From: Siphonodentalium dalli
Taxonomy: Eukaryota > Mollusca > Scaphopoda > Gadilida > Siphonodentaliidae
Assembly: GCA_032622095.1 (NCBI GenBank)
Contig: CP136062.1
Location: 228,610,578 to 228,674,577, forward strand
Direction: 5' to 3'
DNA: 64,000 nucleotides
Made by a program: the position numbers and the translations under genes. The notes under the pieces were generated by a model. It worked only from the letters and a program-made list of their open reading frames with translations. It had not been told where the DNA came from and ran no database searches. Shown here one piece after another: positions 1 through 64,000 of the stretch. Every line of letters starts with the position of its first letter. Position 1 is the stretch's first letter.

Positions 1-45
1 AGGAATATGGTCTTTTTAGACAAACAGCAGAATACTGTTCTACTT

Positions 46-330
46 TTGGTCAGACTTAGGTATGAAATGGCATCATTTGGTCAGACTTAGGTATGAAATG
101 GCATCATTTGGTCAGATTTAGGTATGAAATGTCATCATTTGGTCAGACTTAGGTATGAAATGGCATCATTTGGTCAGACTTAGGTATGAAATGGCATCAT
201 TTGGTCAGACTTAGGTATGAAATGGCATCATTTGGTCAGACTTAGGTATGAAATGGCATCGTTTGGTCAGACTTAGGAATGAACTGGCATCGTTTGGTCA
301 GACTTATGTATGAAATGATATCGTTTGGAT
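46..330. repeat. 31-bp tandem repeat
   Basis: About nine head-to-tail copies of a 31-bp unit built on GGTCAGACTTAGGTATGAAA followed by TGGCATCATTT. Left copies are almost identical. Copies right of about 255 carry GCATCG for GCATCA and other changes, so the array decays toward its right edge. Noncoding minisatellite. Confidence 0.95.
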
Positions 331-385
331 ATTTCCCAACCTTGCTTAGGTTTGAACAATAATTCAAAAGTTGGAAGGTGGGGGG

Positions 386-660
386 AGTTACTACTGGGAC
401 GCAGATAACCACTAGAAATAAAATAACTTCTATAAGCTTCTGTGACGCTTGTACCGCTCTATCCAAGGGTTACTACTGGGACGCAGATAATGCTGTAAAA
501 TAAATTCACTTCTATATATGAGCTGCTGTAACAATTGACCCGCTATGTCCCAAGCGTCACTACTGGGACGCAGATAAACACTAGAAATAAAAACGATTTT
601 ATAGGCGTCTGTGACACTTGTCCCGCTCTGTCCCATAAGTTGCTACTGAGACCAGATAGC
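386..660. repeat. Diverged tandem repeat of 81-87 bp
   Basis: Three full copies and a partial fourth, each starting near TACTACTGGGACGCAGATAA (about 388, 469, 556 and a degenerate start at 640). Each unit ends in a TGTGACGCTTGTCCCGCTC-like segment. Short open frames here are periodic artefacts. Confidence 0.85.
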
Positions 661-1680
661 CGCCAGAAATAATCATGTCTTCTGTCTATTACCTTTTATT
701 CCAATCCTAATACATGTAACACATATGAACACTTATCAAACGTTTTGACAATATAGTATATATATAGGTGAACTGCAAAGGCGATTAAACAACAAGCCCA
801 GGGGCTGTTATTAAGTTTGTCCCGCTTGTCCCACTGTGTCCCAAGACAGACTATACATGGGACAAAAACATAACCCCTTTAATTTCTGCTCAGATTTCTT
901 GCCATATATGCCCAACGGAGACACTCTATAGCTCTCGTCCATGTTGGCATTATGGAAAGCCATTCGTATGTATAAATGATATGCATCAAGTTTATTTGTG
1001 GTAGCATCGCTATTTGTTTATCGGCGAACATTCTTCACTAATTGTGAAGAAAATATGTGCAATTCTGCGTATAATTCAGGCATTGTGTTTTCTGAAATGT
1101 ACGATCGACATTTGTGGAATTTTCGATGATATTAGCTGAATCTAAATCAGACTGAATTGAGGAGGGCGCCTCATCAGTAATTTTTCAACAAATCGCAAGT
1201 TCAAACAATAAATTTCAAGGGAAAAATCATTACCCTTTATAACCATTGTATGCTATAAAATATTATAACAACACATGTTTACCCTCACACAATGAGACAT
1301 ACATGTATGTTCGAATTTTGAAAAATACGGGTTTAAAAAAATAAAAGCAACAATTTTTGTATGTAGGTCGATAGACAGTATGACGGAATATTTTCAAAAC
1401 AACACATGCATTATCTAGACCATGAACCCAATTTGCAGGACTATTTGTTATCGGGTAAAGGTTCTAATCTAAACAACATAAAACAACACAATATTATTCA
1501 ACCACGTTCTCTATAATATGGCAGACACAAATGCTTTGACAGACGTTATATAGTTGTATGGTGATTTCTTAAACATATATTCGTTCGGTTGCCTGAGCGC
1601 TCACTTGTTTGTTTGAATCACGGAATTTTTCGCACAATGTGCATTTAACACTTCCATGACTGGAGCTTCCTCACATTTGC
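661..1680. other. Apparently unique noncoding sequence
   Basis: AT-rich sequence in which I see no gene, RNA gene, repeat array or inverted-repeat element. Confidence 0.5.
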
Positions 1681-1800
1681 GAAAACCCGGCGCCAATGCG
1701 CTCCATGGGGAGCCTCGCATATATAAGAGAATACATCGGCCTACTAATATTGACCTTGACCTTGTAAGCCAGTGCATTCTCTTATGCGATGTTTCCTCCA
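1681..1800. repeat. Degenerate remnant of the 69-bp hairpin module
   Basis: A right-arm-like segment at about 1714-1740 (CTCGCATATATAAGAGAAT then ACATCGGC) is followed after about 27 bp by a left-arm-like segment at 1768-1789 (GCCAGTGCATTCTCTTATGC). The order is inside-out relative to a normal hairpin. It would fit the spacer between two modules with their outer halves lost. It is the oldest-looking trace of the module found at 15202, 20164, 31870, 43995 and 54159. Confidence 0.55.
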
Positions 1801-3950
1801 TATGTGAAACGAGAATATGTAAGATAAAGTATGCACTGACACGGGATCGTTAATTCTGCACCAGCGCAGCTCCGTCATACAAGGGGTAAGAAGGTAATAC
1901 TAGCACACATAGTTATCAAAATGGGAACTGACACGCTCTGTTTACAAAATATTCCCGATATCGATCATGTTATCGTTGCTAACTACTTGGAACTCTTATA
2001 TTGGGGTAACTTAATGTGCTGCGTGCGCTAGTCTCAAATTTTTTGCATATTTTGTGAAAATAATAAGATTACATACAGCATTTTAAGGGAATAAATCACC
2101 AAAAATGTATATAAATATAAGAAATGAATGAAATACGGCGATGTGGTCGTTGGGGAACATTTAGTGAGAACCGCTTCGTGATTCACACAGTGATCCACAA
2201 TTACAACAGCGCCGTATCCCCCAAATAACACATAACCACTATACATTCATTTCTTAATAATATTCCACCGTGCTACCCACATAAAGGTAAGTAATCCAAT
2301 CATACCACAAGTACCCGTAAGTTATACCACACACACGTTATTTCAGCCAAACCTTGGCTGTTTATTTCACAGGAGTTTCTGGGATAACCTGTGTGTCGGC
2401 TCAGAACATGCGTGCCAATTGAGGAGAACACGCGAAGGATTTGTGTAAATGTTAGCCCAAACGACATTTCGAAGTAACGACTGCTTTGTTGTTTATTTCG
2501 AGGAATAATACCGCATCATATGAATTCAGCCCAAATATATTGACAGGTGTCAAGGGTCAAACTCAAAACTGAGCAATAAAAAACTAATATTAATAAATAC
2601 CGAGTATATTTAATTTAACGCCAATGGGTCGTTTATGTGCGTTCAAGAGTGTATTTATGCCTAAAGCAAAGTGAAATAACGATCTTAAAATGAATTGGCC
2701 GGTATATTGTATTAGTTATCAGGGTTACCAGGGTCGTAGTTGTATAAATTACAATATATTTTTATGCTAAGATAATTGCGTGGTAATTTGTTTGCAATGG
2801 ACTGATCGGTATTCAGGTCCCATATATGGAAATTCCAAATATGGAAAGTGACGTGCGCAAAACAGCTGCATCTGGGTCAGATATATTTATAGCGAAGAAA
2901 TGTTGTCAAATTGCACGTCTGAATACGCGTCTTATTCTCACTTATACCGTGTTTATATCAGTTTTATTCTATGTGTTGTTGTGTATTGTATTACTTTGAT
3001 CAAGGTTGCGCTTTTGTTATTCTCACAAAAGGTAAATTTGATGCGTGTTTGATGCGTGTTTACATTTCAAAATTTCGTCGGCCATGTACAGTAACACTAC
3101 AATGCGACGGAATTCCATATCCTTAATTACGAGACTAATTTATCGAATGAGGTCAAATTTTCGCATATAAGAAGACTCGTATGTTATTCTGCACCATTCT
3201 GACGAGTGCTGAAATTCGCATTATTTTCGTTTTTATCGAAAAATAATCGTTCTCTATGTAAATTTTTTCAACCAAAAAAAAATTCATTGTTTTGCCAATT
3301 TCAAGCTAGTTTATAGCATGGTCATGGCATAATTTGACATAGCGAGTGTCGGTAGACGTTTCTTGAGTGTGCACAACAAATTTTGGTCCCAACGAAGCAG
3401 GCTAAAATCCTGAAATTTGTCAATTTTACTTTGCGTGTGAAGAAAATATTCATTTAAACTTCCAAAATTGGTTGAAATATGCTCAACAACATTCAGTTGA
3501 ATGGTGACATTATTTATAGTCACCGACTAACTTCCACGATGAATCAAATTTGTTTTTATTGGTGACAATTATGTCGCGAGAGATAAAAATGTTAAAATTT
3601 TTAAGAAAATGTAAAATTTTAGCTCATTTTAAGACTTTAATTGCTTGTAGATCGGTGTTAATTATCTTCGTCAATGATGTCATGTCACGCTTGTTAATAA
3701 TTCATTTGTTCGGAAATACTTATTGGGGGTCGAAATGTATAAAATTTAACTACCACCACTTCCAAAAACAACACCAATAAACAATAACGCTCTTTGTTCC
3801 ATGCAATGGAAATGGCTATTTATTGTCCTGATATCAGTGATATAAATGAATGCCTAAAATTAGTATTATCCTGAAATAAATTTATGCCACTTTGGCGAAC
3901 ATGGGAACCACGGTACAATTTATGCCATTTAGGCACACTTCAGAGTGAAA
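1801..3950. other. Apparently unique noncoding sequence
   Basis: No recognisable gene. The only structure noted is a weak inverted repeat at 2117-2258: TAAGAAATGAATG on the left, CATTCATTTCTTA on the right, with ATACGGCG/CGCCGTAT inside. It may be a decayed MITE of about 140 bp. Confidence 0.45.
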
Positions 3951-4084
3951 TCAGGGCTTATATTTCGGCGAAAATCCAAATCTAGATTCTCGTAAATATT
4001 CTCGCAAATTACCCTGGATTCTCGTGAAAAAGTATATATGGATTCTCGCTAAATCAGATGAAATATATGCCTTGGAAATATAGC

Positions 4085-6492
4085 AAATCGTTTAATGCTT
4101 TAGAATTTTTGTTTTTCGGAGATTTATATATATGCTTAAAGACATATTATGGACTTGTTATGGACTTTTTCAGGTGCGAGAAATTGATAAGTTAGTGCTC
4201 AGGGACTTTGCCAAATCACTGAAATTTTCCACAAAAATCTGCCACACCACTTCATAGAGAACATCGTCTGAACTACTCCAAATTGTAAATATTTACATCT
4301 CGATTCGGGGCGCAACTATCGGCTATAATTAAACAAAAATGATTTCGCCATCGAGAGTCATTGCATTTAACTAATATATAAGAATGACGTTGTGTATCAT
4401 CCATTTGGATTAATATTCGTAACGAATAACTACTTTGAGAAAGATTATTCTTAATTTCTATTTGATCACTCTGCCCGGTGTCTGCCGGAGTGTTTCACAT
4501 CACTTTAATCAAGGAAGACTGTTCAGAAAAACTGTATTTCAAGAAATCGTTTAATGCTTTAGAATTTTGGTTTTCGGAGATTTATATATATGCTTAAAGA
4601 CATATTTATGGACTTGTTATGGACTTTTTCGGGTGCGAGAAATTGATAAGTTAGTGCTCAGGCACTTTGCCAACCTGGGGAATTTTATCATTCTACTAAC
4701 ATCACTGAAAATTTCCCAAAAAATCTGCCACACCACTTCATAGAGAACATCGTCTGAACTACTCCAAATTGTAAATATTTACATCTCGATTCGGGGCGCA
4801 ACTATCGGCTATAATTAAACATAAATGATTTCGCCATCGAGAGTCATTGCATTTAACTAATATATAAGAATGACGTTGTGTATCATCCATTTGGATTAAT
4901 ATTCGTAACGAATAACTACTTTGAGAAAGATTATTCTTAATTTCTATTTGATCACTCTGCCCGGTGTCTGCCGGAGTGTTTCACATCACTTTAATCAAGG
5001 AAGACTGTTCAGAAAAACTGTATTTCAAGAAATCGTTTAATGCTTTAGAATTTTGGTTTTCGGAGATTTATATATATGCTTAAAGACATATTATGGACTT
5101 TTTCGGGTGCGAGAAATTGATAAGTTAGTGCTCAGGCACTTTGCCAACCTGGGGAATGTTATCATTCTACTAACATCACTGAAAATTTCCAAAATAATCT
5201 ACCACCCCACTTCATAGAGAACATCGTCTGAACTACTCCAAATTGTAAATATTTACATCTCGATTCGGGGCGCAACTATCGGCTATAATTAAACAAAAAT
5301 GATTTCGCCATCGAGAGTCATTGCATTTAACTAATATGTAAGAATGACGTTGTGTATCATCCATTTGGATTAATATTCGTAACGAATAACTACTTTGAGA
5401 AAGATTATTCTTAATTTCTATTTGATCACTCTGCCCGGTGTCTGCCGGAGTGTTTCACATCACTTTAATCAAGGAAGACTGTTCAGAAAAACTGTATTTC
5501 AAGAAATCGTTTAATGCTTTAGAATTTTGGTTTTCGGAGATTTATATATATATGCTTAAAGACATATTATGGACTTGTTATGGACTTTTTCGGGTGCGAG
5601 AAATTGATAAGTTAGTGCTCAGGCACTTTGCCAACCTGGGGAATGTTATCATTCTACTAACATCACTGAAAATTTCCAAAATAATCTACCACACCACTTC
5701 ATAGAGAACATCGTCTGAACTACTCCAAATTGTAAATATTTACATCTCGATTCGGGGCGCAACTATCGGCTATAATTAAACAAAAATGATTTCGCCATCG
5801 AGAGTCATTGCATTTAACTAATATATAAGAATGACGTTGTGTATCATCCATTTGGATTAATATTCGTAACGAATAACTACTTTGAGAAAGATTATTCTTA
5901 ATTTCTATTTGATCACTCTGCCCGGTGTCTGCCGGAGTGTTTCACATCACTTTAATCAAGGAAGACTGTTCAGAAAAACTGTATTTCAAGAAATCGTTTA
6001 ATGCTTTAGAATTTTGGTTTTCGGAGATTTATATATATGCTTAAAGATATATTATGGACTTGTTATGGACTTTTTCGGGTGCGAGAAATTGATAAGTTAG
6101 TGCTCAGGCACTTTGCCAACCTGAGGAATGTTATCATTCTACTAACATCACTGAAAATTTCCAAAATAATCTACCACACCACTTCATAGAGAACATCGTC
6201 TGAACTACTCCAAATTGTAAATATTTACATCTCGATTCGGGGCGCAACTATCGGCTATAATTAAACAAAAATGATTTCGCCATCGACTCGATGGCATCGA
6301 GAGTCATTGCATTTAACTAATATATAAGAATGACGTTGTGTATCATCCATTTGGATTACTATTCGTAACAAATAACTACTTTGAGAAAGATTATTCTTAA
6401 TTTCTATTTGATCACTCTGCCCGTTGTCTGCCGGAGTGTTTCACATCACTTTAATCAAGGAAGACTGTTCAGAAAAACTGCATTTCAAGATC
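4085..6492. repeat. Five-copy tandem satellite, unit about 480 bp
   Basis: Successive units begin with AAATCGTTTAATGCTTTAGA at about 4085, 4544, 5030, 5504 and 5991, giving periods of 459, 486, 474 and 487 bp. The last copy carries a small local insertion near 6285-6300 and ends near 6492. Copies differ by few substitutions and small indels; the first and third lack short segments. Short frames here are not conserved as proteins. A diverged single copy on the opposite strand lies at 29770-30056. Confidence 0.95.
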
Positions 6493-6554
6493 ACCAAACA
6501 ACTTTCCTTTTTAGGGCCACCACATCTTTCCAAAGATGTACTTCTTCCATTTTG

Positions 6555-6840
6555 CTATCAAAGACCGAAAAATGTCGTTAAACTAGAGATCCAAATACCC
6601 ACTAAGGGCCCCTATATCTTGAAATATTAAAGACCGAGAATGTCGTTAAACTATAAAGACCGAAAAATGTCGTTAAACTATAGAGATCCAAATACCCTCT
6701 ATATCTTGAGATATTATAAAGACCGAAAAATGTCATTAAACTATTAAAGACCGAAAAATGTCGTTAAACTAGAGATCCAAACATCCCGATCCCCTATTTT
6801 TTTTAGACAATTAAGAACGAAATATGTCGTTACACCATTA
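6555..6840. repeat. Irregular tandem repeat around AAAGACCGAAAAATGTCGTT
   Basis: The phrase AAAGACCGAAAAATGTCGTT followed by AAACTA recurs at least five times, alternating with an AGAGATCCAAATACCC phrase and a TATATCTTGA phrase. It starts about 60 bp right of the 480-bp satellite. Confidence 0.8.
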
Positions 6841-7095
6841 ATACATAATTTGTGTTTATGAAAGTCTGGCACCCATTAGCAGTTTGTTTTCAGTACATTT
6901 TAATATTCATTGGAACGTAAACAATTATTCGCTGACAGAAATCATGTTAATATCGCCTTTCGTTACTGGTTTCCTCTACTCAAATATTTCTCACTGCTCA
7001 ATACTTATAATTAAAAAAAATGTTCTGTGTTTTGTGTCACTTCTTAATAGCATTATGTATTCTGCTATTGGCAAGAAACAAAGTTGCAGTATACC

Positions 7096-7589
7096 TTAAA
7101 GGTACGGAAGGCCTTGGTGGGTATCCTGTGAACATATTTCCACCTGTCAAAAACCGCTGCAAACGAAAATAATATTCAAATATAGACATACTTTGTTAAT
7201 ATACAAATGAGAAATATCTCATAAACAGTATGTTATTGTCGTAAATTTGACGATTGTTTGACAAAGCATAAAAAGTTACTTTCTTGGTGTTTCTTTATAT
7301 TATGATGGTAAACATAAAGAGCGTTCTTTGTTGCTCAATTCCTTATTTGGAAATAATAAAGAGCGTTTATACCATTTGTGTGTGATTAGCCAGTAGCATT
7401 GTGCTGCCTTCTATAACACAATCAGACTCTTGTTTAGGTAAAATTTAGTAGGTCTTTATGTGAGCATGATGTTTACGCGATAGTGATCGTATATTTGAAC
7501 CAATATGTATGCCTTTTAATATTTTTCTGTTTACGGTGTTTGGAACAAATATGAATATTTTCGACAACTAAGCCCCCTCGTCCCTTTAA
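7096..7589. mobile_element. TTAA-flanked MITE, family III, copy 1
   Basis: A 494-bp element bounded by TTAA at 7096-7099 and 7586-7589. The left end reads TTAAAGGTACGGAAGGCCTT. The right end, reverse-complemented, reads TTAAAGGGACGAGGGGGCTT, an imperfect terminal inverted repeat. It aligns over its whole length with 30057-30565, which fixes the borders. No transposase reading frame is visible, so it is nonautonomous. TTAA target sites are typical of piggyBac-type and some Kolobok elements; which of these applies is inference. Confidence 0.85.
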
Positions 7590-8439
7590 TATAATTAATA
7601 TAACATCCCTCATCCAATAATCTCCAAATTGCATATCTAAGTTCAATCCTAGTTACACGTCACGCCGCCCCTCATCATTTGCCAATTGTACACCCTTTTT
7701 GTGCTGCTGCTGCTGCAACTGTTCAATTTCTTTTAAAATTATTGAAAAAATGGCCCTCCCGCCCGCCGACATTTACTTCTGATTTTGTTTTATCATCGGT
7801 CAGCACCAAAATTGAGCACACGTCCCTATATAATATACCTATTTAAACCGAGTATACACGGTGGTGTAATAGATCAACCGTTAATTTAACCGTTTAGGTA
7901 GCATATTTCCACGTATACGTTATCACGACAAATCCCTGCTGATCTGTTATTAATGAACCAAACACTTAACATGTCAACACACTCTGGCCCGCCAATGCTA
8001 CAGTGTATAAACGTAACGGGGCAAATATGCACATTATATTGGCAGCTAACGAGAGCATTCATCATCGGCAATCTGCTCACCTCTTTTATCCGATACGATA
8101 GAAACTAAACGATTTGTTACTTCTAATTACCCGTACTTAATTACACTACTTGCGTGTTAATAAAGTACGACCCCATTACCACTAAATGTGAAACATGGGA
8201 TTTAGAACATTAATATTCACTCTTACATATTTCCACATTCAAGGTGTAATCGTATGTCAGTTGTAACGTTGTGAAACTGCAACCGAACTGAATTATTCTA
8301 TGCTAAATAGTTCATGGCTGACCTGATGCATGCATCTTAGTTTTCTTGTACTACCTGCCCTTACTATATTGTCTATCCAGCGTATTTCGAGAATCCCTAT
8401 GGAGGTGTTTGCATTCTTTACCTCCAAATGAACGCTGTT
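7590..8439. other. Apparently unique noncoding sequence
   Basis: No recognisable gene or repeat beyond a short CTG run near 7701. Confidence 0.45.
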
Positions 8440-8690
8440 GTGAACGTCTGCGCTGCGGATATTTCGCGTTGTTCTCGCGCTAGTGGTTGTTTTCCCGGCA
8501 TTCCTTACGTGAATCGTCATGAGCATTGAACGTAAAATTTCTGTTTTCTCGTTTTATCACACGGTAATTGCACCCACAACGAAAAATACAAAGTGCTCAT
8601 TTGCCGCTGCAAGGAAAATCGACTGCTATTTTTTTTTGTGTGAAATTGTTTACAGCTCAAGCAAACGATGTTAATTACCATGATCGAAAC
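8440..8690. repeat. Duplicated segment, copy 1
   Basis: The stretch ending CAAACGATGTTAATTACCA, with internal CATTTGCCGCTGCAAG and TGTGAAATTGTTTACAGCTC, aligns in the same orientation with 12815-13040. The copies differ by many substitutions and small indels. It belongs to a larger duplicated block that includes the neighbouring minisatellites. Confidence 0.75.
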
Positions 8691-8999
8691 CGACAATCAA
8701 CTTGTACTTCAGTACGACTGAACATTTAAGCATTTAAAGTGATTCAGGGCCTTCGAAGTGTGTTACTATTTGATCATTGATGTTTATTGACAAATCACTG
8801 TAACAGTTGTGTTTACATAACAGTTGTTTCAACACGCAACAGTTTTAGTACAAATTTAATCTATTCCTCCATGTTCTTCCTGGTGGGGATGTTCTTACAT
8901 ACTTTTCATTGTGTTCGCACATTTACCAACTGCGAGTGCACTGTGCCCCTTTATACATTTCTTATTCATGGCTTTCATAACAAATAGTATATAAATATG

Positions 9000-9100
9000 T
9001 TTACGCATGAATGTCATAGCAAATATATTTAAGTATTATTTATAATGTTCAAATACATTATATATACTTATATCACGCGTGTAAACATCCGCATATTTTG
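9000..9100. repeat. Duplicated AT-rich segment upstream of array, copy 1
   Basis: The text around ATGAATGTCATAGCAAATAT through ACATTATATATACTTAT aligns with 11497-11590. In both places the segment lies 70-100 bp before an array based on GAGCCGGTGTGGTGTTCG. Confidence 0.65.
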
Positions 9101-9169
9101 TTGACCCACACATAGCCGAAATATCAAATTCGGGTACCAGTGGACTATTTATAATGATTTGTTCCGGCC

Positions 9170-10320
9170 CGTCCAGGGAGTGAGTATGGTTCGCGTCAGT
9201 CCAGGGAGCCGGTGTGGTTCGCGTCAGTCCAGTGAGTCGGTAAGGTGTTAGTTTCAATCCAGGCAGCCGGTGTGGTGTTCGAATCAGGCCAGCTAGGGAG
9301 CCGGTGTGGTGTTCGTGTCAGTCCAGGGAGCCGGTGTGGTGTTCGTGTTAGTCCATGGATACGGTGTGGTTTTCCTGTCCGTCCAGGGAGCCGGTGTGGT
9401 GTTCGAATCAGGCCAGCTAGGGAGCCGGTGTGGTGTTGTTGTCAGTCCAGGGAGCCGGTGTGGTGCGGTGTCCGTGGTAATTCATGGGCCGGTGTAGTGT
9501 TCGTGCCAGTCCAGGGAACCAGTGTGGTTTTCATGTCAATCCAGTGAGCCGGTGTGGTGTTCGCATCAGTCCAATGAGCCGATATGTTCTCCGTGTCTGT
9601 ATATTGTATATTATTGTGCAAATAAAGATATACCTATCAGTCCAGTGAGCCGGTATGGTGTTCTTGTCAGTCCGGGGAGCAGGTGTTATGTTCGTGTCGG
9701 TCCATGGAGCCGATATGGTGTTCGTATCAGTCCAGGGAGCCGATGTGGTGTTATGTACCATGTCAGTCCAGGGAGCCGTTGTGGTGTTCGTGTCAGTCCA
9801 TGGAGCCGGTGTGGTGTTCTTGTCAGTCCAGAGAGCCGGTGTGGTGTTTGTTTAACATGTCAACCCAGGGAGCCGGTGTGATGTTCGTGTCTGTACATGA
9901 AGCCGATGTGGTGCTCGTGTCAGTCCAGGGAGCCGGTGTGGTGTTCTTGTAAGACCATGGAGCCGGTGTGGCGTTTGTGTACAATGTCAGTCTAGGAAGC
10001 CGGTGTTTTGTTCTTGTCAGTCCAGGAAGCTGGCGTTTTGTTGTTGTCAGTCCAGGGAGCCGATGTGGTGTTCGTGTCAGTCCAGGGAGCCGATGTGGTG
10101 TTCGCGTCAGTCCATGGAGTCGGCGTGTTGTTTGTGTCATTCCAGTGAGCCAGTTTGGTGTTCGTGTCAGTCAAGGGGGCCGGTGAAGGTTCGTGTCTAT
10201 CCAGGGAGATATACGGTGTGGTGTTTGTGTCAGTCCAGTCAGCCGTTGTGGTGTAGGGGAGCCGGTGTGGTGTTCCTGTCAGTCCAAGGAGCCGATGTGG
10301 TATTATTGTCAGTTAAGTGA
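9170..10320. repeat. 30-bp minisatellite, about 38 copies
   Basis: The unit reads GTCAGTCCAGGGAGCCGGTG then TGGTGTTCGT. Single-base variants, small insertions such as the 9595-9630 AT-rich interruption, and a few 10-bp extensions are scattered through it. Because the unit is a multiple of three, long open frames run through it on both strands, reading CQSREPVWCS-like or SRCGVRVSPG-like repeats. There is no start context or conserved domain, so I treat these as noncoding. Confidence 0.95.
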
Positions 10321-10379
10321 GTGTATACATGTAAGATGGAAACCCCAACATCGTATTTGAAAAAACAATATACTAAAAA

Positions 10380-11330
10380 CAGTGCCATACTAAATCGGAA
10401 CAATGTTTTTAATGTGACGAAATAACATGTCTTGATCAGTGCGAAAAATTAGTCATGATGGCACGTGATACGGAAGTAAATTATAACATCAGGATTCGCA
10501 AAAGTTTTGCCAAATTTGCCAATGGAAAAAATAATTCACATTTGGCAAAAAATATTTTCATTTGGCAAGTCACTTTTTAATTCCTCAAGAAAGTTGAAAA
10601 ATATTGTTCAGTCAATACCATTCATTTCAGGAAACTCTCATAATATAATTATATTAGTGGCGTTTTATAAGGTCTATGACAAATTAGAACCTTTATTAAG
10701 ACGCAGTTAATCTGATAGCATTAGTATTGATGGGTGAGGGATTACCCGTATTTAGTGTGGTGGTGGTGTTTACATATTTAATCCTCTTGTAATGTGCCTT
10801 TCTGATGAAGCAACCCTTCAACAGTTGTATTGTTCTGTGGTTGGTTTATTGTTGTATGATATACCACAAAATAAGAGTCATTGTTGCAGAAAATTATACT
10901 CTCAGGGATAGAATTTGGCAAATTCTACAATATGGCAATTTCTAAAAGAATTTGGCAAAAAATATCTTTATTTGGCAAATTATTTGGCAAAAGTAAATTT
11001 TGGACCAGCGCGGACCCTGTATAACATTCAATTGGTCTACTAAATTGTGTCACGATAGAGCAATTGAGTGCTCATGTTTAATGTCATTTAGAAAGGCAAC
11101 CGTGTGTCATTATTAACTAAAACAAGCCAGCGCAAAAGGTTGCAGAAACACATTTTATCGGTAGACTGAAAATTTGCTGTAATGCTGCTACGAGTGCAAT
11201 TTGGCTGTGCACTGTAATGCGCGATCACAGTTTCCACAAAACAGGGAATTGTCGATTTAAAACTGCCAAAGTCAACTGTAATAGTTAAGTATAAATATAA
11301 TAGTTGAACTCAGGATGTGTCTGACCTGAT
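10380..11330. repeat. Dispersed repeat, copy 1 (interrupted)
   Basis: The segment with GACGAAATAACATGTCTTGA and ATGATGGCAC near 10420-10490, and the segment TAATGTCATTTAGAAAGGCA through ATAGTTGAACTCAGGATGTG (11077-11320), align collinearly with 35455-35530 and 35570-35815. Copy 1 has about 510 bp extra in the middle, which looks like an inserted element (see 10496-11005). Confidence 0.75.
10496..11005. mobile_element. Putative element rich in TTTGGCAAA
   Basis: The left edge reads GTTTTGCCAAATTTGCCAAT and the right edge TTTGGCAAATTATTTGGCAA, an inverted pair. The word TTTGGCAAA or its complement recurs several times inside both edges. The segment is absent from the homologous copy at 35525-35570, which supports an insertion. 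A fragment with the same word on the opposite strand lies at 36440-36545. No coding content is recognised. Confidence 0.5.
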
Positions 11331-11648
11331 CATACCATTTAGTAACATAGTGTTGTAATATGGCTACAGCGTTTTATGGACTACATTTTATCACCGTATC
11401 CGACCAACATTGCAACTGAAATTTAGTGTCACTAAAAGAATGCACTTACATTATATACATGGATTTCATAAGACATATTTAAAAGTATTTTTTTTAATAC
11501 ATGAATGCTATATAGCAAATATAGTCAAGTATCATTTATACTATTCATATACATGCTTTATACTTATGGTATGAATGCACACATTAAACATGAGTACAAC
11601 CGCATAATGTGCTGCCGTTCCAACGTCTTTCAAGCATACTTTGTTTTT

Positions 11649-11716
11649 GGTCCCATTTCATGTGTTATTGCCATTCCATGCAGCGAGCCGGTGTCGTGTT
11701 CGTGTGCCCTGTCTTG
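11649..11716. repeat. 52-bp minisatellite, left part
   Basis: First unit of the array continued at 12418-12765: CATTCCATGCAGCGAGCCGG then TGTCGTGTTCGTGTGCCCTG. It is cut by the inserted element that starts at 11717. The core GAGCCGGTGTGGTGTTCG is shared with the 30-bp array at 9170-10320, so the two arrays have a common origin with different unit lengths. Confidence 0.75.
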
Positions 11717-12417
11717 TTAAGGTCAATCCACACCGAACGCGAGCGCGCGATTATAACGGCCGTTTTCTGTCGTCCGTAGCAGTTCTAAGTGCGCGATTTT
11801 TATATTCACGCCGCAAGGGACTGAATCGCTGACCACGAGGCGATCACATCAGTGATTTTATGCTTCGCCGATTTCTTGCTTCGTGGCAAACCAACGGGAT
11901 AATTGGGTCGCTGTCAAATAGAATATTTATACGGGCGTATTCATCCTATCTGAAGGCGACACATTCGTTCGTCGTCGCGATAACAAAGGTGGTGGAGGAG
12001 AAGAGAAAATCCTTGCAAGAGATCGACGTAACAACAGGATCGTCTGGTTAATTTTTGGTCCCAATCCATTCCAAGCTTGTGAAGTCACTTTGCCCACAAT
12101 CTGCATTCCCCAGCCCCCGATAAAAAAAAACCTACAAACTGGAATTAAAGAATTAAATTCAATTAAACGCAATTGCTATGATAATTTAGGAAGCCCGTGC
12201 ACCATTCCACTTGACATACTATAATTGACATTTGAATGAGTTTGAAAAACTCTTACATGTATATGTTTAGCAAATTCTGACTAAAATGTCCATATACATT
12301 GTATTTGAGACCTGCCTGTAAATGATGCACTCAATCGACTATCTACCCAAACCATCGCGCGCGACGAAGCGATCCAGTCGCGTTCGGTGTGAATATAAAA
12401 ATCGCGCGCTTTGTCAT
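11717..12417. mobile_element. Inserted DNA element splitting the 52-bp array
   Basis: It begins TTAAGGTCAATCCACACCGA inside an array unit and runs to about 12417, where the array resumes. The right end contains GTTCGGTGTGAATATAAAAA then TCGCGCGC. That matches, inverted, the left interior GCGCGATTTTTATATTCAC (11791-11809), so the ends form a nested imperfect inverted repeat. A second copy of the left half is at 62252-62670. The 63-residue open frame at 11860-12051 lies in a region with a counterpart near 62390, both beginning MxRRFL. It may be a remnant of an element-encoded protein; I do not recognise the family. Confidence 0.6.
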
Positions 12418-12765
12418 TTCATGCAGCGAGCCGGCGTGGTGTTCGTGTACCCTACATTGTTGCTGTCATTACATGCAGTGAGCCGGTGTGGCGTTCGCGT
12501 GCAATGCCAGGTTACTGCCATCGTGCAATGAGCCGGTGTGGTGTTTGCGTGCAATGCCTTGTTATTGCCATTCCATAAAGTGAGCTGGTGTGGTGTTCGC
12601 GTGCAATGCCTTGGTATTGCCATTCCATGAAATGAGCCGGTATGGTGCTCATGTGCCCTGCATTGTTACTTCCATTCCATGAAATGAGCCGGTACGGTGC
12701 TCATGTGGCCCGCCTTGTTACTTCCATGTCATACAGTGAGCCGATATGGTGCTCACATATACCCT
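12418..12765. repeat. 52-bp minisatellite, right part
   Basis: Seven units with GTGAGCCGG cores at about 12426, 12479, 12529, 12580, 12632, 12684 and 12736 (spacing 50-53 bp). The typical unit is CATTCCATGAAATGAGCCGG followed by TGTGGTGTTCGCGTGCAATG. Confidence 0.9.
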
Positions 12766-12814
12766 GTCGTGAGTGTACATATCCCACACCCCCTTTGGCG
12801 TAATGGCATAAAAC

Positions 12815-13040
12815 ATAAAATAAGAACGTTGTTTGCGCGCTATTGCGGTTGTTTTTCGCGGCATTCCTTGCGCGAAGCATTCAACCTAATATTTCGGTCT
12901 TGCCGCATTATCAGTCGATAATTGCACCAACAGCGAGAAGAACAAAGGGTGGCCCATTTGCCGCTGCAAGCAAAATCGACGGTAACTTTTTGTGAAATTG
13001 TCTACAGCTCATCCAAACGATGTTAATTACCACGTTTGCG
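12815..13040. repeat. Duplicated segment, copy 2
   Basis: Aligns in the same orientation with 8440-8690. Here it follows the GAGCCGG array; copy 1 precedes the other array. That order would be expected if a longer unit (AT segment, array, this segment) had been duplicated in tandem. Confidence 0.75.
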
Positions 13041-13369
13041 AGACAATGTCTTATCAGGCGATATCTAGTTATTAAATTTCTCACTGATCGACTGATAGTT
13101 CCATTCCATCCAATGTTTAAAGGTGATGTGAGTCTATCTAAGTCGATATATTGTCTACCTCGGACATCTTGGCTACAATAGTGAGACGCGATATTCCTAT
13201 AGGTGCCACAATGGTTCGGTGGTCTGAAAGAGACAAGGATGTTCCTCGATTCAACACTTATTGATTGCGATTACTAGTTGATGTCATTGTAATTTGCAAA
13301 CTATTGGATCGGCATTAATTTTTTCCAGTTGTTAGTATTATATACGTGTACTATGCTCTTTCAGTTTTA

Positions 13370-13610
13370 GACCTATGGAAATATCTGGGATGTACTAGCG
13401 TTTTGGTTAAGGCGTTTCCATGTCTCGGACAGACATGAGCCGATTTTGAGTTGACGTTTATAAAACGTATCTCAGATGACGGCGCACATTTAGTTAGAGG
13501 CCAGTGTACGTATCCACGTTTTGTGGCGCCATGGTTCCATACTTCGGATATAGACATGAGCTGGTTTTAGGTTAACGTGAATGAGACCCATCTCAGACTC
13601 TCAGTGGAGC
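13370..13610. repeat. Diverged 120-bp tandem duplication
   Basis: CGGACAGACATGAGCCGATT near 13427 and CGGATATAGACATGAGCTGG near 13546 begin two related segments. Each contains a TTGACGT/TTAACGT and ATCTCAGA series. Two copies only. Confidence 0.6.
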
Positions 13611-13855
13611 GCCGTTAGTTATGGAATCGGTATATACTAAAGCCGGTGCGTTTGTAACGCGTTATCGCATTATAATTCCATGAGAGATTCATTGCTATTC
13701 GACGGACCGGTGATCGATTCATATCATTCATGCTAGCTTAGCTCCGTGTGGCCGGACCTTAATTATAAGTCGTTCGTGAGATTCTTATATCGGATTCTAC
13801 CTTTAATTTGTGGACTAATAAGGTAGGTAATATGATTAATTCGAAAATTAGTTTA
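13610..13855. repeat. 240-bp direct repeat, copy 1
   Basis: Contains TTCGACGGACCGGTGATCGA and CATGCTAGCTTAGCTCCGT and aligns with 14932-15166 at high identity. The two copies are about 1.3 kb apart in the same orientation. A terminal-repeat retrotransposon remnant was considered, but I see no primer-binding site or polypurine tract. Confidence 0.8.
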
Positions 13856-13949
13856 TTGTGGGTGTCGTGTGGCGTTACAATGGTTAAAATTGAAACAGGA
13901 TATATCTGAATACCTGATTACAATTTTAGTTGTAAACTGCGTTGCTATC

Positions 13950-14303
13950 TTAAAGGGGTGTTGTACACTCAATTCGGCCATTTATGGGACCATTTCCTCT
14001 TATACTCAACATAATATATGCAACAAACGAGTGAATTTCTGAAACGAAATAGTGCAAACTGCAGCCATGTGCTCCGTGACCGAGGAAAACAACATGGGAA
14101 TTATAAATGAAATTGAGTTTATGGCTCGAGTCATTAACTGATTTTTATTATAAATACCATGTTGTTTGCATCATTCATAAAGTAAATGAATGTATTGTGC
14201 GCTAAACCATGGCTCGAATTCATTGATTTGTTGCATCTATTATGTTGAGTAGAAAACGAGATGATCAAATACATGGCCGAATTTGGTGTACAGTCCCCCT
14301 TAA
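13950..14303. mobile_element. TTAA-flanked MITE, family II, copy 1
   Basis: A 354-bp element with TTAA at both ends (13950-13953 and 14300-14303). Its terminal inverted repeats are about 75 bp, starting TTAAAGGGGTGTTGTACACT on the left and TTAAGGGGGACTGTACACCA on the right read inward. A second copy lies at 26059-26416. The open frames inside are not conserved between copies. Confidence 0.9.
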
Positions 14304-14931
14304 AGTCAACCCACCTCACCCCACACACCACAACGAACCATTTATATTTATACATGCACTTTCAAAGATGTGATTGTATATAACGTTCTGTATTATGACA
14401 TCGTGTTCAAAATAACACAAGAGATAAAATATAATAAAGAGCGTTTGCCATGAACATCTGCGCTTATAAGTGTTCTCATATTCTTTTGTGTGTTCTTGCG
14501 GGGGCCTTCATAATACGCGCGTGTTTGAGAATGGAGTTTATTTTAACCAAAGATTATTTTATGGTTCCCGTGGCAGTTGACAGCGAATATTAACAATTTC
14601 TATAATAAATACGCATTGACGAGTAGTTATCTTATTAAATGTTTAGATAATAAGTTCAACAAACGAGGTCGTTTCATGAATGTTTTATCTGAACATTCCC
14701 CACCAATGAATAAGAATGATCCTGCTCTTGTATTATATGTTTGTCTATATGTCGTCCGCCTGTATTACAAGAACACCCCTACAAACGAATGATAGACCGT
14801 TCCATTGTATACTTTTTAAACCTAAGTGGGATAATCCATTTAGTATATATGAAGGTTAAAGAGTGTTCTATGTTAACTCTCATCGTATCATTTTTGATAT
14901 TTTGTGAGATTTTCGTGGTGCACCTTTATTT
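14304..14931. other. No feature recognised
   Basis: Unremarkable AT-rich sequence between a MITE and the second direct repeat. AATAAAGAGCGTTT at 14434 is a word also found inside the family III MITEs. Confidence 0.4.
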
Positions 14932-15166
14932 ATGGAGTCGGTATTTAGTTATGGAGTCGTTATTCTGATGCCGGTGTGTTTGTAACGCGGTTATAGCGTT
15001 AGTATACCACGTGAGACTCACTGCTGCTATTCGACGGACCGGTGATCGATTCACCATTCATGCTAGCTTAGCTCCGTATGTCCGGACCTTAATTATGAGT
15101 CACTCGTGAGATTCTTATACCGGATTCCACCTTTAATAGGTGAACCAACAAGATAGGTAAGATTAA
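14932..15166. repeat. 240-bp direct repeat, copy 2
   Basis: Partner of 13610-13855. It ends five bases before the TTAA element at 15172. Confidence 0.8.
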
Positions 15167-15201
15167 TTAGCTTAACCCTTTACCCAACAGAAGGGCCCTG
15201 T

Positions 15202-15270
15202 GCCAATGCATTCTCTTATATATGCGAGTCGACCATAGGTCGCCTCGCATATATAAGAGAATGCATTGGC
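15202..15270. repeat. 69-bp hairpin module, reference copy
   Basis: Starts GCCAATGCATTCTCTTATAT and ends with the exact complement. It has a 27-bp perfect stem, one T.C mismatch, then a 5-bp inner stem closing an ATA loop (CGACC-ATA-GGTCG). The mismatch makes the module directional, and the partner at 15327-15395 is in the opposite direction. The same module occurs in copies B, C, D, E and F. It could fold as a cruciform in DNA or as a hairpin RNA of microRNA-precursor size. Confidence 0.95.
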
Positions 15271-15326
15271 TTAACACATTAAAAATTATAAAATTGTTAA
15301 AGAATGTAAGAAAAAATGTTTTTTAG

Positions 15327-15395
15327 GCCAATGCATTCTCTTATATATGCGACGCGACCTATGGTCGACTCGCATATATAAGAGAATGCATTAGC
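15327..15395. repeat. 69-bp hairpin module, second copy in element A
   Basis: Reverse orientation relative to 15202-15270, shown by the loop text GCGACCTATGGTCGA. It has GACGCGACC for GAGGCGACC and ends TTAGC for TTGGC, so it carries a few private substitutions. Confidence 0.95.
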
Positions 15396-15547
15396 ACAGG
15401 GCTAACTGTAACTATCACAATGTGGTCAAGGAGCCGGTTCCAATGATATCCATATTTGTATGGTTCTATTGAGACAGACCGAAGATATTTTAGGCTGTTG
15501 AAGCTTTATTTGGCCGGTTTTGGCCGGTTTGTTGGGTAAAGGGTTAA

Positions 15548-16256
15548 TTGTGGTTTCTTATTGTCATATATATAATCTGAATGAGTAAAGTGTGATATCT
15601 CGTTATTGGACATCAAGTGAATTAGATCATGCAATGAATCTCTACTCAGGCTAACGCCCGTAGATATCCTGTTCCACAAGTACAAAAAACCTGGGAACTT
15701 TTTGATGTTATGACCCATTCTTACCGGGAACTTTATAACATTGAACAGACAAGGCACCAATATATGTCGTAGTTTATATTTGTTCCGGATAATCTACTTT
15801 AAAGTATGGGGTGGTCCCACCTCGAAATTGCGTACATTTTAATGACTTTAGTGAGTCGATATCGCAAAAAAAAAAAAATTAACATGGAGAAATTCCATGA
15901 TTGTAAGTGGCGCAAACAATAATCGCTCACAAAGTCCATTAAATAATTTAATCTCGCGATGGGGTCTTTGCCTACTGATGAATAAACTATTAAGAATTTA
16001 TAGGGTTCACTGTCAAAACTTCAAATCAACCCCATGTTTTGTACTATGGAATATGATCTCTTCGGGCTTTAGCTTGAGTAGAGATTTATGGAATTATGTA
16101 CAAGTGAACAAAATCCTGAAGAGCATTCTTTAAAATGCCCCACTCGATGTCGCAGAATAAATGTTCAATTTAGGTTTTAAGTCGTTTTACCCAAACAAAC
16201 ATAACTTATTTATTGAATAACGACTACGAATTCTAGAAACGACGTTCTAATCTAGA
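15548..16256. other. No feature recognised
   Basis: AT-rich sequence with weak open frames on both strands. TAGAGATTTATGG/CTTGAGTAGAGA on one side and CTCTACTCAGGCTAACG near 15640 on the other suggest a very decayed inverted repeat (about 15640-16110), not convincing enough to call. Confidence 0.35.
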
Positions 16257-16540
16257 AATACAGGTGAACGTACAAGTAAACGTATGTAAACGTACAGGTA
16301 AACGTACATACACGTATATAAACGTACAGGTAAACGTACATACACGTATAGAAACGCACAGGTAAACATATATAAACGTACATAAACGTACAGGTAAACG
16401 TATATAAACGTACAGGTAAACGTATATAAACGCACAGGTAAACATATATAAACGTACATAAACGTACAGGTAAACGTATATAGACGTACATATAGACGTA
16501 TAGAAACATACAGGTAGACGTATATAAACGTACAAAATTG
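16257..16540. repeat. Short-period minisatellite AAACGTACAGGTAAACGTAT
   Basis: Mixed 6- to 12-bp sub-units AAACGTAC(AGG)T and AAACGTATAT combined into larger blocks. A 122-residue frame on the minus strand reads YVYLYVYIRLPVRLYTF-like repeats, which is periodic and not credible as protein. Confidence 0.9.
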
Positions 16541-16888
16541 TTTTTATAGCCCCAGTGTGCATATCATGTGACATAATACAATATATATAATGCATGTACA
16601 ATACACTTAATTATATAACATGAATATCACAAATTTGATCATGGTTACTCTCGGATATACATGTATATCAATCCATATAAGAAATTGATTGACAATCGAA
16701 GCGCGTGCAATGTTTTCTCATTCCCGTAATAAGCTACTAATAGCACACAACAGGACAATCATAATTTACCAAATTTAATCAATAACTTCAAAAAGGTTAG
16801 TAATGATTAAACACCGGCGAACAGTATACCCATGCATTCGTGGTACCTAATGAACACTGCCTGGACAATGAGATAAACAGTCTATTTT
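16541..16888. other. No feature recognised
   Basis: Short AT-rich gap between two minisatellites. Confidence 0.4.
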
Positions 16889-18128
16889 GTCACTTCGCTG
16901 GATATAATACATGTATAAGGTCACTCCGCTGGATATAAGACATGTATAAGGTCACTTCGCTGTATATAAGACATGTATAAGGTCACTCCACTGGATACAA
17001 GACATGTATAAGGTCACTTCGCTGGATATAAGACATGTATAAGGTCACTTCGCTGTATATAATACATGTATAAGGTCACTTCGCTGGATATAAGACATGT
17101 ATAATGTCACTTCGCTGGATATAAGACATGTATAAGGTCACTTCGCTGGATATAAGACATGTATAATGTCACTTCGCTGGATATAAGACACGTATAAGGT
17201 CACTTCGCTGGATATAAGACATGTATAAGGTCACATCGCTGTATATAAGACATGTATGAGGTCACTTCGCTGGATATAAGACATGTATAATGTCACTTCG
17301 CTGGATATAAGACACGTATAAGGTCACTTCGCTGGATATAAGACATGTATGAGGTCACTTCGCTGGATATAAGACACGTATAAGGTCACTTCGCTGGATA
17401 TAAGACATGTATAAGGTCACTTCGCTGTATATAAGACATGTATAAGGTCACTTCGCTGGATATAAGACATGTATAAGGTCACATCGCTGTATATAAGACA
17501 TGTATGAGGTCACTTCGCTGGATATAAGACATGTATAAGGTCAATTCGCTGGATATAAGACATGTATAAGGTAACTTCGCTGGATATAATACATGTATAA
17601 GGTCACTTCGCTGGATATAATACATGTATAAGGTCACTTCGCTGGATATAATACATGTATAAGGTCACTTCGCTGTATATAAGACATGTATAATGTCACT
17701 TCGCTGTATATAAGACATGTATAATGTCACTTCGCTGGATATAAGACACGTATAAGGTTACTTCGCTGTATATATAAGACATGTATAAGGTCACTTCGCT
17801 GGATATAAGACATGTATAATGTCACTTCGCTGGATATAAGACACGTATAAGGTCACTTCGCTGCATATAAGACATGTATGAGGTCACTTCGCTGGATATA
17901 AGACACGTATAAGGTCACTTCGCTGTATATAATACATGTATAAGGTCACTTCGCTGGACATAAGACACGCATAAGGTCACTGTGAAGGTAATTATTGTCC
18001 CTTCGCTGGATATAAGACATGTATAAGGTCACTCCGCTGGATATAAGACATGTATGAGGTAACTTCGCTGGATATAAGACATGTATAAGGTCACTTCGCT
18101 GAATATATAAGACATGTATAAGGTCACT
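16889..18128. repeat. 31-bp minisatellite, about 40 copies
   Basis: The unit is GGTCACTTCGCTGGATATAA then GACATGTATAA. Variant units (TCACATCGCTG at 17231 and 17479) recur 248 bp apart, which is eight units, so a higher-order period is present in part of the array. The terminating phrase CACTGTGAAGGTAATTATTG at 17979 recurs as CACTGTGAATGTAATTATTG at 18125, which marks a local re-duplication of the array edge. Confidence 0.95.
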
Positions 18129-18171
18129 GTGAATGTAATTATTGAACTTTCTTCTGATACTCATTTGTTTA

Positions 18172-19144
18172 TTAAGGGCTTTGTGGACCCAATTTTTCAA
18201 AATTTTTATAGAGTCCAAATAAAGGATTCTGTTCATGTATATTAGTCATAATATAAACGAGCCCATTGATGCAACATTTTGAGAGTATACTTCATGGTGG
18301 ATTATGTTAGAAATACAAAATGTGAACTTTATTGAGATTTAAAAAAAAATAATTTACAGGCAATGGTCCAAGAAAAACAAAGTCCAAATCTAAGAATCAA
18401 ATATAGGAATATGTACTGAACACTGTGATGAATGATGTATTACAAAAAGAATATTATATTTCTTGAGTGTTCTTTGATAAAATGACTTTGAACCGGTTGT
18501 TGACAAATGATATATACTTGCTTGAATGTTGGCTATGTGGGTGGTAGCAGGCACGGGTTAACAGCTGGCCATTATAACTGCTCTGGACTCTGTTGACAAT
18601 AGAATGCTAATCCTCAATCATACCCCTACCAGATTTCCACAGTAATAATTCTAGTAAGTAGGTCACCACTCACTCAGGGTGAACACGCATGTGGAAGTTT
18701 GACACCTGTTGACACTGGTAAAAAGCCATTCACATCGGACTGGACATCAGCCATGAAAGGTTGACCCATTAACTGCTGCCTCTCAGTCAACCATATTATG
18801 AAGTTAGTATATCATTTGTCAACAACCGGTTCAAAGTCATTTTATCAAAGAACACTCAAGAAATATAATATTCTTTTTGTAATACATCATTCATCACAGT
18901 GTTCAGTACATATTCTCATATTTGATTCTTAAATTTGGACTTTGTTTTTCTTGGACCATTGCCTGTAAATTAATTTTTTTGAAATCTCAATAAAGTTCAC
19001 ATTTTGTATTTCTAACATAATCCACCATGAAGTATACTCTCAAAATGCTGCATCAATGGGCATAATATACATGAACAGAATCCTTTATTCTGACTCTATA
19101 AAATTTAGGGAAATTTTGGAAAAATTGGGTCCACAAAGCCCTAA
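18172..19144. mobile_element. TTAA-type foldback element, family VI
   Basis: A 973-bp element with near-identical inverted arms at 18172-18514 and 18808-19144 and a middle of about 290 bp. The outer end is TTAAGGGCTTTGTGGACCCA. The right end has CTAA in place of TTAA. It abuts element V, and the two share the CTAA/TTAA at 19141-19144. The arms contain AATAAAG motifs on both strands. No transposase frame was seen. Confidence 0.9.
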
Positions 19145-20117
19145 AGGAACATGGAATCTCAAATGTCGAAAACTTCAAAAGAATATATATAAATTTTTAG
19201 TTGTATCCAGGTGTGCCTATATCTGATAAACAAGCTAGATAAAACGTCATAATTGATCCTTTTGACACCGAAACTACCAAATTCAATGTAAACATGTGTT
19301 ACAAATTGGCCTATAAAACATCTCATGGAATTCTTACAACCAGGTCAGATGGCATCCAGATCACAACACAGGGATTATCTTGATTAGGTTAGTCTGTCTG
19401 ACACAGGCAACCGACCATCCCTCTGATTGGATTCGGTGGCGAAAAAGCATGCATGACCACTGGAAGTTATCTCTTTACAACAACATGACACCGTTGAATT
19501 TATGACTCTCTGCAACGATTATGATCTGGTAAACGGTAGTCGCATATATTTCTACTTCCAAAAGTGATAGAAACCCTCATTACCCTGTAAAATGCAGTGG
19601 AATGTCGATATAAACCTTTTGTATACCTTGAAGTGGTAGAAATACTTTTGCATCGACATGACCTCGAATCGGATCATTGATTGCGTCCATCTTGTTAACT
19701 GACGATTCACGTGCTTTTGTTTACAAGAAAACGGTTAAAAAAAAATTATGTATATTAAATATCGACCAATGAGAAAGAGGGTCATATTTGCTCCCGATTA
19801 GTAGCTGTAGAGGCCATGTCGATAGTTCGCCGCAAAGTAATGTTATCACTTCAAAGTATACAAAAGGTTTTTATGGATATTCTGCTGATTTGACAGCGCA
19901 ATGAGGTTTTTTTTTATCACTTTTGGAGGAAAGAACAACAAGCGATAATGCCGTTTACGCGGCCATAATAGCTGCAGTAAGTCAGAAATACAACAAATTT
20001 TCGGAATCGGAACCGGTAGATGTCCGGCCTTTCTATATTTAAAGTTTATATAAACATTGTTTTCTACAAGGTGCATGTGGTTGACACCTTTGAAATTTGA
20101 GATTCCATAGTCCTTAA
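19141..20117. mobile_element. TTAA-type element, family V
   Basis: A 977-bp element with short terminal inverted repeats: left CTAAAGGAACATGGAATCTC, right read inward TTAAGGACTATGGAATCTCA. Its left TTAA-like site is shared with family VI and its right TTAA (20114-20117) with element D. The interior shows no protein I recognise. Confidence 0.75.
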
Positions 20118-20355
20118 CCTTTTGAGTGCCAGGTTGATTTGTATATCAACCCATATACCCTGTGCCAATGCATTTTCTTATATATGCGAGTCGACCATAG
20201 GTCGCCTCGCATATATAAGATAATGCATTGGCCTAACATTGTTTTTTTTACAATTTTTTTTTTACAATTTTAATAATTTATTCTTATATTCTTTAACAGA
20301 CTTAGTTTGTAGGTTTAGGGCCGATGAGATCGGCACCTGGCACTCAAAGGGTTAA
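20114..20355. mobile_element. TTAA-flanked MITE with one hairpin module, family IV copy D
   Basis: A 242-bp element with ends TTAACCTTTTGAGTGCCAGG and, read inward from the right, TTAACCCTTTGAGTGCCAGG. It contains a single 69-bp hairpin module at 20164-20232. Its terminal repeats differ from family I but resemble those at 25337-25517, which lacks the module. Confidence 0.9.
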
Positions 20356-20489
20356 TATCTGTCGTGGTTCGGATTATCAATTTGTTTTCTACTGCGCTAC
20401 CAGTTTTAGTTGTTAGTATTTACACACTTTACAAATGTGTTTGTGAATAAATGGTGCTACTTAGAGTTACCCACGGATGAGACCAATAG

Positions 20490-20895
20490 TGACTCCCACA
20501 GATTTTTTTACCCTGTGCCAAAGCATTCTCTTATTTATGCGAGTCGACCATAGGTCGCCTCGCATATATAAGAGAATGCATTGGCCTAACAATTTTTTAT
20601 CATTTTTTTTAAATAAATGTTTCTTACAAATTTTAGGAAATAAAATAAAAAACATCCATTACCCTGCAGGGAGCCCCACACATATATAGAAGCATACAGA
20701 AGAGTGTCGTCTGCTCGTGTTTGTTTGGGGCTCTGTATGGGTGAAATTATAAAATTGTTAAAGAATACAAGAAAAAGTTATTAAAATTGTAAAAAATTGT
20801 TAGGCCAATGCATTCTCTTATATATGCAAGGCGACCTATGGTCGACTCGCATATATAAGAGAATGCATTGGCACAGGGTAAAAAAATCCCGAATT
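20490..20895 (+). mobile_element. Element with two hairpin modules, copy E
   Basis: Modules at 20517-20585 and 20804-20872 in opposite orientation, framed by TTTTTTTACCCTGTGCC and GGCACAGGGTAAAAAAA. The spacer contains CCCTGCAGGGAGCCCCACAC and GTTTGGGGCTCTGTATGGG. Those two stretches are also in copy F (43944-44387), but the outer ends of F are lost or decayed here, so the borders are approximate. Confidence 0.8.
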
Positions 20896-21234
20896 ACATA
20901 TTTTAAGAATATACCTTGACCAATCAGTTATAAGTTCTCAATCGGATCACACATATCCGAGCACATTTCTTCGCTCCAAAGAAAGTTGTGAATATGGAAA
21001 ATATGAGCACTGTTTAACAAAAGAGGTGTTCTATAAAACTGTTAGCCTTTTGTATTTATCAATTGACTCATGACTATAACATTTGGCATTTTCACAATTC
21101 TTTCGGCAGTAGACGGTTTCTGAGTTCATTAAACTTTTCATACTTAAACAAGTAATGTAATTCGTCGCCCGCTGGCCAAACTAGCTGGGTATAATTTTAG
21201 CACTAGGAGGGGAACACTAAAACTATGCAGTTAT
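20896..21234. other. No feature recognised
   Basis: AT-rich flank between two elements, with no gene or repeat that I can support. Confidence 0.4.
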
Positions 21235-22053
21235 TGGCTGCGGACACACTTACCACAGTAGCGATGGCATAGTCGGTGTGACAATTTATTATGGTGGAGT
21301 TTGGTGACAATTGTGTGACAATAATTCTGTGCCGCAGCAAGACATGTTGCCCGCTGAGTTTCCGCACAATGAGTTGACTGGACCAATTAACCCATTGCGT
21401 TTCACCAAGGTTGATCTCTGCTCATTACGTTTTGCTACATTGTATTCTCTACGATATATAATTGCACGATCGATTGTCCAGAATTGTGTTGACAGTGGAA
21501 ATCCCTCATTCACTCACATATCATGCACGTATAGTATTATATTGATATGATCTCCCTACTTATATTAATTTCATTGTATTAAGACAGTTCCACAATTGCG
21601 TTTTTAATTTTGCGACGTTTAGTTCTACGTATAATTCCGCTAACATTATCATGTGGGCCGATGCTGTATTGCCTCAACCATTGTAATCTATATCTATATT
21701 TGCGAGAAAGATAATGGTCGGGGTTAGAATTTTCTAACGTGACGCCGTTGTTGTCAGGGGCAGAAAAGGGAGAGGGGCAGAACAAAAATTTGTCGCTGAT
21801 TGTCGGAACTGTTGGGGGAAATAAAGCTGAAAGAAAGTATCTGGAATAAACAAAGCGAACAATATACATAAGGACCGAAACAAGAAAAGGCTGATCATAA
21901 CGAACTTTAGAAGACGCATTGTGCGAATATGCAGCCGGCGAAATGACTAACTATGGCATATTAATTGTGACGACCAATTGTCACAAAACTCCACCATAAT
22001 AAATTGTCACACCTACTATGCCATAGCTACTGTGGTACGTGTGTCCGCAGCCA
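21235..22053. mobile_element. 819-bp element with about 85-bp terminal inverted repeats
   Basis: The left end TGGCTGCGGACACACTTACC continues through ACAATTTATTATGGTGGAGT. The right end is its complement (about 21965-22053) with a few mismatches. No clear target duplication is seen. Frames of 79 and 96 residues lie inside (21311-21550 plus, 21579-21869 minus). The latter has a basic C-terminal half (IRRTKRRKIKN) but matches no family I know. Confidence 0.85.
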
Positions 22054-22337
22054 TTGTTAAGATAATAACCAGCTATTGGTGTAAACATATTTATTTCTCT
22101 AAATCATGCACATAAATTAACAGAGTTGTATAATATATAATGACAATTATTTTAGAGAATGGGCAGAAAGTATGACGCTTATATTAGCCATTCCCCCATC
22201 TTTGCCATACACATGTGTTTGTGTCGTTATTGCTTTTTCATAATGTTCTTTTCCCAGTTAGATTTTGTTTTATGTTAATGTTCTATCTTATTACCATTGT
22301 CAGCCATCAGGGGCATAGACTGTCCATCAGTAACCTA

Positions 22338-23398
22338 CACTCTTAAAAATATAGCTACTGTATAGTACCTATATAGGTACTATCCTTACCACTGGGTTAG
22401 TGCCTAATTTTAGGTATTATATAGTACCTATATGATATAGCTACTATAACGTACCTAATTAGGTATTATATAGTGCCTAACGTTGGGTACTATATAGTAC
22501 CTATATGATATAGCTACTATAAAGTACCTAATTATGTATTATATAGTAGCTAATTAGCTACTATATGGTAGCTATACAGCAATTAGGTATTATATAGTGC
22601 CTAACGTTGGGTACTATATAGTACCTATATGATATAGCTACTATAAAGTACCTAATTAGATATTATATGGTACCTAATTAGCTACTATATAGTAGCTATA
22701 CAGCAATTAGAAATTATATAGTCCCTAACTTTAGGTAATATATAGCTAGTTTTATTAAATATTTTATAACGGAGGTCTGATAAACTCATCTTCACCGACT
22801 CATCAACATTTGCAGACCTCTGATTGTTCATCTCGGCTAAGAGTGTCAATATTCTGGAACTCAACTTTGTGGAATGAGAACATAATAATTCGCTGGTTAA
22901 TTTGAAAACAAAATTAACAAGAGGTTGGATTATTATTGAAGTAATGGTGACGGTGTGTGTGTATTTATCATTTGATTTTGATATAATGATAATAATTTCC
23001 AACAAATGTGGTGCTAATACTAACCTCTAAATGCCGATTTTAATTCAGACAATCCCGCGTCGTTCAGCCATTTCGCAACAGCATCTTCCGTCCAAAGTTC
23101 AACAGAGTCATTGGAAGCGTCCACATTTCATTGTCTTAATTCTTCGATTATAAATGGCTGCTCGAAATATTAGAAACGCCGCCTGCGAATATGCCCTCTG
23201 GCGGGAGCGTCTGTCAAATAACAGGGGGGGGGGGCGTAATTTGGTTTATCCTAAATGCGATATCAGTTCCACGCTATAGGCACTATTTACGACATAGCTA
23301 CTATATCACCCCAATAACCTATATGTGTTACACAAATAGGCACTATAGCTACAATAGGCACTATATAGTAGCTATACGGACCCCGATATTTGTGAGTG
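22338..23398. mobile_element. Element with TAGGTACTATATAGTACCTA subterminal repeats
   Basis: The left terminus CACTCTTAAAAATATAGCTA and the right terminus read inward CACTCACAAATATCGGGGTC form a short inverted repeat. About 400 bp of subterminal sequence on the left and about 130 bp on the right consist of variants of the palindrome TAGGTACTATATAGTACCTA and AGCTACTATATAGTAGCT. The left block includes a tandem repeat of about 120 bp. The interior (22740-23260) is not repetitive and holds a probable SAM-domain exon on the minus strand. Confidence 0.75.
23025..23127 (-). pseudogene. Probable SAM-domain exon fragment inside a mobile element
   Basis: On the minus strand, 34 codons plus one base are open between an in-frame TGA (23128-23130) and a consensus 5' splice site, GAG|GTTAGT (intron begins at 23024). 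The translation contains VELWTEDAVAKWLNDAGL then SELKSAF. This fits the first half of a sterile alpha motif: W, acidic ED, V, WL, GL, then F. SAM domains bind proteins or RNA and are often split by an intron near this point. I could not find the second half downstream with an open frame, and there is no in-frame ATG, so this is a captured or decaying fragment. The 106-residue minus-strand frame at 22685-23005 lies in the putative intron or next exon and is unrecognised. Confidence 0.5.
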
Positions 23399-23399
23399 C

Positions 23400-23898
23400 A
23401 CAAGAAAACCATAGTCAGAAATGGTAACATGCTCAAGATCATATATTATATACCCATGATTGTAATTATAGAATATAAAATATATTGGTTTCGCGAATGG
23501 CCAACTCAGAATTCCGTTAAAATAACAATAACAACCCGCACCTAATTAACGAACCGGCGGCCGACTCGGTCGTCTCCGACCACAACCATCAGTGGGCTGC
23601 AGAACGAAAAATATCTATAAAAGTTGAAATATAAGACTTACAAATTATCTTTTAATTTCTTTTATTGGTAATTGACATAGCTTTTCACAAACCAAAAATC
23701 AACATTATTGGCATAATAATGTAAAGGACAATAAACGAAATTGAAATTCCCAACTACACCTTTTACCGGACTCGGCCTCCTGGTCGCGCAGTTCGACCTT
23801 TAAACTGGAAAAAAACAATTATCTATAAATAAAATGTCCATGGGACCACGGCTATCAAGAAGTTGCCGAACAGTATACACGCGGTGCGCGCGCTAATA
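23400..23898 (+). repeat. 500-bp LTR-like dispersed repeat, copy 1
   Basis: Aligns with 50097-50606 at high identity over almost its whole length, from ACAAGAAAACCA to ACAGTATACACGCG. It contains a TATAAAAG box at 23616-23623 and an AATAAA signal at 23730-23735, 114 bp apart. In copy 2 the same signals are 122 bp apart. A promoter followed closely by a polyadenylation signal suits a solo LTR, but I cannot fix TG/CA ends or a target duplication. The alternative is a duplicated piece of noncoding DNA. Confidence 0.6.
23616..23623 (+). promoter_or_regulatory. TATA box candidate in LTR-like repeat
   Basis: TATAAAAG, conserved in position and sequence in copy 2 (50310-50317). Confidence 0.4.
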
Positions 23899-24446
23899 AT
23901 AACGAGTCACTGTTGGGCAGTCCATGCACCAGATGAACTGAATTGTTAAAACCTGTTTGTGTGTGACCTGACCCTTGACCCCACCCCATCAGTTTCCAAT
24001 AATCGTAGCGAAATTAACGTTTCAAGATCAAAACGACAAGAGTGATGCATCGTATATACTTATTACCAGCAACTCCAGATGTTCATGACCGAGAACCGAA
24101 ATATGAGATATGAGATATTGTCTCGTTTTCTGAATTGTACCAGCTATTGTAAGTGTATATGCCCCACTTACTAGATAATGGTACAAATTATCTACCGTCT
24201 CTCTTCACTATACCTTATATGAGTCCACTCTAATGCATCCAACCACTTCAACCCAATTCGATGGCATTTAAGTCCCTTCAAGATACCCCAGCCTATTTGT
24301 CGCCATGACACTACTACATGTACAGTAATGCCCAAAGTAATTGACCACTTAACCACAGCAGAATTATGGGTAATTTTTCAGGATTTAGTCTGAAATATGG
24401 CTTGTTGCCATTAATCGGAAAGCTCTCGCCGAGTACCTTTAAAGAG
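23899..24446. other. No feature recognised
   Basis: No gene or array. The phrase GAGTACCTTTAAAGAG at about 24431 recurs as CAGTACCTTTAAAGAG near 24755, bracketing the foldback below. Confidence 0.4.
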
Positions 24447-24629
24447 TAAATTTTTGGAGATGTGGATCACTTCCACGTGCTTAAACGGACAAATTGCGGT
24501 TGTAAGAGGGATTTTAAAATCAAGTGGTTACTATTAACAATAATAACCACTTGATTTTAGAGTTATCCATCTTACACCCGTAAGTTGTCTGTTTGAGCGC
24601 GTGGAAGTGGACCACATCTCCAAAAATTA
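24447..24629. repeat. Foldback palindrome of about 180 bp
   Basis: Arms at 24447-24534 and 24544-24629 are imperfect complements. The inner part AATCAAGTGGTTACTATT pairs with AATAACCACTTGATTTTA, and the outer part is TTTTTGGAGATGTGGATCAC. The loop is under 10 bp. It is probably a short foldback MITE. Confidence 0.85.
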
Positions 24630-24854
24630 ACAAACATCAAATATCGATATCTGATCACTCTGAGCTTTGACGGGTGGGTTCCTCGACTCGAATCAAATAT
24701 GTTTTACCCCCGAAGCCAAAGAAATAGTAATTTAGGGGTGCTTAATCGGATTCAGTACCTTTAAAGAGAAGTGCCTTTCTAAGGACCAATATTTTTAAAG
24801 ATCGAAATACCTGTAGTCTCGAGCATGGGATTTATAAACTTTATGTTGTTGTAA

Positions 24855-25240
24855 TTAGAGACCTTTCGCAGAATCACTATTACGATTACGTATATGATAT
24901 ATTGTCCTAGTAAGGTGGACACCGTCACAACTTACATACGATGGTTAATTGGTGAGACGACATAATGCCCCACTATATTCAGTTACACATAAATTGATCG
25001 GAAAAAGTGATGTGTGTCTCTTTCAGATCCCATGTTCATACCCGTGTGTCATACGGCACACGGACAACGTTAGAGCGTCCCCAAGCAGGACGGGTGGCAC
25101 ATCCTTGACATATATGCACATCATTAAACTGATTGGGATATATTTCGTTTCACATAAGAACCCCCGGGCGTAAAGCCCTATACTGACAGGATATTGTCCA
25201 CATCCGTAATTGTATTCGTAATTTTGCGAAAGGCCTCTAA
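24855..25240. mobile_element. 386-bp MITE with TTAGAGGCCTTTCGCA ends
   Basis: Left TTAGAGACCTTTCGCAGAAT; right read inward TTAGAGGCCTTTCGCAAAAT. The imperfect inverted repeats extend about 60 bp to TATTGTCCTAGTA. The open frames inside (24949-25173 plus, 25023-25304 minus) overlap on opposite strands and are not recognisable. Confidence 0.85.
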
Positions 25241-25336
25241 TGTGGCCCGTTATCATCTTTAATATTACAGAGTCAGGCGACTGGGCTTGTTTTCTACATT
25301 TCAACCATATTCATTTAGCTTAATACACTCATTCTC

Positions 25337-25517
25337 TTAAAACCCTTTCAGTGCCAATTCCGATTTCTGTATCAACCCATATTTCCTTGATCTTTTTTCA
25401 AATTTATTGAAGAGCTCTTTCCATCAATGTAACAAATTATTATAATCAATAAATTTGAAAAATGATCAAGGAAATATGGGTTGATACAAAAATCGGACTT
25501 GGCACTGAAAGGGCTAA
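25337..25517. mobile_element. Palindromic TTAA-type MITE, family IV-like copy H
   Basis: A 181-bp near-perfect palindrome. The left end TTAAAACCCTTTCAGTGCCA leads into GATTTCTGTATCAACCCATA. The right is its complement and ends in CTAA. The subterminal text GTATCAACCCATAT is shared with element D at 20114, so the two are relatives; this one lacks the 69-bp hairpin. Confidence 0.88.
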
Positions 25518-26058
25518 CTTAAACAGACATGGCTCATTCGAGCTTCCAAATATTCTATCTACGTAAATTCGCAGGAGCTATAAGATTGGTTTGCTTTATC
25601 GATATTCTCCCAAGAACCAGTCTCGATAGATAGTGGATGATTTTGGGATCTAAACCTAGCAAGTGTAACTACATTCTTCTATTTTTAAAAGAATTTATAG
25701 ATACATCTCAATACAGAACTTTGATTTGCAATTTATATAATTATATAATAAGTGGAGAATTTTCCGTGGTATCGAGGTTCGTCCAATGAAGAACAAGTTC
25801 ACGAACCCGACAAGTGCGAATTTCGATCGCAGGTTTTATTTGTACAAAATCCAATACCACGATATTAATCATTTAAACAATAGTATAACTGTATTGTTCA
25901 GGAATAACGCGGCCATGACTGCTCGACTCCCCGCTGACAGCAATCAAAAGGTAGAAATAATTTTTAATATTTATGGTGAAGTACACAAACACTGTACACA
26001 ACTGAACGTTCCCCGCCCTCGATCGTCTGGTTTTCAGATAGATGCACAAATGTGAATA
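25518..26058. other. No confident feature; one unrecognised 89-codon frame
   Basis: An open frame at 25786-26055 on the plus strand (89 residues) has ordinary composition but no domain I recognise, no splice or promoter context and no duplicate in the window. I leave it uncalled as a gene. Confidence 0.35.
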
Positions 26059-26416
26059 TTAAAGGGGTACTCTCCACTAAATCCGGCTATTTATGGGACC
26101 ATCTCCTTTTATAACTGTACATAATATAGGCAAGAAATGAATGAAGTTGAGCCATGGATTAGTGCAAAATACACTCATGTACTCTATGAACGTAGTAAAA
26201 GAACATGGTATGTATAATGTAAATGAGTTTGTGACTCCAATCATAATTTATTTCATTTTCATTATAATTACCAAGTTGTTTACTTCGTTCATCGAGCACA
26301 CAAGTGTATGTTGCACTAATCATGTCTCAACGCATTCATTTGTTGCATATATTATGTTGAGTATAAATGGAGATGGTCCAACAATTTGTCGGATTTAGTG
26401 TACAATACCCCTTTAA
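26059..26416. mobile_element. TTAA-flanked MITE, family II, copy 2
   Basis: 358 bp with TTAA at 26059-26062 and 26413-26416. Ends are TTAAAGGGGTACTCTCCACT and, read inward, TTAAAGGGGTATTGTACACT. It is a full-length match to 13950-14303. The 85-codon frame inside is absent from the other copy. A 53-bp minisatellite starts about 15 bp to the right. Confidence 0.92.
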
Positions 26417-26430
26417 TTAGAATACAAGCT

Positions 26431-27710
26431 TGATAATTTAGTGGGGTAATTCGATAATTCGATATTGGGAGGTGTACATGTGACGATTATTTAGTGGGGT
26501 AATTCGATAATTCGATATTGGGAGGTGTACATGTGACGATTATTTAGTGGGGTAATTCGATAATTCGATATTGAGAGGTGTACATGTGACGATTATTTAG
26601 TTGGGTAATTCGATAATTCGATATTGGGAGGTGTACATGTGACGATTATTTAGTGGGGTAATTCGATAATTCGATATTGGGAGATGTACATGTGACGATT
26701 ATTTAGTGGGGTAATTCGATAATTTGATATTGGGAGGTGTACATGTGACGATTATTTAGTGGTGTAATTCGATAATTCGATATTTGGAGGTGTACATGTG
26801 ACGATTATTTAGTGGGGTAATTCGATAATTCGATATTGGGAGGTGTACATGTGACGCTCATTTAGTTGGGTAATTCGATAACTAGATATTGGGAGGTGTA
26901 CATGTGACGATTATTTAGTGGGGTAATTCGATAATTCGATATTGGGAGGTGTACATGTGACGATTATTTAGTTGGGTAATTCGATAATTCGATATTGGGA
27001 TATGTACATGTGACGATTATTTAGTGGGGTAATTCGATAATTCGATATTGGGAGGTGTACATGTGACGCTCATTTAGTTGGGTAATTCGATAATTCGATA
27101 TTGGGAGGTGTACATGTGACGATTATTTAGTGGGGTAATTCGATAATTCGATATTGGGAGGTGTACATGTGACGATTATTTAGTGGGGTAATTCGATAAT
27201 TCGATATTGGGAGGTGTACATGTGACGATTATTTGGTGGGGTAATTCGATAATTCGATATTGGGAGGTGTACATGTGAGGATTATTTAGTTGGGTAATTC
27301 GATAATTCGATATTGGGAGGTGTACATGTGACGATTATTTAGTGGGGTAATTCAATAATTCGATATTGGGAGGTGTACATGTGACGATTATTTAGTGGGG
27401 TAATTCGATAATTCGATATTGGGAGGTGTACATGTGACGCTCATTTAGTTGGGTAATTCGATAATTCGATATTGGGAGGTGTACATGTGACGATTATTTA
27501 GTGGGGTAATTCGATAATTCGATATTGGGAGGTGTACATGTGACGATTATTTAGTGGGGTAATTCGATAATTCGATATTGGGAGGTGTACATGTGACGAT
27601 TATTTAGTGGGGTAATTCGATAATTCGATATTGGGAGGTGTACATGTGACGATTATTTAGTGGGGTAATTCGATAATTCGATATTGGGAGGTGTACATGT
27701 GACGATTATT
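26431..27710. repeat. 53-bp minisatellite, about 24 copies
   Basis: The unit is GACGATTATTTAGTGGGGTA then ATTCGATAATTCGATATTGG and GAGGTGTACATGT. A variant with GCTCATTTAGTTGGG sits at 26856, 27068 and 27439, spacings of 212 and 371 bp (four and seven units). Copies are otherwise nearly identical, which points to recent expansion. Confidence 0.97.
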
Positions 27711-27767
27711 TCGACGGATTATGCACGTCAGATTCTTGCTGTGATAGTTGCTGTGATAGTTGCTGTA

Positions 27768-28140
27768 GATGATGATATAAGACATGTACGGTATGGACGA
27801 CGATGGCGCAGACTATGGTGATGGTGATGACGATGACGACGAAGACGACGACGTCCAAAAATGATGATGACGGTGAACATGATGATGGTGATGAAGACGA
27901 TGACGAAGATGTTGGTGATTATGATGACGATGATGACGAAGACGACGTCGACAAATGATGATGGTGAACATGATGATGAATATGATGATTACGATGACGA
28001 CGAAGTCGACGAAGATGGATGAAGATAATGACGACGATGGTGATGTCGAAGATGGTGGAGTATATATGATGAATGAAGATAACGACGACGACGACGACGA
28101 AGAAGAAGATGATGATGACGATGGTGGTGGTGGTGGTGGT
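27768..28140. repeat. GAT/GAC-rich simple sequence
   Basis: Cryptically simple (GAY)n and (GAN)n sequence. It encodes Asp/Glu-rich runs on the plus strand and Ser- or His-rich runs on the minus strand. The frame at 27955-28299 is therefore low complexity and not supported as a gene. Confidence 0.9.
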
Positions 28141-28714
28141 AATGTTCTTGTTGCATTGTACATGTTCATATACGTGTGTGAAAAGAATTATCAGTTCTTA
28201 AAGTTCATCATGTTTGTTCAGATAGATCAGTTCATTTTGTATGATCTTACCCGGGTTATGTATGAACGGGACACCGTTCCGATTGTATTGGGAGAGTGAT
28301 TCATGGTGACCCACTCAACACCAACATGTTGAATCCGATCCACACAAGTTCAGTGTTCATCACCGAGAATTAATCACAGTGAATCCTGTGCATTTTGGGT
28401 AAGCTATTGGATATTTACATGGCCAAGTTATTGGTATTGGAGGACCGGACAGCTCTGGTACATTGCTTAAGTTAAATATGAGTTCAGCTGTTGTTTCTGT
28501 GTGTAAGTGCGTCGTGCATGGATGGAGTATAGGTAGTCACGCGCATACATTTAAATTCGTTTTTGGTGCTGATGTCAACTGGTTTAATGATTTATAGTTT
28601 GACACAGTTTGCCCCTATTTGTGCCAACAGTTCCTGGCTATTCTTCAGTGTTATTTTGTCCAGGATATCAGGTAGAGTATGACATATTTTATTTATATAT
28701 ACATCATTCATGGG
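28141..28714. other. No feature recognised
   Basis: No gene, array or inverted repeat seen. Confidence 0.4.
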
Positions 28715-29042
28715 TGGGGAGATTCTCTCATCTACACCCAAAATAACACTTATTAAAAATTATCTTCTCCTTATTTGACTTTCTAAAAGGCCTCTACGTG
28801 GTCAACCTTCCGGTGCATCACTCTGACTTGGTCTTTGTCATTCTGGTGTGCCAGGTTTGGTGTTCACTTTGTTCGGCAGCGTGTTACCTGGTCAGACACC
28901 CACTTACCAATGATTGGTTACACATACAAACAAACACTTATTAAAAATTGTTGGGTTATCCAAAGTTGGGTTAATGGTTGGGTCAAATTCCAGAATTTGG
29001 GTTCAATTGTTGGGTTAGATTATTGGGTTAGATTAGTTTAGT
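28715..29042. repeat. TTGGGTTA-rich repetitive segment
   Basis: ACACTTATTAAAAATT occurs at about 28745 and 28935. The second is followed by a run of TTGGGTTA words up to 29040. It resembles the subterminal part of an inverted-repeat element, but only one side is clear. Confidence 0.5.
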
Positions 29043-29630
29043 TAATAATCAATGGTTTTCAGTTGCGCCCTTGATAGATATTTGCTGGATGTGAGCTCTC
29101 TTTGTCACATTTGCGTCCCTTTATTAGTATCAAACTCAATTAAATACACAGTGACGGCATCGGTAATGTCGGAATTATATAGTTGTAGTATTGATTGTGT
29201 CTGTTGTACAAATATTCTTTTCTAGGTTTATTCACGAAATGAAGTCATTATATGTTTCGGGCTTTCATATTACATACTAAATCGTTTTTAGTGTATACCT
29301 ATATTCACAATTTCACACACAATGACATCTACTGGCGCTGTGCACCCTTTGTATTAGAAGTTCGAACAGATATGTCTTGGACGGTATTGGCGGAAGTGTA
29401 TAAACGATTACTGACATTATATTGTGTACAAGGTATCTGTATCATTGACTTCCTGAATTGGAACGTGTTGACACATTATACCTACTGTGTATGGATCGAT
29501 CCAGTTGTCATATGTATACAATACAATTTACACCTTGTGGAAACTCTATGAACAATGATACAGTACCAATCAGAACAAGTGGTATATTGAGGCGCGCCTT
29601 TATCGCAATATTGAGCGCTCCTTTTTCGAA
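29043..29630. other. No confident feature; unrecognised open frames
   Basis: A 99-codon frame (29252-29551) overlaps a 62-codon frame. Neither has a recognisable domain. Confidence 0.35.
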
Positions 29631-29718
29631 GAACACATATCTATAGATGATCTAACCTGTGATTAATATGCTGTGAACACATATCTATAGATGATCTAAC
29701 CTGTGATTAATATGCTGT
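29631..29718. repeat. 44-bp perfect tandem duplication
   Basis: GAACACATATCTATAGATGA and the next 24 bases occur twice, at 29631 and 29675, without a difference. Confidence 0.95.
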
Positions 29719-29769
29719 GAAATCATTGCGAACGGAGCCTTTTAATCGTCGTTCAAACAACATGTGACG

Positions 29770-30056
29770 ACAAGCCAATTTTACGATATAAATTAAAGTG
29801 ATATGAAACACTCCGGTAGGGTGAATCAATAGAAATGGAGAATATTCTTACTCAAAGTTGTTCTTTTTACGAATATTAATCCAAATTGCCAACACACACC
29901 ATCATTCTCTTATATTAATTAAATGCACTGACTCTGAATGGCGAAATCATTTATGTTTGTTTGTCGCCGATTGGCATAACATCTGAATACTAACTGATCA
30001 GTTTCATAAACTCGAACAAGTCCATAATATGTCTTTAAGAGCAATATAACGCAATA
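29770..30056 (-). repeat. Diverged single copy of the 480-bp satellite
   Basis: Reverse-complement match to the 4085-6492 unit. AAACACTCCGGTAGGGTGA, TACGAATATTAATCCAAAT, ATGGCGAAATCATTTATGTT and AAGTCCATAATATGTCTTTA occur in the expected order, with an internal deletion. It abuts the TTAA element at 30057. Confidence 0.8.
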
Positions 30057-30565
30057 TTAAAGGTACGGGAGGCCTTGGCGGTGGGCATCCTGTGAAAATA
30101 TTTTCACCAGTCAAAAACCGCCACAAACAGAAAGAATATTAAAATGTAGATAGACTTTGTTCGTATACAAATACGAAATATCACATAAACAGTATGCTAT
30201 TGTCACATGTTTGACCATTGTTATGTAAACAAAAGCATAAAAAGTTACTTTCCTGGTGTTTGTTTATATTATGATGGTAAACACAAAGAGCGTTCTTTGT
30301 TGCTGCATTCCTTATAAGTTATATGGAACTAATAAAGAGCGTTTATATAATTTATGTGTGTTTAGCCAATAACATAGTGCTGTCTTCTGTAACACACTCA
30401 GGCTCTTGCTTAGGTAAAATATAGTAGGTCTTTGTGATAGCATGCTGTTTACGCGATGGTCATGGTATATATGAACGAAACTTTATGCGTTTTAATGTTT
30501 TTCTGTTTACGATGATTGGAACAAATATGAATATTTTCGAAAACTAAGGCCTCCTGTGCCATTAA
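30057..30565. mobile_element. TTAA-flanked MITE, family III, copy 2
   Basis: 509 bp between TTAA sites. Ends are TTAAAGGTACGGGAGGCCTT and, read inward, TTAATGGCACAGGAGGCCTT. It is collinear with 7096-7589. It contains two AATAAAGAGCG-type words shared with other places in the window. Confidence 0.9.
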
Positions 30566-30814
30566 GCTCGACTGATCGCAACAGTGTCGCAAGCGGCGCA
30601 CTTATATTCGCTCCACTTGCGATATAAGCTGGATAATGGGCGCGAAAATTGCGCGCTTAATATACCAATTATTCTGAATTGTACTGCATGTAGCATAACA
30701 ACCGAAGGACAATAATTGGCAAATCGAGACCGACTAGATTGAAAAATACATAACACATGTACAACACATCGTTGTGTAATATGTTAACAATATATATATA
30801 ATATGGAATAAATA

Positions 30815-31345
30815 CCGTTCCTCATGAAGAACCAATTTGGATTATGTTTATTCCTTGCGAAGAACAAAATCTGTTCTTCGCGAAGAACCAGATGGGTTCT
30901 TTATGGAGAACCAAATTGGGGTAGTTGGTTCTTGGAAGTGGTCCGAATAATTAGGTTCCTCGCGAAGAATCAAGGAATTTGCCTAAATTATTAGGTTCTT
31001 CGTGAAGAACCAAATAAATTGGTTTGGAATCAATAGGTTCTTGTGAAGAACCTAGTAGCTTAGTTTGTTCCACCACCGGGACAGTTTGTAATTGTAGTAT
31101 AATTGTAACACAGTCGTAGAACCAACATTTTGGTTCTTGGTGACACTTTTGGTTCTTCATTATGTTATGCAATGAGGACAAATTATGGAACCAAACATTT
31201 CTTGATTGTTTTTTTGTCAACCAAGAACTAATAGGTTCTCCAGTAAATGTGGTCTAGAACCAATCGGTTTTAGTTTAGGTTCCACTCTGCTACAGCGAAT
31301 AACTAAATGGAACCAATTGGTTTTCTATTTATAGAACGACGACAG
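30815..31345. mobile_element. Putative element rich in GGTTCTTCGCGAAGAACC
   Basis: Variants of the perfect palindrome GGTTCTTCGCGAAGAACC and of its half-site GGTTCTT/AAGAACC recur more than a dozen times across about 530 bp. Terminal inverted repeats are not sharp, so the borders are approximate. Its organisation parallels 22338-23398 and 47140-47840. Confidence 0.6.
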
Positions 31346-31369
31346 TCGGGTGTTGGTTGTGCAAATGAC

Positions 31370-31839
31370 TTGAATTCGATGAACTATCATCAGATACAGT
31401 GAGGGGACACAGGATGTTGAACTGCTGAAATGGGATGGCGGCCGAACAAGTGCTATTCCGCTACTGTATTTGTGTGTATACCCTCAGCGGAATTGAACAG
31501 TTTAACTGGGGTGTAGATCGATTAAATGGTATCCCTTAATTGTATTTGGTTATACGCCATCGATTACAAGTCACGTGCACAACCTTCGGTCGACCGTCAT
31601 CGTCATATATGTGTTAAAATGCGTTGGATAGGCACTACTGAACTGTTCCAGATTAACTGCCGAACTGCTCCCGAGTAACTGCTGAACTGCTCCCGATTAA
31701 CTGTTGAACGGGATTTTTGAACTGCTGAAATGGGGTGGCGGTCGGTTAAATTGTGTTCCCGCGTTGTATTGTGATTATATCCCATAGATTGCAGGTCATT
31801 TCACAACATGCAACGAAATATCATCGTCTTATAATCTAG
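31370..31839. repeat. Degenerate repeat of about 250 bp, left part
   Basis: Recurring phrases TTGAACTGCTGAAATGGG, GGCGGTCGGTTAAAT, GTATTGTGATTATA and CATCGATTACAAGTCA define diverged units. The series continues at 32241-32730 and 33765-34040. Copies differ by many substitutions, so the array is old. Confidence 0.75.
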
Positions 31840-32240
31840 TTAACCCTTTACCCAACAGAAGGGCCCTGTGCCAATGCATTCTCTTATATATGCGAGTCGA
31901 CCATAGGTCGCCTCGCATATATAAGAGAATGCATTGGCTTAACACATTAAAAATTATAAAATTGTTAAAGAATGTAAGAAAAAATGGTAAAAAGTGTTAA
32001 AAAAAGGATTTTTTTTAGGCCAATGCATTCTCTTATATATGCGAGGCGACCTATGGTCGACTCGCATATATAAGAGAATGCATTGGCACAGGGCATAACT
32101 GTCACTATCACAATGTAGTCAAGGAGCCGGTTCCATTGATATCCATATGTGTATGGTTCTATTGAGACAGACCGAAGATATTTTAGGCTGTTGAAGCTTT
32201 ACTTGGCCGGTTTTGGCCGGTTTGTTGGGTAAAGGGTTAA
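31840..32240 (+). mobile_element. TTAA-flanked MITE with two hairpin modules, family I copy B
   Basis: 401 bp with the same ends as copy A (TTAACCCTTTACCCAACA). Hairpin modules lie at 31870-31938 and 32019-32087. It is inserted in a unit of the 250-bp repeat. Sister units at 32571-32595 and 33762-33785 keep the uninterrupted site (..CAG-TTAA-ACTTCG and ..GAG-TTAA-ACTGCG). These show that one TTAA was the target and that it was duplicated on insertion. Confidence 0.95.
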
Positions 32241-32730
32241 ACTGCATTCGAGAGAATCTGATTAACCCTATAGCCGCTCAACGTGCTGTTTCCGATGATC
32301 TGCTGAGTGGGATTTTGAACTGCTAAACTTGAGTGGAGGTATCACATCACTGTATCTGGTGATAACCCATCTATTACAAGCCATGTGCACAATATCCAAC
32401 CTACTATACATGTATCTTAGTTGTGGAAGTGCTAAAGTGAATCGAGGATAACCCGCTGAACTGTATAGCCACCGACACGCTGAGAGGGATGAACTGACAT
32501 GGAGGTCGGTCAAGTGATGTCCCCTGACTGTATCTGCTTATAAACCATCGACAACAAGTAATTACGAAATTATAATTCAGTTAAACTTCGGTTGAGATAA
32601 TCTGCCGCACTAGAGGATACACTTCATGCTGAGCTGGACTTTGAGCTGCTTAACTGGGATGGCGGTTGATAAAAATGGTGTCCCGTTGCAGTATTTGATT
32701 TTATTACAGATTCTACACTTATTCCATTCA
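32241..32730. repeat. Degenerate repeat of about 250 bp, middle part
   Basis: Further units: ACTGCATTCGAGAGAATCTG, TGGGATTTTGAACTGCTAAA, CATCTATTACAAGCCATGTG, and again from about 32440 and 32570. Contains an empty TTAA site at 32581-32584. Confidence 0.7.
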
Positions 32731-33050
32731 ATAAACCCATTCTATAAATTGTTAGTTTAAACGTTCGTTTAATAACAGTAAATAGTGCCAGGTGACCTTT
32801 GACTTCCGGTTTGTGGTATATTAGCATTCCATACGCTACGTCGCAAAATACTATGGCTTCCAATATTTTTCCAACAAACTATCATGAATGAAGAGTTTGA
32901 AAAATTATAGCATTAAACATTCGCCATTAAATGCGCCAAAGAGTCTTTATTTATCTGGGACTATTTCTTTACGCGGCAAACAACGAATAGTTACACGAAA
33001 CGTCATCGCATGCCTTATAGAAGCCGATGTTAGTTTCGCGTCCCATTTGT
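32731..33050. other. No feature recognised
   Basis: Short AT-rich interval between repeat blocks. Confidence 0.4.
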
Positions 33051-33760
33051 TGATTTAAGTCTGTTTTTTCGATGTTTTGGATCATGTAATAAATATAATC
33101 TACAACTCGTCCCCAGTTTATAGCCCATCGTCCCCTCACTGCACTGTGTCACAACACAGCGACTACTAATCACTGTGTCACAACCGATCGACTACTAATC
33201 ATTTTCACAATCCATCGACTACTTATCATTTTCACAATCCATCGACTACTTATCATTTTCACAACCCATCGACTACTAATCATTTTCACAACCCATCGAC
33301 TACTAATCATTTTCACAACCCATCGACTACTAATCATTTTCACAACCCATCGACTACTTATCATTTTCACAACCCATCGACTACTTATCATTTTCACAAA
33401 AAAAACCCATCGACTACTAATCATTTTCACAACCCATCGACTACTAATCGTTTTCATAACCCATCGACTACTAATTAAGTCTGTTTTTTCGATGTTTGGA
33501 TCATGTAATAAATAGAATCTACAACTCGTCCCCAGTTTATAGCCCATCGTCTCCTCACTGCATTGTGTCACAACCCAGCGACCACTAATCATTTTCACAA
33601 CCCATCGACTACTTATCATTTTCGCAATCCATCGACTACTAATCATTTTCACAACCCATCGAATACTTATCGTTTTCGCAACCCATCGACTACTAATCAT
33701 TTTGTCACAACCATTCGACTACTAATCATTTTCACAATCCATGCACACAGACTGTCTTCG
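33051..33760. repeat. 27-bp minisatellite in two blocks with a 420-bp higher-order unit
   Basis: The unit is AATCATTTTCACAACCCATC then GACTACT. Two blocks (about 33160-33472 and 33560-33745) are each preceded by the same leader of about 120 bp, starting AAGTCTGTTTTTTCGATG at 33057 and 33477, which gives a 420-bp period. The 27-bp unit equals nine codons, so a 176-residue minus-strand frame (33170-33700) repeats MISSRWVVK. I judge it an artefact of periodicity. Confidence 0.92.
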
Positions 33761-33764
33761 TTGT

Positions 33765-34040
33765 CATTGAGTTAAACTGCGTTAGCGAGAATCCGAATTG
33801 TAGCCGATGAACTGCTAAACGGGATTTTGAACTGGGGTGGAGGTCTGTAAGTAGCTGTTGGCGTCCCCTCACTGTAGTATTGTATTACAGCCTATCCTGT
33901 ACAACTCATTTGCACAACAGTCATGCAACCTAATATGTGTCTTAGAAATGAGTGAACATGAATTTGGATAATCTGCTGAACTGTCCAACGGGTGTAACGG
34001 TGAATAAAATGGTTCCCATCCCTTGCATTGTTATATAACA
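33765..34040. repeat. Degenerate repeat of about 250 bp, right part
   Basis: Same phrases as 31370-32730, including GAACTGCTAAACGGGATTTT and a second empty TTAA site at 33772-33775. Confidence 0.7.
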
Positions 34041-34044
34041 TACT

Positions 34045-34452
34045 AGCCGATGAGCCAGACGTTGTCCGGGCTATTCAAAAACCAAATTTCAAGTCGATAG
34101 CTAAATTTCAAGTCGATAGCTCTACCCAGCCCGACGTTGTCCGGGCTATTCAAAAACCAAATTTCGATAGCTCTACCCGTTTCCGAGATCTGGTCTGCGC
34201 ATGCGCGAAGCTGGCGTCGCACGGGCTCGGCGACCCGATCAAATTAGTATCCGGGGCAAGATACATTAACATACCAAATTTCAAGTCGATAGCTCCACCC
34301 GTTTCCGAGATCTCGTCTGCGCATGCGCGAAGCTGGTGTCGCAAGGGCTCGGCGACCCGATAAAATTCGTAGACGGGGCAAGATAGATTCACATACCAAA
34401 TTTCAAGTCGATAGCTCCACCCGTTTCCGATATCTCGTCTGCGCATGCGCGT
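34045..34452. repeat. 122-bp tandem repeat with CCAAATTTCAAGTCGATAGC
   Basis: About three units carrying CCAAATTTCAAGTCGATAGC, CCGTTTCCGAGATCTCGTCT and GCGCATGCGCGAAGCTGG. It is more GC-rich than its surroundings. The left end has short internal duplications of GACGTTGTCCGGGCTATTCA. Open frames of 98-111 codons on both strands follow from the repeat period. Confidence 0.85.
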
Positions 34453-35380
34453 ATAACTTACATACGACCTTCCAGAACTAAGAAATCTACCAATAAAAAA
34501 GACACATTTTCACATGTCAAAAAAGGCTCTTTCTGATTGGATAATCGGGTCTCAAGCAATTATTCTGACTGGTATAATCAGACTAGTATAATTCTATTTC
34601 ACCAAACAGTGTATTGCGCCAAAACAGGTATACGACATTTTAGAACCAAACCGGCGACATGGAAAACGTTGATGGAAATATAATAAGATTTTAGAATTAG
34701 CTCGCGGGGCGAATATTGTAAGCTTCTTTCTTTGTTTGGGACAAACATGTCACGTTGATAATTTGAGACGTCATGCATATATAGCCCGAAGAGGGCGTGG
34801 TGATTTATCGCACATTTCTTTAGAATGAAATGTTTCTATCGGCACGCTGTTGCATAACTGCACATTTTTAGTTAATTAATAATGAGTTAATTTTACGGAT
34901 CCATAGTCTGGCAGCGCAGAGCTTTCCCAGGGTTCCTGGCTTTTTCTAAACCCATTGAGATCCCTGGTTAATTATATATTGCGCGTGTTTCCAGTTATGA
35001 CGACAACTGGTCTATACTCTGATGTCATAGTTAGCACAGGGGACCTGTTGTATTCTAAACCCATCAATACTATGAGATCCCAGGCGTGTTTCCGTTGATT
35101 ACTCTGAATGGGACTTGCCCTGTACTTATGGGGAGATTTTAATTAGCATCGGGTGTCAATCGATAATTGGAATTTATTGTGGACATGCAGACCTATATCG
35201 GTAACCAGAGTACGTCGGACAGTTGGACGGATTAATTTCCCTTAATCATATCTGGAGCAACCCGAACAGCGATGTAAGTCAGTTGGTCGTGGTGTGTCAT
35301 CCGCGATTCCCGCACCCGACGCCGAACTAGAACACACCCAATAGCACAAATGCTTTCGCCAGGGAAGTGGCGACATGGTT
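34453..35380. other. No feature recognised
   Basis: No gene or array. CCCAGGGTTCCTGG/GATCCCTGG and GATCCCAGGCG near 34930-35080 are local word repeats only. Confidence 0.4.
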
Positions 35381-35830
35381 GTTGGTGTAAACATATTTAT
35401 TTCCAATCGTGATAGCACACATGTAACAACAGTTCAAACACATGTAAATAAAATATGTTTATATGACGAAATAACATGTTTCGATCCGTGCGAAATAGTC
35501 ATGATGGCACACGATAAGGAGGTAAACTAACATTAAATTTGTCTAAAACAGAATAGGAATGAGTGAATATATTAATGTCATTTAGACAGGAAACCTTGTG
35601 TCATTATTAACTAAAATAAGTCAGGGCATAAATTAGTTTCAGAACATATTTGATCTTGAGACTGAATATTTGCTATAATGTTGCTACATGTACGAGTTCA
35701 ATTGTGCTGTGCGATCCCATAATTTCCACAAATACAGGGAAATTGCGGATTTATCTCTGTCAAATTCAACTATAATAGTTAAATATAAACATACTAGTTG
35801 AATTCAGGATGTGCCTGCCCTGTTAAAACG
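35381..35830. repeat. Dispersed repeat, copy 2 (uninterrupted)
   Basis: Collinear with the flanks of 10380-11330 but without the TTTGGCAAA-rich insert. The leading phrase TTGGTGTAAACATATTTATT also occurs at 22077. Confidence 0.75.
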
Positions 35831-36439
35831 CTCAGTCGGAACTCTGGTGAATGTAATTATATAAACACTATTGGTCGATTATTTCGCCATTACAACTATG
35901 CGACACGTTGTGTGCGTATTTCCCTTAAATGCACGTGTGAAAATATATAACTGTTTTCAGAGACCACATTCTGGATACGCAATATTATTGGTTGCAAGGT
36001 TATCATTCTTGAGCAATCATGGCCTATTTCCTGGCCTGAAAGTACAAACTGGTGCAATTGCTCAGGAAAGCAAGTAAATATTATTAATAAATATCAAAGT
36101 ATCAATATATAGTAAGTGACACCCGGAAACTACGTTTAATATTGCTACACAGTCATCAATGTCTCAATGAATAATTTGCAGATCGATTTTTTTTTTCGGA
36201 CACATATTTTAACCACGATTGATTAGCTGTTTGATTAAGGTTCAACTATGACAGAAAGAGGGGATTACCGTTTTGTGAAAACAAAAGAAAATCACATATA
36301 ACTGTTGACATATCACAGCTAACCGCGCTAGGTTGATATGCATGATCGGGGTTACCTTTGTCTGTAAGTCGGCACATGTATAACACGCACAACGAATAAC
36401 CTACTTTCGATGTTTTATGACTAGATAGTTCACTTACCA
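35831..36439. other. No feature recognised
   Basis: A 68-codon and a 75-codon frame are present without any recognisable domain. Confidence 0.35.
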
Positions 36440-36545
36440 TAATTAAAAACCAACTTGCCAAACATTTTGCCAAATTAATTTTTGTTTTGCCAAATGAAAA
36501 TATGTTTCGCTATTGGCAAATTTGGCGAGCGGCAGGACGAACCCT
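36440..36545 (-). repeat. Fragment of the TTTGGCAAA-rich element
   Basis: TTGCCAAACATTTTGCCAAA, TTTTGCCAAATGAAAATATG and TTGGCAAATTTGGCGAGCG mirror the edges of 10496-11005. Confidence 0.5.
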
Positions 36546-36649
36546 GCGTCGAAGGGAGATGTGATTATGCAGGTAATAATTGTCCAAAAGCGTTATTTCT
36601 GTTTATTTGGTTACCTGTTTTCACATGTTCGGCACTAAATTCCTGAAAG

Positions 36650-36935
36650 CAAGGCATATCACAATACATCCCAATTCATGATGACGCCGTCAATTCCGCA
36701 AACTGACTAACTCCTGCACAAACCATAAACGCTCTTTATGTTTATTTTATTTCTTGCTTCTCCGTGTGATACAATGAATCGTGCCAACAATATATATCAC
36801 AATAAACATCCCAGCCCATGATGGTGTTGTCGATTGTGTACACTGGCTCACACCTGCACAAACCCTTAATAGCTCTTTGTGTTTATTTTTCTTCTTGTTT
36901 CCCCATGTGATACACCATATCTAGCCAACAATATA
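36650..36935. repeat. Diverged direct duplication of about 130 bp
   Basis: Two units, each containing ATATCACAATA(C/A)A, CATGATG, CTGCACAAACC and a CTCTTT(A/G)TGTTTATTTT segment, ending in GCCAACAATATATA. Confidence 0.75.
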
Positions 36936-37450
36936 TAGAGGACCGTCTCTCCCATTCAGTAATAAAAATAAACATTGGAATGATATATTGTTCATTTGGA
37001 AGGGTGTTCATGTAATACAAAAAGCAGACAAACAGACATACCGAAACATAATACGACCGCAGAATGATGCATATTCAAGTTGGTGGGAAAATATCACGTG
37101 ATAAGGATGCTCGTTTGTTGAACTTATTATCTGAACATTTCCTAAGGGAACTACTCATCAATGAGTATTAGTATAGACATAATGATATTTTAAACTGCCA
37201 AATATAGATCTCAGGATTTTGGGGAAACGACAAGCACCCGAAATTCCTAGATGTTGACGAGGATTACTACACATTTTGGGTAATGTGCAATAATCAAATA
37301 TGAGTAGTAATATTCTGTTAAATGTTTGATATGTGAGACATTTTCCCGACCCATAACTCGAGTTCGTGTTATTTGTCTTAAACTGGAGTACTTTATTATA
37401 TATACCTTTATTTTGTGGCTGCTTATTGGCTTTAGTCAGCCTTTCTAAAT
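36936..37450. other. No feature recognised
   Basis: No structure seen before the minisatellite. Confidence 0.4.
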
Positions 37451-38310
37451 GTGTGCAAAAAGTGGGGTAGTATGCAAACATACTTTAAAAAGTGGGGTAG
37501 TGTGCAAACATACGTTAAAAGTGGGGTAGTGTGCACACATACGTTAAAAAGTGGGGTAGCGTGCAAACATACGTTAAAAAGTTGGCAGTGTGCAAACATA
37601 CGTTAAAAAGTGGGGCAGTGTGCAATCATACTTTAAAACGTGGGGCAGTGTGCAAAGATACGTTTAAAAGTGGGGCAGTGTGGAAAACATACGTTAGAAA
37701 TTGGGGCAGAGTGGAAACAGTGGGGTAGTGTGCAAACCAGTGTGGCAGTGTTGAAACATACGTTAAAAAGTGGGGCAGTGTGGACACATACGTTAAAAAG
37801 TGGGGTAGTGTGGAAATACACGTTTAAAAGTGGGGTATTGTGGAAACATACGTTACAATTTGGGTCAGTGTGGAAAACATAGGTTAAAAGTGGGGCAGTG
37901 TGGACACATACGTTAAAAAGTGGGGTAGTGTGGAAATACACGTTTAAAAGTGGGGCAGTGTGGACACAAACGTTAAAAAGTGGGGTATTGTGGAAACATA
38001 CGTTAAAAAGTGGGGCAGTGTGGACACGTACGTTAAAAAGTGGGGTAGTGTGCAAACATACGTTAAAAGTGGGGTAGTGTGCACACATACGTTAAAAAGT
38101 GGGGTAGTGTGCAAACATACGTTAAAGAGTGGGCAGTGTGCAAACATACGTTTAAAAGTGGGGCAGTGTGGAAACCAGTGGGGTATTGTGGAAACATACG
38201 TTAAAAAGTGGGGCAGTGTGGAAAACATACGTAAACAGTGGGACAGTGTGTACACATATGTGAAAAGTGGGACAGTGTGGAAAACATACGTACAAGTGGG
38301 GTAGTGTGGA
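37451..38310. repeat. 30-bp minisatellite, about 28 copies
   Basis: The unit is GTGGGGCAGTGTGGACACAT then ACGTTAAAAA, with C/T variation (GGGGCAG/GGGGTAG) and 1-bp length changes. Open frames of up to 151 codons on both strands are due to the multiple-of-three period. A duplicated block (37770-37830 and 37890-37950) indicates local re-amplification. Confidence 0.95.
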
Positions 38311-40379
38311 AAATTAAGAACTGCTAATCACAGATTGGTCATCGGGGTGAGAAATGGAAAAATAAGAAAAAGAAAAGCACAATACAAGCCAATACATACC
38401 TGAAATTATATGGAAAAATGGCACCCATGAAGCGTTTTATGACCTTCTTAATGATATTAACGAGAATACAATGAAGAAACTGTCAATTTACACCACGAAG
38501 GGGCTTAAGATCAATGAAATGAAATAACACCGTTTTATTGCTACTTATACTTGAAGTTGATTGACATTTCCTTGCAGGTTTACACTGGCACTTATGTACT
38601 TGCGTTCAGGTCGTGACTTAGGTCAATTTAAATTTATTTGTATTACTGTGTAATTATGTGCACACAACCTTGTATATATGTTATATATCTCATGTTACAC
38701 ATGGATGTGTCTGAGAATAAACCATTACAAAAAAAAACAAAAAAAAACATACGTACAAAATTGAAAACAGGCGTGATTAGAAAAGTTCTCATTCATACTT
38801 GGCAAAGATGTATGACGGGTTGGCCCTCGCGACATTATGCTTTTGTTCACTTCGTGTGTAGCTAATTTAGTGGGCGTGGCCAAACGTTAACACCGAGACA
38901 AATGTTATCCATTTAGTTCCATCTAACCGATAAACGTGAGAGGGTTTAAGATAAGATAATAATCAGATAAGATACGTTTTAATTGTCTTTGGATAACCAT
39001 AACAAGTAACAGACAACAATACTAATAACATGTCAAGTACAAGAGATAGCTTTTAGAAAAACATATTACATGTCGTGAAAAAGTGCAGTATAATAAAGTT
39101 GAGTTAGATATACAAAACATGTATATATCAGTATGTTTGGCAATTTATCTAAGTTTAAATATCTGTAAGTATAAATACCGTGGGTTTTACTAAAGAATTA
39201 TATATTTAAAGAGGTTGTCTGGTGCTGTCAGGTGACCAAAAACCATCGAAGATAGCATCAACAACAGTCTACCCCTAACGACCGTTTATTTCCATTAGGT
39301 TACAGTACACCAATTATTCTCCATAGGCGACGATGTTAATGTCCGGGGCTATGCTCGACTCCTTGTGAATGCAGGAACTTTCTAACCTAGTCAATTTTGA
39401 AGAATGACTCTTCGGACCCAATATGACCCAAAAAAATTAATAGGTCCGTGTGTTTTTTCCGTCTTTAAATGTACCGCTTTTGATACGCCCTAATTCCGCA
39501 CAAAAAATCATCACCAATTTTTCAAACATACCCCCATTAAATGCCAGGTTAATTATTTCACCCACTCTGGATCAATATTCATCTAGGTATAATATTTCCA
39601 TGGTGGCTTTGATTTTTTCTTGTTATTGCATTAATTTTATCCCAATCATAATCAACCATTCAGCTGCCAGGTGTGATTTTATTCTGACTTGAGTGTGGGT
39701 GACAGCACACCAAGGTGGGTAATTTTTTATATTTGGTGTACTATAACCTATATGGTCCCGAATGGTATCCGGTCACATGAAAGGCCAGAACGCAGTTAAA
39801 CGACTTAGACGCTGGTAGAGCTTGGATTGGAAGTGGCACCTGCTCAATTCCTAACTGTCCGTGAAATTACTCGAATTCTCAATACGCAAACTACCGCCGC
39901 TTATCTGATACACCATCTCATAACTCAGAGAAATCTGGCAGGCGAACCAAGCTTGGCTTACTCGGGACCTTAGCACCCATCATTTACACCGGGTATACCT
40001 ACCCCGCGTGGGAAACGCTTCACAGGCAGTTGATACATGAACGGGTTGTTGAGAGGAAACTGCAGCGTGCTTGATCTGCGGATATAGGAGAGCAGAACAA
40101 GCTAAAGGTACGCTGCCATGGTGGCGGTTCACCCAATTCTGACAGGTTGTGGTTTTTTAAAAAGCGACATAATAAATCATTGAAGTCAATCTAATGTATT
40201 AACAGTTGGTTTACACGACTTGCACTGCCAAACAGGATTTTCTTATTTTGAGAAAACGCCACTTAAAACAAGAAATATTACCTTGAGAGTATACCTAGAA
40301 CACGTTCTTACATCAAGTGTTCTAATATTTAGAAAATTAATCTCTATATTATATAAGGCATTTTGGCCGAATTCTGTCA
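38311..40379. other. Apparently unique noncoding sequence
   Basis: No gene recognised. A weak inverted match, TCTGGTGCTGTCAGGTGACC (about 39218) against GGGTGACAGCACACCAAGGT (about 39698), may mark a decayed element of about 500 bp. The GC-richer stretch 39780-40130 was examined for a transposase and gave no convincing translation. Confidence 0.35.
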
Positions 40380-40683
40380 GGTTTCCGTCACCATTTGGAA
40401 CGTCTCAGAAGGTGCCCTAGAGTAATAGAACATAGCTGAAATCATAGAAACATTGCCCCGTTTGGCTCCCAGAATGCAAAAGACTTTACACTACAGTCCA
40501 AATGAAACTTAAGCACATAAAACACGTCGGTACCCCAACAAAAAACAACATGCTCACACTTTATTACACCGGATAAGTTGATAAAACAATGTTCTGGGGC
40601 TTCCTCTTCCACATGGTATATTATGGCATATATTTTATATAATGTGATCTGGGCGTTCGGAAAATTAAGTGGGCCTTTCAATT
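40380..40683 (-). mobile_element. TTAA-type element, family VII, partial copy
   Basis: Reverse-complement match to 54770-55140. Shared phrases include TTGGCTCCCAGAATGCAAAA, CACCGGATAAGTTGATAAAA and AAATTAAGTGGGCCTTTC. The right terminal TTAA has become TCAA. The left end is not recognisable. Confidence 0.7.
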
Positions 40684-40952
40684 ACTCGCCCGAACCATTT
40701 TTTTCAAAAACAGTTTAGATTGATAGAGAGTTATATCGATGCATCCGTCTGGTTTACGATCTTTATTTGTGCGCAGGACAACACAATTCCTGACTTAAAT
40801 AACAAACAATAAAAGGACGTCCCCACCAGAGCATGATATTGGTCTTCCCGAACGATGCCAGCAAGACATTAAACACTGGCTGGAATTATGATATCTCTCA
40901 TTCAACGTGCAGCAACACGTCCACTGGGCAAAGGCGTTTAGCACAGGGTTAT
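40684..40952. other. No feature recognised
   Basis: Short interval between two elements. Confidence 0.35.
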
Positions 40953-41640
40953 CTATAATATAATCCATCCCTTAACAAATCCTATTTCTGATGTGGCAAC
41001 AGCCGCCACGTGATAATCCTGGAAAAAGTCATATTGGACTCCCGAATGTCATATTGGACTCCCAAGTGTGCAATATTATAAAGTTATTATACAATGTTGT
41101 GTACAGTTTGTGTTTTTCTTGTACGAGTCCAGGTTGTGGTGAAAAGTCATATTGGACCAGACACGCAGTGTCGAGTTCAATATGACTTTTCACCACAACC
41201 TGGACGAGTACAAGAAAAACTCATACTGTACACAACATTGTATAATGACATTTTTATTATCCATCTGTATGTTTATCCAAATTTTGGAAATAAAACTTTT
41301 GTGGTTATTTTTGGTATTTGTCGGCACTTAATTCTCTATAAAAGCCTGTACCGTATATTGATCATCAGAAAGCATGATTTGGAAAAGTAAACACGGAAGT
41401 GAGAACAAAACTCAATGCGGAAGTGAAACGTCTCCTAAAATCCATCAATGTTGCGCGCGCATCACAATTTCACCGATTAATTTCGCAATAGAGTTAATTC
41501 GTGACGTCACGGAGTCCAATATGAGAAGTCATATTGTACAGTCGGGAGTCCAATATGACTTTTTCCAGGACGATCACGTGGCGGCTTTTGCCCAATCGGA
41601 AATGCTGTTAGTTAAGGGATGGATAATAATATAAAGTTAT
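40953..41640. mobile_element. Foldback element, family P, copy 1
   Basis: The terminal inverted repeats contain ATCCATCCCTTAAC, GCCGCCACGTGATAATCCTG and AAAAAGTCATATTGGACTCC (left about 40965-41060, right about 41513-41634). A second palindrome is nested at about 41075-41250, with arms around TTGTACGAGTCCAGGTTGTG. The right half carries TGACGTCA (41502-41509). Relatives are at 41641-41702, 42013-42160, 42610-42869 and 45240-45560. Confidence 0.85.
41502..41509. promoter_or_regulatory. CRE-type palindrome TGACGTCA in family P
   Basis: TGACGTCA, the consensus for CREB/ATF-type factors, lies within CGTGACGTCACGGAGTCC. It is also present in family P fragments at 42025-42032 and 45394-45401. Function is inferred from the motif only. 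Confidence 0.4.
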
Positions 41641-41702
41641 TATACAATGTTGTGTACAGTATGTGATTTTCTTGTACGAGTCCAGGTTGTGGTGAAAAGT
41701 CA
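41641..41702. repeat. Partial family P repeat
   Basis: Direct copy of the inner arm at about 41082-41150 (TTATTATACAATGTTGTGTA through GTGAAAAGTCATATTGGAC), placed immediately right of copy 1. Confidence 0.85.
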
Positions 41703-42012
41703 TATTGGACATTAAATGAGACGATTCAAAATCAAAGACTTCCTTATTACCTTATTATCTGTGGCCCAATAAAGATCAACCAAACCAACCAAAAAGTGGT
41801 ACAAATAGGAAACATATCGCATATATTGGAAGGCGATTGACACGTTGTTAAAAATTACACGTTATACACCTATAATTATTATCTAAACAACAGTAATAGA
41901 GTCATATTCAAATTTAATAACATGAGAACAGAATTGTGGCGTGTAGACATTTCATTTGGTGATAATAATATCCAAACAACTTGTATGGGCCTAATAAGAA
42001 ACATATCAGAAT

Positions 42013-42160
42013 TGAGTTAATTCGTGACGTCACGGAGTCCCAATAAAACAGTGATATTGTACTTTCGGGAGTCCAATATATATGACTTTTCCAGGACTAT
42101 CACGTGGCGGCTTTTGTCCATTCGGAAATGGTGTTAGTTAAGGGGTGGATAATAATATTA
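42013..42160. repeat. Family P right-end fragment
   Basis: Collinear with 41495-41637: TTCGTGACGTCACGGAGTCC, ACTTTTCCAGGACTATCACG, then GTTAGTTAAGGGGTGGATAA. Confidence 0.85.
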
Positions 42161-42287
42161 GTTATCTTCGGCAACAGCGTAGGGTTGGTACATGGAGATT
42201 TAATACCTGGATGTCGATTGTGTCGGTTCAAAAAGAGACATCCGGGTATTAAATATCCAGGTACCCCACGATGTTGCCGGAGATAAC
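42161..42287. mobile_element. 127-bp palindromic MITE
   Basis: GTTATCTTCGGCAACAGCGT on the left pairs with the complement of ATGTTGCCGGAGATAAC on the right. Inner arms GATTTAATACCTGGATGTCG and CATCCGGGTATTAAATATCC also pair, leaving a short loop. It abuts the family P end. Confidence 0.85.
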
Positions 42288-42609
42288 GATTTTGTCCCCA
42301 CAACAATAACCATGTCTCCTTAATGTAAGTGTATTTTTCATAGGTTACTCGATTAATTCACACCAATAAGAATAAATCAGTAGCTGACCTAAGGATCCGG
42401 CGTCAGGTGACGTCAAATTCGGCGTGCGAGAGCAACGTCAATATTGGTGGAAACTTCCAGCTCAAGGGTCATTCATATACCCCCGATGTTTCACGTGCTC
42501 ATATACCCCGATGTTTGGCTCACGTTCTCTTATAGCCCACTGTCAAGGGTGACGGTGGACATGGTGATTTAAACGTGGCGTTGTAGCCAATCAAATTGTT
42601 AGTTACAAT

Positions 42610-42869
42610 CGGATGTGGGGACAGGACGTTTTATCGGGACACTGTAACGTCACGAATTAACTATTGCGAAATGTATCGGTGAAATTGTGATGCGCGCGCA
42701 ACACTGGTGGATTTAGCAGACGTTTCACTTCCGCATTGAGTTTTTTTTCATTTCCGTGTCTACTGTTCCGAATCATGATTTCTGATATTCAAATACAGGA
42801 TTTTATAGAGAATTAAGTGCCGACAAATACCAAAAATAACCACTAATGTTTTATTCCCAAAATGTATAG
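42610..42869 (-). repeat. Family P interior fragment, inverted
   Basis: Reverse-complement match to about 41265-41520, with GTGATGCGCGCGCAAC, AGACGTTTCACTTCCGCATT and AATTAAGTGCCGACAAATAC. Confidence 0.8.
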
Positions 42870-42974
42870 GATAATGGCTGAAAACTGTACATTATTTCAT
42901 GGAATGGATCGATCGAGGCCGTAGGCCGAGATCGTTCCATTCGCTGAAATAATGTACAGTTTTCAGCTATTATC
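42870..42974. repeat. 105-bp palindrome
   Basis: Arms GATAATGGCTGAAAACTGTA and TACAGTTTTCAGCTATTATC continue inward through CATTATTTCA/TGAAATAATG and GGAATGGATCGAT/ATCGTTCC. The central GGCCGTAGGCC is itself palindromic. Confidence 0.9.
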
Positions 42975-43943
42975 TGATTTAAAACATGGCCGAGTCCATT
43001 TGTTTAATGCGTCACCTCTTATCAGAATGGATTAACCCGAAAGCGGGTCAAGACACCTGAGTTCTACCACGTGTTCGGCCTTATCCACTCGCTCAATTGA
43101 CTGCACGCGGATGGCGTGACATATTGACGCATTGTCAACTTAATGGACAGGCAGTACCCCATTGCGTTCCCGACCGTTGAATGAACACGACGTACCGACA
43201 ATGAGCTACTTCTGCGATAGATTTACGAATATCTTTGGGAGTTTTGCCCTTACATTTCGGCATTTGTATTCAATTATTTATGAGGAATATTTCAAATTTT
43301 GCGGAGAATTATACATTGAATGGCAGATTTGTGCGAGCGGTATACTGTATAATCAGAGCTTTGCCGATCGCGTAGTTCGCGGGTAATACTGAAGATCGAA
43401 TGACTGCATATAAATTTATTTGTCTTGGTTTTATGATGAGAGGTGCTACAACATGCCACCCGGGAACGTGATTAGATTCGAGAAATTTTAACAGTTGAAA
43501 ATTCAATCATTCAATGCCTATTCGCGAAACGACATGCCTGGAATTTGAAGTTATACCCCCCCCCCCCCAAAGCTCACACCAACCCGAGTGACGAGGTTCT
43601 GTATATAGGTCTATACGTGTCTGTTATGATTTGGAAATCAATAAGAGCAACAGTATACTTGAAAACCCTTGTCTATAGATACCCCCGTGCATACATTATT
43701 CTATCATACATGGAAGTCGTACAGAATGAAATCGCCCAACCGTTCACTAAATTGTTTACTGAGCGTCCGTTATTAAAATAATGGATCGTTGTTTGTGAAA
43801 TAATGCACGATCTCGACAATAACCATCCAATATCCCATAAAGTGGACTCGCTGAACAAAGGAGTGACTCATAGCCATGTTTTAAGAGTTTTCCTTGTAGA
43901 AAAACACACACTGTACACCCCCTTGTATAATAACTTTATAATA
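42975..43943. other. No confident feature
   Basis: A weak inverted match GTCCATTTGTTTAATGCG (about 42994) against CATTGTCAACTTAATGGAC (about 43128) may mark a MITE of about 155 bp. A C14 run occurs near 43555. Short frames are unrecognised. Confidence 0.35.
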
Positions 43944-44387
43944 TGTGACCCGCCATATCAAATCCAGTCGGCAGTCGGGATTGTTTTACCCTGTGCCAAT
44001 TCATTCTCTTATATATGCGAGTCGACAATATATAAGAGAATGCATTGATAACAATTTTTTATCATTTTTTAAAAATAAATGTTTCTTACAATTTTTAGGA
44101 CATAAAATAAAAAAACATCCATTACCCTGCAGGGAGCCCCACACATATATAGAAGCATATAGAAGAGTGTCGTCTGCTCACGTTTGTCTGGGGCTCTTTA
44201 TGGGTGAAATTATAAAATTGTTAAAGATTACAAGAAAAAATTATTAAAATTGTAAAAAATTGTTAGGCCAATGCATTCTCTTATATATGCGAGGCGACCT
44301 ATGGTCGACTCGCATATATAAGAGAATGCATTGGCACAGGTTAAAAAAAATCCCGACTTACGACTGGATTTGATATGGCGGGTCACA
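43944..44387 (+). mobile_element. TA-flanked element with two hairpin modules, copy F
   Basis: Terminal inverted repeats begin TGTGACCCGCCATATCAAAT and extend about 38 bp to GTCGGGATT. TA flanks both ends (43942-43943 and 44388-44389), as with Tc1/mariner-type targets. Inside are a damaged hairpin module (43995-44048, its loop deleted) and an intact one (44267-44335), with the same spacer as copy E (CCCTGCAGGGAGCCCCACAC). The terminal repeat differs from those of families I and IV. Confidence 0.88.
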
Positions 44388-45239
44388 TATAGTGAGATGA
44401 GTAATTCATATGCGTTTACGATCAATCATGTACACCTGTCTTACAACTACTAATATCAAGGGAAGAACTTCCACCAACTGGAAATAATTGAGTCGAGGCT
44501 AGAACGCCGTGAACGGGACTTCCGCGACTTGAGACAAACTAATACTTTAAACACCTCACTGGTCATTCATTGTTAGACATAGTCAATATCTGAGTCCCGT
44601 GAAAGCGTCTATTCCGACAGACATTCCGTCTCCAAGGCGTGTGAGTATGATTCTGTTGACATTTGGTTCTACGCACCGTATTATCACCCAAACCTCAGGC
44701 AGAGTTATCTCCCATCGCTCCGCTGAGATACCACTGCCATAAGGACATTTGGTAAGGATTTCTTACGTGTTCTTAGTTCTTATGTTTTAGGATTAAAATT
44801 GTCTATGTATGGCTCAGTTCATATTGTTCTTATCAATACTGAAAGAATTACCATTATTGCAAACTGTTGGTGGTCAAAATAAGATAACAGTTGACTAAAT
44901 ATAGTTCCGACGATATGTAAAAATAGTATCGGTCCGCAAAGTACCATCATTGTGGCAGTGCTATATCGCACAACTGACATGCGTTGTAGCCATTATCAAA
45001 GACTCGGCTATTTCCGCCTCGCTCTGAAATAACCTCTTCCATAACTAGAAACCATATTCGCGCAATGCTACAGGAATCACTTATCTAAATGTTTTCCCAT
45101 ATGTGACAGTGTTAACGTTTCAGCCAAATTCACCGAATTAAAGCCTGTGGGCCAATCCAGTAATGTTTACCCAGCTAGATCCTGAAAATGCAAAACAAAA
45201 CAAATGTCATGTGTTATTGGCGAAGGCGTTTAACACATG
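44388..45239. other. No feature recognised
   Basis: No gene or array; CAGAGTTATCTCCCATCGCT at 44701 is an isolated word. Confidence 0.4.
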
Positions 45240-45560
45240 CATATTATTAAATATTACTATCCATCCCTTAACTAACAGTATTTCTGATTGGGCAAAAGAC
45301 GTTACGTGATAATCCGGGGAAAAAGTCATATTGGACTCCCGAATGTCATATTGGACTCCCGAGTGTTCAATATTACTTTTTATCGGGACTCGGTGACGTC
45401 ACGAAGTAACTCTGCCAAGTGAATCTTTGAAATTGTCATGCGCGCGTAAAACTGTGGTGGATTTAGCAGACGTTTCACTTCCGCATTGAGTTGTGTTTTC
45501 ACTTCCGTGTTTACTGTTCCAAATCATGCTTTCTGATTTTCAAGTGAAAATATGTGCAAC
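45240..45560 (+). mobile_element. Family P copy, left half
   Basis: Carries the terminal repeat (ATCCATCCCTTAAC, TGGGCAAAAGACG, AAAAAGTCATATTGGACTCC, twice GTCATATTGGACTCCCGA), then GGTGACGTCACGAAG and the TTTAGCAGACGTTTCACTTC interior. It shows the simple arrangement of family P without the extra nested palindrome of copy 1. Confidence 0.8.
45394..45401. promoter_or_regulatory. CRE-type palindrome TGACGTCA in family P
   Basis: Same motif and relative position as 41502-41509, read on the other strand. Confidence 0.4.
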
Positions 45561-45738
45561 ACCGTTATATTTCTCGTGGTTGTTGTTGATCATAATAAAA
45601 TGTGCTTGAGGATTGTGTCCTTTGGGACACATCTGTTATGGTTGTTTTTTTTGGTGAGTATCACGCATTCAAAATGGCTGAAGCAGGTACACACATACAA
45701 ACACATAGTATATGAGAAACCGGCACTAAACGTAGAAT

Positions 45739-45952
45739 ATTGACTGTTACGAGCATATGCTAGTTTATTTTAAAAACAAGTTGATACCTTATTTGTTCCG
45801 GAATACTCGTGGAATACATCAGTCCATTCATGTAGGAGAATCCTCCGACTGACATCTTTGGTCAGAATGTTAAAGCAAACAACTGAGTTTGGACACAAAT
45901 GAGGTATCAGCTTGTTTGAAAAATAGTATAGCATATGCTCGTAGCTGTCAAA
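45739..45952. mobile_element. 214-bp MITE with CGAGCATATGCTA arms
   Basis: The left arm (45739-45790) with ACGAGCATATGCTAGTTTAT and the right arm (45892-45952) with AGTATAGCATATGCTCGT are imperfect complements. Both include ACAAGTTGATACC or its complement. A half copy in the opposite orientation is at 62090-62225. Confidence 0.8.
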
Positions 45953-46330
45953 ATATAATATGTCAGATATCGCGAGGTCAAAAGATGGGATCGACACACG
46001 GAACGTCACCGAACATATATAGAGACGGCATAAGTCGCAGTTTGTGGTCGCAATGTTGCCTTGTGTCCAATCATCACCGGGTTACGATGTAATTGATGTC
46101 TCACCAGGCGTCCAACGAGAACTGGGTTATTAGTGTCGCAAGGTTGTCCAACCATCTCTACATGGGATACAAAGTGTTATGGATCTCGCACGTTCCCACC
46201 GGGCGAACAATGCAATCTGCGTGTGTGTAAATAGGGATCTCACCGGGAATCCAGCGCAAACCTTATGTTATTAGTGCTAAAATGTCATCCAGCCCCCCCC
46301 CCCCCCCCAAACCGACCACAAGCAACGGTG

Positions 46331-46488
46331 TGATGTAAATAAATATACTGCGAGTAGAATGCATGCAGAAGAATATGCATCAATTTGTGCTACAAATATC
46401 AATGCATGTGATGTAAATAAATATACTGCGAGTAGCATGCATGCAGAAGAATATACATCAATTTGTGCTACAAATATCAATTTTGGTG
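46331..46488. repeat. 78-bp tandem duplication
   Basis: TGATGTAAATAAATATACTG begins at 46331 and again at 46409, with few differences. A run of about 16 C precedes it at 46292. Confidence 0.92.
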
Positions 46489-46660
46489 CCACTCCCCTGC
46501 CACACCTCCGACTTAATGGCGCCACTTTTGACATCTTCAAACCATACAATTAGATTCCTCGTATATCATGGAGATTAAAGTTTGGTCGAAATCGGCCACA
46601 AAAATATCATCGATTGTGTTCCCCTCCCACGCTTTCTTCCCAACATCCTTATATACATGT

Positions 46661-46905
46661 ATGTTAGTGGTCCACCTCTCCCCTTATAAATATTAGTGGC
46701 CCCTCCTCTTCTTATAAATATTAGTGGCCCCCTCCTCTCCTTATAAATATTAGTGCCCCCTCCCCTCCTTATAAATATTAGTGCCCCCTCCCCTCCTTAT
46801 AAATATTAGTGCCCCCTCCTCCCCTTATAAATATTAGTGGCCCCCTCCTCTCCTTATAAATATTAGTGCCCCCTCCTCCCCTTATAAATATTAGTGGCCC
46901 CCTAG
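46661..46905. repeat. 30-bp minisatellite with TTATAAATATTAGTG
   Basis: Eight to nine units of CCTTATAAATATTAGTGGCC then CCCTCCTCT. The preceding 46480-46640 matches one monomer of the array at 48540-49310. Confidence 0.9.
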
Positions 46906-47139
46906 TGTTACACGTATTCTCATAAATTGTATATTCAAATAGCATCACAAAACATGATTATCCACAGTCATGGAATATAAGTAGTGGATCACCTTGTCGA
47001 TTGTAATTTTGTTTATCGCGTTTAACCCGTTCCAACAATAATGAAGTATTTATTTATTTATACTTCAAACGTTATAATATGATACATGAACATCATAAAC
47101 ACATTAGTTCGCAAAAAAAGACGACAATTGGGTTTTACA

Positions 47140-47840
47140 TACACACAAAAAAACCGAAGTGCTAAACCTATCCTTTAGAGTGCTGTATATCACACTTAAC
47201 AAGTGCTCGAATAGGGACAGCACCCGAAGTGCGCGGACAACACTTATTCAGGTGCTAAACATATAGCACTTACCAAGTTTTACATTGCAGCACCCGAAGT
47301 GTAATACTACTGCACCTGGGGATATGTAGAGATGCACTTACAAGTGTAGAAATAACACCTTATGACTACCTTGGTCCCGATTTGGAAATGTCTGAAGCAC
47401 ACTTTACCTCTTTCTTAAAACACTTCTTAGTCCAATACTCACTGCATTCAACATTCAATACTCACCAAAGTGATCCAAAGTGAAATAATGTTGTTTTTGT
47501 TGAAAAATTGTTGAAAGAAGCTGGTCGTCACAGTCACTTTCACTTCAGTTGATCAAAATGGCGACCAGTTGACCGCGTGGAAAATACTTTATCTGTGATT
47601 GAGTCTCAGACTAGTGACGTCGACTCTAGTGACGTCCAATCAAAATGGTCCTTGTCCGAAACGATGAGTCCGTAGAAGTGTTGGAAATTCAGCACTTTGC
47701 GAGGTGCTACCGAAAACGCATTACACCTGACGTAAGGCTCTTTTGAGTACACTTCAGGTGTGAAAATGGCACCTGTACTGCCGAAATCAGTGTAACACTT
47801 GCCAAGTGTAAGAATACAGCACTTGAGTTTTTTGCGTGTA
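47140..47840. mobile_element. Element with AAGTGCT-type subterminal repeats
   Basis: The termini TACACACAAAAAAACCGAAG and, read inward from the right, TACACGCAAAAAACTCAAGT form an inverted repeat. The word (A)AGTGCT/AGCACTT and CACTTGCCAAGTG-like palindromes recur about 15 times in both flanks. The unique middle (about 47380-47640) contains TCAAAATGGCGACCAGTTGA, a good start context that ends at once in a stop. No transposase seen. Confidence 0.75.
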
Positions 47841-48539
47841 TAGAGATGTATCAATCAATCTAGTGGGTTGGACTGAGATATTGAGGACACCTGGCTATCA
47901 TATCTCCATGAAGATACAGATGTTTTAAAGAAATGTCCAGGTGCTCCTCTGTTCATGGTGCTATATATTGGCTAAATATTCTCAGTTTAAAATAAATGTT
48001 GCTGCGCAGTATATCAGCTACATGTGCCAGACACAGAGCGAGATTTTGAATTGTTTATGTCAGTCGATGAGTCTGTTCTAAAAATGCCGCTGTATCGGGC
48101 AGATATACCCTTGTCAGATGTCAGTATTGGAGAATCCTGAAAAGTCGTTTTCTTTTATATCAGAAGAAAATATATTTGACTGCACACTGTGACCACTATT
48201 TTTGAACAGGCCTTCGATACATTTCCATATCTCTTGACAAATTGTAATTTTTCTGTGGAAACTTTATTGAATGGAACAGACTCAATTCTGTTATAATATA
48301 TATGCAACTCTGGCGGTTCGAGGTCTCTCAGTTTTCAAGAATATATGTATCTCTTAAATAGAATGATAAATATACTTTTAATGCTTATTCTATGTATCTC
48401 TTTTTGCTAGCTCATTCTGTGAATGCCCTGATTGCCACCCCCATATAAGTATGACAGTTGAGAAGATATAATTGTTCAAGTGATTTAATATAGGGTCACC
48501 ATTTGTCTAGATTGTGAAATTTGAACGCCCAAAATTCAT
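47841..48539. other. No feature recognised
   Basis: AT-rich, without a gene that I can support. Confidence 0.4.
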
Positions 48540-49310
48540 CGTATCATTAGAGAAGAACGTGTATGAATTTAGTGGAAATTAATGCTAAATATATTTGTAT
48601 CAGCTTTGGTGCAACTGCCATCCTCATCCATGACTTTAACGACGCCACTTTTGACAAATTTAAACCACGTCCATAGACTCATGAATGCATGATATACTGG
48701 AGATGATTATATATAGGTTTGGTGGTAATCAGCAACTAAACATATTCTTAGAATAGTTATGACACCACATCTCTCACCCAAACGGCAGCAATTTGGTGTC
48801 TTTAAATCACACGATTATATTCCTCGTACCATAGAGAATAATATATCAATTTGTTGGAACTCTGCGCTAAAAATAGTTTATTAAATCAATTGTTGATGCC
48901 CCCTGCAACGCTGACTCGAACAGCGCCATATCGCGGATGTGATTATGTATGCGTTTGGTGGAAACGGCGACAAATTCTGCCCCTCCCCCCTTTCTGTCCA
49001 TGACAACAACGGCGTCACTTTAGAAAATTCTAACCCCCACCATTATCTTTCTCGTAAAAAGTTACCCCTAGATCATCTAGATGGTCTCCTGTGAATTTCT
49101 ATAGAACACAGACAGACAGACAGACAGACATTCGCAACTATAGATATATAGATGTATCAATTTGGTGAACATGGGCGCTAAAATATTTGTTATCGATTTT
49201 AGTGCCCGTCCCATCCCCTTCCCTGACTCGAGCGGCTCCACTTTTGACACCTTTAAAGGACAACATTAGACTCCTAATGTCACGGAGATGACTATATATG
49301 TATATATATA
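48540..49310. repeat. Highly diverged array of about 150-bp monomers
   Basis: Units share TTTGGTGGAAATCGGCGAC, ATCAATTTTGGTGCCC, GACTTTAACGGCGCCACTTT, TGACACCTTTAAACCACAC and TTCCTCGTATCATGGAGATG in that order, with strong divergence between copies. Single units lie at 46480-46640 and 49860-49990. A (CAGA)n run (about 49112-49131) follows one unit, and a shorter one follows the outlier at 50023. Confidence 0.75.
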
Positions 49311-49384
49311 ATGCTAATTTGTCCACGCTTACTGAAGCAAGCACATTTGCCTCCACAAATCTGATACTATATATATATAATTAT

Positions 49385-49830
49385 ATATAAAAGAGTAGGA
49401 TTGTCCGTCTGTCTGTTCGGAATTTTCTCCCAGACTCCAAGAAAGACTATAAACTAATTTGGTGTGGTGACCCGGGGTACCCTGCTGGGGGTTATACCGG
49501 CGTTATTTTTCAAAATTATAATTTAATATTGTTTAATTAAATAAATAAAAAACACACAACTTAAAATAAGCTCACCACATGCCTATTTCAGAATCAAATA
49601 AATGTGAATAATTAGGTTCAATATGAACCTATTTTCGGACCAGATGAACGCTTTACATATGTGTTACACTGTGGCCCGCGCTATCCAACAGAATAATGGA
49701 TATAAGTCCACTATGGGCTTGGCTTATTTCAGAATCAAATAAATCGAATATGAACATATATGTGAATATTTAGTTCCAAATGTGCCCGAAACGCACACAT
49801 GGGCCGCAATAAAGGCTCCCGATAGGAGTC
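49385..49830 (-). repeat. Dispersed repeat with GCGCGGGCCACAGTG, copy 1
   Basis: Reverse-complement match to 53160-53537. It includes ATATAAAAGAGTAGGATTGT at the edge, GTCCGTCTGTCTGTTCGGAA, ACTAATTTGGTGTGGTGACC, GTGGCCCGCGCTATCCAACA and TATAAGTCCACTATGGGCTT. The CAGACAGACGGAC-type edge resembles the 3' ends of some non-LTR retroelements; that assignment is a guess. Confidence 0.8.
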
Positions 49831-50096
49831 TTTTTAAGCTAGTACGTGTATATATAAGATTGATGAAAATCGGCGACCGTTGACAAATATGTCATCGAAT
49901 TTGTTGTCCATCGTCACTTCAGACAATTTTAACTTGCTCCATTATCTTCCTCGTAAAAAAGTTACCCATGTTAGACCCCTTTGGAGCCATCCAGATGGTC
50001 CATCGTAAATGTATATAGAACCCAGACAGACAGACATTCGTGTTGCTTGATCACAATACTTCTGGATGTTATTCAGTTTGTTGTCCATGGGTGACA

Positions 50097-50606
50097 AGAA
50101 AACCAATGCCAGAAATGGTAACGCGCTCAAGATCATATATTATATACAAATGATTGTAATTATAGAATATAAAATATATTGGTTTCGCGAATGACCAACT
50201 CAGAATTCCGTTAAAATAACAATAAAAACCAGCACCTAATTAACGTACCGGCGGCCGACCCCGCATTTTCCGCCCACAACCCCCAGTGGGCTGGAGAACG
50301 AAAAATGTCTATAAAAGTTGAAATATAAGACTTACAAATTATCTTTTTCATTTCTTTTATTTGTAATTGACATGTACTTATCACAAACCAAAACTCAACA
50401 TTATTGACATAACGTTAATTAACGTAACGACAATAAATGAAATTGAAATTCCCAACTACACCTTTTACCGGACTTGGCCTCCGGCTCGCAGTTCGACTTT
50501 TAATCATCGCCAAATTGCCCATTCTATAAATAAAACACCCATGTTAATGTCAGCGCCCACAGCTATCTAGAATATCTAGGACAGTAAACACGCGACGCGC
50601 GTAATT
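50097..50606 (+). repeat. 500-bp LTR-like dispersed repeat, copy 2
   Basis: Aligns with 23400-23898. TATAAAAG at 50310-50317 and AATAAA at 50432-50437 keep their relative positions. It follows one outlier monomer of the 150-bp repeat. Confidence 0.6.
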
Positions 50607-50990
50607 AGTCGCGTTATAAAGCTTGACCTTGTACGATTTTATTCGCACCCTCGAGATAGTCCGTCTAATTAGCCGCGCACACTCGAAATAGTCCGTTTAA
50701 TTATCCACGCACACTCGAAATAGTCCGTTTGTCTAATGTCAAACACTGACCAGAAAAACTAAATAATATACGTAATATACAGGTGATTACATACTGTATA
50801 TACTTCCTGCTATAACTGGAAAATAAACCTGCCTTCACATGACTGGTTGTATGGCCTTTGACATACATGAGTTAAAAAAACATAATTATTACGGGTATAG
50901 GATGTGAAGTACATATAGTTATATCGCGCGATTTTCGGTTGCTATGGAACCAACATAAATTATCCTCATGAAAATAGATCCTCATTGGAC
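50607..50990. other. No feature except short repeats
   Basis: CACTCGAAATAGTCCGT occurs two to three times in 50650-50730. Nothing else seen. Confidence 0.45.
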
Positions 50991-50999
50991 CTACTCTAA

Positions 51000-51217
51000 A
51001 TATTCACATATGTTCATATTGGACTTAACTGATTCTGATATAATCCCACAGCGGCCTTATACCCGATATTCCGATTCATGGCGCGGGCCACAGTGGAACC
51101 ACATTATAAAGAGCGTACAGCTGGTAAGTCGATTTATGTTTATATTGAGCGTAATTCAAATAATGCCGATATGGGCTTATTGTTTGTTTTTGAAATAAGT
51201 TCAACGTGAGCTTATTT
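51000..51217 (+). repeat. Dispersed repeat with GCGCGGGCCACAGTG, copy 2
   Basis: Contains TCATATTGGACTTAACTG, ATGGCGCGGGCCACAGTGGA, TATAAAGAGCGTACAGCTGG and ATATGGGCTTATTG. It is collinear with 53190-53335 and runs straight into the 37-bp satellite, whose first unit follows GAGCTTATTTTCAG. Confidence 0.75.
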
Positions 51218-52065
51218 TCAGTAGAACGGGCTGATTGGACTTGCTCCTCGAACCTCAGTATAACGGGCTGATCGAACATGCTCCTCGAACATCAGTAGAG
51301 CGGGCTGATCGGACATGCTCTTCGAACCTCAGAAGAAAGGGCTTATCGTACATGCTCCTGGAACCTCAGTAGAACGGGCTGATCGGACATGCTCCTGGAA
51401 CCTTAGTATAACGGGCTCATAGAGCACGCTCCTCGAACCTCAGTAGAGCGGGCTGATCGGACACGCACCTCGAACATCAGTAGAGCGGGCTGATCGGACA
51501 CGCACCTCGAACCTCAGTAGAGCGGGCTGATCGGACATGCACCTCGAACCTCAGTAGAGTGGGCTGATAGAGCACGCTCATCGAACCTCAGTAGAGCGGG
51601 CTGATCGGACACGCACCTCGAACCTCAGTAGAGCGAGCTGATCGGACATGCACCTCGAACCTCAGTAGAACGGGCTGATCGGACATGCACCTCGAACATT
51701 AGTAGAGCGGGCTGATCGGACATGCACCTCGAACCTTAGTAGAAAGGGCTTATCGTACATGCTCCTGGAACCTCAGTAGAACGGGCTGATCGGACATGCT
51801 CCTGGAACCTTAGTATAACGGGCTGGTAGAGCACGCTCCTCGAACCTCAGTAGAGCGGGCTGGTCGGACATGCACCTCGAACCTCAGTAGAGCGGGCTGA
51901 TCGGACATGCACCTCGAACCTTAGTAGAGCGGGCTGATCGGACATGCACCTCGAACCTTAGTAGAACGGGCTGATCGGACATGCTCTTGGAACCTCAGTA
52001 TAACGGGCTGATCTAACACGCTCCTCGAACCTCAGTAGAACGGGCTGATCGGACACGCACCTCGA
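51218..52065. repeat. 37-bp satellite, about 23 copies, with 11-mer higher-order repeat
   Basis: The unit is CCTCAGTAGAGCGGGCTGAT then CGGACATGCACCTCGAA. A distinctive series (AGAAAGGGCTTATCGTACAT, then a CTCCTGGAACC unit, then a TAGTATAACGGGCT unit, then AGAGCACGCTCCTCG) occurs at 51334 and again at 51741. The offset is 407 bp, exactly eleven units. Confidence 0.95.
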
Positions 52066-53159
52066 TGTTGATATGACATAAAGGTTTAGGTTAGCTTGCG
52101 TGGCGGATTGCGGGAAAAAAATGAATAATTCTGTGGTAAATAATGTGGAACTGCGGTTCCTTAGCTGTGCGCTTACTTGATAATTGATTGGCGTCCTTTC
52201 CGTCCCGTTCCTTATAAAATATCGGCGAATTACATGGACTCATGCACTGTTGAAACGGAAATTACCGAATCAGCTGGTCGGATATATATATACCGCATTG
52301 TTATAATGCCAGGTCGTTTAATGTGTTACTCGGTTAAAGTTTGACGCCTGCATGGTCTTACCCGGTTTAAGTGTGAAGTTAACCAGAGTGTCCGATTGGA
52401 GAAAAGTTGAAAGATTACGTTCTATATTTATTGGAACCAACTCTGTGGCTCTTCGTCTGTGTCTAGTTATCTTACCTGTGTGTTTACCTGCGAACGCCGT
52501 TTATCTGATAATTGATTGGCGTTCTATTCCCTCCCGCTCGTTAAATAACGCATTATTTATGAACAGCGGGTCAAAGAACTGCAGAACTAATTATTTCCGA
52601 TTAATTTCCTCGTTTTAACAGCCACTTGTCAGGCAGGCGAGATAACACCACAGTCATCGACATTCCTCAAAGGAAAAAACTGTCTTCACATGTAGAGACG
52701 CACTGTGCTTCGTATGTTTCCCTGTCCGAGGTAGAGTGTGGTTTAACATTTTTTGTTATTTACGACACTGACAATTTCTCTTGATATGTCAGGCGAATAA
52801 TGTTGAATTTCACACATCATCATATTAATTATATGTATTATCTGAGCCATTATTAAGAGATAACACAACAATGGATAATTTGAAAATATTATTTATAGAT
52901 AGTTGCCTTCCCAAATTAAATAATCATTAATTTTAATGAATAAAGAATAAATAAGTCTTTTCTCGTGATCTTCAGATATGATATCATGTATACATGTACA
53001 CTAGCTGAAACGGGATGCCTCCCGGAGCCATTATTCGGCGTCGGAGGGGCCCTGCACAAAGGGGCCACATCGGGCACATTTGTGCGTTAGGGGCTTGTGG
53101 TCCCTGTGTGCGCTTCCGCACATAACAGACAGATCCTACTCTGTTATATATTTTGATCA
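52066..53159. other. Mostly unique; one short direct repeat
   Basis: TTGATAATTGATTGGCGTCC (about 52177) recurs as CTGATAATTGATTGGCGTTC (about 52504), with related flanks of 50 bp. The 88-codon frame at 52352-52618 covers the second copy and is not recognised. Confidence 0.45.
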
Positions 53160-53537
53160 TATTATTATGCTACTTCAATATATCCTCGAGCAAATAGGTT
53201 CATCTTGGACTTATTTAGTTCTAAGCCTACAATGGACTTATACCAATTATACTGTTGGATGGCGCGGGCCACAGTGAAAACACATCTATAAAGAACGTAC
53301 ATCTGGTGCTGAGATAGGCCCATTGTGAGCGTATTTGTTTGTTCGTTATTCATTTAATTATTTTTTTAGATCATAATTTTGAAAAAACTAACGCCGTTAT
53401 AACTTACACCAGAGTACCCAGAGTCACCACACCAAATTTGGTTGAAATAGGTCATGGGATCTGGGAGAAAAATCCGAACAGACAGACGGACATACATGCG
53501 GAAGACAGACATATCCTACTCTTTTATATAATTAGAT
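53160..53537 (+). repeat. Dispersed repeat with GCGCGGGCCACAGTG, copy 3
   Basis: The most complete copy. It runs from AATAGGTTCATCTTGGACTT through ATGGCGCGGGCCACAGTG, ATAATTTTGAAAAAACTAAC, CACACCAAATTTGGTTGAAA and AACAGACAGACGGACATA to CCTACTCTTTTATATA. It is the inverse partner of 49385-49830. Confidence 0.8.
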
Positions 53538-54016
53538 GAACTGCACGTTTGAAAACACAATTATTTGTTATTGGTACCTGAAAACAGTGAAATTGTAAAG
53601 ATTGTTCATGCCGTAATAGTACAGGAAATGAGGTTATAATATCCAATGGTTCCATGAGTCTTAAATATTGTATCACAATAATCACTTGTACAAATTTTAC
53701 AAAGAAATTCCAGACAAATTTTCAGAAAACCAATTTGGAAATACAAGGACATTATGTACAAATGTATTTCCCACGTGGAGACGCACAGAGTTTCGCGTTT
53801 TTACGTCTAAACAATCGATCAGGTTATGGAATTGGGGCTATATTTTCTCAAACTAATTTCGGCTTGTATCACAATTGATGGATGTTAGTTTTGAAGAATA
53901 AATCCTGGTTCTAATCCCGATAAATGCGGAATTGTGATTCTCACATATGGACGGAACCTTATTCGTGTATCTGGGTACATTCGTAAATTATTATTTGTAT
54001 TTATTTTTTGGATGAT
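53538..54016. other. No feature recognised
   Basis: Two overlapping frames of 62-74 codons at 53654-53878 have no recognisable domain. Confidence 0.35.
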
Positions 54017-54382
54017 TTAACCCTTTACCCAACAGAACGCCCAGAAACGCCCTAACAGCCTAAATTATCTTCGGTCTGTCTCAATAAAACCATGGAAATA
54101 TGGGTATCATTGGAACCGGCTCATTGAGCACATTGTGATAGTTACAGTTATGCCCTGTGCCAATGCATTCTCTTATATATGCGAGTCGACCATAGGTCGC
54201 CTCGCATATATAAGAGAATGCATTGGCCTAAAAAAAACTTTTTTTTAACACTTTTTTACCATTTTTTCTTTAATATGTGTTAAGCCAATGCATTCTCTTA
54301 TATATGCGAGGCGACCTATGGTCGACTCGCATATATAAGAGAATGCATTGGCACAGGGCCCTTCTGTTGGGTAAAGGGTTAA
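54017..54382 (-). mobile_element. TTAA-flanked MITE with two hairpin modules, family I copy C
   Basis: 366 bp, inverted relative to A and B: the arm with TTCGGTCTGTCTCAATAAAA is on the left. Ends are TTAACCCTTTACCCAACA and its complement. Modules lie at 54159-54227 and 54284-54352, both intact 69-mers. Confidence 0.95.
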
Positions 54383-54759
54383 TGATAACTATTAACGATA
54401 ACTATTATATACTAACTATAGAGTTATATTAGTTCCGGAGGTCTTTGGTTTATACGTGCTGCGGGGTGATTGTCTGATGAAAGTAACTATCTGCGCCCAT
54501 ATAACACCGACAACGTCATGATATGGAGTATTAGACGAAAACGTGACATACCCCAAATATACCATCATTCAATATGCGCTTACTTTCAGGACAACAGGCT
54601 GTCTCAGTGTATGTGCTTTATTTATACAATTATAAAAGTATGGAACTCAGGTCGCTGACGATATCGGTCAATTACAACATGCACACACTTAGGATTGATG
54701 TTTGCAGTTACGCACCCATATAGTTCTAGTACGCACACCTGGTTTGATAACTATTTTTA
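54383..54759. other. No feature recognised
   Basis: Short AT-rich interval between two TTAA elements. Confidence 0.4.
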
Positions 54760-55247
54760 TTAATGGCCCATTTAATTTTCGAACCCCCATATCACATTAT
54801 ATAAAATATATGCCATATTATATACCATTTGAAAGAGGAAGCTCCAAAACATTGTATTACCAACTTATCCGGGGTAATAAACTGTGAACATGTTGTTTTT
54901 GTTGAGTTACCAACGTGTTTTTGTCGTAAAAAATTGTAGTGAAAAGTGCATTATTTTCAATGGAGGGGAATAACTCTATATCATACAGATAGAGTTATTC
55001 CCCATCCATTGAAACTTCATCTTTAGTTTGAATTCTGTTGCATTCTGGGAGTCAAAACGGAGATACTCTTAGTATGATTTCAGCTGTTTTCTATTTCTAT
55101 ATGGGAATCTTCTGAGACACAGATGTTTCAAATGGTGATGCTTTGTATTATTTTAATCATAGTTTATGGCATATATTGTTATTAAAACCGTATATCAAGT
55201 CTATATAAAAAAATAATCGGCGACTCGAAAATTAAGTGGGCCTTTAA
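54760..55247. mobile_element. TTAA-flanked MITE, family VII, full copy
   Basis: 488 bp with TTAA at 54760-54763 and 55244-55247. Ends are TTAATGGCCCATTTAATTTT and, read inward, TTAAAGGCCCACTTAATTTT. It contains a strong hairpin at 54942-55021 (GGGGAATAACTCTATAT paired with ATAGAGTTATTCCCC, loop of about 6 bp). A partial inverted copy is at 40380-40683 and lacks this hairpin. Confidence 0.85.
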
Positions 55248-55299
55248 TAATTGCAGCGGAGCTGATTAGTCAATTCAGTGTGCATGTATATTGATAACG

Positions 55300-55460
55300 T
55301 TAGGCAGTTGATTAATTTGACGTTGATTAATCAAGTTGACTAATTCCTTTAATCAGGATGAAATAGTTGATTAATCAAATAAGCTGAACTGGTTAATGAC
55401 GACTCAAGATAGACAAGTTGGTTAATTAAGTAAGTTGATTCGATTAATCAAGGTACTATT
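55300..55460. repeat. GTTGATTAATCAA-rich segment
   Basis: Six or more variants of the palindrome TTGATTAATCAA within 160 bp, just right of the family VII element. Confidence 0.7.
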
Positions 55461-56268
55461 TTTTCAGCACTTATGTACATCTACGAATATTTAAGAGATA
55501 TCTCTTGTTTCGATCAAGGTTATGCAGTAAGTATAACCGTCACGTTAGACGATAAATTATATAATGAATGAATGAATGAGTTTTATTGCTAGCCGCGAAT
55601 TGACATGAGCCAAAATAAATTTGCCTTCAAAACTTTCGGTTACAATTCATAACCATGCATAATCTAAGCAATAAACTTTAGTTATAATTTATCCCAGTAT
55701 TGGTCAAAATATCACCAATATATTTCTAAATAATTTGTGATCAGCAGTTATTTTTATGATTGCCAATCACACATCCAGTCGAAGAGAAACTTGATTTCCT
55801 AATTTTCTTATGTCGGTCAATTGAAATGATACTGGTATATCGCATGGCACCCCTATAATATCATTGAAGAATGCATTATATATTTTCTTATCGCTCACTA
55901 GTGAATAATAAGCGCAGTCTTCCCCCAACTTAGCAGCGCGCCAACAAATGACTTTACATTGAGTCAGGCGGATTAATACTATTTCGAAAAGCCGCACATG
56001 GCAACAATACCAGACAATGCAAAAGTATTGCTTTGTTCATTAAAGTTAAATTATTGTCCAACTTACTAACCAAAATAGACACACAAACAAAGAAGCAAAT
56101 TGGGGGAGTTTATGTTCCGCCGGCAGATTTAGTGCGCCATACTGTCCTATACGGGTTTGAAGCGTCTTTGCCAACAACGGAAAATGTGTGCATTTTAAAG
56201 CTTCTGTTACGGATTTTTTTTTGTTTAAAAGGCATAAAGCTTTAGTTTTTTTCTTGTGATATACAAGA
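55461..56268. other. No feature recognised
   Basis: A GAATGAATGAATGA run at 55564 and two unrecognised frames (55767-55997 minus, 56033-56245 plus). Confidence 0.35.
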
Positions 56269-56414
56269 TCTTCAACTCGTTATGTTAGGATATAAGATTT
56301 TATGAAACCCTTTCGATAAATATGATTCACAACTCGTCTACGACTCGTTGTGAATCAAAGTTATCAAACGAGTTTCATAAAATCTTATATCCCATGCAAC
56401 GTAACTCGTTGGAG
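56269..56414. mobile_element. 146-bp palindromic MITE at the LINE 5' edge
   Basis: Left TCTTCAACTCGTTATGTTAG with ATATAAGATTTTATGAAAC. The right side is its complement (GTTTCATAAAATCTTATAT then AACGTAACTCGTTGGAGA). The inner arms ATTCACAACTCGT/ACGACTCGTTGTGAAT meet at the centre. The open frame of the following LINE fragment starts inside this MITE, so its first 30 or so residues are not LINE sequence. Confidence 0.88.
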
Positions 56415-57054
56415 ATCCTCTGTATCTTGACAAACATGCGTGGAGCATCTAAAATACTCGAAAAACTAATGCAAAAACGTTTAGTTGATTTTCTTAATGA
56501 ATCGGACATCGTATTGAAACATCAGTACGGATTTCGCCCTAACCATTCAACTTATCATCCCTTCATTCATCTACTGGATCATATTGTGAACAATAACGAC
56601 AAGCCCACGAAAGATTCTACCATAACCCTTTTTCTTGATCTGTCCAAAGCTTTTGACACAATAAACCACGACATCTTATTTACAAAAATGGAACATTATG
56701 GAATTAGAGGCATGGCAAGCGAAAGATTTCGAAGCTATCTCAATGAGAGACGACAATACGTAGAATGCAATGGACGTAAGTCAAATCTCTTTAAAACTTT
56801 ATGTGGTGTTCCTCAAGGACCATTACTCGGGCCCATAATTGTTCTCCTCTACGTGAACGATATGTAAAATGCAACTACTATGGAACCGTTATCATATGCC
56901 GACGATACAACCCTTATGGACAGTGGACAAAATGAGGCGTTAATCCAAAGTTATGTCAATAACGAATTAAGAAATCTATCTGACTGGTGTTGCTGTAACA
57001 AACTAGCCATCAATGATAACGAGCAATTATATGCTCTTGGAGTCACAAAACAAT
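56415..57054 (+). pseudogene. LINE reverse transcriptase, 5'-truncated fragment (host LINE, part 1)
   Basis: Non-LTR reverse transcriptase of CR1/Jockey type, which copies element RNA into DNA at a nicked target. Visible motifs in order are SKILEKLMQKRL, HQYGFRPNHST, FLDLSKAFDTINHDIL (motif A, Asp at about 56637), YGIRG, GVPQGPLLGP (motif B, at about 56805, Pro where Ser is usual), VNDM, and YADDTTL at 56895-56915 (motif C, both catalytic Asp present). One in-frame TAA (56865-56867) separates motifs B and C; a second stop follows KQ at about 57052. The endonuclease and N-terminal RT are missing, and the thumb and C-terminus are absent here. The likely continuation is at 59461-60105. Dead copy. 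Confidence 0.9.
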
Positions 57055-57109
57055 GAAACAACTGGAATACAATTAAAACAATGAAACCGAACTTCGACGG
57101 TTAGGGAAC

Positions 57110-58830
57110 ATGACTAAATTACAAAGTACAGTGGAACATTTTTCTTCATTCTTACCTACACCATGTAATGAAACACTTTATTCCCGCCCTACTACACCAG
57201 AAGAATTACAAAGAATGGTATCTTCTTGTAAAGTAAAACATAGCACAGACTGTGATGGTCTTACTTATCCACTGATGAAGAGTGTCATAAATGAAATTTC
57301 CCAACCTCTAAGCTATATTATTAATCTATCTGTGGAAACTGGAATTATTCCTGATCCCTTTATTTAAATCTGGAGATCCAAAAATGTTATAAAATTATCG
57401 CCCTATTAGTATTCTTCCTACATTTTCAAAAATCTTAGAAACAATTGTCTGTTTAAGACTTGTCGAATTTCTTAACAAGCATGATGCCCTCTATCACAAT
57501 CAATATGGATTTCGCAAAGAGCCCTCTACAATTCACCCGATACTGAAGTTAATTAACGACGTGGGTCTAAATAATGATATGAAAACAAAAGATTGTACAC
57601 TCTCTGCTTTTATCGACTTCTCCAAAGCTTTTGATACAATAAACCACAAAATTCTATTAAAAAAACTTGTAACCTATGGAATAAGAAGCAAAGCCAATCA
57701 TTGGTTTATAAATTATGTGGATCTAGAAGGTAGGGTTTCATCTAAACTTCCCATTAACATGGAGTCCCCCAGGGATCTGTGGCTGGGCCGATTCTCTTTT
57801 TGATTTCTGTAAACGATATGCACAAATCTACTGCCTTGTCATTGTTATCTTTTGTAGATGACACCACTGTGTACTCCTCAAACCATAACCTTGATTATTT
57901 CTATGACAACTTTAACAATGAACTTGCAAAACTAAGTAAATAGGCTATCACTAAACACTAAAAAAAACAAAATATATGCTGATACAACCTAAAAATGGCC
58001 CATATATAGTTGGAAATCACACACTAACTATAAACGGAGAGCAAGATAAGAATTGGAGTAGACTGTCAGGAGAAATCATTTAAGTTTCTTGGAATACACA
58101 TTGATGAACACCTATCATTCGAACATCACGTGAAAGCTATTTGTGCAAAAATTAGTAACTCCTTATATGCTATAAATCGAGTAAAAAGTTCCCCCCGTTT
58201 GACTATCTCGGTATGCTGTATCTTACATTAGTACACTCCCATATTCTCTATGAAATTGAGCTATGGGGCAATGCCCGTACCCACAACCAAGTTGTTGTTT
58301 TACAGAAAAAAGCTATCCGAGCCATTAACAAAAAAACGCTACAATAGCCATACTGAACCTTTATTTAAAACTAACAACATTTTGAAATTACAAGACCTTT
58401 AGATGCAACGGGTATGCCTTTATATGCACAACTGGATGAATACCAACCTCCACAAGTCATGTAATAACAGCTTTAGCATATAAATACACCCGAGTATGAA
58501 TACCAGATCAACAGGCAAAATTCGAGAAACAAAAATCACGAATTAAATTCACAGACAAATTGCCTCTCCATGTTTTTGCGAAAACCTGGAATAATCTTAA
58601 TAAGGCTACCCAAAATATTCGACCTAAGTCGGCCTTTGTGAACCACATTTCTAAGACAATTATTGGGAATTATTCACTGACTGTTAAATGCACAAACCAA
58701 TTTTGTCCAGATTGCTCAACATTAACACAGCTCACTATGTATTTTGGTACTAAACGGAAAAAAGAATACGTCAATATAAGTCGTACCTCACTTATTTGCG
58801 ATATGATTTTAGATTTTTGATTTCTTATTA
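57110..58830 (+). pseudogene. Reverse transcriptase ORF of second LINE, frameshifted
   Basis: Reading across frames, PTTPEELQRMVSSCKVKHST and DGLTYPLMK (57190-57290) are followed by a frameshift near 57361. Then come NYRPISILPTFSKILE, NQYGFRKEPST, FIDFSKAFDTINHKIL (motif A at 57609-57635), a frameshift near 57755, and GVPQGSVAGPILF (from 57761). FVDDTTVYS (57851-57877) is motif C, with FVDD where FADD or YADD is usual. Downstream are FLGIHIDEHLSFEHHVKAIC (about 58085) and a C-terminal LPLHVFAKTWNNLNKAT. It ends with VKCTNQFCPDC (about 58683-58715), a C-x4-C-x2-C arrangement. Multiple stops; nonfunctional. Confidence 0.88.
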
Positions 58831-59327
58831 ACTCTCATCTTATTTAAATGCAATAACCTATTACTGTTGTCTCATTCACATCGCGCGTTCTGGCAGGTGC
58901 CTAGTTCAGTGCTATTGCGGTGGAAAATATTTATATGGAAAATATATATTGATTTTATATATTTACTAATACATTAAAAATTATATTTACCATATATATA
59001 CTTTTTATGCCTAATGATATATGTGCATGTGGAATTTCAGTATAACATTTTAATATTATCTTGCAAATTTAATCAAAGAATTCACTTATGGATAAAGTTC
59101 GATGATCTAAACGAAATATAAAACAGTCCACTTGCACCATTAAATAAATTGAATGCTGTAGTAAACTGACAAATTCTAATCTAGACGAAATATTTAATAA
59201 ATAATTCGTGTCATAACGACTTAACTTAATTCTGAACAAATGGACAAACGACGATGTAACCAGATCTCACATGTCATGACCGGAGATTATTATCAAAAAA
59301 ATCAATAACAATAACTTTAATTTTAAA

Positions 59328-59369
59328 GTGGCGACAGGAAGACGACCTAATAGGTCATGTCGCCTCCAC
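59328..59369 (+). other. Conserved 3' UTR hairpin of second LINE
   Basis: GGCGACA (59330-59336) pairs with TGTCGCC (59358-59364). A 5'-side bulge GGAAGAC precedes an inner stem GACC/GGTC around TAATA. The same architecture with different paired bases is at 60394-60431. LINE reverse transcriptases commonly recognise 3' UTR structure; that role here is inferred. Confidence 0.65.
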
Positions 59370-59460
59370 ATGACTTGTCTATTTTTTTTATATTTACTTT
59401 TTTATGTACTAGATATTATATATGATTTGTCATGAAATAAACTATTCTGATTCTGATTCT

Positions 59461-60105
59461 GCGGAACGAATCGTTTGTTGAATTTTTAGGTATCCATATA
59501 GATACAAACCTGACCTTTAACAAACACATTTCCATTGTATGCTCAAAAATGGCACATGCAATTTATTGCATTAATAAAGTTTAACATGTTATCCCGAGCA
59601 AGGCTCTCAAACATTATACTTCGCCCCAATTCAAAGCCACTTAGTTTATGGCATCCAAAATATGGAGACATGTACCAGTAGTGAAGAAACTATATTTATT
59701 TTAAAAAACGAGCCATCAGAATTATATTTAACAACAAATAAGAAAACAAGAAAACATTTTAAAATTAGATGATTCACATAAATTACATGCATCCATTTTC
59801 ATTCATGATTGGTACTACGGTAGCTTACCGATGTCTTTTTCTGGTATGTATGGCAAGAGAGCAGAACCAAATAGACGACGACCTAATCCCATACTACAAA
59901 ACACATTCTGGACCATCCCTTTTTCTAAAGTTCTCCCATACCATTCATTCCCCTTTATGTGGAATTCCGTAGAAAGTAAATATACCTCAAAGGAATCAAG
60001 TCATGTCTTCCGAAAACGTTTGAAAGTGGATATAATTAATACCTATTCAGCGAGCGTTCGATGCAAAAACCGAAGATGCCCTGATTGCATAAACGAAACA
60101 TAATT
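59461..60105 (+). pseudogene. LINE C-terminal fragment (host LINE, part 2)
   Basis: Starts abruptly after the tail of the second LINE with NESFVEFLGIHIDTNLTFNK (from about 59472), which is the RT thumb region. KKRAIRIIFNNK (about 59704) and LPYHSFPFMWNSVESK follow, ending in VRCKNRRCPDC (about 60056-60088), again C-x4-C-x2-C. This is the part missing from 56415-57054, and there is no overlap between the two. Several stops and frameshifts; dead copy. Confidence 0.85.
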
Positions 60106-60535
60106 TTCTGCTAACAAATAAAAAAAAAATCACTCTTGTATACATGTTAATTAAAAAAAATCCCAAACTCTCACTCGCATTATTCTACTCGGTTCCACTC
60201 ACACATGTATATTCATAGTATTCATTCATTATATCGACCAAGTACGTGCCTATACATATGAACCACTTTTCGTACAATCGCCCTAACAACGCCTATTTGA
60301 AAAAAAACCCAGTCTGCACACGATGAACGTAACCCAAAAAACATTCAAATTAATTCGGCCATCTTTATCATATAATCTGTCACCACATTCAATGGTGATA
60401 GGAAGATAGTCAGTCGTGACTATATCACTCCTAGCAATATACATGTATAGTCTATTAATATTTTATTTATTTGTAATTGTAATTTTCAGGTGTGTATATA
60501 GTAAATACAAATTATCCTATCCCATCATATCTGTG
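60106..60535 (+). mobile_element. 3' UTR of the host LINE
   Basis: Noncoding sequence following the C-terminal fragment, with the hairpin described at 60394-60431. No clean tail is visible, so the right border is approximate. Confidence 0.5.
60394..60431 (+). other. Conserved 3' UTR hairpin of host LINE
   Basis: GGTGATA (60394-60400) pairs with TATCACT (about 60423-60429). The 5' bulge is GGAAGA, then TAGTC pairs with GACTA around AGTCGT. The bulge GGAAGA is identical to that of the second LINE while the stems have changed by compensating pairs. Confidence 0.65.
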
Positions 60536-61589
60536 TTTTCTGTAAGAGTGACCGACACCGATTAAGATTATCGAGATATAACCTTCGTTGGCAACCACTT
60601 CTTTTACAATATTTCCTGAACTGACAGATTATGAGTGAATTATATTTATATACTTTAGTGTTCACGTTTTATTGATATTCGCATTTGCAGCGGGATTGGG
60701 TGTCGGAAAAACATTTCAGACACATATAATACTGATATTTGAGGGACCCTCCCACCATTCAACCCAAATATTTTTCCATTTTAGCAAGTGTTTCCAAATC
60801 CCACCCCCTAGAATCATGTAACATGTTCATGCATTTTACTTTCGGATTGACCTAGACTGACACATTCCGGGTATTTAGTAAGTTTACAATACGAAATAAT
60901 TACATTATCTCCAAAAAATAGTTAAAAATTAGGAGGAAATGTTTCTTTTGCCGCAGAAAAAATTGCCTTTCGGTCATCTTATCCACCCTCCAACTCCTCT
61001 TACGTGCTCGTAAACAACTGTTTGACGCCCCCCCTTTGTTTGCAGCACTCGTTTGTGATAGTGCATCGGGGTGGTCATATCTTTAGGGATACACATTTAT
61101 TTTTTCGATATATCGAACGAAATCTTTTGAAAATTCCAGCTAAACATACTTCCGTGAATGTCACCTCAAATCGAAAATCAATTTCTCCCATTTGATTTTT
61201 CTGCGAGCGTAACGAGTTAATCAAGACATTATAAAACGCGACGAACTCGGATTATATAAGACAATAGTTTCTTAACAATCGCGGGGAGCAATTCATTATA
61301 TTGTCATATTGATCCAATACAGATAATTACTATACAACGAACAGAGGTGATCGAAAGAAAGACACAGCACGGACGCCATGACACTGGCTTCTGGTTGTGT
61401 ATTAATGTCCTGCTTGTGCACAGGAAATAAAATGTTATTACCCTCGGAATATACCCATACATATAATGGTTTTTACGCACCCAGAGTACCCAAGGAATAC
61501 ACCCGCGTATATATAGATGCGAATATTACGTCCACGGAGAGTACGGGAATACTCACGTGTGATGGCTGAAATTAAAATCAAGTACATGT
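60536..61589. other. No confident feature
   Basis: Mostly unique. A 63-codon frame at 61378-61569 reads YTHTYNGFYAPRVPKEYTRV and could be taken for a small exon, but I recognise no family and see no splice or start context. Confidence 0.35.
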
Positions 61590-61675
61590 CATGCCACCTT
61601 CACCCAAGGATGCACCAATGCAAGTGCACCCCATGCTACCTTCACCCAAAGATGCACCAAGGCCAGATGACCCCA
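61590..61675. repeat. 44-bp imperfect tandem duplication
   Basis: CATGCCACCTTCACCCAAGG and CATGCTACCTTCACCCAAAG begin two units with GATGCACCAA in common. Confidence 0.85.
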
Positions 61676-61997
61676 TAAGTATATTGTCCGTTAAAAGGCA
61701 GGACAATCGACTTTCTATCGCATCCACTAAGTTAATGCCATCTCATCTGTGAATATAAATAAAATATGTGTGGACCTTTGTTCAGCTGTCCCCAGTACTG
61801 CAACAACCTGAATAAAACATTAGTTATATTCAACTGAATAATGTATTACATTGTATAGTGTCACATCTACGTTTCCTCACTGTAAATAGGCTGGCATATC
61901 TCGATAGACAGCCACATTGGAGTATACCCATAATGTAAAGATGCCAACATTACTTCCGGCTATGCGCACGGTGGGAAATCATGTGGTTTCGAGTTGA

Positions 61998-62225
61998 TGA
62001 GTATCACGCATTCAAAATGCGATAGCAGACGCGATTAGAAACAAGAAAAAGAGTAAAACACTAGGATAATGATATATTACATAGTATTTTGGCAGCTACC
62101 AGCATATTCTATACTAGACTCTACTATTTTTCAAACAAGTTGATACCTCATTTGTGTCCAAACTCATAGTTGTTTGCTCTAACACTCTGACCAAAGTTGT
62201 CAGTCGAAGGATTGTCCTAGATGTG
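61998..62225 (-). repeat. Dispersed repeat related to the 45739 MITE
   Basis: GAGTATCACGCATTCAAAAT occurs here and at 45656. The segment CAAACAAGTTGATACCTCAT through TGACCAAAGTTGTCAGTCGA is the inverse of 45830-45930. Confidence 0.75.
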
Positions 62226-62251
62226 TGGACTTGTTAATGGTCAATTCTCAG

Positions 62252-62670
62252 TTAAGGTCAATTCACACCGAGTACGCGATTTGTACGGCCGTTGTTTGTC
62301 GTCCGTAGCGATTCAAAGCGCGCGATTTTTATATTCACAACGCTAACGACCATATTGCTGGCCACGACGCGATCACAACAGTGAGTTTATGCATCGTCGA
62401 TTTCTCGATTTGTGGCTTTTGGCGTCGCCAGTATAGAATACAGCAGAGGCAGAATAATGTCATACGCGGGACGAACTTACCACCTACGGCACTGGTTGTA
62501 GATTCCCTGCGACGGCAGCTGGTCCTATATATGTATATACCCAAAATTGTAACATACGTTGCTGTCACCGAGACCATATTCTATGAAACGGCTCACAAAC
62601 GGTATCAGTATCTGACGATCGAGGCCAATGTTTCGGTAACAGTTTGGATAGTGTTAGTTCTCTTATAAAA
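62252..62670 (+). mobile_element. Second copy of the 11717 element, left half
   Basis: Begins TTAAGGTCAATTCACACCGA. It matches 11717-11900 through GCGCGATTTTTATATTCACA and GACGCGATCACA, including the MxRRFL start near 62390, then diverges. The right end is not identifiable. Confidence 0.65.
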
Positions 62671-62850
62671 AGTTTCCATAGTTTACCATAGTAAAACATC
62701 AAAGTAAAACACCATAGTAAAACACCATATAGTAAAACGAGGCCAGTGTTTCAGATTGGAGAGTGTTTGTTCCCTTATAAAAAGTTTCCATAGTTTACCA
62801 TAGTAAAACACCATAGTAAAACACCATAGTAAATTTACAACCAAACATAC
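62640..62850. repeat. Tandem duplication with CCATAGTAAAACA
   Basis: Two units of about 110 bp, each with TTATAAAAAGTTTCCATAGT and TTACCATAGTAAAACACC, and with the 13-bp word CCATAGTAAAACA further repeated. Confidence 0.85.
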
Positions 62851-64000
62851 CGTTGTTAATTACTATGGTTTAACCGGCATGTCGACCATTTAGTTGACAA
62901 TTCTGCGGAAAGAGTTTTGGACCGTCCGAAAAATATACAACTATATTAGCTATTCGTAATTCTTATCAGTAGTAGTTCATTAAAAAATTAGACAGCTTCT
63001 TGTCTCCCCTGTAAAATCGTGACAACCGGCATACGACCTATTCGAACCAAACCGACTTAAAAAAAGTAGGCCACAGCTGTCGATTGTAATAACCCTTTTC
63101 CACAATTTCCCTGGACCTAATAGTCCAATCACCGATGGACAATCCCGGAAATCGAGCAATCTAAGTGATTGCCGCCCCAGGATATTAGGAGTCTGTGTAC
63201 AACATAACATTTTTTGTTACAGTCCGTGTCGTTTGTGCTACAGTGTCCAGGGACGTGGCTCCATTGGAATGTAGTAGGATGCCCGATTTGAAATTAACAA
63301 CTGCACCACCTTGAACCAGACGAAATTCCCAACTTTTTCGTCTGCACCCCTTTGGGTTGGAGTTTTCCAACTGACTATCATCAATCTTTACAACTGTTTG
63401 AGCTTTCTAACCAGATACAACTTGAGGTTATTTGTTTTTCATTCAGTCCAAAAATTTGACAAAAAGTTGTGAAATATGCATCTTTTGGTCTAGAAAACAA
63501 CAGATTCCACACTGAACAACCTATTTTTGTGTGTGAAATGACTAGATGAAGTATGAGAATGAGAAATATTCAGTAAGGTGTGGGGGAGGCAGAACAAAGT
63601 TCCCTCATGTCTTTTTTTTCAAACTATATCATCGATATTGACCCAGATGGGAATAAACAATGCATACTGAAGTATATACTGCATATAGCAGTATATTGTG
63701 TTACATAGGAGTGGTTATCATTTCTAAACCCATACTGAACCCCTCTGTCGGAGCCTGGATTCATAGAAATCATCACTGTTCAAGATTGTGACCCCAACAA
63801 AATTTGGCACTACCTGCTGCTAATCAAAAACATACTTCGCACAATGAAGACATACAAAAAACTAAAACAACATGCATTTAAAAACTCAAAACAAAAATCG
63901 TTGAACGTGTCTGTTTAACTGTGTAACAAAGCATTACACATTATCAATATCGAAAAGATATGTCATACATTGAAGGCTTATGCTATTTATATAAAATTTT
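62851..64000. other. No feature recognised
   Basis: No gene, array or inverted-repeat element that I can support. Confidence 0.4.

Follow-up and report, generated by a model that had tools for sequence, protein, structure and literature searches.

A near-perfect 69-nt hairpin close to the tips of at least four families of miniature transposons with different ends

The 64-kb window analysed here (the whole stretch of 64,000 nucleotides, lying within contig C2 of a 2.23 Gb genome in nine contigs) contains the same 69-nt hairpin in elements whose surrounding sequences differ, which raises the question of how a single structure came to be common to them. An earlier note on this DNA had offered three answers, namely a mobile or hitch-hiking unit of its own, a required structural part of several transposons, or a source of hairpin RNA. 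Every hairpin site listed in that note was found in the window, with the architecture described there: a 27-bp stem, one T.C mismatch, a 5-bp inner stem and an ATA loop. The two copies of a pair point towards each other, also as described, and are framed by CCCTGTGCC/GGCACAGGG.

The 69-mer at 15202 has a predicted folding energy of -54.3 kcal/mol as RNA (z -14.3) and of -35.4 as DNA (z -15.6). The half-arm GCCAATGCATTCTCTTATATATGCGAG was detected at 22 sites in the window at up to three mismatches, and at none in 100 shuffles. The orientation of the module is fixed, with T on the outer side and C on the inner side; the outer CCCTGT belongs to the module (D2 ends have TCCTGT instead), and YTAACA is usual on its inner side. 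The elements that carry the hairpin, together with one hairpin-less relative, are given in Table 1. Two of the previously listed sites need a different description. The presumed remnant at 1714 is, as judged by eye, an old family D element in which both hairpins are worn, and the hairpin at 20164 is present but sits in an element with one hairpin (family B).

Table 1. Hairpin-bearing elements of the 64-kb window and a hairpin-less relative
Feature	Position	Strand	Remarks
Old family D element, two worn hairpins	1649-1886 (about)	+	Limits by eye
Family A element	15176-15543	+	TTAA at 15172-15175 and 15544-15547; tips CCCTTTACCCAACA/TGTTGGGTAAAGGG
Hairpin module 1 of that A element	15202-15270	+	Outer side left; tip 26 bp away
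Hairpin module 2 of that A element	15327-15395	-	Reversed; ~149 bp (consensus) to the other tip
Family B element	20118-20351	+	TTAA on both sides; single hairpin 20164-20232
Family C core	20501-20890	+	Hairpins 20517-20585 and 20804-20872; on each side the outer C end is worn or lost
B0, hairpin-less sister of family B	25343-25513	+	Outer 40 bp as in B, then TTCCTTGATC
Family A element	31844-32236	+	Hairpins 31870-31938 and 32019-32087
Family C element	43945-44386	+	GTGACCC ends, ATAT duplication; hairpin 43995 damaged, 44267-44335 intact
Family A element	54021-54378	-	Hairpins 54159-54227 and 54284-54352

The window also contains an inverted repeat at 18261-19061 (254 nt, 98% complementary, arms 293 nt apart), reverse transcriptase fragments (RVT_1) at 56289-56867 and 57393-57803, and open frames on both strands at 33099-33718 that derive from a short tandem repeat (HRLLIIFT / KMISSRWV).

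The hairpin occurs in no fewer than four families of non-autonomous miniature transposons, here named A, B, C and D. Family A has tips CCCTTTACCCAACA and two facing hairpins in its left half, with lengths of 358-393 bp in the window. Family B has tips CCCTTT(G/C)AGTGCCAGG and one hairpin ~46 bp from one tip, and family C, with tips GTGACCCGCCATATCAAATCCAG, has two hairpins within long inverted ends (consensus 458 bp). Family D has two unlike ends, CCCTTCCATGACTGGAGC.. and CCCTTTCATGATGGGAGC.., with a hairpin ~44-46 bp from each tip and a 27-nt spacer; it is older, with a divergence of ~9% per copy. The spacing from hairpin to tip thus varies, from 26 to ~51 bp at the near ends to 149 bp at A2. 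As read from the sequence, A, B and C partly resemble one another in their AT-rich inner segments (ACAATTTTAATAATTT..TTCTT..TTCTTTAACA).

A terminal CCYT motif is present in A, B and D (CCCTTTACCC, CCCTTT(G/C)AGTGCC and CCCTT(C/T)CATGA, respectively). Elements of these three families are short (~230-450 bp in most copies), with no coding frame as judged by size only, and a TTAA duplication was found at 46/52 A tips, 16/21 B/B0 tips and 17/28 D tips, the remainder being different. By their TTAA and CCCTT-type tips, A, B and D are piggyBac/TTAA-type MITEs. Family C has GTGACCC tips and no TTAA, with an exact 4-bp AWWT duplication in 7/10 elements, and its left and right flanks agree in 88% when matched, against 74% in mismatched pairs. 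Because of the AWWT duplication, this family was not filed as piggyBac. In the C copies L113, L122, L125 and L132, as well as in the window copy at 20517, the outer end is missing on one side, and the break lies at or near the T-run beside ACCCTGT.

Genome-wide, the exact half-arm was counted 270,242 times (135,135 + 135,107; reversed control, 0) and the outer 39-mer (CCCTGT-arm-TCGACC) 112,167 times. The mismatched core of the type seen in the window, GAGTCGACCATAGGTCGCCTC, gave 126,837 exact occurrences and a second, older core type (D; TCTCCC-ATA-GGGAGC) gave 10,120, or 136,957 for both types together; part of these core and half-arm counts comes from tandem arrays, so the copies are not all separate insertions. 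Other apex forms were mainly D cores and one-sided changes, as judged by eye from the 100 matches listed of 9,329. One long tandem array (G000:C1:820000-926300) has hairpins every ~11.17 kb, with one step of 11.4, and a second hairpin series near 742-771 kb advances in steps of ~14.56 kb. At L017 (G000:C1:541701-545100), D hairpins occur in a 97-nt tandem array and the D tip TTAACCCTTCCATGACTGGAGTTACCTCCC in a 33-nt array.

The DNA sampled for closer comparison comprised the window, ten 10-kb stretches at round-number positions, 20 stretches picked by the half-arm, 20 by the outer 39-mer, 20 by the D core and 40 by the C tip alone, and three C-end stretches with no listed hairpin core nearby. 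Most stretches were therefore picked by hairpin, C tip or D core, and the sample is not a genome-wide census. Hairpin arms were present in 2/10 of the round-number stretches.

The consensus hairpins of the end types A1, A2, B, C1 and C2 (n = 23, 21, 12, 53 and 19; the C1 and C2 labels rest on a loose motif) are identical over 69/69 positions, while beyond CCCTGT their outer flanks are unrelated, which bears out the claim that the module is common to families with unrelated ends. The D1 and D2 consensus hairpins (n = 14 and 13) differ from that of A, B and C at 5/69 and 6/69 positions, respectively, and the deviations fall at pairs 5, 8, 30 and 31. Pairs 30 and 31 are compensated in D, as is pair 5 in D2 (A-T to G-C), and pair 8 is unpaired in D1. 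The T.C mismatch (pair 28) is kept in 7/7 end types. Compensation of pairs is clear between families and at most slight among D copies.

Three observations bear on how different ends came to surround this common core. B and its sister B0 are alike over the outer 40 bp and then diverge, with TTCCTTGATC in B0 and ACCCTGTGCC followed by the hairpin in B. Three B copies, two of which represent one insertion, agreed with B0 at 39, 39 and 40 of the 40 outer bases and at 6 of the next 20; two further copies agreed at 38, and two indel-offset copies at 23 and 20 in this ungapped comparison. The B0 junction 23-mer occurs 9,359 times. The second observation is an A/C chimera, L099, in which the A tip is followed by a C end that runs as far as ACCCTGT, then by a hairpin, an A spacer, a second hairpin and a partial A2 flank. 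This structure is what would be expected from the insertion of a C element followed by recombination between hairpins, and it was the one hairpin-joined chimera seen. Third, C cores hold a stretch resembling a TTAA element (TTCACCCATACAGAGCCCC), relatives of which adjoin C copies elsewhere. Together, the B0 border, the chimera and the TTAA-like stretch in C cores suggest that ends have been joined to a common core.

A stretch like TTAACCCATAGAGAGCCCC was also seen to adjoin the C end at L092, L101, L115, L129 and L131. At L101 it follows directly after the hairpin flank, and a relative makes up the middle of the C core.

On balance, the hairpin is a subterminal module of at least four non-autonomous families, and it probably became common to them through recombination of ends and core and not by moving on its own. 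The near-identical hairpin, in more than 100,000 copies, would offer the homology at which ends are swapped by recombination or template switching. The master copies that propagate would have retained the hairpin because it acts in cis, most likely as a palindrome to which a transposase domain or a host protein binds. The binding-site role is favoured because piggyBac-type transposases bind subterminal palindromes through their C-terminal domains, according to PMC11707139. The proposal of a required structural part of several transposons comes near to this best reading, in that the hairpin is part of several transposons, with "required" being putative.

Families A, B and D would be mobilised by the piggyBac transposases of the genome, and C by a different transposase. 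Open piggyBac transposase frames gave 128 matches in the genome, some with TTAACCCTTT tips. Among the 34 copies scanned (4 + 20 + 10), none had a hairpin arm at up to seven mismatches or an A, B or D tip beyond CCCTTT in flanks that may stop short of the end of the element. Given the lack of a hairpin arm in these flanks, mobilisation in trans is probable for A, B and D.

Several points count against the preferred reading. The constraint signal described below falls short of significance in C alone, and the A copies were mostly picked by their hairpin; B0 has spread without a hairpin, and there is one hairpin-joined chimera only. The absence of a hairpin arm from the scanned flanks of the 34 transposase copies also speaks against the reading. 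The variable spacing between hairpin and tip is odd for a single transposase site, and a binding site for a piggyBac transposase leaves family C unexplained. The 5/69 difference between D1 and A could also be explained by shared recent descent without selection.

A possible though doubtful alternative is that the hairpin has no function and is old internal sequence of one successful MITE core, captured several times by different ends, shortly before each burst of amplification. The identity of the hairpins would then reflect recency and copy number only. Mutations in A and C bear on this alternative. The A alignment comprised 25 elements, mostly picked via the hairpin, with L018, L012 and L028 omitted as near copies of other loci, and L009 and the second L079 element missed by the end pattern. 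The C alignment comprised 33 elements, 23 from the 40 C-tip stretches and 10 from earlier samples (9 of them picked via the hairpin); the remaining 17 C-tip stretches had no element with both C ends under the end and orientation rules. Near copies were removed from the C counts (L105, L106 and, for mutation counts, L098, leaving 30 elements).

Private changes in C affected 46/3990 cells in the hairpin and 91/5943 outside (p 0.11). They are thus not clearly rarer in the hairpin, from which it follows that dead single copies decay freely, unprotected. In A, the corresponding counts were 19/2818 and 45/3949 (p 0.056), among copies mostly picked by the hairpin. The comparison of module and flank divergence proposed in the earlier note thus gives a split outcome: the two do not clearly differ within C, whereas from one family to another an unchanged hairpin stands beside unrelated outer flanks. 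Columns with shared variants were 6/138 in the hairpin versus 15/200 outside for C (p 0.26) and 1/138 versus 12/185 for A (p 0.009). For C, this masked count replaced one made without masking of A/T runs, which had given 0.18% in the arms versus 1.31%. When A and C were pooled, with four terminal C columns excluded, columns with a variant in at least three copies numbered 1/276 in the hairpin and 13/381 in the rest (p 0.006), at a threshold set post hoc after the list had been inspected; for C alone the p value was 0.41. These patterns are moderate evidence for constraint acting on master copies, and they are also compatible with recency or chance.

A hairpin with no function would agree with the low divergence of the A, B and C hairpin regions, which are only ~2-3.5% per copy off their consensus, with the private mutations of C, and with the older family D (~9% per copy), in which the hairpin is already 5 (D1) or 6 (D2) of 69 positions off. 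It accords less well with the scarcity of variants in at least three copies, with the compensation of pairs 5, 30 and 31 and the retention of the T.C mismatch in all seven end types, and with the recurrence of the module at 26-51 bp from a tip in all four families.

Rather unlikely, in our estimate, is that the hairpin is a portable amplification signal across transposon superfamilies, lifting any ends that acquire it to very high copy numbers. If true, it would act on a step common to TTAA- and AWWT-type elements and not on one transposase, for example through a host protein, replication timing or cruciform-driven gap repair.

That gene conversion or self-repair of the palindrome keeps the hairpins alike in single copies is improbable. 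Deletions at or within the arms were observed in L011, L012, L014, L019 and L115, as expected of an unstable palindrome, and the private changes of A are somewhat fewer in the hairpin, albeit in copies mostly picked by it. D copies differ from their consensus by a mean of 7-8% in the arms and 18-25% in the flanks, with arms matched by pattern and the flank figure inflated by indels since it is ungapped. Pairs changed on both sides were 10 in D, compared with 5.1 expected, and 6/10 were still paired. These results are in line with repair, but most changed D pairs are one-sided (80, of which 62 were broken, 17 wobble and 1 still paired), and the private mutations of C are not clearly rarer in the hairpin. 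In addition, the degenerate core pattern was found 128,369 times and the mismatched form 126,837 times, a difference of only 1.2%, which argues that the T.C mismatch is not being repaired.

Selection of the module as RNA, with the stem transcribed and then diced into small RNAs that help the element or serving to protect the transcript, is likewise given a low probability. The 69-nt RNA hairpin is predicted to be very stable and each arm has a TATATAAG box-like octamer, as read from the sequence. Against this, no Rfam family matched at gathering score in the window, and the loop is 3 nt.

The independent mobile or hitch-hiking unit of the earlier note, either the hairpin or a hairpin pair with its spacer inserted into several elements, is very unlikely. 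The border at CCCTGT is sharp in all families and B has a hairpin-less sister, both of which speak for such a unit. However, no orphan hairpin was found among 22 elements in 20 stretches (A, 10; C, 7; B, 4; D, 1), which are not all independent, as L088/L090 are one duplicated insertion with common flanks and L077 repeats L028. The sampled DNA contained 186 full hairpins, with a known outer flank in 164, a known inner flank only in 21 (including array units and copies lacking the outer end) and neither in 1, so that 185/186 are bordered by A-D sequence on one or both sides; the sole hairpin with no motif-matched flank is D-like by eye. This count was made without requiring CCCTGT; an earlier count that required it had left 14/169 unassigned to an end type. 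Hairpin arms were present in 40/40 of the stretches picked by the C tip alone. The border of the module showed no target duplication. That an A element received the module by insertion was considered and is unsupported, since no exact hairpin-less A joint was found; at two mismatches there were 8 matches, and 1 in the reversed control.

The three C-end stretches picked for having no listed core nearby comprised L095 and L096, with outer half arms, and L097, with a remnant only. L095 (G000:C1:4495900-4497800) and L096 have half-armed C-type ends around GC-rich repeats and are 94.6% alike. A Bcl-2 family frame lies between the C-type ends of L095 (Pfam Bcl-2, E 9.6e-11), as if a gene had been captured.

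It is scarcely credible that all copies belong to one family with outer ends merely decayed, the outcome that the earlier note named as fatal to its idea: A, B and C do have related AT-rich segments on the inner side, but in each family many copies show well-conserved ends and a duplication type particular to it, and the C tip 23-mer alone has 19,513 exact occurrences in the genome. These counts refute the single-family reading.

How new MITE families originate and reach huge copy numbers becomes a testable question with a defined 69-nt module. The same genome offers hairpin-less sister ends and at least one chimera, with which it can be asked whether the module raises mobility and whether ends swap. 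For repeat annotation, the results are a warning that a common core is no guarantee of a common superfamily.

The closest known case is that of the Acropora coral CMITEs, TTAA non-autonomous families with an estimated ~1,600 copies (PMC2872659). As described there, they resemble the elements studied here in having differing CCCTT-type tips, a common inner region better conserved than the tips, for which a role was proposed, and tandem arrays. The pattern of unlike tips around a better-conserved inside was found here (69/69 in five end types), and no convincing homologue of the inner sequence was found in the sampled loci: the published CMITE 60-mer gave a single 14-nt match (E 0.048), in the hairpin-less L007, while the 69-mer, as a positive control, gave 532 matches. 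The CMITE 60-mer folds no better than its shuffles (z -0.65), and the terms "hairpin", "palindrom-", "secondary structure" and "stem" are absent from the main text of PMC2872659. Coral CMITEs provide a published precedent for a conserved inner part between ends that diverge, though one that lacks the hairpin.

According to the description in PMC11707139, the transposases of piggyBac and piggyBat use paired C-terminal domains to bind palindromes in subterminal position. As in the present elements, the palindromic sites are between a few and some tens of bp away from the tip; piggyBat has them at its left end only, and in piggyBac the distances are unequal. These palindromes measure 14-19 bp and belong to one element, whereas the palindrome described here measures 69 bp and occurs in several families, with 0/34 of the scanned transposase genes carrying it. 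No match to the module sequences was found in open-licence papers, to the 27-mer in viral contigs or to the hairpin in prokaryote genomes, and topic and sequence searches of the open-licence literature returned no hairpin module common to families of two duplication types.

Like MITEs in general, the elements studied here are short, non-coding as judged by size, present in high copy number and probably moved in trans. Internal MITE sequence may alter transposition, as in a Stowaway case cited in PMC11707139 and an enhancer case cited in PMC2872659, and is normally family-specific as outlined in PMC2872659, whereas the present module spans families. In the CMITEs, described as TTAA elements with ~1,600 copies, the inside is a 75-bp stretch (PMC2872659); here it is a near-perfect hairpin of 69 nt that occurs once or twice per element in subterminal position, reaches more than 130,000 copies and extends to a non-TTAA family too.
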